Below the pieces are notes generated by a model. The model was not told the DNA's origin and made no database searches. It saw nothing but the letters and a program-made list of their open reading frames with translations. From an uncultured Armatimonadota bacterium (GTDB lineage: Bacteria > Armatimonadota > Fimbriimonadia > Fimbriimonadales > Fimbriimonadaceae), in contig CALMEF010000110.1 of assembly GCA_937862825.1 (NCBI GenBank), positions 1-41,078 on the forward strand: a stretch of 41,078 bases of DNA, written 5' to 3'. Below are positions 1-41,078 of this stretch, piece by piece. The stretch's first letter is position 1; the number at the start of each line of letters is the position of its first letter. The position numbers and the translations under genes were made by a program.

Positions 1-1
1 C

Positions 2-397
2 ACCTCGACGTTCGGTGGGAATCCTTTGGCTTGCGCTGCGGGCTTGGCAGCGATCGAGGTGATCGAGCGAGACGGCCTGGTGGAGCGATCTCGGGTTATG
101 GGTGAGAAACTGGTGGCGGCCTTGAAGTCCGTGCAGGCGAATCATCCCGATTTGATCGCCGAGGTGAGGGGTCGAGGTTTGATGATCGGCGTTGAGTTCG
201 CCATGGATGAGGTGGGCGAATTGGTAATCGCCCAGATATTGAAGCGCGGAATGTGCGCGGCTTACACCCTGAACAATCCAAGGGTGATGAGGTTCGAGCC
301 TCCAATCATTATTGGTGAGGAGGAGATCACTTTTGCTACTGAGGTGTTCGGTGAGGCAGTCGCGGAAACGGCTGAGTTGCTCGCGATGATCGTCTAA
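2..397 (+). CDS. Class III aminotransferase, C-terminal part (putrescine/ornithine type)
   Basis: The reading frame is open from the window edge, so the gene starts upstream; 131 residues are visible. It opens with TSTFGGNPLACAAG, the conserved block that follows the PLP-binding lysine region in fold-type I class III aminotransferases. It then continues with the RGRGLMIGVEF strand and a terminal TLNNPRVMRFEPP segment. That last segment resembles putrescine and ornithine aminotransferases more than acetylornithine aminotransferases, which usually end with a VLRFVPPL-like block. Such enzymes move an amino group from a polyamine or omega-amino acid to 2-oxoglutarate in the cytoplasm. The PLP lysine and N-terminal half lie outside the window, so the substrate call is inference. 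The next gene is separated by a putative promoter and is probably transcribed independently. Confidence 0.85.
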   Translation, partial: TSTFGGNPLACAAGLAAIEVIERDGLVERSRVMGEKLVAALKSVQANHPDLIAEVRGRGLMIGVEFAMDEVGELVIAQILKRGMCAAYTLNNPRVMRFEPPIIIGEEEITFATEVFGEAVAETAELLAMIV

Positions 398-414
398 ACC
401 GCCCAAACCTGTCG

Positions 415-420
415 TAGAAT
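415..420 (+). promoter_or_regulatory. Putative -10 box (TAGAAT)
   Basis: TAGAAT lies 39 nt before the ATG of the sugar dehydrogenase gene. The same hexamer precedes tRNA-His, the TPP riboswitch and the gene at 35919. No convincing -35 element is visible. A purine-rich Shine-Dalgarno region (GGAGG at 439-443, GGGGGA at 445-450) follows before the ATG at 460. Confidence 0.4.
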
Positions 421-459
421 GAAAGGTCTCGTCTCATTGGAGGCGGGGGATGGTGATTT

Positions 460-2109
460 ATGAAAGGTCGAACCCTAGCCTTGCTTGGCATCCTGCTCGC
501 GACTCCCTCGGTCCACGCACAGTCGATAACGGCGGTTTCATACGCATCCGGCTTTACCCTACCCATCCTGATGGTGCAGGATCCAACCAATCCAAGTGTG
601 CAGTTCGTTGTGCAGCAACGGGGGCGAATACGCACTCTTGTGAACGGTGTCGTGCAGGCCACTGACTTCATATCTCTATCCGGTACTGTCAGTTCAACGG
701 GAAGCGAACGGGGTCTTCTGGGAATGTGCTTCGATCCCAATTACGCGAATAACCGCTACTTCTACGTATCCTACCCCGCGGCGAGTGGAGGTGCGAGCAC
801 CATTCGGCGATATCAGCGAAACGCGATCAATCCGTTGCTCGCTGATACGGCGTCAGCCCATCCAATCATGACGGTATCGCAACCGTTTCAGAATCATAAC
901 GGTGGGACGATTCGCTTTGGTCAAGACGGGTATCTCTACTTCGGGCTCGGCGATGGGGGAGACAGTTACGACCCGGGTAATCGGGCACAAAACAAGAACG
1001 AGCTACTCGGGAAGTTACTTCGTATCGACATAAGTGGGGACGACTTTCCGGCAGACTCGTCGAAGAACTACCGAGTTCCGCCGTCCAACCCATTTGTTGG
1101 TGTCGATGGCGCGGACGAAGTTTGGTCGTGGGGACTGAGAAACCCATGGAAATGGTCGTTTGACGATCCGACGAAGTTGGGTAACGGCGGTCTGTACATC
1201 GCTGATGTCGGGCAAGACTTATGGGAAGAGATCAACTACATTCCACCTTCAGCGGCTGGCGGAAGGAACTTTGGCTGGCGTGCTCGCGAGGGATTCGTTT
1301 CTACCGGGCTGAGCGGGGGTGCACCACCTTACACGGATCCATTCCACGTCTATAGCCACTCGGACGGCATCTCAATAACTGGAGGATATGTCTATCGAGG
1401 CACGATGCTTGGAGACAACTTCGGAAAGTATTTTTTTGCGGACTTCGGTTTCCGCAGAGTCTGGGCTGCGGCGATGGCCTTTAACGGGTCGGGTGAGGCG
1501 ATCACTCCCTCGTCGGTTGTGGAGCATACGGACGACTTGAACTTGCCTACAAATGGGACCATCTCCTCGATTGATGTGGACTCGAATGGTGAACTTTATC
1601 TGGTGACTTGGGATGCCGGACGAGTGTATAAATTGGTGCCCCTCAACGCGGCCTGGATTACGGACATTACGCCGTTGCTGTACACGCCGATCAATGGAGG
1701 TTTGCGACACACGCTCTCTGCGGACGGGCAGACTCTGCGAATGAATCCGCAGACGATCTATGACTTGCTGGATGAGAATCAGTCGCAGGCAGTTTTTGGA
1801 TTCACGACGGATATGACAGCGGCTCCACTTATGGACATCACGTTGAGAGCCGCGTGTAACTCGCCGACCTTTGGAAGAGTGCAGGTACTTCTGAAAAACT
1901 GGAGTACAGGAAAGTTTGTTCCGATCACCACATTCGTTTTGGGAACGAGCCTCGCCAACTTCAGCGTCGCCAATGTATCTGCGGCCCCATATCGTAGAGC
2001 GTCTGACCAACGCATTGAGGTTATGCTCAGGAGTTACCACAATGCTCCGGCTGCGCTCGATCCTTTCGAAGTTCGCGTTGATCTGTTAAAGGTTCGACCC
2101 CACAACTAA
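460..2109 (+). CDS. Secreted PQQ-dependent sugar dehydrogenase (GSDH/sorbosone dehydrogenase family) with extra C-terminal domain
   Basis: The 549-residue protein begins with a signal peptide ending near VHAQ (residue 21). Residues about 28-395 form the six-bladed propeller of the soluble aldose sugar dehydrogenase family. Diagnostic blocks are ERGLLGMCFDP, NHNGGTIRFG with the likely catalytic His146, LGDGGDSYDPGNRAQ, WGLRNPWKWSFD and NFGWRAREG. Family members oxidise the C1 hydroxyl of sugars with PQQ and calcium in the periplasm; the substrate cannot be told from sequence. Residues about 415-549 are an added beta-rich domain. This domain resembles the C-terminus of the secreted protein at 35919-37424 in the shared LL-D start, an RV(Q/E)V strand, SG-FV/SGAPV and an RIEV/EIRV strand. 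The start is supported by a purine-rich stretch 9-16 nt upstream and by the signal peptide. tRNA-His follows closely. Confidence 0.85.
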   Translation: MKGRTLALLGILLATPSVHAQSITAVSYASGFTLPILMVQDPTNPSVQFVVQQRGRIRTLVNGVVQATDFISLSGTVSSTGSERGLLGMCFDPNYANNRYFYVSYPAASGGASTIRRYQRNAINPLLADTASAHPIMTVSQPFQNHNGGTIRFGQDGYLYFGLGDGGDSYDPGNRAQNKNELLGKLLRIDISGDDFPADSSKNYRVPPSNPFVGVDGADEVWSWGLRNPWKWSFDDPTKLGNGGLYIADVGQDLWEEINYIPPSAAGGRNFGWRAREGFVSTGLSGGAPPYTDPFHVYSHSDGISITGGYVYRGTMLGDNFGKYFFADFGFRRVWAAAMAFNGSGEAITPSSVVEHTDDLNLPTNGTISSIDVDSNGELYLVTWDAGRVYKLVPLNAAWITDITPLLYTPINGGLRHTLSADGQTLRMNPQTIYDLLDENQSQAVFGFTTDMTAAPLMDITLRAACNSPTFGRVQVLLKNWSTGKFVPITTFVLGTSLANFSVANVSAAPYRRASDQRIEVMLRSYHNAPAALDPFEVRVDLLKVRPHN

Positions 2110-2114
2110 TCTGG

Positions 2115-2120
2115 TAGAAT
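2115..2120 (+). promoter_or_regulatory. Putative -10 box for tRNA-His (TAGAAT)
   Basis: TAGAAT ends 11 nt before the mature 5' end of tRNA-His, which fits a short 5' leader for RNase P. A TTCGAC sequence at 2093-2098 is a weak -35 candidate with 16-nt spacing. The TATCCT box ahead of tRNA-Leu is at the same distance. Confidence 0.45.
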
Positions 2121-2131
2121 TCTATTTGCGC

Positions 2132-2208
2132 GGCGGATGTAGCTCAGGGGTTAGAGCGCCTGACTGTGGCTCAGGAGGCCGTGGGTTCAAGACCCATCTT
2201 CCGCCCCA
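2132..2208 (+). tRNA. tRNA-His (GTG anticodon)
   Basis: A cloverleaf can be folded by hand: extra G(-1) paired with C73, acceptor GCGGATG/CTTCCGC, D-stem GCTC/GAGC, anticodon stem CCTGA/TCAGG with loop CTGTGGC, and T-arm GTGGG-TTCAAGA-CCCAT. The anticodon is GTG and the CCA end is encoded at 2206-2208. The extra G(-1):C73 pair is the identity element of histidine tRNAs. One acceptor pair (position 6:67) is U:U. The glycosyltransferase start codon lies only 12 nt downstream, so both are probably on one transcript. Confidence 0.95.
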
Positions 2209-2219
2209 TCTTTTTCCCG

Positions 2220-3167
2220 ATGCTTGATTTCGGAAACCCTCGGCGAGTGATCGCCATTTGCCGAGAGCACATCGGGGACATCGTCAACAGTACCGGAGCG
2301 CTTCGCGCCATTCGAACTCGGTTTCCCGATGCGCACATAGTGGCCGAAGTTGGTGAGCGTGCGGCCAGCGTTCTAAATGGTCTTGATTCGGTTGACGAGA
2401 TTTGGTCTCGTCCCACACATCAAGGGCTGTTGGGAAAGGGATCGGCGATCCGTCGTATGGCGCGGGGCAACTTCGATCTTGCGATCATCCTTGATGACAG
2501 CAACACGCACATTCGCGCCGCGAAGTTGGCGGGAATCCCGCTTCGAGTAGGAATCTATAAAAGCAAGCACCGGGATTGGTACACGGCGTGCGTTGATCAC
2601 CGAATGGACGAGCACGACCTTTTCGATCCTCTTGAGCGACTTGTGGCGTTGTTCGGGGACAAGAGTTTGCCGCCTCCAGAATTGGCGATCGAGCCAACTG
2701 AGAGTCGTGATATCGATGTCTTTCTTTGTGTGGGCGCGAGCGATCCGCGGAAGGCTTGGCCGTTGGAGAACTTTGAACGGCTGGCAACGTTGTTGCCCTC
2801 GGACCTTCGAGTCGGTCAACTTCTGGCGCCCGGTGAACCAAGTCTGACTAGTGTTGAAAGTGTCGCAACGGAGAGCGTCCAGTCGTCGGCCTTTCTTATG
2901 GCTTCAGCAAAGGCCGTTGTGGCCAACGACTCGGCAGCAGCCCACATCGCTGCCGCGTCAGGAGCCAAGGCCGTCGTGATTTATGGGCCTACTGATCCGG
3001 TTCGATTTGCACCATGGGGCAGCGGACACGTTCTGCTGAGGTCAAGTGAGGTGGCTTGTGACCTTATGACCACGGGTTGCCGCTGCGCGGACTTGCCTTG
3101 TGAGTCCATGCGCACAGTGACTCCTGAGCAAGTTGGTCAGGCGATACGCCAACTGGTATCCTCTTAG
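2220..3167 (+). CDS. Glycosyltransferase family 9 (ADP-heptose:LPS heptosyltransferase-like)
   Basis: This 315-residue protein has the GT9 layout of two Rossmann-like halves. The N-terminus VIAICREHIGDIVNSTGALRA matches the family start, where the glycine-aspartate loop binds substrate. The C-terminal half has VVANDSAAAHIAAASGAKAV and VIYGPTDPVRFAPWG, equivalent to the family's donor-binding D-S/G-x2-H and YG-TDP blocks. The family transfers heptose from ADP-heptose to lipid A-core sugars at the inner face of the cytoplasmic membrane, which implies a Gram-negative envelope. The frame is open further upstream through the tRNA-His gene, so the ATG at 2220 is chosen because it is the first start after the tRNA. 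No clear Shine-Dalgarno is seen. The exact sugar is unknown. Confidence 0.85.
   Translation: MLDFGNPRRVIAICREHIGDIVNSTGALRAIRTRFPDAHIVAEVGERAASVLNGLDSVDEIWSRPTHQGLLGKGSAIRRMARGNFDLAIILDDSNTHIRAAKLAGIPLRVGIYKSKHRDWYTACVDHRMDEHDLFDPLERLVALFGDKSLPPPELAIEPTESRDIDVFLCVGASDPRKAWPLENFERLATLLPSDLRVGQLLAPGEPSLTSVESVATESVQSSAFLMASAKAVVANDSAAAHIAAASGAKAVVIYGPTDPVRFAPWGSGHVLLRSSEVACDLMTTGCRCADLPCESMRTVTPEQVGQAIRQLVSS
3157..3162 (+). promoter_or_regulatory. Putative -10 box for tRNA-Leu (TATCCT)
   Basis: TATCCT ends 11 nt before the tRNA-Leu 5' end and lies within the last codons of the glycosyltransferase. TTGGTC at 3133-3138 is a plausible -35 with 18-nt spacing. The same hexamer recurs ahead of cysS, the HD protein, the FadN-like gene and the prepilin at 18391-19065. 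Confidence 0.45.
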
Positions 3168-3173
3168 GGCCCT

Positions 3174-3259
3174 GGGCGAGTGGCGAAATTGGTAGACGCA
3201 CTGGATTTAGGTTCCAGCGCCTAATAAGCGTGAGAGTTCGAGTCTCTCCTCGCCCACCA
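3174..3259 (+). tRNA. tRNA-Leu (TAG anticodon)
   Basis: A class II tRNA with a long variable arm. The acceptor GGGCGAG pairs with CTCGCCC, the anticodon stem CTGGA/TCCAG encloses loop TTTAGGT (anticodon TAG), and the T-arm is GAGAG-TTCGAGT-CTCTC. Discriminator A73 and an encoded CCA (3257-3259) complete it. A73 and the long variable arm are leucine identity features. Confidence 0.95.
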
Positions 3260-3260
3260 C

Positions 3261-3626
3261 TTACTTACGATGGGACATTAACCCTATGGGTTGAGTACCA
3301 AGCTTGTTGGATGTATGCCGTCGGAGCCTCCACGCGTGTCCCGATGCGATTCCAGTAATGACCACAACAAGTGATGCCCGCGCAATCCAGACAGCTCGTG
3401 GGTCTTCCGAGAGTGCGGCGTGCGTAACGGGATCGTCGTAGAAACCAAAGTCTCCAAGCCAGGTGACGCTGAACCAGAGCGCCACCAATGAAAGGATAAA
3501 CCTTCGATCGATCCTTGCTATCAGGAATCCTACCAGTCCGAGTAGCACTGAGTGAATCCATACCTGCTCAAGGGGTGTCATTTTGTCCATGACTTCGGCA
3601 AGGACAAGCAATGAACCAGTATTCAT
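3261..3626 (-). CDS. Small membrane protein of unknown function
   Basis: The product is 121 residues with about three hydrophobic helices: around residues 24-37 (HSVLLGLVGFLIA), 44-58 (ILSLVALWFSVTWLG) and 83-97 (ASLVVVITGIASG). It ends in a basic tail. I do not recognise the family. It starts 9 nt after the stop of the SRPBCC protein, so it is probably the last gene of the four-gene operon beginning at 7242. Its stop codon lies 2 nt from the 3' end of tRNA-Leu, transcribed convergently. The reading frame and operon position support it as real; a function cannot be named. Confidence 0.6.
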   Translation of the reverse strand: MNTGSLLVLAEVMDKMTPLEQVWIHSVLLGLVGFLIARIDRRFILSLVALWFSVTWLGDFGFYDDPVTHAALSEDPRAVWIARASLVVVITGIASGHAWRLRRHTSNKLGTQPIGLMSHRK

Positions 3627-3634
3627 CCTCGACC

Positions 3635-4276
3635 CTAACTCGAATCCCTGAGTTGGTCCAATGCGGTCGTCCAGCCCGCCTTGAGATCCAGCATCTCTTC
3701 TTCGAAGGCAATGCGGTCGTGGGTGAGCGCGACCTGTATTTTGTCTGGACCCTTCTCAATGAGTTGGATTGCGACACGAGATCCAGGTGTGTGGCGCGGG
3801 TGCTCCCAGGTGAACTCAAAGCGCGCTCTTTCGCCGTAGGAGTTTGCTGGTGCGATCACGGGAACGCGCAAGACACGTCCCTTGTCGCCGTCCCCAGTTC
3901 GGTAGTGGCCACCTTCGCGGAGGTCAATTTCAGCATCGTGGGTAAACCACTTGTTCCACCCATCTGGAGATGCGATCAGAGCCAAGCACTCTTCAATCGG
4001 CCGATTTAGGGTGCGTGAAACGTTCACAGCAAACTTGCCGCCGGACCTCTGACCCGGTTTTCGAAGACCTTCTGCCTGCTCGAAGTCAATGACGATTTGC
4101 TGCGACCACCATGATCCGACACCATAGTCGTTTACCAAGATGCTCGCGGCGACCGTGTGCCCGATTGTCCCAACGTCCAAGGTTCGGAGTATCTCAAACC
4201 ACTCGTCACGCGATTTGCCTGTTGCCTCAGCCACTCGTTCAGCCTTCTGCGATTCGCTTACGCTTTTGACCTTCAT
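3635..4276 (-). CDS. SRPBCC (AHSA1-like) domain protein with N-terminal DUF4287-like segment
   Basis: The protein has 213 residues. Residues 1-45 (KSRDEWFEILRTLDVG, HTVAASILVNDYGVGSWWSQ) look like the helical DUF4287-type segment often found on small cytoplasmic proteins. Residues about 80-210 form an Aha1/START-like SRPBCC fold: VSRTLNRPIEECLALIASPDGWNKWF, then FEFTWEHP and a C-terminal helix LKAGWTTALDQL. That helix is the usual end of AHSA1-family proteins. The fold binds hydrophobic ligands, but no ligand can be assigned. Its ATG overlaps the stop of the upstream LolA/thioredoxin-like gene as ATGA (4273-4276), indicating translational coupling. Confidence 0.75.
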   Translation of the reverse strand: MKVKSVSESQKAERVAEATGKSRDEWFEILRTLDVGTIGHTVAASILVNDYGVGSWWSQQIVIDFEQAEGLRKPGQRSGGKFAVNVSRTLNRPIEECLALIASPDGWNKWFTHDAEIDLREGGHYRTGDGDKGRVLRVPVIAPANSYGERARFEFTWEHPRHTPGSRVAIQLIEKGPDKIQVALTHDRIAFEEEMLDLKAGWTTALDQLRDSS

Positions 4277-5412
4277 TTCTGCTCCAGAATCTCCTTCAGC
4301 ATAGTGTCCTCCTCTTCGGGGTCGTACCCGAGCCAGGTTCTTTTGACCTTGCGGTCTTTGTCGATTGCCACAAAAAACGGGGCGCCAGGACTGTTCAGTG
4401 CTTTGCGCGCCTCCCCCTTAACGTCAATGAACATGTTGAACTTGTCGTAACGGCCAGGGATGGGGGACTTTGAGTCGAAGATGACGACAATGACGGGTAG
4501 TTTCGCCATGATCTTCCTGACCATTGGTGCGGCTTGAGCGCACACATAAGATTCTGGGTCCATCACGACGAGAACGGCTGCGGATTCCCCCAACAGGTCG
4601 TACAGTTCCAGATCGTTTCCTTTCCAGTTGCCTACTTTGTCTCCGGGCCGAATGGGGTCTGTTTCGCGGGCCAGCGAATCCTGAACGTATCCGAGTGGGA
4701 TTTCGGTAGCGAAATCGGTTGCTTTGAGTTCGGAAGTCGAGTAATTCTTGAATAGCCAGACGGTATCTGATGCTCCGGTTTGGCTATCGACGGCATAGCG
4801 CATCTTGAGCATCCGACCCTCATCGTCAATCCAGGCTTCAACTGTTTGGGGAACGGGACCAGTCGAAGTCCCCGACAACCGGGTGGTCTTCGCGCCATCA
4901 ATTTGCTCCTGATCAACGACTTTGTAGGTTAGTTGTCCCATCGCGAAACGCTTGAGGTCGCCAACCAAGAGTGCTACCGGAAAGGCAATGTCGGGTGCCT
5001 CAGAGATATGCGACGCTGGTGCTACCAAGTTGGGAATCGAGCCAATTTCCGCGTAAGTTCGATCGGTGTGCTCGATCTCCAGACCGCCTTCAAGGTTTTG
5101 AGTCCACGAGTAGTCTGCGAACGGCAGTTTGACGGTAAACGCAACATGCGATGGACGTTTGATGCGAAAAGCCCCCGTCCCCTTAACCGTTTCATTGTGG
5201 GTGAGTTCGAATTCGCAAGTCAGATTTGGGTTGGCTTGCATGAAGTTTGCAAACCGTTGGACAACTTGGTCTGCCGTTGGTGGTTTCAGGATGTACCAAC
5301 CTGCCACTGCGAGTCCTGCAATTGGCAAGAGGGCACCCAACTTCCGTAAACTCACGCGTCGCGCCGGTAGGGCCGCGGAATGGGTCGCATTCACCTCCCT
5401 ACCATACCGCAA
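4273..5412 (-). CDS. Membrane-anchored LolA-like/thioredoxin-like fusion protein
   Basis: The 379-residue protein has a transmembrane anchor (residues 25-41). A LolA/LppX-like beta half-barrel domain follows at residues about 45-245, with VVQRFANFMQANPNLTCEFE, GTGAFRIKRPSHVAF and VEAWIDDEGRMLKMRY. A thioredoxin-fold domain occupies residues about 255-379, with AAVLVVMDPESYVC and a cis-proline GAPFFVAIDKD. The redox site is odd: where thioredoxins carry CxxC there is a single Cys291 in YVCAQ, so disulfide reductase activity is doubtful. The start is a TTG with AAGGGG five bases upstream; an in-frame GTG at 5394 is an alternative. It begins 9 nt after the redoxin/copper protein, pointing to a common role outside the membrane, perhaps redox or metal handling. 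That role is inference. Confidence 0.7.
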   Translation of the reverse strand: MRYGREVNATHSAALPARRVSLRKLGALLPIAGLAVAGWYILKPPTADQVVQRFANFMQANPNLTCEFELTHNETVKGTGAFRIKRPSHVAFTVKLPFADYSWTQNLEGGLEIEHTDRTYAEIGSIPNLVAPASHISEAPDIAFPVALLVGDLKRFAMGQLTYKVVDQEQIDGAKTTRLSGTSTGPVPQTVEAWIDDEGRMLKMRYAVDSQTGASDTVWLFKNYSTSELKATDFATEIPLGYVQDSLARETDPIRPGDKVGNWKGNDLELYDLLGESAAVLVVMDPESYVCAQAAPMVRKIMAKLPVIVVIFDSKSPIPGRYDKFNMFIDVKGEARKALNSPGAPFFVAIDKDRKVKRTWLGYDPEEEDTMLKEILEQK

Positions 5413-5421
5413 GGCAGCCCC

Positions 5422-7242
5422 TTATCCTCCGCCGCGGCGGTTGAACAAGGTCGGCCTAATCTTGGTCAACGGTTTGCCAGGTTCCAAGCCCGGAACGTAG
5501 TACTCCACGTAACCGAGGTGCATTTCATCGTAAGTTTGAAGACCCCAGCGAACTGTTTTGCTCGGATCCGGATTGTGCGGGTTCTTGTCGCTGTTGTCGT
5601 ACCACGCAATGAACTCAATCTTGCTACCCTTTGGAGCATCCTTTGGCTCTCGGTAGTTGTAGGCCAGTTGCCAGTTAAAGTCGTAGCGCGGGACATCAAG
5701 CAGTTTTTCCCGCTTACCGTCGGGGTGCACGAGGTCGTATCGGCAAGCCTTGCCACGCACATGCATGTGCGGCATTAACGCGGTGACCTTGGCATCAAAG
5801 GGAACGTTGACAGAGCCCTTTTGCTCGTGGTTGTCCGCATGCGGAGGAATCACGAGGCCAAAGTTAACGATTCCTGCTGTATGCATTTCATGCTTCGGTT
5901 TCCCCTTGGCAAAGACCAAACCGAGTCGAGTTTGATCCTCTGTGGCGGCCCCATTGGGAGTGTAATGAATCTGAAACCGCAGGCTGGAGCCAGCAGGCAG
6001 GAACTTTGCGAACCCATCCGGATAGATAAGCGAGTTACTTCCAGGAACATAGGCGGCAAAGAACCCGGAGACTTCTTCCAGCGGGTCTCTGAGGGCACCG
6101 GGCTTTTGGACAAAGATAAGGACGTGATGGACAACTTGTCGCGCGGTCGGTTGGACTTCGAGGCGCTGAACCCACTTATCCTCGCTGAGATTGGTTGGGA
6201 TGACAACCTCCTGGTAGGGCATGATTCCATCCGACTTGACCTTGATAGGTCTGGGAATCTCGAACACGGCATCTGGCTTCCCAATCTTCCAGTCCGTATA
6301 AAAGTGCTTCTTCGTGGGTGCGTCCTTTGGGTCCCCTTCAGGCATCTCGCCGTCAAGCCACTTAAGGAGGGCGACTTTATCGGATTTTGAAAGGGACCGG
6401 TCGTTCTTCCATGGCGAATGTTCCTCTGCGTCTGCGGCGAACCAGGGGGGCATGATTCCCTTGTCAACGACATACTTGATCATGTCTGCGCGGCCCTTGA
6501 CATCCTTGTAAGTTTCGAGGCTGAACGGTCCAACGGCTCCGGTCCGATGGCATTCGAGGCAGTTGTCTTGAATGATCCGGGAGATACGGGAGTGATACGT
6601 ATCACCTGCTCCGGTCTTAGCAACTGACTTCTGAGGCAACAAGCACCCTGGGGCATAAGTTGCTGAGACTTCAACTTCGCGCCCAGCCAGGACGCTTTCC
6701 AACGCGTCCACCAGGAAGCGGTTTCTCGGTTTGTCCAGGGCGGCGCCGAGGGCGTATTGGTCGTCGATGGCTCCGCGATAGCGCAACGTCCGACTCCCAT
6801 CAATCACAAAGACCTCAGCGGTGGTTTTGGCCTCAAAGTAGGCCGGCACGGTCGGGTCATCCACATAGGGGCCGGAAAGTTTCAGTTTTCGAACCGTATC
6901 GACCATATCCCGCTTGTCGTCGGTTTCCGAAGGATTGACGTAAACAAACTGAACGCCTTTGGTCTTGTATTCGGCTTCGAGTTTAGAAAGTGTCAGCCCG
7001 TATTTGGTGGTGATTGGGCACGTCGTTGAGGTGAGGGCAAGCACGACCGTCTTTCCACGGTAGTCGCTCAACATTCGGCTCCGGCCAGCAATGTCGGAAA
7101 GTTTAAAGTCCGGCACGAGTCTTCCCACGCCTAAGGGTCGCGCGTCGACCGGCTTCGCCATGCGGCCATCTTCAGCATCCCGATTCAGCCCTGCAACTCC
7201 AATGGCAGCGATGCCTGCGAAAAGAACGATCAGTTTCGTCAT
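5422..7242 (-). CDS. Redoxin - cytochrome c - copper type II ascorbate-dependent monooxygenase-like fusion protein
   Basis: The 606-residue exported protein has a hydrophobic N-terminus (TKLIVLFAGIAAIGVAG). Residues about 38-185 are a redoxin/thioredoxin fold with TSTTCPIT (Cys75) and a following VFVIDGS strand. Residues about 210-300 carry a single c-type heme site, CLECH (228-232). Residues about 320-590 resemble the copper monooxygenase C-terminal fold. Its likely copper ligands are HH (372-373) and His426 for one site, and H-M-H (492, 494) plus Met574 for the other, in PHMHVRGK and DEMHLGY contexts. Such fusions occur in Planctomycetes, Acidobacteria and Armatimonadota; substrates are mostly unknown. 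ATG 7242 is preferred, but a TTG at 7254, eight bases after a TATCAT box, is an alternative. It leads the operon running to 3261. Confidence 0.8.
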   Translation of the reverse strand: MTKLIVLFAGIAAIGVAGLNRDAEDGRMAKPVDARPLGVGRLVPDFKLSDIAGRSRMLSDYRGKTVVLALTSTTCPITTKYGLTLSKLEAEYKTKGVQFVYVNPSETDDKRDMVDTVRKLKLSGPYVDDPTVPAYFEAKTTAEVFVIDGSRTLRYRGAIDDQYALGAALDKPRNRFLVDALESVLAGREVEVSATYAPGCLLPQKSVAKTGAGDTYHSRISRIIQDNCLECHRTGAVGPFSLETYKDVKGRADMIKYVVDKGIMPPWFAADAEEHSPWKNDRSLSKSDKVALLKWLDGEMPEGDPKDAPTKKHFYTDWKIGKPDAVFEIPRPIKVKSDGIMPYQEVVIPTNLSEDKWVQRLEVQPTARQVVHHVLIFVQKPGALRDPLEEVSGFFAAYVPGSNSLIYPDGFAKFLPAGSSLRFQIHYTPNGAATEDQTRLGLVFAKGKPKHEMHTAGIVNFGLVIPPHADNHEQKGSVNVPFDAKVTALMPHMHVRGKACRYDLVHPDGKREKLLDVPRYDFNWQLAYNYREPKDAPKGSKIEFIAWYDNSDKNPHNPDPSKTVRWGLQTYDEMHLGYVEYYVPGLEPGKPLTKIRPTLFNRRGGG

Positions 7243-7310
7243 TGGTGGTCCCAACCTTGGTTATGATACGATTTGACGCTCCAAAACCGTTGCTAGTTTA
7301 GTCGAACCGG

Positions 7311-7316
7311 TATCCT
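7311..7316 (+). promoter_or_regulatory. Putative -10 box of cysS (TATCCT), leaderless arrangement
   Basis: TATCCT ends 10 nt before the cysS ATG and no Shine-Dalgarno lies between them. Transcription would start about 4 nt before the ATG. Confidence 0.4.
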
Positions 7317-7326
7317 CTTAACCTGA

Positions 7327-8814
7327 ATGAGCCGCGAATTTCGACTGTACGACACGCTAACGCGCCAGGTCAAGCCTTTGACGCTGGCTGAACCCGGACA
7401 CTTACGGTTCTACAGTTGTGGCCCTACCGTATACAGTTACGCTCACATTGGCAACTTCAGAACGTTCTTAACCGCCGACTTAATCTCGCGGACCGCTGAA
7501 GCCCTTGGATGGAAAGTCACTTACGTCAGCAACATCACCGATGTCGGACACCTCACCAGCGACGATCAGGACGGTGGGGAAGACCGAATGGAGAAGGGAC
7601 TCAAGTCGAAAGAAGGTGAGCGGTTTGTCAATGTGTGGGACCTTGCCTCGTTTTACGCCAACTGCTTCAAGGAAGACTGGCGGCGACTGAATCTTCGCAC
7701 CCCTTATGTGTGGCCCAAAGCAACTGAGCACATGCGTGAGCAGATTCACGCCATCGAACAACTCATTGATGCTGGGCATGCTTACGAGACGCCAACCGGC
7801 GTGTACTTCAACGTGGAGTCATTCAAGGACTATGGCAAGTTAAGCGGTAATCGCAATCGGGATGATCTGATGACCGCCGTGCGGGACATTGTTGTTGATG
7901 ACAACAAACGGCACCCTGCCGACTTCGCTCTTTGGAAGAAGGACGATAAGCACTTGATGCAGTGGTACAGCCCTTGGGGTTGGGGTTTTCCGGGTTGGCA
8001 TATCGAGTGCTCGGTCATGGCGATGCAGTATCTGGGCGAAACCCTGGATCTTCACGCAGGCGGCGAGGACTTGATTTTTCCGCATCATGAGTGTGAAATT
8101 GCCCAGTCTGAAGGGCTGACCGGCAAACCGTTTGCAAACCATTGGATCCACACTCGGTTTCTTCAGGTCAATGGCGAGAAGATGTCCAAGAGCCTTGGAA
8201 ACTTCTTCACCGCACGAGATTTGGTTGACGAGAAGGGCGCGAACCCCTTGGCGGTTCGCTATGCGCTGATCAGCCAGAACTATGGCACGCCCCACAACTT
8301 CACCTTCGATCTGCTGTCTGATGCGACGAACAAGATCGAAAGATATGCTCTGTGCCGCCAGGTTGCGGAAGCGGCAGTTGCTGCGGGCCTTCCGGGTGAG
8401 GATCGCATCGGCGAGTCCTTGGAGGAACTCTATCAGGAGACGCTCGATGCAATGTGCGACAACCTCAATGTCTCGGTTGCCCTCGGCAAAGCGCTCGAGG
8501 GAACTCGGGTGATTTTGCGTGAGGAGGCAGCGATGAATGCGGCCATGGGGCGTGCTGCCACACGGTTCTTGGAACAGATCAACCAACTCCTGGGGATCGT
8601 CGAGAGTGACTATGACCTGCCATCAGAGGAGAAGCGAGTTGGTGTTGACGCGGATTGGGTTGAGGCGAAGATCGCTGAGAGGGCGGCGGCCAAGGCTGCG
8701 AAAGACTTCTCGCGAGCGGACGCGATACGAGAAGAACTGAGTTCTCAGGGGATCGAGTTGCGCGATTCTCCGGAAGGGACGACCTGGAAACTGAAGTCTG
8801 CCCAGTTTGCCTAG
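7327..8814 (+). CDS. cysS: Cysteinyl-tRNA synthetase
   Basis: The 495-residue class I aminoacyl-tRNA synthetase joins cysteine to tRNA-Cys in the cytoplasm. The HIGN motif is at 40-43 in YSYAHIGNF and KMSKS at 285-289. The zinc ligands expected in CysRS are visible as Cys31, Cys228, His253 and Glu257 (FPHHECE). The C-terminal helical anticodon-binding region ends with the usual DFSRADAIREEL-GI-L-D family tail. Length is typical, slightly longer than the E. coli enzyme. The ATG at 7327 begins the conserved RLYDTLTR segment. It is divergent from the redoxin operon, and the HD-domain gene follows 15 nt later. Confidence 0.97.
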   Translation: MSREFRLYDTLTRQVKPLTLAEPGHLRFYSCGPTVYSYAHIGNFRTFLTADLISRTAEALGWKVTYVSNITDVGHLTSDDQDGGEDRMEKGLKSKEGERFVNVWDLASFYANCFKEDWRRLNLRTPYVWPKATEHMREQIHAIEQLIDAGHAYETPTGVYFNVESFKDYGKLSGNRNRDDLMTAVRDIVVDDNKRHPADFALWKKDDKHLMQWYSPWGWGFPGWHIECSVMAMQYLGETLDLHAGGEDLIFPHHECEIAQSEGLTGKPFANHWIHTRFLQVNGEKMSKSLGNFFTARDLVDEKGANPLAVRYALISQNYGTPHNFTFDLLSDATNKIERYALCRQVAEAAVAAGLPGEDRIGESLEELYQETLDAMCDNLNVSVALGKALEGTRVILREEAAMNAAMGRAATRFLEQINQLLGIVESDYDLPSEEKRVGVDADWVEAKIAERAAAKAAKDFSRADAIREELSSQGIELRDSPEGTTWKLKSAQFA

Positions 8815-8820
8815 TATCCT
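8815..8820 (+). promoter_or_regulatory. Putative -10 box of HD-domain gene (TATCCT)
   Basis: TATCCT starts directly after the cysS stop codon and ends 9 nt before the ATG of the HD-domain gene. No Shine-Dalgarno is seen in the 9 nt between. Confidence 0.35.
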
Positions 8821-8829
8821 GTTGAGCAG

Positions 8830-9510
8830 ATGAGCACCACGACCGCGCCAATGATCACGCTGAAGGACGTCAAGGCCAACCCCAAGGTCAAGACCTTGAT
8901 TGACGGTGCCAACGAGGTCATGAAGGCGATGGGCTATACCGAACATGGTCATCGCCATGTTCAGATGGTGAGCGATATCACACGCTACATCATGGAGCGC
9001 TTGGAAGTCGCGCCACGGGAGATTGAACTCGCCCGTATCGCGGCGTACCTTCACGACATCGGGAACGTGATCAACCGGCAGGACCATCCGATTTCGGGTG
9101 CGAACATCGCCTTCACGATCTTGAATGAAATGGGGATGGCGGTTGAGGAGATCGCGCCAATCCTCGGTGCCATTGGGAACCACGAGGAGTTGCTGGGGCT
9201 TCCGGTGAGCACCATGTCTGCGGCGGTCATCATAGCTGACAAGAGTGACGTCCACTTCTCTCGTGTTCAGAATCCAATTCTTGAGACCTTTGATATCCAC
9301 GACCGCGTGAACTATGCAGTGCAGAAGTCTAGGGTCGAGATGAATCCCGACGCTAAGGTGATCCAGTTGGTGTTGGAGATTGATACGTCATACGCGACAG
9401 TGATGGAGTACTTCGAAATTTTCCTGACCCGCATGATCATGTGCCGGAAGAGCGCAGATACGATTGGATACTCGTTCCAGTTGAGCGTAAATGGGTTGAA
9501 CTTGGGCTAG
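8830..9510 (+). CDS. HD-domain phosphohydrolase-like protein
   Basis: The 226-residue protein has the HD-superfamily metal site: His in EHGHRHVQMV (residues about 38-47), the HD pair in AAYLHDIGN (about 74-82), further His in NRQDHPISGANIA, and a distal Asp in IIADKSDVHFSR. These enzymes hydrolyse phosphoesters such as nucleotides or cyclic nucleotides using bound metal; the substrate is unknown. The C-terminal 70 residues look like an alpha/beta ligand-binding appendage (AKVIQLVLEIDTSYATVMEYFEIFLTRM). A TATCCT box 9 nt upstream suggests its own leaderless promoter. Its stop codon shares the palindrome CTAG (9507-9510) with the convergent gene. Confidence 0.8.
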   Translation: MSTTTAPMITLKDVKANPKVKTLIDGANEVMKAMGYTEHGHRHVQMVSDITRYIMERLEVAPREIELARIAAYLHDIGNVINRQDHPISGANIAFTILNEMGMAVEEIAPILGAIGNHEELLGLPVSTMSAAVIIADKSDVHFSRVQNPILETFDIHDRVNYAVQKSRVEMNPDAKVIQLVLEIDTSYATVMEYFEIFLTRMIMCRKSADTIGYSFQLSVNGLNLG

Positions 9511-10205
9511 GCAAAAAGCCCGCCAAGCGGCACATTTGGCGTAAGTTGCTTGGCGAGCAGGCTAATTCTGATGTTGGGGTAACGATCTTCAGATATCTCA
9601 ACGTTACCTTCATACAACTGCTCTGGAATCGACCAAGAACTGTAGCAAGGACCTTGGGCGTTGGTTGGTGTCGATCCAGTGAAGGCCAAATCCTTTAGTC
9701 CGTGCTGCATTCCCGAAATCGCGGAGGCCAAGAATCTGCCTTCTCCAAAGGCACCTGAACTCGTGTGGGCCCAACCGATCCAATATAGTCCCGGAGTGTC
9801 AATCCGAACCGGGTTTACCAGCAGGATGTCAAGGGACCAGTCAGCCCCGGCGATTGGCGGTGTAAGCACGTAGGGTGAGCCAAATCCTATCGGTACTGTA
9901 TAGATATTGCCCGTGTTCAGATCGCAAGTGTCTGTATAGGGAATAACTCGGTCAGGAAAGTAACTGTCGGTATCGGCTGTTTGAACCCAGAATCGGGCAT
10001 CAGTTCCTTCGCTTGGTAACGCCACTTCCATATCGCCATCGCTGTAGGCAGCCGACAAGTGGTAGCCGAACATCTCAATTGGCCACGGGATAAAGATCAT
10101 GTGATAAGCGACTTTGACTGCCGAACCTGTCGCGATCGCACCATACGAATAGGTCGTCTCGGAGGGAGGGCGGTTACTTATCAGTTCGAAGTAGGGTTGA
10201 TTCAT
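9507..10205 (-). CDS. Unknown protein, last gene of the glycosidase/PEP-CTERM trio
   Basis: I do not recognise this 232-residue protein. It has no signal peptide or membrane segment and is rich in Tyr, Pro, Gly and Ser, suggesting an all-beta fold. One stretch reads SPYVLTPPIAGADWSLDILLVNP then TPGLYWIGWAHTSSGAFG, like appendage or tail-fibre proteins that present beta-sandwiches, but there is no clear homology. Its ATG overlaps the upstream PEP-CTERM gene stop (10202-10205, ATGA), so the two are translationally coupled. It ends in the CTAG shared with the HD-domain gene. Possible roles are a surface-layer partner or a phage-derived structural protein; neither is established. Confidence 0.6.
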   Translation of the reverse strand: MNQPYFELISNRPPSETTYSYGAIATGSAVKVAYHMIFIPWPIEMFGYHLSAAYSDGDMEVALPSEGTDARFWVQTADTDSYFPDRVIPYTDTCDLNTGNIYTVPIGFGSPYVLTPPIAGADWSLDILLVNPVRIDTPGLYWIGWAHTSSGAFGEGRFLASAISGMQHGLKDLAFTGSTPTNAQGPCYSSWSIPEQLYEGNVEISEDRYPNIRISLLAKQLTPNVPLGGLFA

Positions 10206-10888
10206 TGCCTTTTACTCCTTAAGTGTTTGCGGTATCCAAGCACGATCCCTCCTGTCAAAAGGAATAAGGCACTGTTACCCTCAGGAACGATTTCAACCTT
10301 TGAAACGACAATTTCTTGAAGCGGCAACGGCAAGTAAAAGTAGACCTGCATGGAGTCGCACTCGCGAAGGTTTGCCGGGAAGATGTTGAAGTTGATTGTA
10401 AAGTTTTCACCCGGCGAAGGATTTCTTCCGTACTGAAAAGTCCGAACACCGTCCCTGTAAAGGTGTACGGCAACCTCCATCGGTGCCCCTACGAGACGAT
10501 CAACATGGACGACGACCCTGCTCGATCCCAGCGGAAAGGGATTGTTGGGGTTGAAGGCATGGATCAAGGACCGCCCTGGCCCGGTGTTATTGATTTCGTC
10601 CCCGACTCCGTCATACTCCAACCGAACCATTGACCCGACCCCCGCGTCATTTCTGAGGGAGATTTGTCCACCGCCAATTGCCAAGTGAGCGGCACCGCCG
10701 CCACTATTTGAGAGTATCTCAGTTTCAACGTCTCGTTCGCCGCTTAGCAGTGAGGCATCAGTTTGATAATCGACAAACGTGCCAGATGTAAGCGTCTTAG
10801 AGTATGGGACCGTAAAGTTGTCAATGATCATGGCGTGTCCAAGGTAATGTAGCGAAGCCAAGGCAAGAGTTGCAACAGTTTTCTTCAT
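10202..10888 (-). CDS. PEP-CTERM sorted secreted protein
   Basis: The 228-residue protein has an N-terminal signal peptide (KKTVATLALASLHYLGHA). The body is beta-rich, with GRSLIHAFNPNNPFPLGSS and VVVHVDRLVGAPMEVAV segments. It ends VPEGNSALFLLTGGIVLGYRKH: the PEP-CTERM signature (VPE-x-S/G), a hydrophobic helix and a basic tail. PEP-CTERM proteins are processed by an exosortase and displayed in the envelope or extracellular matrix; no exosortase is in this window. AAGGAG lies ten bases before the ATG. It sits 27 nt after the glycosidase-like gene and overlaps the next gene by 4 nt, so the three form one operon. Confidence 0.75.
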   Translation of the reverse strand: MKKTVATLALASLHYLGHAMIIDNFTVPYSKTLTSGTFVDYQTDASLLSGERDVETEILSNSGGGAAHLAIGGGQISLRNDAGVGSMVRLEYDGVGDEINNTGPGRSLIHAFNPNNPFPLGSSRVVVHVDRLVGAPMEVAVHLYRDGVRTFQYGRNPSPGENFTINFNIFPANLRECDSMQVYFYLPLPLQEIVVSKVEIVPEGNSALFLLTGGIVLGYRKHLRSKRQ

Positions 10889-10915
10889 AGCATCTAGTCT
10901 CCTTCATGTATTGAG

Positions 10916-12235
10916 TCAAGTAAGCCGAGGAGGTAGTACCTCCTCCGTAGCAAGTAGGTAACTGGCACCAGCGTAGGGCGTCAAAGTTGAAATGCCAGCC
11001 CGTTGTGAGAACGGGATTTCGGCGCTGTAGGTCTCTTCGTTGGTGGTACCCAAATCATCTGTGAATGCGCCGTAGCGGTCCGTGATTGCAGTAGAAGAAG
11101 TATCGCTCGCTGTATAAAGAATTACACGATCTACGGACATCTGCCGCAGTCTATCGAGATACTCAAGCCTTGCACGGCCTAACTCAAAGTAATTCAGTTT
11201 TCGCGATCGACTTGCTATCGTAGTGCTCATTCCAAGGTGAGTCGGCTGGACCCCAGCCTCACAAATGGTTATTCCTTCTGGTCGGCATGGCAACTGGTTG
11301 GTGTCTAGAAACGTTCTAACCTCGGCGAGCCTCCGAATGATTGCATTCTTATCGGAGGTGCTCTCAAGACGAAGGTCCCTCCCATTTACCGCACGATTTG
11401 CGAACAACCTCGCTCCGAGTGAGATACTACTGTCACTAAGCCCATAGTAGCAGTTGATTCCCCACGTTGGAGTCGGACTGGAACGATAGACCTCCAGCCA
11501 GTCATCTGCGTCGTCTAAGCAGGTCAATAACTCCTCGGCTAACCCGTTAGTGGACTGATCGAGCATGGCCGATGTGAAACTTGGGGCGACAATCGGCAGG
11601 CATCGAAAGTCAATCTGAGGAGCCTCAAGGCTCATGTACTCCGCAAATGTTGTGTAGTCCGTTGCACTTGGTGAGGGGTCGTTTGAGGGCGAATCCCAAG
11701 TTCCCTCGTCATACAGCGTTCCAGTTGTCCAGTAAGGATCAAGTTTGGGTGGCGCACCAGCGCCTCCGCGAGCAGGTTCATTCCACATTTCAACAGCGCA
11801 ATACTGAAATGGGTCTAATCCCGCGGCTGCGTACCGATCAAACATGACACCAATGGCAGCCGACTTGATTTCAGCGGCCTTATCCACTAGCCCGTTGCCA
11901 ACGCCCTTTGGAGGGCGCTTGTTGTGAGACCATGCTGTGGTCGTACCAGAGGCGAGCATTCTCCAAGCGTTGTTGTTTGGCGGGCCGTCACCGCCAATGC
12001 CAAGTTGGCATTTCAATCGCGCAGCAATGAGCAGATCAAAGATCAGGTTTAGGTTGTCAAAGTTTGGGCTGTTCGGGTCTACGGCGATGGCTGACCCATC
12101 CAGGTCTGACAGACCAATGTTAACACGAACCCCGGAGAACATCCTTCGGGTAGCAATCCATCCAACCTCTCTTGGCCACCGTTGAGAGTTAGCCACGGTT
12201 GCTGAGGCCATTCTGCACCACAGTTCAGCACTCAA
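10916..12235 (-). CDS. Clan GH-A glycoside hydrolase-like protein without signal peptide
   Basis: The 439-residue protein looks like a (beta/alpha)8 glycosidase of clan GH-A. AVEMWNEPARGG supplies the acid/base Glu153 in the NEP motif, and ITICEAG supplies the candidate nucleophile Glu326, at typical spacing. Other strands include FSGVRVNIGLSDL and WGINCYYGL. I cannot assign a GH family. The start is a TTG at 12235 with AAGGAG seven bases upstream; a first ATG lies at codon 9. No signal peptide is present under either start, which is odd for a polysaccharide hydrolase sitting with a PEP-CTERM protein. Catalysis is inferred from motifs only. Confidence 0.65.
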   Translation of the reverse strand: MSAELWCRMASATVANSQRWPREVGWIATRRMFSGVRVNIGLSDLDGSAIAVDPNSPNFDNLNLIFDLLIAARLKCQLGIGGDGPPNNNAWRMLASGTTTAWSHNKRPPKGVGNGLVDKAAEIKSAAIGVMFDRYAAAGLDPFQYCAVEMWNEPARGGAGAPPKLDPYWTTGTLYDEGTWDSPSNDPSPSATDYTTFAEYMSLEAPQIDFRCLPIVAPSFTSAMLDQSTNGLAEELLTCLDDADDWLEVYRSSPTPTWGINCYYGLSDSSISLGARLFANRAVNGRDLRLESTSDKNAIIRRLAEVRTFLDTNQLPCRPEGITICEAGVQPTHLGMSTTIASRSRKLNYFELGRARLEYLDRLRQMSVDRVILYTASDTSSTAITDRYGAFTDDLGTTNEETYSAEIPFSQRAGISTLTPYAGASYLLATEEVLPPRLT

Positions 12236-12552
12236 TGTGCATCTCCTTGCCTGGCCAAAGTCGCTGGCTCACACCGCCATTGTAAATCCAATATGAGAAG
12301 GATGATACAAGCAATTATACTAGAACTTTTAAAAACGCGGTGATGAGAATAGCGTGCCTATAGTCTTGTTCGTTGCGGAAGCGGATCACCAGAATGAGTT
12401 TCAACGCTCTTTGAACTTCGCTGGCTGTTTGCGACATGAGTCATCGCATTGTTGTCATACGATTGAACTGAAGTCCGCAATCCAGATGCTGAGTGAACTC
12501 CGCGATCCGAAACTCGTAACTCTCGCTGTACATCAACAGTCGAATCCATACC
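12236..12552. other. Gene-free intergenic region between divergent genes
   Basis: This 317-nt stretch separates the glycosidase operon (minus) from the small secreted protein (plus). Short open frames occur on both strands but have no recognisable motif or start signal. It contains the Shine-Dalgarno of the minus gene at 12241-12247 and a TATAAT on the minus strand at 12314-12319. Confidence 0.5.
12314..12319 (-). promoter_or_regulatory. Putative -10 box (TATAAT) of the glycosidase operon
   Basis: On the minus strand the sequence reads TATAAT in an AT-rich context, 78 nt before the TTG start at 12235. A TTTTTAAAA tract lies just upstream of it. No TTGACA-like -35 is evident at 17 nt. Confidence 0.35.
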
Positions 12553-13140
12553 ATGACTGCAATCTTGGCTGTGGCAGTTCTCGCTCAAACTCCTAAAGCA
12601 AACCACATGACCCTGGCGAAATACCCCGCTGGTTCGTTGGCCGTTGATACGACTGCGCCTGGGGGACATGGGACTAGCAACAACTACCCCAAGCCGATTG
12701 AACGTGGCGAGTTGAAGGGAAAGGGGCTCACCGCACTGTTACTTCCTTCCAAGCATGGTGTTGTCGTCTACGTCGGCAACGATCTTGGCGAGAGTTGGCT
12801 GCACGCCGCCGACGGGAACTTGCTTGGCTACTTGGAAGCCAAAAACTCCAAAGGTGAGTGGGCTCCGATTGAGTACCACCCGTGGTACACGTGCGGGAAC
12901 AGTTATCATAACGTTCAACTGCCGGCTGGCAAATCTTGGGCCTTTTTCTCTCCCATGCTCTATGGAAACTTTCGAACCCAGATTCGGTGGCAATTGGCCG
13001 GGCCAGGGCCCGACTTGATCTCGAATGAGATTCAATGGGATCTGAATCCTGAGCGACTTACACTGCCGAGTGACCTGGCGAAGACCCACTTCATCGAAAT
13101 GGGGTGGAAGGTGCCGACGCTTCGACCGAAGCAGTTGTAG
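12553..13140 (+). CDS. Small secreted protein of unknown function
   Basis: The product is 195 residues. A short hydrophobic N-terminus (TAILAVAVLAQTPKA) suggests export. The body is rich in Trp, Tyr, Gly and Asn, for example WLHAADGNLLGYLEAK, YHPWYTCGNSYHNVQLPAGKSW and NFRTQIRWQL, suggesting a compact beta-sandwich. I do not recognise a family. No Shine-Dalgarno is visible before the ATG, so the start is uncertain, but codon pattern and a clean end favour a real gene. It converges with the methyltransferase gene, whose stop lies 7 nt away. Confidence 0.6.
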   Translation: MTAILAVAVLAQTPKANHMTLAKYPAGSLAVDTTAPGGHGTSNNYPKPIERGELKGKGLTALLLPSKHGVVVYVGNDLGESWLHAADGNLLGYLEAKNSKGEWAPIEYHPWYTCGNSYHNVQLPAGKSWAFFSPMLYGNFRTQIRWQLAGPGPDLISNEIQWDLNPERLTLPSDLAKTHFIEMGWKVPTLRPKQL

Positions 13141-13147
13141 TAGGCTC

Positions 13148-13909
13148 CTACGGCTTGCGTGCGACCCAAATCTCTTCGCTTGGCCACCGTGTTGCGAAGT
13201 CGCGGCGCATATAGGAGTCGAAGCGACTCTCTTCATCGCCTTCGGGTGCCTGCAACTCAATTAAGTTCTCGACCTCGAAGCCGTTGGCTCGCAACAGCCG
13301 GATGCGGTCGCCATAACCGAGGTGGAACTCGACAGACTCGTCGTCACCCCATTCGAAACGGTGTATTCCGAAGTAAGGGCGCTGCAGCGTCGTGGTCACC
13401 TGACCCACGGGCGGCATGCACAGCATCGAAATTGTGCCGTTGGTCAGAAAGACAAGCCGACCGCCAGGGCGAAGCAAGCGAGCGCATTCGGGGATCCACT
13501 TGTAAGGATCGCACCAGATGCTTGCGCCGTACTCGCTAAATACGAAGTCGAACGAGCCATCTTCGAACGGTGTGCTTTCGGCGTTGCCTTGATGGAGGGG
13601 GAACTTGATGCCGAACTCTTCTTGAAAGGCACGTGCCGAGTCGAGTTGGGCAGGAGTGAGGTCAATTCCAGTAACGTTTGCACCTCGTCGAGCGAACCAT
13701 GAGCCGAAGTAGGCGGTTCCGCATCCGGCTTCAAGAATGTCAAGGCCTTTGAGAGCATTGAGGTCGCCAAGGGCTTGAATATCCGACTCTTTGATTCCCC
13801 AGATTCCCCACGATATGTCGTCGGTCGCCCAAGACTCCCGGCCCGCCTTGTTGAACTCTTCAGCCCATCGGGTCCAAGCGCTTTGGTTAACGGCAAGGTA
13901 GTCGCTCAT
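13148..13909 (-). CDS. SAM-dependent class I methyltransferase
   Basis: The 253-residue protein is a Rossmann-fold methyltransferase of the UbiE/Methyltransf_11 type. Motif I is ILEAGCGTAYFG (residues about 58-69), motif II is NVTGIDLTP with the ribose-binding Asp, and motif IV is FDFVFSEYG. CARLLRPGGRLVFL is the post-motif that usually precedes strand 5. Substrate is unknown. Its ATG overlaps the stop of the DgcN-like gene as ATGA (13906-13909), so it is the last gene of the PrpB-DgcA-DgcN operon. The association suggests a small-molecule substrate in the same pathway, but this is inference. Confidence 0.85.
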   Translation of the reverse strand: MSDYLAVNQSAWTRWAEEFNKAGRESWATDDISWGIWGIKESDIQALGDLNALKGLDILEAGCGTAYFGSWFARRGANVTGIDLTPAQLDSARAFQEEFGIKFPLHQGNAESTPFEDGSFDFVFSEYGASIWCDPYKWIPECARLLRPGGRLVFLTNGTISMLCMPPVGQVTTTLQRPYFGIHRFEWGDDESVEFHLGYGDRIRLLRANGFEVENLIELQAPEGDEESRFDSYMRRDFATRWPSEEIWVARKP

Positions 13910-14934
13910 GCCATCACCGCATCCAAGAGTTTCTCCGGTCCAAACCGAATGGGGTCGGTCACCGGTAATCCGGTTTCTTCTTCAGTTCGCTTGACCCAGT
14001 CCTTCGCGTCCTGTTCGTTGTAATCCATGGTGTTCAAAGCGATGGCGGCTGACTTTGGCCGAGGGAATGTACCCAGTGCTTCGCCGAGGTCCTCATAGAG
14101 TCGCATGTAATCGCGGAGCGGAGGAACAGCAAACTCGGTCTGCCGTCGAAGCGTCGTCATTCCCGCTCTGTGACATAGGATCAAATGTGTCGGCATTGTG
14201 CCTCTCAGCAGGGGGAGGTTTGACGTGCTCCCCGGATGGATAAGGGCGCCTTGTCCTTCGACGATAACAAGGTCCGCGTCCTTCACGGCCATCACCTCGC
14301 GTTCGACGGCACCGCCGGCGAAGTCAACGCGAATCGCGTCAAGGGGTATTCCTTGGCCCATGATTGTGATCCCAATTTGACCCGTGGCCACGAACTCAGC
14401 ATTGATTCCTTTGGAACGAGCCAGACGATGAATCTCAAGGCCAGCCGTCATCTTCCCAATGGCCATATCGGTGCCAATCATCAGCACGCGACGGTTCGTC
14501 AAGTGGCGCGCTGCGCCTTGTGCCGGTTGTAGTCCTGAGGGTTCAATGCGGATGTCCCAAATCCACTGGACATCCGCAAGTGCAGGGAACTTTGGTGCGA
14601 GTAAGTCGTGGAGGCCGTTGAGAACGCACATCCCGGATTCAATCGCCGAGTTGATGCTTGGCATCCACTCCATCGGAATCAAACCACCTGGGGGGGCAAT
14701 TCCGAGGACAAACACATCCGCTCCGAGTGCCTTGGCCTCGGCAACCGAGGCTACTACGGGACAGTCGCGAGGGGTGAGGACGAGGTCTTGTACGTGTTGC
14801 CCAGCATAGGCGGAATCGATACAACAGGTGACCTCGTTCGGGCTGTATCGCAGGATGCCGAGCGCCATCTTGTTAATCTCGCTGACGAGATTCCCCTCGG
14901 TGAACAAGGCAAGTTTCTGATCTCTTCGTAGCAT
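13906..14934 (-). CDS. DUF1611 protein, DgcN-like (D-glutamate N-acetyltransferase family)
   Basis: With the ATG at 14934 the product is 342 residues, the usual DUF1611 length. The N-terminal Rossmann-like half carries VFVLGIAPPGGLIP and CVLNGLHDLLAP. The C-terminal half has a P-loop-like GTDMAIGKMTAGLEI, then VEGQGALIHPG and a LILCHRAG strand. Named family members (DgcN) N-acetylate D-glutamate in a D-Glu catabolic route together with an enolase-superfamily racemase, DgcA. The adjacent upstream gene here is exactly such an enolase-family epimerase, sharing one base with this start codon (TGATG). Pairing supports a DgcN role, but substrate specificity was not tested. An open frame extends 17 codons upstream inside the epimerase and is rejected as the start. 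Confidence 0.75.
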   Translation of the reverse strand: MLRRDQKLALFTEGNLVSEINKMALGILRYSPNEVTCCIDSAYAGQHVQDLVLTPRDCPVVASVAEAKALGADVFVLGIAPPGGLIPMEWMPSINSAIESGMCVLNGLHDLLAPKFPALADVQWIWDIRIEPSGLQPAQGAARHLTNRRVLMIGTDMAIGKMTAGLEIHRLARSKGINAEFVATGQIGITIMGQGIPLDAIRVDFAGGAVEREVMAVKDADLVIVEGQGALIHPGSTSNLPLLRGTMPTHLILCHRAGMTTLRRQTEFAVPPLRDYMRLYEDLGEALGTFPRPKSAAIALNTMDYNEQDAKDWVKRTEEETGLPVTDPIRFGPEKLLDAVMA

Positions 14935-15968
14935 CAGTTCACCAAGTAAGCGCCATGGCCAGGGACATTGCGAGGCACGACACAACCGTCCACAAAATCC
15001 AGTCCAGCGGCGGGGTCTGGGTTCAAATTTAACTGCGAATCAAGGTCAATGTAATCAAACAAAGACCCGATTGCTGCACCCGCGGCAATCGCCACCGAAG
15101 ACTCTCCCATACATCCGATCATCGTTTTCAGGCCGTGTGCCCTCGCGGTCGCGACGATGCGCAGGGCTTCGGTGATGCCTCCGCATTTCATGAGTTTCAA
15201 GTTCACTCCATCCACGCAGTTGGCGACCTTCACGACGTCTTGCGAGACCCGGCACGACTCGTCAACAAAAATCGGCATCGGCCTTCCCTCAAACAGGTGG
15301 GGCAGGCCGTCCTCGCTGCCTTCCGGTAAGGGCTGTTCGCAGTAGTCGACACCTTGGTCGGCTAGCCACACCAACATCGACTTGGCTTGATCGACCGTCC
15401 ATCCGCCGTTCGCGTCAACGCGAATCTTGACGTTGTACGGAGTAGAAGATTCCTTGGCAGCAAGGAGATTTTCTTTGTCTGACTCGATTCCATTGGGCGA
15501 ACCAAGTTTGACCTTTAGCGACTTGCCACCGGTTCGGGTGAGGATTTCGGGGACTCGCTCGCGAATCACTTCTGGCGGATTGATGCCAATCGTCACGCTT
15601 GTGGGAACACTCTTTGGGCTCAATCCGAGGAGCCGATAGAGGGGCATTCCCGCCTGCTTTGCGAGCAAGTCCCAGAGCGCAGTGTCAAGCCCGGCAAGTG
15701 CGGTTGGGTCCATACCTTCTGATCGCGCAATATCGTAGACTTCATGGACCGCCAAGCCACTAATTCGCGCGGCAATGGACTCAATTTGTGGGATTGCGAT
15801 GTTCGCCAGGATGTCGTCGTAACCCGTTCCAGGGGCGCACTCTCCAACTCCAGTGTGCTCACCGTCCGAGGCAAAGACGAACAGGTTCTTCGACCCCGTG
15901 CTAATGCCGCGGCTGATCGCAAGGGGATAAAGTTTGGTGAGTTCGACGATTTGGTGCGTGATCCGCAT
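14934..15968 (-). CDS. Enolase-superfamily dipeptide/N-acyl-amino acid epimerase (DgcA-like)
   Basis: The 344-residue protein shows the muconate-lactonising/AE-epimerase subgroup pattern. KVK at 152-154 holds the first catalytic lysine. Metal ligands are Asp185 (RVDANGG), Glu211 (CEQPLP) and Asp236 (FVDES), and the opposing lysine is near 258 (VNLKLMK). Two lysines on opposite faces fit 1,1-proton transfer, that is epimerisation. Known members act on L-Ala-D/L-Glu; DgcA members racemise N-acetyl-D-glutamate to the L form. Adjacency to the DgcN-like gene favours the second, by inference. The ATG at 15968 is preferred because it starts the conserved RITHQIVELTKLYPLAISRG segment; an open frame extends 30 codons upstream. 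It starts 11 nt after the PrpB-like gene. Confidence 0.85.
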   Translation of the reverse strand: MRITHQIVELTKLYPLAISRGISTGSKNLFVFASDGEHTGVGECAPGTGYDDILANIAIPQIESIAARISGLAVHEVYDIARSEGMDPTALAGLDTALWDLLAKQAGMPLYRLLGLSPKSVPTSVTIGINPPEVIRERVPEILTRTGGKSLKVKLGSPNGIESDKENLLAAKESSTPYNVKIRVDANGGWTVDQAKSMLVWLADQGVDYCEQPLPEGSEDGLPHLFEGRPMPIFVDESCRVSQDVVKVANCVDGVNLKLMKCGGITEALRIVATARAHGLKTMIGCMGESSVAIAAGAAIGSLFDYIDLDSQLNLNPDPAAGLDFVDGCVVPRNVPGHGAYLVN

Positions 15969-15979
15969 CGCGAAAGAGG

Positions 15980-16846
15980 CTACCAGGTTACTTCGCCGAA
16001 CTGCGAGTAGTCCAAGGTGTCGTAGAGTTGCGCCCGCGTCCGCATCTTGTCCATCCACCCCGCCTGGGTTCCAGTCGCCAGCAACTCGGCATAGAACTCC
16101 TCCACAGATTTGAGCATCACACGGAGGGCAGTAACGGGGAAGATGACCATCTGATAGCCAAGTTCATCAAACTGCGAAGCCGAAATCAACGGGGTCTTCC
16201 CGAACTCGGTCATGTTGGCAAGCAGTGGACCCGGTACTTCGGCCCGGAACTGAGCAAACTCCTCGATCGAAAGCAGGCCCTCAGGGAAAATGGCGTCAGC
16301 ACCTGCCTCCACATAGCGATTTGCGCGCCGAATGGCTCCTTCCATTCCCTCGTTACTCCTCGAATCCGTTCGCGCGATCAACACAAACGAAGGGTCACGC
16401 TTGACACTGACTCCGGCCCGAATCCGAGACACCATCTGCTCACAGGAAATAATCGCCTTGCCGTCCAGGTGACCGCACCGCTTAGGCGAGACTTGGTCTT
16501 CCAAGTGGATGCCAGCAAGGCCGGCTCGCTCCATTTCAATCACGGTCCGTACGACGTTCCACTCTTCACCAAATCCTGTATCAGCGTCGCAGATCATGGG
16601 AACTGGGGCAACTTGGCACGCTCGGGATGCCACTCCTGCAATCTCGTCGAGGCTGATGAGGGCGATGTCCGGCATGCCCAAAAGATTGTTCGTGATCGCA
16701 CCGCCGCTCAGATAAACCGCCTTTGCTCCTTGCTTGTAGGCGGCCAAGGCCGAAAGCGGGCTGAAGGCGCCGGGCATGGAGACGATGCCGTTTTCCCATT
16801 GGTCACGTAGCAACTTGCCCGGGCTTTGGAGCGGTGGATGGATCAT
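15980..16846 (-). CDS. prpB: Isocitrate lyase/PEP mutase superfamily enzyme, 2-methylisocitrate lyase-like
   Basis: The 288-residue protein has the (beta/alpha)8 barrel signatures of PrpB: YLSGGAITNNLLGMPD, ICDADTGFGE with the magnesium-binding aspartates, and LEDQVSPKRCGH with the catalytic Cys124 in KRCGH. PrpB cleaves 2-methylisocitrate to pyruvate and succinate in propionate breakdown. prpC and prpD are not in this window, and the gene is instead followed by a DgcA/DgcN-like pair, so the physiological substrate could differ. TATAAT ends only 6 nt before the ATG and no Shine-Dalgarno is present, suggesting a leaderless mRNA. It heads a four-gene minus-strand operon. Confidence 0.85.
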   Translation of the reverse strand: MIHPPLQSPGKLLRDQWENGIVSMPGAFSPLSALAAYKQGAKAVYLSGGAITNNLLGMPDIALISLDEIAGVASRACQVAPVPMICDADTGFGEEWNVVRTVIEMERAGLAGIHLEDQVSPKRCGHLDGKAIISCEQMVSRIRAGVSVKRDPSFVLIARTDSRSNEGMEGAIRRANRYVEAGADAIFPEGLLSIEEFAQFRAEVPGPLLANMTEFGKTPLISASQFDELGYQMVIFPVTALRVMLKSVEEFYAELLATGTQAGWMDKMRTRAQLYDTLDYSQFGEVTW

Positions 16847-16852
16847 AGGGAG

Positions 16853-16858
16853 ATTATA
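16853..16858 (-). promoter_or_regulatory. Putative -10 box of the prpB operon (TATAAT), leaderless
   Basis: A consensus TATAAT on the minus strand ends 6 nt before the prpB ATG. The divergent TAGAAT of the riboswitch transcript is only 15 nt away, so the two promoters are back to back. Confidence 0.5.
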
Positions 16859-16873
16859 GCGGCGAACCCGGAG

Positions 16874-16879
16874 TAGAAT
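16874..16879 (+). promoter_or_regulatory. Putative -10 box of the TPP riboswitch transcript (TAGAAT)
   Basis: TAGAAT lies 22 nt before the 5' strand of the riboswitch P1 stem, placing a transcription start near 16886. The same hexamer precedes tRNA-His at a promoter-like distance. Confidence 0.4.
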
Positions 16880-16901
16880 CTAACTAGAGCAATCGAGTTG
16901 C

Positions 16902-16994
16902 CCGCAGGGGGAGCCGCAAAGAGCGGCTGAGAGTTCTACGTGACGTAGATGACCCTAGGAACCTGATCCGGTTAGTACCGGCGTAGGAATGCGG
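16902..16994 (+). promoter_or_regulatory. TPP (thiamine pyrophosphate) riboswitch aptamer
   Basis: All hallmark TPP aptamer blocks are present in order. P1 is CCGCA (16902-16906) paired with TGCGG (16990-16994). GGGGGAGCC is followed by GGCTGAGAG, the conserved CUGAGA box. A P3 hairpin TCTACG-TGA-CGTAGA follows. GACCCT then precedes GAACCTGATC, and the P4/P5 arm has CGG-TTAGTA-CCG followed by GCGTAGG. The aptamer senses thiamine pyrophosphate and normally controls thiamine synthesis or transport genes. Here the only gene downstream on the same strand is a prepilin-like protein, 66 nt beyond P1. A small hairpin CCTGG-AGC-CCAGG (17000-17012) lies between them; no U-tract terminator is apparent, so a translational mode is possible. 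Confidence 0.93.
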
Positions 16995-17060
16995 AAGCGC
17001 CTGGAGCCCAGGATGCCTTCGCAGAAACGTGATGGCACCCGCTGGCTCACAGGACATAAC

Positions 17061-17831
17061 ATGCAAAGAAAACGAATCGGGTTCACGCTCATTGAACTTC
17101 TCGTCGTCATCGCGATCATCGCCATTTTGGCGGCGATCCTCTTTCCAGTTTTTGCTCAGGCCAAAGAGGCGGCCAAGAAGACCGCTTGCGTTTCCAACAG
17201 TCGCCAGATTGGCATGGCCGTGAATATGTACGTCCAAGACGCTGATGGGACGATGCCGATCTTCTATGCTTACAACAGTCAGCCTGCCGCTGGACAGCCG
17301 GGGCACAAGGGAGTTGAAGTCCTGTTGCTGCCCTACTGCAAGAACAAGGAAGTCTTCAAAAGTCCCCTCGACGCAGGCGGGCCGTACACGAGCATAGACG
17401 TGCCCGGCGCAGACACTTATTGGAAGGCCTATGGCAGTTCCTACCGCTTCACACAGTGTATGTACACGGTCGCGGCAGGAGAGTCATCCTCAAACAACAC
17501 CCCTTATGACTTCTCGCGTGTGGTGAATGAGTCGAGTATCGAGTACTCAGCCGAAACGCGGATCATGCGTCTTGAGATGTTTCCATTCTTTAGTCGGACC
17601 GTTGATACTGGTTGCGCTCGATATGGCTACGACTGTGACGGGCCATACAACTACTACAAGAAGTGGGGCTCGACGGGAGGCAGCATGATCTTCGCTGATG
17701 GACACGCCAAGCACATTTCGAACGCTGGCCAGTTTGACGACACGAGGATCAACCCAATCGGGAACAAGTCTGGAGAAGCAACGACGGATCCCAACGCGTG
17801 GTCGGGGACTTGGTATTCACTTTGTGACTAG
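17061..17831 (+). CDS. Type IV prepilin-like protein downstream of TPP riboswitch
   Basis: The product is 256 residues with a short basic leader (MQRKRIG) cleaved before [20 protein letters not shown]. That helix is the methylated N-terminus of type IV pilins and type II secretion pseudopilins. The C-terminal domain has [12 protein letters not shown], close to the H-X9-DG processing-associated motif but without the histidine. Such proteins are multiplied in Armatimonadota and Planctomycetes and exposed at the cell surface. The ATG at 17061 has AGGA six bases upstream. In-frame ATGs at 16989 (inside riboswitch P1) and 17013 would give 24- and 16-residue extensions ahead of the leader and are disfavoured, though they could couple translation to aptamer folding. 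Confidence 0.85.
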
Positions 17832-18070
17832 ATCAAAACAGCCCCCCGCCACGGTGATGGGGCGAGGGGCCGGGTTCGACTTTGGTTTTCGAGGTGGTGG
17901 CGAAAACGCTCCACTCGCCGCCTGGGCTGCGCTGTGAACGCTCTTCCTCGCGCCTCGCCAATGGTAGACGCCACCATACTTGTTTGTGGAGCGTGAAGAT
18001 TTCTGTGTGGTTTCTCTAGGTTTTCACGAGGCGAGAGGGCGTTTAGGTTCAAATTTCGCTCAATCGTCTG
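17832..18070. other. Intergenic region with GC-rich hairpin
   Basis: No gene is supported here. Just after the prepilin stop, GCCCC..GCC at about 17841-17851 can pair with GGGGCGAGGGGC at about 17864-17875, giving a nine-pair stem with one mismatch. No T-run follows, so it is at best a weak terminator. The rest is unremarkable and leads into the 21-bp repeat array. Confidence 0.35.
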
Positions 18071-18301
18071 CAAACTTGTGACGCGCGATTACAAACTTGT
18101 CACGCGCGATTACAAACTTCTGTCGCGCGATTGCAAACTTCTCACACGCGATTACAAACTTCTGTCGCGCGATTGCAAACTTCTGACGCGCGATTGCAAA
18201 CTTCTGTCGCGCGATTGCAAACTTCTGACGCGCGATTGCAAACTTCTCTCACGCGATTGCAAACTTGTGACGCGCGATTGCACTTTTCTCACACAAAATT
18301 G
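18071..18301. repeat. 21-bp tandem repeat array, 11 units
   Basis: Eleven head-to-tail 21-bp units start CAAACTT and end GCGATTG or GCGATTA. Units 3 and 5-8 alternate between an ...CTGTCGCGCGATTG and an ...CTGACGCGCGATTG form, a 42-bp higher-order period. Unit 4 (CTCACACGCG), units 9-10 and the AT-rich unit 11 are diverged. There are no unique spacers, so it is not CRISPR. Because 21 is divisible by three, several frames stay open and spell heptad repeats. None has a ribosome-binding site, and continuing them would run antisense through a prepilin gene, so I treat the array as non-coding. It lies between two convergent prepilin genes. Confidence 0.9.
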
Positions 18302-18390
18302 CAGACGCGCGAGGGAAATGTGCAGACAACTCGGAGAAACACGCGCTTTTCTCCCGTTTGCGTGCAAACAAACAGTAGACGAGTGGCGAC
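18302..18390. other. Degenerate edge of the 21-bp repeat array
   Basis: Fragments such as GCAGACGCGCGAG, ACACGCGC and GTGCAAACAAAC echo the 21-bp unit but periodicity is lost. No other feature is seen before the prepilin stop at 18391. Confidence 0.4.
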
Positions 18391-19065
18391 TTACAGGTCC
18401 ACCCGCCAGGCTCGCTGCAACTCGTCGTAGTTCAGTGACTTGGCGTGCAAGTCGCCGAAAAGGACGTTATAGCGATACTCACGGATCTTTTCCAGATAGG
18501 TCGCGATGTTATCGGTTTCACGTAAGGCGCTCTTTGTGCCGTGCCAATGCCCCGCACCATCCATCAGGACGTTAACATCCGACGGCAACTGAAAGCTCGA
18601 ACTTGTGAAGAAGCGGAACGCAATCTCGGTCCGGAAGAAGTAACTGGAACCGTAAACGGACTGCAATGTCGGGGAAGTGCGCAGCGGAATCGGGAAACTG
18701 TTGTCCAAGACGTACGTTCCGGTGTCGGCAGGGCAGAGGAACAGCGGCTTGTTTTTACAATAGGGCTGTAGGGCCTCATGAAGCATTGGCATGTAGGGGA
18801 TTCGCGCCTGCCACTCGGGTTGGCCGTTCCAGATTTCGGGAGCAAACTTGTCCGCTGCATCGACTGCGTGGGGGAATACATCGTCATGATCGGTCATGTA
18901 CAATCCGATCGCCATACCGACTTGGCGTAAGTTGGCCATACACGCGGTTTTCTTTGCCGAGGCTTTTGCTCGGGCGAAGACGGGGAAAATGATAGCGGCA
19001 AGGATGGCGATGATGGCAATAACCACCAACAACTCCACCATCGTGAATGCCCGCCTCAGACGCAT
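18391..19065 (-). CDS. Type IV prepilin-like protein
   Basis: The product is 224 residues. The leader MRLRRA precedes [20 protein letters not shown], the pilin N-terminal helix, followed by FPVFARAKASAKKTACMANLRQ, typical of this multiplied family. The C-terminal domain has YNVLFGDLHAKSLN, a variant of the terminal DG-H motif (GD-L-H instead of DGH). A TATCCT box on the minus strand (19073-19078) ends 7 nt before the ATG with no Shine-Dalgarno, so the mRNA may be leaderless. It converges on the 21-bp repeat array and is divergent from the HNH-like gene. No pilus assembly gene is nearby. Confidence 0.85.
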   Translation of the reverse strand: MRLRRAFTMVELLVVIAIIAILAAIIFPVFARAKASAKKTACMANLRQVGMAIGLYMTDHDDVFPHAVDAADKFAPEIWNGQPEWQARIPYMPMLHEALQPYCKNKPLFLCPADTGTYVLDNSFPIPLRTSPTLQSVYGSSYFFRTEIAFRFFTSSSFQLPSDVNVLMDGAGHWHGTKSALRETDNIATYLEKIREYRYNVLFGDLHAKSLNYDELQRAWRVDL

Positions 19066-19072
19066 ATACGCT

Positions 19073-19078
19073 AGGATA
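19073..19078 (-). promoter_or_regulatory. Putative -10 box of prepilin gene (TATCCT), leaderless
   Basis: On the minus strand TATCCT ends 7 nt before the ATG at 19065. It is the same hexamer as ahead of cysS and tRNA-Leu. Confidence 0.4.
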
Positions 19079-19107
19079 CGACAAGACGAGCATGATTGGT
19101 GTCACCA

Positions 19108-19686
19108 ATGTTGACCTTGGTCGAGTTGATTGAGCGCTTTCTTGCGGATGAGCCGCGGCCCGTCGCTTCTGTACATTACGCTCTGAACCAATGTCCGAAC
19201 TGTGGGACACCGTGTGACAGCACGAAATCCCCGTATTGCGGCAATCAGTGCCGTGAGGAATCTGCTTTTGTTCGCCAGTTTCGCCGCGCTTTAGCAAGTG
19301 GACCCCTCGATGAGGAGCGCAAGGAGTCTATGGGGCAGGAACTGTGGCACGTGTTGGGAGGAGGCTTCCCCGAGCGATTGAAGCAAGTCCCGCCTCGGGT
19401 GAGGCAGCAAGTTCTAGGGCGTCATGAAGGTCGGTGCGAACAGTGCGAGCAACCTGCCTCGGAAATCGACCACATTCGAACTGCGTGCAACCGTCCGATC
19501 AACTTGATGCCAGTGTGCGTGGAGTGCCGAAAGACGGTGGAGTTGTCTGAGGGCGCATTGGCGACGTTTGTTGGCTCTTGGGGAAGGCTGCGAGACCGGG
19601 CCTTCGCGTTAGAGGCCGTTTTGCAATGCGATGACCCAGGTCTTTGGGATTGGCGCGAGTTCTTGAATCGTCGGAAGGCTGGTTAG
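19108..19686 (+). CDS. HNH-endonuclease-like zinc-binding protein
   Basis: The 192-residue product has two cysteine clusters. The first (CPNCGTPC, then YCGNQCREE, residues about 30-60) looks like a zinc ribbon. The second is HNH-like: GRHEGRCEQCEQPASEIDHI, then NRPINLMPVCVECRK, with the Asp-His pair, the central Asn and the Cys pairs of the HNH treble-clef. HNH folds cut DNA or, when degenerate, only bind nucleic acid; catalysis is not proven. The ATG at 19108 is used; an upstream in-frame TTG at 19096 is possible. Neither has a clear Shine-Dalgarno. It shares a TTAG stop overlap with the convergent gene. Confidence 0.65.
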   Translation: MLTLVELIERFLADEPRPVASVHYALNQCPNCGTPCDSTKSPYCGNQCREESAFVRQFRRALASGPLDEERKESMGQELWHVLGGGFPERLKQVPPRVRQQVLGRHEGRCEQCEQPASEIDHIRTACNRPINLMPVCVECRKTVELSEGALATFVGSWGRLRDRAFALEAVLQCDDPGLWDWREFLNRRKAG

Positions 19687-20192
19687 GCCGAAATCATATA
19701 CACGATGTCAGTTTCCACATTGGTCGGAAACACTCTAAGCATATGCCATGAAACGGTTCGGGTTGGAAGGCTCGGAAGTATCTCTGAAGCAAACTGCTCC
19801 GAATAGAAGTGTACGAATAGGCTCGCCGACTTTGAAAATGTCAAGACTTCCCCCATGAATCGGAGGACCTCATCACATATTCCGGGTTCAAAGGAGTTAC
19901 TGCTTTGCTTCATATCAGCCAAAGCCCGGTTAATTTTCGATTCGCTCCAGCCTTGCTGTCGACAGCGTTCCACGTACTTGTCAGCTTCTTCCTCCGTTGG
20001 CCCAAAACGTCTTCGTCGGACGAGCGAACAGGAGCACCCTCCTGTGGTCAAGGTAAATGGTGCATATCCGCTTGCAAGAACTCGATTGGTACCGAAGTTC
20101 CGTGAGGGACTGATTGCAAACCCGGTGCCCATGCTTGTACGAACCCTTTCAGCATGTATTTCGGGGACACCAAAAGTGATCAGGTAGCACAT
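19683..20192 (-). CDS. Unknown protein coupled to the ApgM-like gene
   Basis: The 169-residue protein is not recognised. Notable parts are MCYLITFGVPEIHAERV, a GGCSCSL cysteine pair, and a basic segment SLVRRRRFGPTEEEADKYVE followed by helical CRQQGWSESKINRALADM. There is no signal peptide. Its ATG directly follows the TAA of the ApgM-like gene with no gap, and GAGG lies upstream, so the two are probably translationally coupled. Its own stop overlaps the HNH-like gene stop by 4 nt. It may be a cytoplasmic protein with a bound metal or redox cysteines, but nothing firm can be said. Confidence 0.6.
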   Translation of the reverse strand: MCYLITFGVPEIHAERVRTSMGTGFAISPSRNFGTNRVLASGYAPFTLTTGGCSCSLVRRRRFGPTEEEADKYVERCRQQGWSESKINRALADMKQSSNSFEPGICDEVLRFMGEVLTFSKSASLFVHFYSEQFASEILPSLPTRTVSWHMLRVFPTNVETDIVYMISA

Positions 20193-21236
20193 TTAGAGCC
20201 TCAGTGCCTCAAGGATCGGAGTGGCTGGCCCGGGCTCCTCTAGAAGGCGTTCATCGAATATACCGCCGCTACCTTCCACGAGTGGGTCATATGCGAATCT
20301 AAGCCCTTCGCCACCAACCACGGGCAGAGCAACGATGTCGAAGCAAACCCTTGCCCGGACCAGGCCATTCACGTAGTTGCTCGCTTGCTTGAGTATCCAA
20401 ATCGCTTCTTCCGTCATGCCTGCTCCGGCTATTTTGGGAAGGATGGCGGGCGCAGCGACTACCCTCGGCGCACGGTTGCGACCGTCTTCGATGGCGCTCG
20501 CAGGGAAGGTGAGCCCCTTTGCTGAGTTCAGACGCCGTTGGCTGAATCCGCAGAGATAGGAGAGGCCGAGGAGATCTACGACATCGGTTACGACAAGGAC
20601 GGGATAACCAAGCCGCACTTGAAGGTTCGGAACGACTGGTCGAAAGCCATGGCTGTGCGGCCAGAGCACATTGATTGGTGGCAGTCCTTCGTCACTTCGC
20701 TTCCGGTTGAACTCAGCGTCTTGGAGAAGGTTCACCGAATCTTCGATGTAACGCGTTAGCAAAGTGTCGCCCTCTCCTGTTGGCAGGGCATCACGGAAGG
20801 TATGTTCCGATAGTCGGGCGGGAGGCGTGGTCCGAAGGTCAATTGAACCGTTTTCCCAGACAAGCGCGCCCATGCCGGGGAAGTCGGGGAGCGCGGTGAT
20901 TGTCCGTGAGTTCAGTCGTCTCGCGACCTGCTCCAACTCTGGGATCAATCCGAAACCTGGGATTGAAAGTTGGTCGTGAACCAGCGAAAGTGCATCCAGT
21001 GCGAAGTGGACGGATTGCTCCGGCGGATCTTGCTTCATCGCTGCAACCCTCAGGGGCCCCTCTGCCACTTCAGTTCGAAGGAATAGGTTGGACCAATGGC
21101 CATTCCAGGTCACCCTTTCCACATGCCCTATGGAGCCGAGTTCAGATAAGCCGCTGGCACCGAGCCACGAACGATCATCAACGGGGCGAACAGCCCCGGC
21201 CAAAATCAGGATCAAACGATTGCGAAGGATGCTCAA
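20193..21236 (-). CDS. Degenerate ApgM-like (archaeal-type) phosphoglycerate mutase homologue
   Basis: With a TTG start at 21236 the product is 347 residues. The C-terminal half resembles cofactor-independent phosphoglycerate mutases of the ApgM type (alkaline phosphatase superfamily): LLTRYIEDSVNLLQ, FNRKRSDEGLPPINVLW, then VPNLQVRLGYPVLVVTDVVDLLGL. This matches the family's ER..G.PPAN / P.F.ERFGL / SAVDLIKG blocks. The N-terminus reads LILILAGAVRP where ApgM has a metal-binding (L/V)DG.GD motif, and no phospho-acceptor serine context is evident, so the enzyme may be inactive or changed in function. The frame stays open to 21512, but that extension is antisense to a prepilin and is rejected. 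The unknown 169-residue gene follows directly. Confidence 0.55.
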   Translation of the reverse strand: MSILRNRLILILAGAVRPVDDRSWLGASGLSELGSIGHVERVTWNGHWSNLFLRTEVAEGPLRVAAMKQDPPEQSVHFALDALSLVHDQLSIPGFGLIPELEQVARRLNSRTITALPDFPGMGALVWENGSIDLRTTPPARLSEHTFRDALPTGEGDTLLTRYIEDSVNLLQDAEFNRKRSDEGLPPINVLWPHSHGFRPVVPNLQVRLGYPVLVVTDVVDLLGLSYLCGFSQRRLNSAKGLTFPASAIEDGRNRAPRVVAAPAILPKIAGAGMTEEAIWILKQASNYVNGLVRARVCFDIVALPVVGGEGLRFAYDPLVEGSGGIFDERLLEEPGPATPILEALRL

Positions 21237-21372
21237 AGTTTTACCGGGACGCGCGAAAAGAAGACGATTTTTTGACAGTTTACGAAAAAAATTGCACCGT
21301 TTCGACCGTTTCTGGGCTATTGTATAGGTAGATGGGCATGACTTGCCCCCCGCCTTGGGAGTGACTTTTACA

Positions 21373-22323
21373 TTGAGAAATTCTAGGAAGAGCGCATTTA
21401 CGCTCATTGAACTCTTGGTGGTTATCGCGATTATCGCGATTCTTGCCGCCATCCTTTTCCCTGTCTTCGCACAGGCCAAAGAGGCCGCGAAGAAGACCCA
21501 GTGCATCAGCAATCAGAAGCAAATCATTCTGAGCACCCTCATGTACGTGGGCGACAATGACTCGCAATATCCGTTCGGAATCAACGGCGAGCGAGCGTCA
21601 AACACCGTATATTTCGTTCACGATTTGACTGCTCCGTATCGAAAGAATGCTGACATCCTCGGGTGCCCAAGTTATCGTGGGTCCGCCAAGGGCCAAGATT
21701 ACACCGGTCCGGATTGGCGCACGAACAACTTTGGTGAGAGCCTTTTCCGCTGGATTCGAACCCGATGTTCGACTTGTAAGCCTGCCGGTACGTTCCGATA
21801 CAACGCTTTCACGTTTAACCTTGGTCTGTTTGGTCTGGTAACCACCAACGCTCCTGCTGGTCTCGTTTCACGAAACTACCAGCCGATGGGAGAGTCAGGC
21901 GTTCCACTACCGGCAGATACCATTGCCTACACGGACGGCTACTTCCCGCGAAACTACAACCTGACCGAATCAACGGGTGGATGGATTGATTATTGGTTCA
22001 AGTGGGAGATTTGGCCCCGTCACAACGAGGGCATGGTCTTTGCCTTTGCTGACGGTCACTCCAAGTTCTACCGATATAACGGTCTGCCGAAGGGTGGACG
22101 TATTCCTACCACTTGTACGAACTACACGGAGACTGCTGGTCGTCCGAACTACTACGACTGGGTGATCCGAGTACCTGCGACGAAACTGCGATCGTGCGGT
22201 ATTGACAAGTATCCGAATCGCGAGCGCGATTTCGAGTGCGTTGGCCATCCTGGCACGAGTCCAAACTTTGGGGACATGCATGGCGTTCCTGAGACTTGCG
22301 TCGGCGACGTCAACAATCTCTAA
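21373..22323 (+). CDS. Type IV prepilin-like H-X9-DG protein
   Basis: The 316-residue product has leader MRNSRKSA followed by [20 protein letters not shown], then [20 protein letters not shown]. It carries the full processing-associated motif: His in RHNEG, nine residues, then DG in FADGHSKFY. The body has several cysteines (RTRCSTCKP) that may form disulfides outside the cell. The TTG start at 21373 gives a conventional basic leader and has GGGAG 11 nt upstream. In-frame TTG 21343 and GTG 21361 are alternatives. A short open frame (21332-21364) with three consecutive prolines lies just upstream. A strong intrinsic terminator follows at 22337-22374, so it is monocistronic. Confidence 0.85.
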
Positions 22324-22336
22324 GGCCGTCGTATCC

Positions 22337-22374
22337 AAAACCCCTTGGCCAACTTGGTCAAGGGGTTTTCTTTT
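22337..22374 (+). terminator. Rho-independent terminator after the prepilin gene
   Basis: AAAACCCCTTG pairs with CAAGGGGTTTT (11 bp) around a short inner stem-loop, followed by CTTTT. It ends transcription of the prepilin and isolates pstB. The A-tract on the other side means it could also work on the minus strand. Confidence 0.9.
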
Positions 22375-22398
22375 CACCGTTTGTTAACCAAGATGGTC

Positions 22399-22404
22399 TA
22401 CAAT
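22399..22404 (+). promoter_or_regulatory. Putative -10 box of pstB (TACAAT)
   Basis: TACAAT ends 10 nt before the pstB ATG. An AGGA lies between, so the gene could be read either with a minimal leader or leaderless. No Pho-box-like tandem repeat could be recognised. Confidence 0.35.
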
Positions 22405-22414
22405 AGGACTCTTT

Positions 22415-23203
22415 ATGATGCAGGCGACCGCTCCGGCAGTTGAGATTGGCCCACCAAAGATTGTTGCTGAGCGCGTCAACTTCTACTACGGGGCATTCCA
22501 GGCGCTCAAGCACATTGAGTTAGAGATTCCCGCAAACCGAGTGACGGCGTTCATCGGCCCGTCTGGCTGTGGTAAGTCTACTTTCTTGCGATGTCTGAAC
22601 CGGATGAACGACCTGATCGACGGCACAAGACTTGAAGGGCGAGTCGCGATTGATGGTACTGATATTTACAGCCCAGAGGTTGACGTCGTTGAGTTGCGCA
22701 AGCACGTTGGGATGGTTTTTCAAAAGCCAAACCCGTTTCCGATGTCGATTTACGATAACATCGCCTATGGTCCGCGAATCCACGGGATAAGGGGTCGTTC
22801 AGAACTTGACCACATTGTTGAGGACTGCCTGAAGAAGGCCGCACTTTGGGAGGAAGTCAAGGATAAACTCCACCAGAGTGCACTCGCGATATCGGGAGGG
22901 CAACAACAACGACTTTGTATTGCCCGAACCATGGCGGTTGATCCGCGGATTATCTTGATGGACGAGCCTTGCTCAGCGCTCGACCCGATTGCTACGTCGC
23001 GGATTGAGGACTTGATTTTCGAACTGAAGCAAGAGTTCACGATCATCATCGTCACTCACAACATGCAACAGGCTCAGCGGGCCAGTGATTACACGGCCTT
23101 CTTTATGCTCGGCGAACTCATTGAACACAATGCGACGAGCGAGATTTTCCTCCGCCCGCAGAAGAAGCAAACGGAGGATTACATTTCCGGTCGCTTTGGC
23201 TAG
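22415..23203 (+). CDS. pstB: Phosphate ABC transporter ATP-binding protein PstB
   Basis: The 262-residue ABC ATPase energises high-affinity phosphate uptake with PstC/PstA and PstS. The Walker A is GPSGCGKST (48-56), the Q-loop is [16 protein letters not shown] with the PstB-specific PNPFP, the signature is AISGGQQQR, and Walker B is [13 protein letters not shown]. The C-terminal [10 protein letters not shown] ending is characteristic of PstB. A start codon at 22415 with AGGA six bases upstream is chosen; ATG 22418 is possible. No pstS, pstC, pstA or phoU is adjacent: a terminator lies upstream and a convergent PEP-CTERM gene downstream shares the CTAG stop. So pstB is detached from its partners in this window. 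Confidence 0.95.
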
Positions 23204-24165
23204 TTGGACTTGAGCCGACGGCGTGCAACAAGTAGATAAGCGGCGCCTAGTCCCAGGACCAAGATCGTTCCGGGTTCAGGCACTAACGATTCGCCACCAC
23301 CAGAAAAGTCGAAGTCAAGCATGTAACCGACTCCATTCTGCTCCTGAAAGTCGAAAGACAGGTCGAAGTCGCCGTTTGAGGAGAGTGCTAATGCAACCGG
23401 ACCTGAAGAACCCAAGGACGGCTCAAATCCTGCCCAACGACCCTCGCCAACCGACTCAACAACAACGCCGCCAACCTTGCGAAACTCAAGGAATCCTCCT
23501 TCATTGACCATAACGTCGCTGCCGATCTGAATGCGAAAGTAGGCATCATTGGCGTCCACTTGAAGAAGTCCATCCGCAAAGGTTGAAGTTCCAGCGCCGT
23601 CAATCTCAAGGGTTGTGTCGAACAATGTCGAAGTTCTGCGAGCGTTTGTCACGAGGTCTAACATTGAGACTGTCACCGGGTCCCTGACTAGTGACTTACT
23701 CCCGAAAACCGAGTCGGTCTGCCAGTTTGGGCTCCACTGAAGGCCACCCTGCACATGGTAAGTTCCGATTCTGGCCTTCAGAGTTGATGCGGAGTACGAG
23801 GTCGCGGTCCGGCCGTTAACATTCGTGAAGAATGCTCCACCCCACGTTTTATGGAAGCCCGAGCCCGTTGAGTTCAGGCTGAACTGGGCGTTCGAGTTTG
23901 CGTTCGCGCCATTTACGCTTGCCGAAACCTGGCGCAATCCAGAGCCGCCGTTCGTAAAGTTAGCGTTACTGTAATCGTTGCTAACTTGATTGCCATTTGT
24001 TCTATTTCTGGCAATCGCCTGCAATCCCCAAGACCAGTTGGCTTGAAATTGCTGGCCCGCAGATGGATTCACCGCAATGTTGAATCCGTGTTGGACCGAA
24101 TATGTCTGGCCCGAAGCATAAGCCACGAGCAGCGTTGAAATGTTGACTAATAGTAACTTCCTCAC
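23200..24165 (-). CDS. PEP-CTERM sorted secreted protein
   Basis: The 321-residue protein has a signal peptide ([19 protein letters not shown]), a Ser/Asn/Gly-rich beta-structured body, and the C-terminal sorting signal [25 protein letters not shown]. This is the canonical PEP-CTERM motif with helix and arginine cluster. An exosortase should cleave it and anchor or release it in the envelope. The body contains [17 protein letters not shown] and [20 protein letters not shown], with no recognised enzyme motif. The GTG at 24165 is chosen because GGAGG lies five bases before it; in-frame starts farther upstream lack one. It ends in the CTAG shared with pstB and is divergent from the acylase gene. 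Confidence 0.85.
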
Positions 24166-24336
24166 AATATCCTCCATAGGCAAGTTTAACAGGAAACTCT
24201 TCGAATATCGACTTGGTTTCGTGTCAAAGTCAGACCCAATGCAAAGTTCCCTAACATTTGAACGAGGAAGGATGGTTGACCTAGTCCATGATGACTCTCA
24301 CTATGCCCCAACCGTCCAGATGAAACTGGTTTCGAG

Positions 24337-24342
24337 TATAAG
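24337..24342 (+). promoter_or_regulatory. Putative -10 box of acylase gene (TATAAG)
   Basis: TATAAG ends 6 nt before the ATG with no room for a Shine-Dalgarno other than an AGGG abutting the start. This fits the leaderless pattern seen elsewhere in the window. Confidence 0.3.
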
Positions 24343-24348
24343 TAGGGC

Positions 24349-26559
24349 ATGCTCAGCCTACTTGCGGCAGTAGCCCTCATTCAACCCTCCATTGAACGTG
24401 ATCGCTTTGGTGTGCCGAACATCAAGGCAGCGACCGAGGCCGAGGGGTTCTTTTTGGCGGGGTATGCGGTTGCTGAAGATCGGCTGTGGCAGATGGAGAA
24501 CAGCCGGCGACTGGCCCGAGGAAAAATGTCCGAAGTGTTTGGCCCCGCTTTCGTGGGTTCAGATCGAGAAGTCCTCCTGTCGAGTTACACCGATTCTGAG
24601 TTAGAGGCGCAGATCAATAATGCAGGTCGTCGGGTGCGGAGCGCGTTTGAGCAATATGCTCGCGGAGTGAATGCCTACATTTCCGATGCGACGGCGAAGG
24701 GGACCCTTCCACAAGGCTACAAAGAAAACGGCTTTGTCCCGGAGCCTTGGTCTCCGCTGGACTCGGCTGCGATCGGTGTGCGGATGTTACAACTGTTTGG
24801 TCGTGGCGGAGCCGGTGAGATTCGAAACTGGGCCCTATATCAGTATTTGCAAGGCCGTGCGAACCTGAAGGGAAGGGCGCTGGACGTCATGGATGACTTT
24901 GCGTGGTTTAACGATTCTCGCTCGATTCCAACAGTTAGCCCTAAGGACGATAAAGTCGTCAAGCCGAACTTTAATCTCCCTGCGCGGGCGGATTCCGAGG
25001 CTCATCTTGCATCACTGCCAAAAGTTGGGCTGCTTGAATTGCTGCCGGGTGTACGACTTGCGAGCAACGAACAGTCCACTCTGGTTGCGGAGTCTGTGGC
25101 CGCGCCCCACCGGTTCGGAAGTTACGCGATTCTGGTTAGCAAGAAGCGGTCAGCCAGTGGCGTTCCGCTTCTTCTCTCGGGCCCCCAGATGGGCCACCGC
25201 CAGCCGAGTGTTGTCCACGAAATGTCGATCGAGACGCCGACTTACATGGCGGTCGGCATGGACATTCCGGGTGTGCCCGGAATTGTCGTTGGCCATACGA
25301 AGCACCTCGCTTGGGGATTGACCAGCGGCGTGGCCGATACGGACGACATCTTCTACAGCAAACTTGAAGGCGAGTCAACCTATCGAGTGGGAGACAGGGT
25401 GTTGCCGCTTGAGGCTATTGAGCGCACCTTACGAGTGAAAGGCGCGACGGAACAGAAAGTCACGCAGCTGCGAACCCAGTTTGGCCCCATCGTGATCAAA
25501 TCGTCCAACGGCTTTCTCTTTTCGAGGCGATCGAGTTATCGCGGGAAGGAGTTGGAGTTTTACCGTTTGGGATTTGGGATTGTCGAAGCGAAGAACCTAG
25601 AAGCCGCATTCGAGTCATCTCGCGGCGTCCCGATGAACTTCAATCTCTTTGTAGCCGACAAAGAGAAGATAGGTTATCGCTACGTTGGCGCCATACCTAT
25701 TCGGGCCAAGGGTGCGGATCCTCGCTTTCCCACGCCGGGTGAGCCCAGGTTCGAGTGGCAGGGAATGGTTTCCTTTGAAAGCATGCCGGCCGTGATCGAA
25801 CCATCCTCCGGGCTTCTCGCTAACTGGAACAACAAGCCCGCTTCGTGGTGGCCGAACCTTGACACCCCCGCTTGGGGCTCGGTCTTTCGCAACGAGAGTT
25901 TGCTCGACTCAATTCCCCCGGGCACCCTAGGTACGGACGATTTGGAGCGTGCGATTTGGTCCATTGCGAGGATGGATTCGGACGCTAAGGCTTTTCTACC
26001 AATTGTGCGGCGGTCACTCAAGGACTCGAGTTCTGACCCGCGTCAGGAGGCGGTTCGCCAACTTATCGTTGGCCACGATGGCTCAGCATTTGAAGGATCT
26101 GCAAGCGCCAAGGCTTGGTCAACATTCTTCGATGCACTTCGAGAAGAAGTCTTCTTAGGAACAACAGGGAACTTCATTTCGATGGACAACTTTCGGCTTG
26201 CAGCACAGCCATCCGTTATGTTGGCCGCGCTCGAAGGTCGAACGAGAATCAAGTACCTCGCTGGCAGGACCGTTGGGAGCGTGGTCCAAGCGGCTCTTTT
26301 GAAGGCGACGGATCGTCTGTCCGGCAATGGACAGGGCGTTAATGAGTGGTCGTTTGCTCCCGGCGGCATCGAGGTAAAGGGACAACCAAGCATTCCCTAT
26401 TCGAACCGAGGAACGATGATCCAGATTGTTGAGTTGTTCTCTACCCCGAGGGGGCGAAACATCGTCTCACCAGGTGTTGCTGAGGCAGGCGAGCACTCGC
26501 AAGACCAAGTGCCCCTGGCGCGGGCATGGCAATATAAGCCAATGAAGGCGCTGAAGTAG
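24349..26559 (+). CDS. Penicillin acylase (penicillin G amidase)-family N-terminal nucleophile hydrolase
   Basis: The 736-residue protein follows the penicillin amidase plan. A short signal-like N-terminus is followed by the alpha-chain block IERDRFGVPNIKA and FFLAGYAVAEDRLWQME. The cleavage point is near Gly257-Ser258 (RFGSYAILVSKKRSASGVPLLLSGPQ), where Ser258 would become the beta-chain nucleophile. IPGVPGIVVGHTKHLAWGLTSG and ANWNNKPASWWPN are further family blocks. Members hydrolyse amides such as penicillins, acyl-homoserine lactones or N-acyl amino acids in the periplasm; which is used here cannot be read from sequence. At the nucleophile the family commonly has SNxW, here SYAI, so processing should be checked. 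The stop is doubled (TAGTGA). Confidence 0.8.
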   Translation: MLSLLAAVALIQPSIERDRFGVPNIKAATEAEGFFLAGYAVAEDRLWQMENSRRLARGKMSEVFGPAFVGSDREVLLSSYTDSELEAQINNAGRRVRSAFEQYARGVNAYISDATAKGTLPQGYKENGFVPEPWSPLDSAAIGVRMLQLFGRGGAGEIRNWALYQYLQGRANLKGRALDVMDDFAWFNDSRSIPTVSPKDDKVVKPNFNLPARADSEAHLASLPKVGLLELLPGVRLASNEQSTLVAESVAAPHRFGSYAILVSKKRSASGVPLLLSGPQMGHRQPSVVHEMSIETPTYMAVGMDIPGVPGIVVGHTKHLAWGLTSGVADTDDIFYSKLEGESTYRVGDRVLPLEAIERTLRVKGATEQKVTQLRTQFGPIVIKSSNGFLFSRRSSYRGKELEFYRLGFGIVEAKNLEAAFESSRGVPMNFNLFVADKEKIGYRYVGAIPIRAKGADPRFPTPGEPRFEWQGMVSFESMPAVIEPSSGLLANWNNKPASWWPNLDTPAWGSVFRNESLLDSIPPGTLGTDDLERAIWSIARMDSDAKAFLPIVRRSLKDSSSDPRQEAVRQLIVGHDGSAFEGSASAKAWSTFFDALREEVFLGTTGNFISMDNFRLAAQPSVMLAALEGRTRIKYLAGRTVGSVVQAALLKATDRLSGNGQGVNEWSFAPGGIEVKGQPSIPYSNRGTMIQIVELFSTPRGRNIVSPGVAEAGEHSQDQVPLARAWQYKPMKALK

Positions 26560-26566
26560 TGAAGGC

Positions 26567-26603
26567 CCGATCAGGTCCTTTCAATCAAGATTGGACCGAT
26601 CGG
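26567..26603. terminator. Intergenic hairpin between convergent genes
   Basis: CCGATC-A-GGTCC (26567-26578) pairs with GGACCGATCGG (26593-26603), 11 pairs with one bulged A and a 14-nt loop. It lies in the 50-nt gap between the acylase and proS stops. No T-run follows on either strand, so termination activity is uncertain. Confidence 0.4.
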
Positions 26604-26609
26604 ACAGGC

Positions 26610-28109
26610 TCAATAAGCCTTTGCGAATACGACGCGTTGTGCACTAGGTTTGCCCGTCAAAATACACTGACCCGGTTTCGCATCGTCCGGGTGCAAAGGC
26701 TCAAGCGGAATGCAGCGAATCGTCGCCTTGGTCCGGTTACTGATCTCGTTCTCGGTTTCAGAGGTTCCGTCCCAGTGCGCGAGCACGAAGCCTGCTCCAC
26801 CTTCACCTGCGAACATCTTTTCGAACTCGTCCCACGTATCAACCCGATGCGTATTCGCTTCTCGGAACTCAAGCGCCCGCTGGTAGATCGCGTGCTGTTG
26901 ATCTGTGAGAAGTTTCAGAATGGCTTCGGACGCCTCGGCAAGAGGAACCGACGCTTTCTCTCCTGAATCTCGACGTGCGAGAACGCAAGTTCCTGCTTCG
27001 AGATCCTTTGGCCCGACTTCCACACGGATACAAGCTCCCTTTAACTCCCACTCATTGAATTTGAACCCGGGGGATTCCTTCTCCCGGTCATCAATCTTGG
27101 TGCGCACTTTTGCTCCACCCCAGCCTGAACCCTTAAGTTGCGTCTCTATGTCCTTGCAGGCTCCGACCGTTTTTGACCTCGTTTCTTCGTCGCGGCCCAT
27201 GGGGACGAAGACCACCTGAACGGGAGCCAGGCGCGGCGGAATCACCAAGCCCTTGTCATCTGAGTGCGCCATGATCAGGGTTCCGATCAGACGAGTGGAC
27301 ACCCCCCACGACGTTGCGTACACATGTTCTAACTTGCCTTCTCGAGACTGGAAGGTGACATCAAATGCCTTGGCAAAATTCTGGCCAAGGTGGTGCGAGG
27401 TGCCCGCCTGGATGCAGCGTAGGTCTTGTGTGAGTGCTTCGATGCAGTAAGTGTGATCAGCGCCCGCGAACTTCTCATTTTCGGTTTTTATCCCGCGTAG
27501 AACGGGTACCGCCATCCATTCTTCCGCGAACTTGGCATAGCACTCGTGCAGAATCGTTAGCGACTCTTGTTCGGCTTCCTCGTAGGTCGCGTGAGCCGTG
27601 TGCCCCTCCTGCCAAAGAAACTCCGCAGTGCGTAAGAACAGGCGCGTTCGAAGTTCCCAACGCACAACGTTTGCCCACTGGTTAATGAGGATCGGGAGGT
27701 CGCGGTAGGACTGAATCCACTTGCCATACATATGCCAGATCACCGTCTCGCTGGTTGGGCGGATAATGAGTTCCTCCTCCAACTTCGCGTCGGGATCAGC
27801 AATCAGACCCTTGCCGTTTGGATTTGGCTTGAGTCGATGGTGGGTGACAACCGCGCACTCCTTCGCAAAGCCCTCAACATGTTCGGCCTCTTTTTCGAAG
27901 AACGACTTCGGTATGAAGAGGGGGAAGTACGCGTTTTCGTGTCCAGTTTCCTTGAACATCTCGTCAAGGGCACCTTGCATCAACTCCCAAAGTCGGTACC
28001 CGTGAGGCTTGATGGCCATACATCCTCGCACGGGGGAATAGTCCGCCAGTTCCTGAGCCAACTGGTTGTACCATTCCGCATAGTTTTCGCTTCTGGGTGT
28101 AAGAGCCAT
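26610..28109 (-). CDS. proS: Prolyl-tRNA synthetase, archaeal/eukaryotic type
   Basis: The 499-residue class II synthetase charges tRNA-Pro. It has the short architecture without the bacterial editing insertion: [23 protein letters not shown], the motif 2 region [23 protein letters not shown], and [14 protein letters not shown]. The motif 3 region [21 protein letters not shown] is followed by a class II anticodon-binding domain ([11 protein letters not shown]). A zinc-binding-like C-terminal domain ends in CVLAR...CILTGKPS...VVFAKAY, where the conserved C-terminal Tyr typical of this type is seen. This type occurs patchily in bacteria, so its presence is a lineage marker. TATAAT ends nine bases before the ATG and no Shine-Dalgarno is seen. 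Confidence 0.95.
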
Positions 28110-28118
28110 AGGGCTGGA

Positions 28119-28124
28119 ATTATA
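28119..28124 (-). promoter_or_regulatory. Putative -10 box of proS (TATAAT), leaderless
   Basis: A consensus TATAAT on the minus strand ends 9 nt before the proS ATG. The 9-nt interval (TCCAGCCCT) has no Shine-Dalgarno. Confidence 0.5.
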
Positions 28125-28211
28125 TCGGAGTGAGTGAAGTTGATCGCGACTATCCCTGCGGGCCGCTGTAGGTACATGGGAGGTTGATGAGTGCAGAAAC
28201 CCCTGCGAAGG

Positions 28212-28217
28212 TATCCT
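28212..28217 (+). promoter_or_regulatory. Putative -10 box of FadN-like gene (TATCCT)
   Basis: TATCCT ends 13 nt before the ATG at 28231, with no Shine-Dalgarno in between. It lies in the 121-nt divergent gap with proS. Confidence 0.35.
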
Positions 28218-28230
28218 TCTGAGTCAACGC

Positions 28231-30414
28231 ATGGGCATTTCGAACTGGAAGGACGCTAACAAGGTCGTTGTTATCGGAGCAGGGACGATGGGAAGCGGAA
28301 TCGCGGCCCATCTCTCCAACATAGGCTTTTCGGTCAGTCTGCTCGACCTTACTGATGAGAGCGTCAGCGCTGCTTTTGAGAGAGCACGGAAAGCCCGCCC
28401 GCCTCATTTCTACACGAATGATGCTGCCGACATGGTTCGGTTGGGAAGTATTGAGAAGAACTTAGATTGGGTTCGCGAGGCAGATTGGGTTTGCGAGGCC
28501 ATTGTTGAAAAACTCGACCTAAAGCAGGCTCTGTTCGCACAGGTTGAGCCGCTCCTGCGTGACGACGCAATGATTTCGACCAACACGAGCGGGCTACAAA
28601 TTGAACTGCTTGCTGAAGGAAGAAGTGAGTCGTTCCGCAAGCGATTTATCGGGACGCACTTCTTCAATCCACCGCGCTATCTCAAGTTACTGGAGTTGAT
28701 TCCTACCTCGCATAGCGATCCAGAGGTCGTGCAGGCGATGGCCTCGTTTCTTGAGGATCGCGTCGCTCGTCGGGTTGTAGTCGCAAAGGACACCCCTGGC
28801 TTTATTGCCAACCGATTTGGGATGTGGGCGATGTTCCACGCGATTCACTCTGCCGAGAAGCTTCATCTGACCGTTGAACAGGTTGACGCGATTACAGGAC
28901 CATTTCTCGGTCGGCCTCGCAGTGGCTCGTTCCGATTAAACGACATCGTTGGCCTGGACATCATGCAGGATATCGCCAACAACTTGATCTCTCGATGCCC
29001 CCACGATCCTCACTTGGCGGCACTTCAGACTCCGAAGACGATGTCGTTCCTGCTTGAGAAAGGATGGATCGGAGACAAGTCTGGTCACGGCTACTACAAG
29101 AAAGAAGGCAAGGAACTGGTTAGTCTTGATCTAAACACGTTTGCCTATCGGGAACGACAAGATGCGCGGATTCCCAGCCTAGAGGAAGTCGCCAAAAGGC
29201 CCTTGGGTGAGAGGGTGGCAGCGGCACTGGACCTGCGGGACGAGGCTGGTGAATTTTTGAGATCGCACCTGGTGCCTGTTCTCCAATACGCAAACTATCT
29301 AAAGGAAGAAATCAGCCACAACGTCCAAGATTTCGACCGTGTGATGATGTGGGGATTCGGCTGGGAGATGGGACCGTTTGCCATGATTGACGCGATTGGC
29401 AAAGAGCGGCTAGGGATTGCTGACGGACCGTTTTATCAATCAGGAGACGTGCGCGGCTTCGACGGAACTTACTTCAAGCCTAAGTCTGAACCCCAGTTTC
29501 GAGCGATCCGTGAGTACCCGATGTTGCAAGCAGGTGATGGCTACAACCTTCGTGACCTTGGCGATGGGGTAACGGCCGTTTCACTGACCACCAAGATGGG
29601 GACGATCAATCCAGCCTTGATTGAGTCTTTGACTTCGCTCATCGAGGCTGGAAGCCTTGAGCGTTTTGTTTTGACTGGGGAGGCCCGTAGCTTTTCGGCA
29701 GGATTCGATCTGACCTTCTTTGCACAAAAGATTGAACAACAGGACTGGAAGGGTATTGACGCTGGGCTGCAGAAGCTTCAAAATCTTGCGTTGTTGCTGA
29801 CGCAGCAGAAAGCGGTCGCCGCAACCTTTGGTTTTACGTTCGGGGCTGGCTATGAACTTGCGGCCTCATGTCCAGTTGTTGTCGCTAGAGCTGAAGGCAC
29901 ACTTGGCTTGCCCGAGGCAAAGGTAGGTCTGATTCCTGGTGGAGCGGGCACCGTACTCATGCGCTTGCGGGCTCAGGATGGGGGGGCCAAAGAGCTTTGT
30001 GATCGAGCTATCCAACTTATGCAGGGGACCATTGGCTCGAATGCTGACGACTCGCGGCGCTTGTTGTACATGAGATCCACCGACATCACGTCGTATCACC
30101 CCGATCGCTTGCTCCATGACGCAAGGCTCGCCGCACTAACCGTCGAGCCCCGACCGCATCCGGTATGGGTTCCGACTATTGGTCCGTTGATTGGCATGAT
30201 TGACCGTGCTCAAGATGGTTTGAAGGCTAAGGGCGAGATCAGCGATCATGACGAACTTATCGGTGACAAGATCAAGCAAGTGTTCTCAAAGCCCGCGTCA
30301 CTCGCCGATGCCCTCGCCCTTGAAAGGGAAGTGTTTGTTGACCTCTGCCAAAAGTCGCTCACGTTGGCTCGGATCAAGCATATGCTGGAAACAGGAAAGC
30401 CGCTGCGGAACTAG
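28231..30414 (+). CDS. 3-hydroxyacyl-CoA dehydrogenase/enoyl-CoA hydratase fusion (FadN-like)
   Basis: The 727-residue protein joins two beta-oxidation enzymes. Residues 1-about 310 are the 3-hydroxyacyl-CoA dehydrogenase: NAD-binding VVIGAGTMGSGIA (GAGTMG 16-21), the catalytic-His block IGTHFFNPPRY (His143) and KDTPGFIANR. A second dehydrogenase C-terminal domain spans about 320-430. Residues about 470-700 are a crotonase domain with SFSAGFDLTFF forming an oxyanion side and GAGYELAASCP plus LPEAKVGLIPGGAGT carrying the likely catalytic glutamates. The order (dehydrogenase first, hydratase last) is that of Bacillus FadN, opposite to E. coli FadB. It would oxidise fatty acyl-CoA in the cytoplasm. 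Thiolase and acyl-CoA dehydrogenase partners are not in this window. Confidence 0.9.
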   Translation: MGISNWKDANKVVVIGAGTMGSGIAAHLSNIGFSVSLLDLTDESVSAAFERARKARPPHFYTNDAADMVRLGSIEKNLDWVREADWVCEAIVEKLDLKQALFAQVEPLLRDDAMISTNTSGLQIELLAEGRSESFRKRFIGTHFFNPPRYLKLLELIPTSHSDPEVVQAMASFLEDRVARRVVVAKDTPGFIANRFGMWAMFHAIHSAEKLHLTVEQVDAITGPFLGRPRSGSFRLNDIVGLDIMQDIANNLISRCPHDPHLAALQTPKTMSFLLEKGWIGDKSGHGYYKKEGKELVSLDLNTFAYRERQDARIPSLEEVAKRPLGERVAAALDLRDEAGEFLRSHLVPVLQYANYLKEEISHNVQDFDRVMMWGFGWEMGPFAMIDAIGKERLGIADGPFYQSGDVRGFDGTYFKPKSEPQFRAIREYPMLQAGDGYNLRDLGDGVTAVSLTTKMGTINPALIESLTSLIEAGSLERFVLTGEARSFSAGFDLTFFAQKIEQQDWKGIDAGLQKLQNLALLLTQQKAVAATFGFTFGAGYELAASCPVVVARAEGTLGLPEAKVGLIPGGAGTVLMRLRAQDGGAKELCDRAIQLMQGTIGSNADDSRRLLYMRSTDITSYHPDRLLHDARLAALTVEPRPHPVWVPTIGPLIGMIDRAQDGLKAKGEISDHDELIGDKIKQVFSKPASLADALALEREVFVDLCQKSLTLARIKHMLETGKPLRN

Positions 30415-30448
30415 CCCGGACTTCGGGCTCTATGGGCCTTTATGCCCA
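30413..30448 (+). terminator. Two tandem hairpins after the FadN-like gene
   Basis: AGCCCG-GACTT-CGGGCT (30413-30429) starts at the stop codon and is followed by TGGGC-CTTTAT-GCCCA (30433-30448). Neither has a U-tract. Together they may end or stabilise the upstream mRNA. Confidence 0.45.
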
Positions 30449-30477
30449 CGTATAATTACTATGATTGAGATCACCTG

Positions 30478-30510
30478 TTGACAAAGAGTCCGGGGGGGGG
30501 GGGGTACAAG
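30478..30510 (+). promoter_or_regulatory. Putative promoter with G13 spacer tract (TTGACA ... TACAAG)
   Basis: A perfect TTGACA (30478-30483) is followed after 21 nt by TACAAG (30505-30510), whose end lies 6 nt before the ATG at 30517. The spacer contains 13 consecutive G. Loss of four G would give the optimal 17-nt spacing. A separate TATAAT occurs at 30451-30456 and could instead drive a longer mRNA. Confidence 0.4.
30492..30504 (+). repeat. Homopolymeric G13 tract
   Basis: Thirteen G in a row, far longer than any other homopolymer in the window. Such tracts are prone to slippage during replication and to sequencing error. Confidence 0.9.
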
Positions 30511-30516
30511 TCTCGC

Positions 30517-30999
30517 ATGCACCCAATAGTAGCAGTACTTACGATTGCCATAGCACCCCTCTCTGATTGGATTACCGACGGAGGAGCGACTCACAACTAT
30601 CTCAACAACATAACTACGAGTTGGGAGGACTTTCGCTCTGTTAGTAACTTTTCGACCGTTCCAGTTCAGATAGAGTCCGCTGAAGCAATCTTTAGCCGGA
30701 CACGTTCAGTCACTGGTTCTTCGAACAACGGCCCACCCTGGTCGGAAAAGTTTGCCACTATTGCTGACCCAGGTACCAATGCTTCCATATCGGTAACAAC
30801 GCCTAGAACAAATGAGGGTAACCTTGCCGGATTGACAAAGCGGACTTGGCGTATTCGGTACACGTATGAGGAGGGTAAACAGCAATGGAAGCATGTACCA
30901 ACCAACGAAGTCGTTAGCCGACTTCGCAACTGGCACACGAATCATGACGTCACCGCTCATGATGACCAACTTCAGCAAGGCGGTGGCGGTGGCAACTAA
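30517..30999 (+). CDS. Putative secreted protein, first of a coupled related pair
   Basis: The 160-residue product starts with a signal-like segment (MHPIVAVLTIAIAPLSDW). It is not recognised, but residues about 75-140 resemble part of the next protein. PPWSEKFATIADP corresponds to PPYDDKFFAFEPKP, and TWRIRYTYEEGKQQW followed by PTNEVVSRLRN corresponds to TWGVRFTFEGQPYHR followed by RTEVIQMVSTRL. It ends in a GGGGGN tail. The frame is open back to a TTG at 30478, which would place the G13 tract inside the coding sequence as four glycines; the ATG at 30517 fits a signal peptide better. Its stop TAA overlaps the next ATG by one base (TAATG). Confidence 0.6.
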   Translation: MHPIVAVLTIAIAPLSDWITDGGATHNYLNNITTSWEDFRSVSNFSTVPVQIESAEAIFSRTRSVTGSSNNGPPWSEKFATIADPGTNASISVTTPRTNEGNLAGLTKRTWRIRYTYEEGKQQWKHVPTNEVVSRLRNWHTNHDVTAHDDQLQQGGGGGN

Positions 31000-31946
31000 T
31001 GTTTCTAGTCCGTCTCATGTTTGCAAGTCTGTTACCTGGCACTTCAGGAATTCTTTACGTCCACACTAGCGACATTTCGGAAGAGCATCAGATTTTGCTG
31101 AAGCCCTCAACATGGCCCAAACTTGAGGAGAAGTGTAAAGAACTCAAGTGCAACTTGACGACGGAAGGTGACCTCGCAATAGTTTGGCCTAAAGATCTCT
31201 TGGGACTTGAGGATGCGCCGAAGTTCCGCACTGACCTTAAAAAACTGCTCGATGAAATAGACCCGGGAAAGATTGTTGATATGAACACCATCAGCAAGGA
31301 GTCCAAGGACTTTGTGAAGTCTTTTCTGAAGAGGCAGAACTACCCTCAATATCACCAAGTGATGCCCGATTCGTTCCCTTTCATACTGGACAATAGGGTC
31401 AGCATGAGTTTGAGGGTTGGGGGCAAGGTAGTCGACTCTCTCGGCGTGAGCGGAGACTCGCCTCCATACGACGATAAGTTCTTTGCGTTTGAGCCGAAGC
31501 CAACTTCACAAGAGGACCCTGAGAAGTTGCCGATGGTACCTCCGACGTGGGGTGTTCGTTTCACCTTTGAGGGTCAGCCGTATCATCGAGTCAAGCGCAC
31601 AGAAGTCATTCAAATGGTCTCGACACGATTGGCCAAATTGACTCGAGATGCAGCGATGGAGTATGACAAATTGGTTACTGAGGCTTCGCAGAAGCTAATG
31701 GGCGATAGTGCTCCCGAGAAAGGCATGGCTTACAACGATCTGTCCCCGAGGGCTAAACAGTCATTGCGGAACTCCATCGTGAACCGAATGATTGAGTTTG
31801 GTTTCAAAACCGAGCGAGAAGTTGATGCCTTCTTGAAAGATGCGGTGGTGGACCGCTCAGTTCCGAAAATCTATCTGACCATTGGCGTCAGGCATAGCGA
31901 TGGTTCAAAGACCGGGCATGGCATCGAGTTTGTTCCGCCGCACTAA
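30999..31946 (+). CDS. Putative secreted protein, second of a coupled related pair
   Basis: The 315-residue protein begins with a hydrophobic stretch (FLVRLMFASLLPGTSGILYV) that may be a signal peptide. The middle is charged and Lys-rich (KLEEKCKELKC, KFRTDLKKLLDEIDPGK, DFVKSFLKRQNYPQY). Residues about 145-215 share a domain with the preceding protein. The C-terminal 110 residues look alpha-helical (MEYDKLVTEASQKLMG, LRNSIVNRMIEFGF). No known family is recognised. Translation is coupled to the gene before through TAATG. Its stop overlaps the stop of the decayed ruvB copy by 4 nt (31943-31946), the same arrangement as other convergent pairs here. Confidence 0.6.
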   Translation: MFLVRLMFASLLPGTSGILYVHTSDISEEHQILLKPSTWPKLEEKCKELKCNLTTEGDLAIVWPKDLLGLEDAPKFRTDLKKLLDEIDPGKIVDMNTISKESKDFVKSFLKRQNYPQYHQVMPDSFPFILDNRVSMSLRVGGKVVDSLGVSGDSPPYDDKFFAFEPKPTSQEDPEKLPMVPPTWGVRFTFEGQPYHRVKRTEVIQMVSTRLAKLTRDAAMEYDKLVTEASQKLMGDSAPEKGMAYNDLSPRAKQSLRNSIVNRMIEFGFKTEREVDAFLKDAVVDRSVPKIYLTIGVRHSDGSKTGHGIEFVPPH

Positions 31947-32176
31947 ACTTCGAACAAGCCGCCCAGGTTCTTTTTGGGTTCTGCAACGCCCAGGTGCCGA
32001 TAGGCATTGGCGGTGGCACAGCGTCCCCTTGGCGTTCATTGAATTAAGCCCTGCTGCAACAAGTAGGGCTCGTAGACATCTTCAATCGTTCCAGCATCTT
32101 CACCAGTGCTCGCCGCCGAGGTCTCCAACCCAGGTGGGCCACCCTCGTACTTCTCGTTGAGAGTCTTCACGAGCAA
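31943..32176 (-). pseudogene. ruvB: ruvB 3'-end fragment (pseudogene)
   Basis: Read on the minus strand, this stretch encodes 77 codons homologous to the last part of the intact ruvB at 34193-35197. Matching blocks are [51 protein letters not shown] and [10 protein letters not shown]. An in-frame TGA (32036-32038) replaces the arginine codon of LIQRTPRGR, and there is no start or ATPase domain, so it is non-functional. Overall DNA identity to the intact copy is roughly three quarters by eye, but the terminal 31 bp (31948-31978) are identical. Upstream similarity stops abruptly next to the stop of the repeat-protein gene. Confidence 0.92.
31948..31978. repeat. 31-bp direct repeat, left copy (ruvB 3' end)
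   Basis: Identical, same orientation, to 34198-34228 in the intact ruvB; the two copies are 2,250 bp apart. It starts CTTCGAACAAGCC and ends TTTTTGGG. It could be an attachment-site-like junction or only the most conserved part of the duplication. Confidence 0.85.
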
Positions 32177-32188
32177 GCCGCAGCTAAA

Positions 32189-34141
32189 CTAGTGCCTGGG
32201 CGCAAAAGTCCCACTATTCTTTGGTTGCCCGTAGTACTCGGGTTGTTGTAACTTGCCACGTTCAAGCGGAACCTTTTCCCGGACGTCGCTTGGTCGGTTT
32301 GCCTTCACGCGACCATCATTTCGGTCCGCCTCAACTCGCCATGAGACCTCGATGTTCGGCGCGCTGGTCATGATCAGGAACCGATTTTCCCTGATCTTCC
32401 GCCCCACCTTAGCCTGAACGAACTCCTCAGTCTCCAGATCATCTACGACCGTAAGTTGATATTTGAAGTTCGTGTTGATTTCAGCGAAGTACTCTGGCAA
32501 CTCAACCCAGGCCCGTCCCTTCTCGTCGGTGGTGACGTTTCCGCTGTAGAAGTTCTGGGGGAACGGCGACTCTGCTGAATAGTGCAACAGATACTTGTTG
32601 TAGGGGTCGAGGGGATGATCGATTCGGAATGGCTTGAGCCCGCTCGCACCCAGGTCACCATTCGCGAAGATCGCATATCCAGAGGTCGCCGTATCCACCT
32701 GAGCAAATACTCCGTAAGGTGAAGCCCCAGAGGCTGTGGCGTCAACAATGGCGTAAACTGCCCGGCCATCCCGGCTATCGCAATAGAAGTAGCCAGCGGT
32801 AGTCTGACCAACGTTCGCATTTGTTCTACCAAACACTCCGATACCTGACTGCGAGCCCGTTTCACCCATTACGCCAACCGGCTGACCTGTGTCCGTGGTC
32901 GTAGAGGCAAAGCCGTAGACCCCTCGCCCTGATGCAGAGGCCGAAACTCCGTACACGCCAAATGAAGAACCCGTTGATGTGTTTGTGGACTCGCCAAAAA
33001 CTCCTCGGCCCGTGGTCGTAAAGGATGTGCCGTAGACTCCATGGTGGCCCGTTGAGAAAATACCTTGACCAGTTGAACTTTCGGAGACGAACAAGCCGGC
33101 GAGTCCGGTTCCGGTGTTGGATGTGTTCAGCCCGTAAACGCCAATCCCGTCCGGGCTTTGTACCTCGCCTGCTAGCGCGGTCGGCGCCCCAGTTTGCGAG
33201 TTAGCCGAGCCAAAAACGCCGTAGCCACTTGTGCTACGCGTTCGGCCATAGACGCCAAAGTTCGAACCCGTGACAGAGTTGGCGAGACCTTGTACCCCGT
33301 ACCCTGTTGGACTTTCGCTCTGTCCGAAGACGCCGGAACCAAAGCCCGTCAAGGCCAATGAGAAGCCACCGACTCCGCGCCCTGCATCGCTTGCCGCAGA
33401 CCCATAGACGCCGTGATTTGTGCCGGTTGCTGACAGACTCTGACCGGTCACACCTCGACCCACAACGCTAAATGATTCGCCGAAGACACCCGACGTAGAG
33501 CCACTCGTTGAGGTTGCCTGGCCAGCGACCGCATAGCCCGAGTTGCTGGCGTGGCTGAAGAAACCAGCCACTGAAGAGGTTGTGGTGGAAGTGTTTTGTA
33601 CGGTGAGCACTGACGTGCCAGCAACTGAACCAACCAATGAAAGTGGTACCGGAACTGACGTTAGGAAAGAACTGGCGTCAAGTCCATCCAACTTGTCGGC
33701 GTTAAGGTTTGTTACAAGCCCTGTGGACGTCACATTGAATGGGCGTGTGGCATTAGAAAAGGAACTGATTGCACTGAACGTCTTCGTACCGCTAAAGGTC
33801 TGCGTACCAGAAAGCAGGGCCACATTTGCAGAAAGCAGCGAGTCGGCGAACGTGCCTGAGACAATGGCGGACGCAGAATGCGTGTGTGCCGCCAAGGCAA
33901 ACCCCGTTGAGTCAATACCATCAAGGAGTGTGGCGTTAACTGAGGTTACTCCCGAGCCTCCGCCTACAAACTGGCCAGCGCGGATCGATCCTGATAGGTT
34001 TGCATGACCGGCTTGGGAAACGCCCGGGGTTACAGGTTGAAGGCGAACGAGGGCTCCGGATTGTCCGCTACTTGCTGAGGAAGCGAACGCAAGGACAGTG
34101 ATCCCGATGGCGAACGTAAGAACAGTAGATTTCGACTCCAT
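32189..34141 (-). CDS. Secreted GVYG-repeat (tail-fibre-like) surface protein
   Basis: The 650-residue protein has a signal peptide (about residues 1-27). Residues about 60-135 resemble tail-fibre leader segments (LLDGIDSTGFALAAHTH, LSGTQTFSGTKTFS). Residues about 195-470 carry around a dozen imperfect 20-23-residue repeats of the form STGxGVYG/GVFG, predicted to form a beta-helix or fibre shaft. The C-terminal 150 residues are a compact domain (HPLDPYNKYLLHYSAESP, NFYSGNVTTDEKG, PNIEVSWRV) found on many secreted bacterial repeat proteins. It is probably a surface or adhesion fibre. It is the only gene between the two ruvB 3' ends. TACAAT lies 13 nt before the ATG. Confidence 0.8.
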   Translation of the reverse strand: MESKSTVLTFAIGITVLAFASSASSGQSGALVRLQPVTPGVSQAGHANLSGSIRAGQFVGGGSGVTSVNATLLDGIDSTGFALAAHTHSASAIVSGTFADSLLSANVALLSGTQTFSGTKTFSAISSFSNATRPFNVTSTGLVTNLNADKLDGLDASSFLTSVPVPLSLVGSVAGTSVLTVQNTSTTTSSVAGFFSHASNSGYAVAGQATSTSGSTSGVFGESFSVVGRGVTGQSLSATGTNHGVYGSAASDAGRGVGGFSLALTGFGSGVFGQSESPTGYGVQGLANSVTGSNFGVYGRTRSTSGYGVFGSANSQTGAPTALAGEVQSPDGIGVYGLNTSNTGTGLAGLFVSESSTGQGIFSTGHHGVYGTSFTTTGRGVFGESTNTSTGSSFGVYGVSASASGRGVYGFASTTTDTGQPVGVMGETGSQSGIGVFGRTNANVGQTTAGYFYCDSRDGRAVYAIVDATASGASPYGVFAQVDTATSGYAIFANGDLGASGLKPFRIDHPLDPYNKYLLHYSAESPFPQNFYSGNVTTDEKGRAWVELPEYFAEINTNFKYQLTVVDDLETEEFVQAKVGRKIRENRFLIMTSAPNIEVSWRVEADRNDGRVKANRPSDVREKVPLERGKLQQPEYYGQPKNSGTFAPRH

Positions 34142-34154
34142 GATGCCGACCTAA

Positions 34155-34160
34155 ATTGTA
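34155..34160 (-). promoter_or_regulatory. Putative -10 box of the repeat-protein gene (TACAAT)
   Basis: On the minus strand TACAAT ends 13 nt before the ATG at 34141, within the 51-nt gap after ruvB. It would let the islet gene be transcribed separately from ruvAB. Confidence 0.35.
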
Positions 34161-34192
34161 GTTCAGGTCTGCGACATTCGGGTACCTGGTTT

Positions 34193-35197
34193 CTAACCTT
34201 CGAACAAGCCGCCCAGGTTCTTTTTGGGCTCGGGGATGTTGAGGTGACGATACGCGTTTGCGGTGGCGCAGCGTCCGCGAGGTGTTCGCTGAATGAGGCC
34301 CTGCTGCAACAGGTAGGGCTCATACACATCCTCTATCGTTCCAGAGTCCTCGCCTGTGCTAGCAGCGAGTGTCTCCAGACCAGTTGGGCCGCCGTCGTAC
34401 TTCTCAATAAGGGTTTTGAGGAGCATGCGATCAACCCGGTCGAGGCCGAGGTGGTCGACCTCAAGTGAATCTAGCGCCTTGTCAGCGGAAGCGGAGGTGA
34501 TGGACTCCAACCCATCGACTTGGGCGAAGTCCCTGACCCTACGAAGCAAGCGATTCGCGATTCGAGGAGTACCACGAGCCCGACGTGCAATCTCCAGGGC
34601 GCCGTCCTTATCAATCGCGTAGCCAAGAATTCCAGCCGATCGGCAGATGATCTCAAAGAGGTCATCCACATCGTAGTACTGGAAGTGCGAGACAATGCCG
34701 AAACGATCTCGAAGTGGACCGGTGAGTAGCCCTTGACGCGTGGTCGCGCCAACCACGGTGAACTCTGGGAGATCCAGTCTAATGGACCTCGCGGCAGGCC
34801 CCTTCCCAATGAGGATATCCACTTTGCGATCCTCCATGGCGGGATAAAGTATCTCCTCGACTGGGCGGCTCAAGCGGTGACCGGGCTCAAGATTCGTCAG
34901 GATTCCGACCAAGTCGCCCGGACGCTCGATGGCCGGTCCGCTGGTCACGTGAATCGTGGCCCCCATTTCAATCGCCACGATGTGGGCAATTGTTGTTTTG
35001 CCGAGTCCTGGAGGTCCGTAGAGCAAAAGGTGATCCAATACTTCGCATCGGCCTTGGGCGGCTCGAAGGAACACGTCAAGGTTCTGTTTGAGTTTGGGTT
35101 GACCAATAAACTCTCCAAGGCGCTTTGGACGGAGCGACAGTTCAGCAGAAGCGTCCAGCGCGACCTGTTCGGGCACCACCTCTTCGTTTTGTCTCAT
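34193..35197 (-). CDS. ruvB: Holliday junction branch migration ATPase RuvB
   Basis: The 334-residue AAA+ motor drives RuvA-bound Holliday junction migration. Walker A is GPPGLGKTT (61-69), and the arginine/sensor region [20 protein letters not shown] is intact. The winged-helix C-terminus has [25 protein letters not shown] and [10 protein letters not shown]. Length is typical. Its ATG overlaps the ruvA stop as ATGA (35194-35197). No ruvC is adjacent. The last 31 bp of the gene are repeated exactly in the decayed fragment 2.25 kb downstream. Confidence 0.97.
34198..34228. repeat. 31-bp direct repeat, right copy (ruvB 3' end)
   Basis: Partner of 31948-31978, lying within the last codons of intact ruvB (encoding [10 protein letters not shown]). 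Sequence beyond 34228 diverges immediately from the other copy. Confidence 0.85.
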
Positions 35198-35790
35198 CGT
35201 GCCAGACCTCGAAGGGCGATCTTAAGTTGCTCTTCAACCGAGTCCGCTTCGCCACGCGCCTGCTCGGCGGCAACTTCAGCCTCCTGTCGGCGATAGCCGA
35301 GGGCGAGGAGGGCGCCCACCAACTCATCGGAGGCTCTTCCTGCGTGCTGCCGACCGCCCACGGCGGCGGCCACTCGGCGGCCAAAGTTCTCCTCCTTGAT
35401 TTTATCCTTGAGTTCCAAGATGAGACGTTCGGCAAGCCGTGGCCCCACGCCGCTGGCACGGGAAAGCGTTCGTGAGTCCCCCGACTCAATAGCAACCGCT
35501 ACAGCATCTTCGCCAAGCCCCAAGAGGGCCATCGCTACCTTCGGACCACAGCCTTTGACCGTCATTAAGAGGTCAAACATGCGGCGTTGAAACAAGTTCA
35601 AGAAGCCATACAGGGAGGCATCGTCTTCGCGGTAGATCGCTCGGATGTAAAGCGTTACTGGCTCTCCGGGCAAGGGGAGTTGAACGAAGACGCTTTCTGG
35701 CAGAGCGACCTCGTACCCGACGCCGTTGACGTCAATGATGGCAAACGATGCTTCAACATCCGCGACAACGCCTTCGAGCCTGGCTATCAC
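35194..35790 (-). CDS. ruvA: Holliday junction DNA-binding protein RuvA
   Basis: The 198-residue protein has the three RuvA domains. The first is an N-terminal OB fold ([28 protein letters not shown]). The central tandem helix-hairpin-helix motifs are [13 protein letters not shown] and [19 protein letters not shown]. The C-terminal UBA-like domain III contacts RuvB ([23 protein letters not shown]). It forms the tetrameric platform that binds four-way junctions for RuvB. The start is GTG at 35790. No strong Shine-Dalgarno is seen; TAACCT lies six bases upstream. It is the first gene of the ruvAB unit. Confidence 0.96.
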
Positions 35791-35864
35791 AGGATCAGGT
35801 TACCCTATGTCTACTGGTTATTAAACCTAGCATCCGAATGCTGTCAAATGATGGGAAAACGCTG

Positions 35865-35870
35865 TAGAAT
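35865..35870 (+). promoter_or_regulatory. Putative -10 box (TAGAAT) of the gene at 35919
   Basis: TAGAAT lies 48 nt before the ATG. The implied 5' leader has a small hairpin GCTGG-CCTTT-CCAGC (35878-35892) and a strong Shine-Dalgarno AAGGAGG (35901-35907). Confidence 0.4.
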
Positions 35871-35918
35871 TTCAATTGCTGGCCTTTCCAGCATGACCCA
35901 AAGGAGGGACCATTCACC

Positions 35919-37424
35919 ATGAAGTTTGCCACGAAACTGAACGCTACACTTATCGTATCTGCCCTGGCCATCTCCGGGGCAATCGCCCAGAACCCAGAGT
36001 TCAAGCACCTCAAGTCGATACCTTTAGGCACCCTGTTTGATGGTGCCAACACCTTAGGAGTAGGTACCGACGCAGCGGATGTCGCGTTCGACGGCACCAA
36101 CGCTTACGTCGTCGGCTACGCAACGGGAGCATCAGGCTCGTCAAGTACACACGGTGTGATCAAGATCGACAACCTCCTTGGCAACCACAACGTGGGAGCC
36201 TCTGCCCTGCTTCAAGTTGCAGGAGCGGGGAATAACGGCATGTCGATGATTGAATTCACGAACAACGCCTTGTATGTTGGAACCGGTCTGATGATCAACA
36301 ATAGCGAGGCTCTCTGCGGAATTCGTAAGTTCGACACCAGCGGCAACCTTGATGTCACCTGGGCTGGCGACGGAGTCGTTTCTCCGGCGGATTGCAGCAG
36401 TAGTACGCGTCTGGACGCCATTTCGGTTGACCCAGGTTGGGGCGGATCTCCCGTGTCTATCGGTGTCGTCGCCCGGGCCCGAGGATTCTTGTTCCGCCGC
36501 GATGTGCTTAACGGGTTCGATAATGGGAATGCCCAATGGTCGACGGTCATCAACTCCAATACGTGGCGCGACGTTGCGTTCGACGCGAATGGCAACAGTT
36601 GGTATCGAGCCCAGAACGATGTTCTCTTTGCCGAGCGCATTGCTGCAAACGGGAACCCGTCGTTCAATGCGATGGTAAATCTAGTCGATAACACCTCACA
36701 GGAGAACGTCAATCAAAACGTGGCCTATGTTCCTGGTAACGGGAGCCTATTCGGCTCCTTCCTATGCTACAACAACCGATCTTCTGGGCAAAACTTTGTC
36801 AACGTGGTGTCCACGACAGGCGCGCCCATCAGCCAGTTGAACGGCGCTGAAGGAGGCATCGGTACCGCCTTCACAAATACTCTGTTGAACTTCAAGGGAA
36901 TCGAAGTCGGAGGCAAGTCGTACCTACTCGTCGTTAACGCCAGCGCCAGTGATCGACTTGAGGTCTATGCGGTTGGTCGCTATGCGACAATTGGTGGTTA
37001 CACCGTCCTTGAAGGCGAGGAGTTTGAAGGTGGTCTCACCAACTTGCTTTCCAGTGACGACGCCTACGTGTCGGTCTTCAATGATCCGACAACCTTGGCT
37101 GCACGAGTTGAAGTCTCGGCAACGGCTCCGGTCTCTTCGGCGAGCCGCGTTGAAGTCGCTGTAGAGTCCAGCGTTGATCGCCCCGGCCTTTCGTTGGGTG
37201 TGTTCCTCTATAACTTCGTTTCAGGAGCTCCTGTGTTCTTGGGTGGAAACACGGCAACTCCGACGGACTCAGTTCTCTCGGCTGGACGCGACAATCCGCA
37301 GGAATTCATTGGTTCGGGCAATGAGATTCGCGTGAGGCTCAACTGGGCACCGATCAACGATGAAGACCCATCACAGGATGGCTGGCTTCACAAGATTGAC
37401 CAAGTTCAGGTCTTCTTGCAGTAA
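35919..37424 (+). CDS. Secreted beta-propeller-like protein with shared C-terminal domain
   Basis: The 501-residue protein has a signal peptide (KFATKLNATLIVSALAISGAIAQ). Residues about 30-345 contain repeated short beta motifs with FDGTNAYVVGYATG, NNALYVGTGLM, IRKFDTSGN and VAFDANGNSWYRAQND, consistent with a propeller. I do not recognise an enzyme site. Residues about 370-501 match the C-terminal domain of the sugar dehydrogenase at 460-2109: LLSSDDAYVSVF, RVEVAVESSVD, FLYNFVSGAPVFLGG, EIRVRLNW and a final QVQVFL strand. This suggests a common surface-attachment or binding module. AAGGAGG lies 11 nt before the ATG. A hairpin follows the stop. It is divergent from ruvA. Confidence 0.75.
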   Translation: MKFATKLNATLIVSALAISGAIAQNPEFKHLKSIPLGTLFDGANTLGVGTDAADVAFDGTNAYVVGYATGASGSSSTHGVIKIDNLLGNHNVGASALLQVAGAGNNGMSMIEFTNNALYVGTGLMINNSEALCGIRKFDTSGNLDVTWAGDGVVSPADCSSSTRLDAISVDPGWGGSPVSIGVVARARGFLFRRDVLNGFDNGNAQWSTVINSNTWRDVAFDANGNSWYRAQNDVLFAERIAANGNPSFNAMVNLVDNTSQENVNQNVAYVPGNGSLFGSFLCYNNRSSGQNFVNVVSTTGAPISQLNGAEGGIGTAFTNTLLNFKGIEVGGKSYLLVVNASASDRLEVYAVGRYATIGGYTVLEGEEFEGGLTNLLSSDDAYVSVFNDPTTLAARVEVSATAPVSSASRVEVAVESSVDRPGLSLGVFLYNFVSGAPVFLGGNTATPTDSVLSAGRDNPQEFIGSGNEIRVRLNWAPINDEDPSQDGWLHKIDQVQVFLQ

Positions 37425-37437
37425 GGAAGTTGGGTAC

Positions 37438-37463
37438 GGGAGTCGAGAAACTTCTTGACTCCC
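37438..37463 (+). terminator. Hairpin after the secreted-protein gene
   Basis: GGGAGTCGAGAA pairs with TTCTTGACTCCC, about 11-12 bp with one G-U pair and a tiny loop. It sits 14 nt after the stop codon. There is no U-tract, so it is a candidate only. Confidence 0.5.
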
Positions 37464-37499
37464 CTGAGCATTCCCGGCAATCGTGCCGATACTACCGAT

Positions 37500-37518
37500 G
37501 AGGGCGGTCTTCGCCCTC
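37500..37518 (+). promoter_or_regulatory. Hairpin occupying the flhA ribosome-binding region
   Basis: GAGGGCG-GTCTT-CGCCCTC is a perfect 7-bp stem ending 7 nt before the flhA ATG. The only Shine-Dalgarno-like purines (GAGGG) are inside its 5' arm, so folding would block ribosome access. Confidence 0.55.
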
Positions 37519-37525
37519 TCGGTCT

Positions 37526-39592
37526 ATGAAGACGCTACAGCAGGTTCTCAAGCACTCCGATCTACTTCTCGGCGTTGGCCTTTTGGTCATCGTCGCGATG
37601 CTCATCCTGCCGCTCCCGCATTGGATGCTGGACGCCTGTTTGGTTGTTGCCATTGCCTCCAGCGTGGTCATTTTGCTGACGAGCGTCAACGTGAAAGACC
37701 CGCTTGAGTTCAGCGTGTTTCCGAGCCTTCTGCTCGTTACCACCCTTTTTCGGCTAGCGCTAAGTATCGCGGCGACCAAACTGATTCTGGGTTCAGGTCA
37801 GGCTGGTCAGGTAATCGAGACGTTCGGAAACTTCGTCATGGGCGGCGACCCTGTCGTCGGCTTTGTGGCGTTCTTGATCCTTGTTATCGTTCAGTTCATC
37901 GTCATTACCAACGGTGCAGGGCGCGTCAGCGAAGTCGTTGCCCGATTCACCTTGGATGCGATGCCTGGAAAGCAGATGGCGATTGACGCCGATCTCGCCG
38001 CGGGACTGATTGACGACACCGAAGCCAAAGAACGAAGACTGAAGATCAAGAAGGAAGCCGACTTTTACGGTGCGATGGACGGCGCGTCCAAGTTTGTTAA
38101 GGGCGACGCGATCGCGGCTATCCTCATCATTGCAATCAACATTCTCGGTGGCTTCGTCGTCGGATTCATGCGTGGTGGCGGCGATGCCATGACCATTCTG
38201 AAAACCTATTCGTTGCTTTCAGTTGGTGAAGGTTTGGTGTCGCAGTTGCCTGCTCTTCTCATCTCGACTGCTAGCGGTCTTATGGTCACCCGGGCGGGGC
38301 AGGACCGGTCAATGGCCGGTGAAGTCACGCAGCAGTTGATGGCACAACCCAAGGCCATTCAATACGCCGGAGGGGCCATTGCTGCGATGGGCCTTATCCC
38401 TGGTTTTCCAGAGACAATTTTCTTTGCCGCTGGTGGATTCTGCTTTGTACTCTCAAGGTTTTTGATTGACGCAGCCAAGACCGAAGAAGCGGCGGTCAAA
38501 GCGGCCGAGCAACAGAAGAAACAAGCACCTCCCCCAAGTGGCCCCGAAGCCGTGTTACCCCTTCTGGCAGTTGACCCGATTGAAATAGAGATCGGCTATG
38601 GGCTGACCAAACTCGCTGACCCGCGTGCGGGAGGCGACCTATCGGATCGTGTTACCGCGACGCGAAGGCAGGTCGCACTCGAACTCGGATTCGTTATGCC
38701 GACGGTTCGTATCCGCGATTCCGTCCACCTCCAATCCACCGAATATCTCATCAAAGTTCGTGGCGAGGAAGTGGTTCGATCTTTCCTCCAACCTGGAATG
38801 CTGCTTGCAGTAAACAGTGGCGTAGCGCTTGCGCCGCTCGGTGGTATTGCCACCACCGACCCGGTGTTCGGGTTGGACGCCCTATGGATCGAAGCGGGCA
38901 ACCGTGAGAGCGCCGAGCGCAGCGGCTACACCGTGATCGAACCTACCGCTGTTCTCTCCACTCACCTTTGTGAGACTGTAAAGGCGCACGCCGCGGAATT
39001 GCTCAGCCGGCAAGACGTCCAACAACTTCTTGACAACGCCAAACAGCAAAATGAGGCGGTCGTCTCGGAACTTGTTCCAAACATCCTCCAGATCGGCGAT
39101 ATCCAAAAGGTCCTTCAGCACTTGCTGCAAGAGCGAATTCCGATCCGCGACATGGTCACGATTCTGGAGACCATGGCTGACTACGGTGGTCGCGTAAAGG
39201 ACCCCGACCAACTTGGCGAACTTGTGCGCGCCTCCATTGCACGGACGATCACCCGCCAGTACGTTGATGGCGACAGAAAGGTGCACTGCATCACTCTTGA
39301 TCCAGTCTTGGAGCGCGCTCTGACCGACAGCCTGAAGATGACGAGTTTTGGATCGGCCCTGTTGCCCGACACTCAAACCCAGCAAGCACTCTTGGAGTCG
39401 GTTCACCAACAGCAGTCATCGGCATTAGGGGCTGGATATCAGGCCGTTCTGTTGTGTGGCAACCAATTGCGCTTACCCCTTCGTCGGCTCCTAGAGAAGC
39501 ATGGAACGAACTTGCCGGTCCTCGCGTTCAACGAGATCGCTGCAGGCGTCGATGTCGAGTTTGTGGGCCAAGTTCGAGCAATGGCGGCTTAG
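37526..39592 (+). CDS. flhA: Flagellar export apparatus protein FlhA
   Basis: The 688-residue protein belongs to the FlhA/SctV family, the gate of flagellar and virulence type III export. The N-terminal half has about eight membrane helices, with FPSLLLVTTLFRLALSIAATK and the conserved cytoplasmic FHIPEP-like region AGRVSEVVARFTLDAMPGKQMAIDADLAAGLI typical of the family. The C-terminal half is the cytoplasmic nonamer ring domain (VDPIEIEIGYGL, GRVKDPDQLGELVRASIARTI). SctV proteins share the plan; the RFTLDAMPGKQMAIDADL block occurs in both, so flagellar assignment is the likelier default. No flhB, fliP/Q/R or flhF is adjacent, so it stands alone here. The start ATG at 37526 follows a hairpin covering the ribosome-binding site. 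Confidence 0.93.
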   Translation: MKTLQQVLKHSDLLLGVGLLVIVAMLILPLPHWMLDACLVVAIASSVVILLTSVNVKDPLEFSVFPSLLLVTTLFRLALSIAATKLILGSGQAGQVIETFGNFVMGGDPVVGFVAFLILVIVQFIVITNGAGRVSEVVARFTLDAMPGKQMAIDADLAAGLIDDTEAKERRLKIKKEADFYGAMDGASKFVKGDAIAAILIIAINILGGFVVGFMRGGGDAMTILKTYSLLSVGEGLVSQLPALLISTASGLMVTRAGQDRSMAGEVTQQLMAQPKAIQYAGGAIAAMGLIPGFPETIFFAAGGFCFVLSRFLIDAAKTEEAAVKAAEQQKKQAPPPSGPEAVLPLLAVDPIEIEIGYGLTKLADPRAGGDLSDRVTATRRQVALELGFVMPTVRIRDSVHLQSTEYLIKVRGEEVVRSFLQPGMLLAVNSGVALAPLGGIATTDPVFGLDALWIEAGNRESAERSGYTVIEPTAVLSTHLCETVKAHAAELLSRQDVQQLLDNAKQQNEAVVSELVPNILQIGDIQKVLQHLLQERIPIRDMVTILETMADYGGRVKDPDQLGELVRASIARTITRQYVDGDRKVHCITLDPVLERALTDSLKMTSFGSALLPDTQTQQALLESVHQQQSSALGAGYQAVLLCGNQLRLPLRRLLEKHGTNLPVLAFNEIAAGVDVEFVGQVRAMAA

Positions 39593-39603
39593 AAGCGCCA
39601 CAA

Positions 39604-41078
39604 CTAGGAGATCACCAATACCGAGTCCGCCGCCAGGTTCTGGGTGATCCCAAGGCGAATCACCTTGCCCTCCCTTTCAAACGGCACCGACCTTGACTCA
39701 ACCTTAACACTCTTAACGTCGGTCAACGAGGTGGATATTGATCGCAGACGAAGGCGACCATACTTCAGAGTCAAACGCATCTCGCGATCCGTCTGCTCGA
39801 TCGTCCCCCAGCCTTCTGCGGTAGTGAACACCGACTTGAACGGCAACATTCTGGGTGCGAAACCGATGTGCCTAGCCGGGCCGTCGTATTCAAAGCCAGC
39901 CAAGGCAGTCAACACTCCCCAAGAGGCCAACGCCCTCGCGTAGTGGTCGCTACACTCGACTTCGTTGTACGGATTGCGCTTCGCCGGGTGGTAGCGATCA
40001 TGAATGGCCTTGCAGATTGCCAAACCTTCTTCGCCCATGCCCTCCCAAATCATGTGTCCGGCGACTTGATACTCGATGCCGGTCCAGACCTCGTCACGGT
40101 AGCGAACAGGTTCCTTCTGGCGCCCACCCGTGGGCCAGGTGCAAATGAATAGACCGCCCTCGCCCGGCACTGCGAAGGGCCGCTCCGGGCCCCAAGTCTT
40201 GTTGTGAGGGCCGACATCCGCCGTCCAGTTATACTTCCAGATCGATTCGAGAGCGGTCCGCACGTGCCGCTGAGGATAGAGGTGCCCAAGGCCGACTTGA
40301 TGCGCCCAGCCTTGACCGAAGAGTTGATCGCTGAGGCAGCCCGGCCCATACTGATGCTCCTTTACTTCGACCTGATCAACTTCTTGGACGAAGTACTCGC
40401 CATTCCAAAGGTGTTGCATGGTCACCTTCTGACCTCGTTCAAAGCGCGTCCTACATTGTTTGGCGAACTCGACGTCCTTCATCAGTTTCGCCATCTCTTC
40501 GCCAGCCCGCAGGGCGGCGAGATATAGCGCTCCGACAAAAGTATTCGCACCCTCGAAGTTGATGTCGTATGTGTTGTGCTGGGAGTCGACGATGACGCCA
40601 TCCTCGTTCGGATCATGATTCATCGAGAACTGAAGCGACTTCTTGATCTTGGGCCAGTTTGACTTGAGGAAGGAACTATCCTTAGAGCACAAGTGCTCTC
40701 GATACGCTTTCAGAATCGTGCCGCATTGGCCGTCGGCGGCGTACTGGCGGTCGCTGCGGAATCCTACCAAGCCAGTGTTGGCATCGAATCCCTCACCGAA
40801 GTCTTGCCGCTCGCGGATGTTGCGCTGGATGTCGGGGAAGAGCCTCGCCAAGGCGTGTTCATAGTTCCAAACATGGGTGCACGTTCCCGCACAGCAGACC
40901 ACGCCCTCCCAAGCCCAGAATCTTCCATTCCCCCACCACTCCGTCGTACCCGTGGCTAGGTTCGAAGCGGTGGAGTGGATTCGGTCGAGGAGCCAGTAGG
41001 GAAGTGTCGAGTCGTAGTAGGTGTCACGCCAAAGTCTCGTGTCGCGGCTAAGTCGCTTTTGGTTCTTGACCACATAGT
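39604..41078 (-). CDS. GH116-family glycosidase (glucosylceramidase-like), C-terminal part
   Basis: The frame is open to the window edge, so the N-terminus is missing; about 491 residues are visible. It resembles the alpha-toroid catalytic domain of GH116 (GBA2-like) enzymes. WAWEGVVCCAGTCTHVWNYE corresponds to the nucleophile region, QHNTYDINFEGANTFVGALYLAALRAG is a conserved helix pair, and CLSDQLFGQGWA carries the likely acid/base aspartate. YRDEVWTGIEYQVAGHMIWEG and HYARALASWGVLTALAGFEYDG are further family blocks. GH116 enzymes cleave beta-glucosides, xylosides or related glycoconjugates. The family is clear but substrate and cellular location cannot be given because the start is absent. 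It converges with flhA, stops 11 nt apart. Confidence 0.85.
   Translation of the reverse strand, partial: YVVKNQKRLSRDTRLWRDTYYDSTLPYWLLDRIHSTASNLATGTTEWWGNGRFWAWEGVVCCAGTCTHVWNYEHALARLFPDIQRNIRERQDFGEGFDANTGLVGFRSDRQYAADGQCGTILKAYREHLCSKDSSFLKSNWPKIKKSLQFSMNHDPNEDGVIVDSQHNTYDINFEGANTFVGALYLAALRAGEEMAKLMKDVEFAKQCRTRFERGQKVTMQHLWNGEYFVQEVDQVEVKEHQYGPGCLSDQLFGQGWAHQVGLGHLYPQRHVRTALESIWKYNWTADVGPHNKTWGPERPFAVPGEGGLFICTWPTGGRQKEPVRYRDEVWTGIEYQVAGHMIWEGMGEEGLAICKAIHDRYHPAKRNPYNEVECSDHYARALASWGVLTALAGFEYDGPARHIGFAPRMLPFKSVFTTAEGWGTIEQTDREMRLTLKYGRLRLRSISTSLTDVKSVKVESRSVPFEREGKVIRLGITQNLAADSVLVIS

Follow-up and report, generated by a model that had tools for sequence, protein, structure and literature searches.

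The window, i.e. the whole stretch of 41,078 nucleotides analyzed here, is contig C110 of a 3.4-Mb draft genome in 336 contigs, the only member of its genus among the genomes that we compared. It contains a fadB-like gene followed by two overlapping genes on the forward strand, with a 13-G homopolymer tract in between. The features around this tract are listed below; promoter elements were read from the sequence, the hairpins come from an RNA fold, and genes 1 and 2 are open reading frames. "Family" refers to the Fimbriimonadaceae, of the phylum Armatimonadota.

28231-30414: fadB-like gene, upstream of the tract
30413-30448, plus strand: two GC-rich hairpins directly 3' of the fadB-like gene (-18 kcal/mol, z -1.8), a possible transcription end without a T run
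30451-30456, plus strand: TATAAT, a rival -10 element
30478-30483, plus strand: -35 element TTGACA; TTGAC is equally placed relative to the G tract, the -10 element and the start codon at other family loci
30484-30491, plus strand: spacer bases other than the G tract, AAGAGTCC (8 nt; 5-13 nt in the family)
30492-30504, plus strand: tract of 13 G within the spacer, the presumed slippage site (8-17 G in other family promoters)
30505-30510, plus strand: TACAAG, a weak -10 element 6 nt before the ATG (the family -10 is TANNNT; the last base here is G)
30517-30999, plus strand: gene 1, read from ATG, encoding P0001 (160 aa) with an N-terminal hydrophobic segment, a GPPW motif and a Gly-rich C-terminus
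30999-31946, plus strand: gene 2, encoding P0002 (315 aa), with a one-base overlap with the gene 1 stop

Direct reading of the sequence confirmed the layout described in the first-pass annotation (TTGACA, 13 G, TACAAG, then ATG after 6 nt) as well as its arithmetic, in which the spacer of 21 nt would shorten to 17 nt if the tract held nine G. The -35 element is a perfect TTGACA. TACAAG matches TATAAT at four of six positions and lacks the final T that is kept in most family members, and it is separated by TCTCGC from the ATG at 30517-30519, a distance of 6 nt that coincides with the family peak of 6-7 nt; gene 1 is likely to be leaderless. A standard promoter scan of the window did not report the poly-G site, because its spacer exceeds 16-18 nt and its -10 element lacks the final T. 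The tract is the sole run of at least eight G or C in the whole 41 kb, where eight-mer G/C matches numbered 6 versus a mean of 1.36 in shuffled sequences, and a simple base-frequency model predicts 0.002 runs such as this one per 41 kb and 0.2 per 3.4-Mb genome. When the exact tract region was sought elsewhere in its own genome, the only match was the G run itself.

To assess how widely this arrangement recurs, we searched 85 family genomes with several patterns. The pattern TTGACN{2,18}G8N{0,8}TANNNT gave 30 matches in 14 of the genomes and the reversed pattern gave none. A start codon, which this pattern did not demand, was found 4-9 nt past the -10 element in 25 of the 30 matches (24 ATG and 1 TTG), most commonly at 6-7 nt, and the products were mostly proteins of about 140-170 aa with a signal-peptide-like N-terminus. 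A second pattern, TTGACN{3,24}G6TAN{8,13}ATG, gave 23 matches versus 2 for its control pattern; all 23 contained at least seven G, although the pattern allowed six, and 19 of them carried T at the sixth -10 base without its being demanded (p about 1e-8). Altogether, the same order of -35 element, poly-G, -10 element and ATG is present at about 28 other family loci. Spacers of the 29 compiled family promoters measured 15-24 nt (median 18), and the length of the G tract showed a weak negative correlation with that of the non-G spacer (rho -0.38, p 0.045). A stricter pattern, applied to 291 genomes of the phylum, matched 16 times among the 85 from the family and 3 times among the 206 from outside it, and its reversed form had no match. 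Furthermore, in 400 kb of the closed genome G007 the commonest position of TANNNT was 6 nt before ATG, as for leaderless genes.

These results bear on whether the tract might be a chance homopolymer or an assembly artefact without function. The source genome is a draft assembly, in which a homopolymer length may be miscounted, and several of its long G runs lie at contig ends. However, the G13 tract is internal to its contig, unlike many of those runs, and the full layout recurs before related genes, including in the closed or long-read relatives G007 and G032, with almost no matches to reversed patterns. We consider the probability of such an artefact to be close to negligible.

The source genome itself has three promoters of this kind, with spacers of 15, 19 and 21 nt, the last being that of the window. 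The other two are:

Contig C32: TTGACA, G8, TAACGT, ATG; spacer 15 nt; before a P0001 paralogue with its own second gene
Contig C277: TTGACA, G12, TAGGAT, ATG; spacer 19 nt; before a 417-aa secreted protein

A scan of all bacteria (one genome per species) also revealed the TTGACA-polyG-TANNNT-ATG layout, among the matches listed, in Lachnospiraceae, other Clostridia, Phycisphaerae, Treponema/Spirochaetes, Saccharibacteria, alphaproteobacterial MAGs and others (L148-L263), and the layout is therefore not exclusive to the Fimbriimonadaceae. As a separate observation, the same poly-G promoter precedes secreted proteins of about 370-500 aa at L122, L128, L133, L136 and L142, which carry H-G and D-A-C or F-A-C motifs that resemble those of caspase-like or gingipain-like peptidases; a Pfam search with two of these proteins gave no match.

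Next to the promoter, the two downstream genes were also found to recur. Both P0001 and P0002 have hydrophobic N-terminal segments, most of their homologues have clear signal peptides by inspection, and P0002 is a probable secreted protein. Neither family matched Pfam, PDB profile searches returned nothing meaningful, with no match for P0002, and a single-sequence structure prediction for P0002 was unusable (mean pLDDT 39). P0001 has a paralogue in its own genome (L119, on contig C32) and homologues in relatives, several of them with the same promoter. The recurrent unit is a cassette of secreted proteins of about 150 and about 330 aa: gene 1 homologues in G096, G007, G029, G014 and other genomes follow the same promoter and are themselves directly followed by the secreted protein of about 330 aa. 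Apart from the sequence of the window, the gene 1 profile (A3) contains ten rows, eight of which were taken from loci selected by their promoter, so that the search with this profile is partly circular. The corresponding test with P0002 homologues, which were found by protein profile alone in 19 of the 85 family genomes, is not. Upstream sequence was usable for 29 P0002 homologues, and six of these carry a run of G8 or longer on the coding strand 494-586 nt upstream, i.e. at the cassette promoter; the frequency of such runs in G007 predicts 0.13. The majority, those of G031 and G024 among them, lack a tract, and the cassette thus does not depend on the switch. Several tract-less homologues of gene 1 have the same TANNNT-ATG arrangement, which suggests that the poly-G tract was added to an otherwise ordinary leaderless promoter. 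Other repeats were seen near P0001 homologues: a CT run just before TTGACT at L379 (G014), a repeated 20-mer, attataagtatcgggtcctg, in front of L367 (G070), and a repeated ATGGGCC at the start codon of L377 (G024).

The first-pass annotation had also suggested that translation might begin at TTG 30478, in which case the tract would supply Gly4 codons and slippage would shift the reading frame. This TTG is in frame with gene 1, the frame is open across the tract, and translational tracts in signal peptides do exist in relatives. However, the TTG of the -35 element is in frame with the downstream start at only 11 of the 29 family promoters, the one-third that chance would give. What is conserved across these loci is TTGAC, TANNNT and their spacing, not a peptide; furthermore, no plausible ribosome site lies upstream of TTG 30478, and the homologues start after the tract. 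We regard translation across the tract as most unlikely.

Alternatively, transcription could start elsewhere, for example at TATAAT 30451 or with read-through of the fadB-like gene, which would place the tract in the 5' leader, either as inert DNA or with a structural or Shine-Dalgarno-like role. Both a perfect TATAAT upstream of the tract and the G-rich sequence 12 nt before the ATG fit this explanation, but the TATAAT has no -35-like partner, hairpins follow the gene upstream, and the distance from the tract to the ATG exceeds that of a usual Shine-Dalgarno sequence. Moreover, across the family the tract is flanked by conserved TTGAC and TANNNT. This reading is therefore very unlikely.

Differences in tract length were found between tandem copies in relatives. 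In G104, two tandem promoters (L143 and L146, on G104:C4) have about 120 nt in common, a stretch covering the promoter and the first part of the signal peptide. The sole indel in this shared block, of 8 bases, lies in the tract, which is G9 in one copy and G17 in the other, giving spacers of 16 versus 24 nt; all other differences are substitutions. The sequence flanking this block in the two cassettes is unrelated, which suggests that the promoter block itself was copied onto different genes. A search for orthologous promoters among eight species of the G104 genus found none outside G104. In G032, two paralogous secreted-protein genes in tandem (L314 and L319) are preceded by almost the same DNA but have tracts of G9 and G10, and here the tract sits near the -35 element, not in the spacer.

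Taken together, we consider it probable that G13 is the variable spacer of a leaderless sigma-70-type promoter and serves as a slippage switch for a two-gene cassette of probable secreted proteins; since the layout recurs before secreted-protein genes across the family, it is probably a genetic on/off switch. In this model, a sigma-70-type leaderless promoter with the G13 spacer would drive both genes, slipped-strand mispairing would alter the number of G and with it the distance between the -35 and -10 elements (21 nt in the assembly, 17 nt with nine G), and the changed spacing would switch or grade transcription in individual cells. The promoter in its assembled 21-nt state would be weak or off. 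The model implies that the tract slips in living cells, and that the products of both genes would be surface-exposed or secreted. The original proposal of a poly-G spacer as a candidate phase-variable promoter of secreted proteins is strongly backed, as a promoter type, by the family recurrence, the near-zero reversed controls and the G104 pair. For the window locus itself, whose -10 element, TACAAG, is non-canonical and whose tract is represented by one assembled sequence, we infer switching.

That non-canonical element may be inactive or decayed, and the window might hold a permanently weak copy of the same promoter family, with a -10 element mutated to TACAAG and an over-expanded tract. TACAAG is among the four of the 23 TTGACN{3,24}G6TAN{8,13}ATG matches without the final T, and its spacer of 21 nt is longer than most in the family. 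On the other hand, genes 1 and 2 are both intact and overlapping, with no stops or frameshifts, which argues that they are still used. Decay of this copy, on which the residual doubt centers, is an unlikely explanation, and we favor a promoter that would still switch.

Spacer tracts of this kind have been described previously. In Neisseria meningitidis, the porA promoter has poly-G between its -35 and -10 elements, and expression is high with 11G, about half with 10G and low with 9G (PMC3639595). The tp0126 promoter of Treponema pallidum likewise has poly-G between the two elements, with a transcription optimum at 17 nt, and controls an outer-membrane product, whereas in tprL of the same organism the tract extends into the -10 element and the spacing is unchanged (PMC7864442). 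By analogy with porA and tp0126, spacing would be expected to set transcription at the window promoter. It shares with porA the position of the tract and may share with it a product at the cell surface; however, porA is one gene in a host-adapted pathogen, while here there are several loci per genome in environmental bacteria, the proteins are unrelated, and family start codons lie 6-7 nt past the -10 element. The likeness to tp0126 is again the poly-G within the spacer, and the differences are in phylum and genes. Leaderless expression from a -10 element adjoining the ORF, a few nucleotides before the start codon, is known from Deinococcus-Thermus (PMC12340547; see also the leaderless gene survey PMC3160421), and the abstracts of these two sources mention no homopolymer switch of the spacer. 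Finally, homopolymeric tracts within coding genes are a general regulatory device in prokaryotes (PMC2831843). Such within-gene tracts switch expression and can be compared with the signal-peptide tracts of the relatives described below, but that work concerns coding tracts generally, whereas the Fimbriimonadaceae combine promoter-spacer and signal-peptide tracts at secreted-protein genes.

In the closed G007 genome we found 15 runs of at least nine G or C, of which three are TTGAC promoter spacers and four lie inside signal peptides; several more are located just upstream of other secreted-protein genes. Signal-peptide G/C tracts of 9-13 were found in large secreted proteins at L106 and L108 (G010), L317, L325, L331 and L334 (G007), and L116 and L117 (G024). 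In seven of these eight, the protein body is intact, at about 460-650 codons, but does not share the frame of the start and signal peptide, and in the remaining one the frames agree; L117, one of the seven, has no ATG in the signal-peptide frame. Judged by their reading frames, the out-of-frame tracts look like translational phase variation, and transcriptional slippage is also possible.

Homopolymer-slippage phase variation is best known from host-adapted pathogens. In the literature searched, we found no paper on phase variation in Armatimonadota and nothing relevant for Fimbriimonas together with homopolymers. The mechanism itself belongs to a known kind; its clade, its leaderless form and the protein families appear undescribed. 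Whether part of the Fimbriimonadaceae has a dispersed phase-variation system is, in our estimate, evenly balanced. Such a system would comprise a promoter module (-35, poly-G, TANNNT, ATG) duplicated onto fast-evolving pairs of secreted proteins, together with the signal-peptide G/C tracts of large secreted proteins, and each cell of this non-pathogenic environmental group would show a random subset of a polymorphic secretome. If this is true, several independent poly-G switches per genome would amount to a comparable bet-hedging program outside the usual hosts, in an environmental family of a little-studied phylum that is partly long-read sequenced. It would also raise the question of the selective agent for switching (phage, predators or kin recognition) and suggest that the switched products belong to two undescribed families of secreted proteins, and the switch is testable by ordinary amplicon sequencing and reporters.

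We rejected a generic enrichment of long G runs as evidence, because runs of nine or more G in the source genome (21 seen versus 38 expected from a base-frequency model) are not above base composition and many runs in drafts are contig-end artefacts. It is the location of long G runs, not their frequency, that is non-random. The longest G runs, of up to 71 G, are often at contig ends (C16, C126, C148, C228 and C279 of the source draft, G000; G104:C5 and C8); these are probably sequencing or assembly artefacts, and counts from drafts need a contig-end filter. In addition, the source draft holds five apparent paralogues on C81, C142, C185, C218 and C279 (L013, L023, L030, L098 and L101), in which a G10-G15 run opens the gene or lies within it and the C-termini include sequences such as CNIDVGLLTEEWFDG. 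A Pfam search with three of the five gave no accepted match. Two of them, L030 and L098, have near-identical sequence 3' of the G run and different sequence 5' of it.
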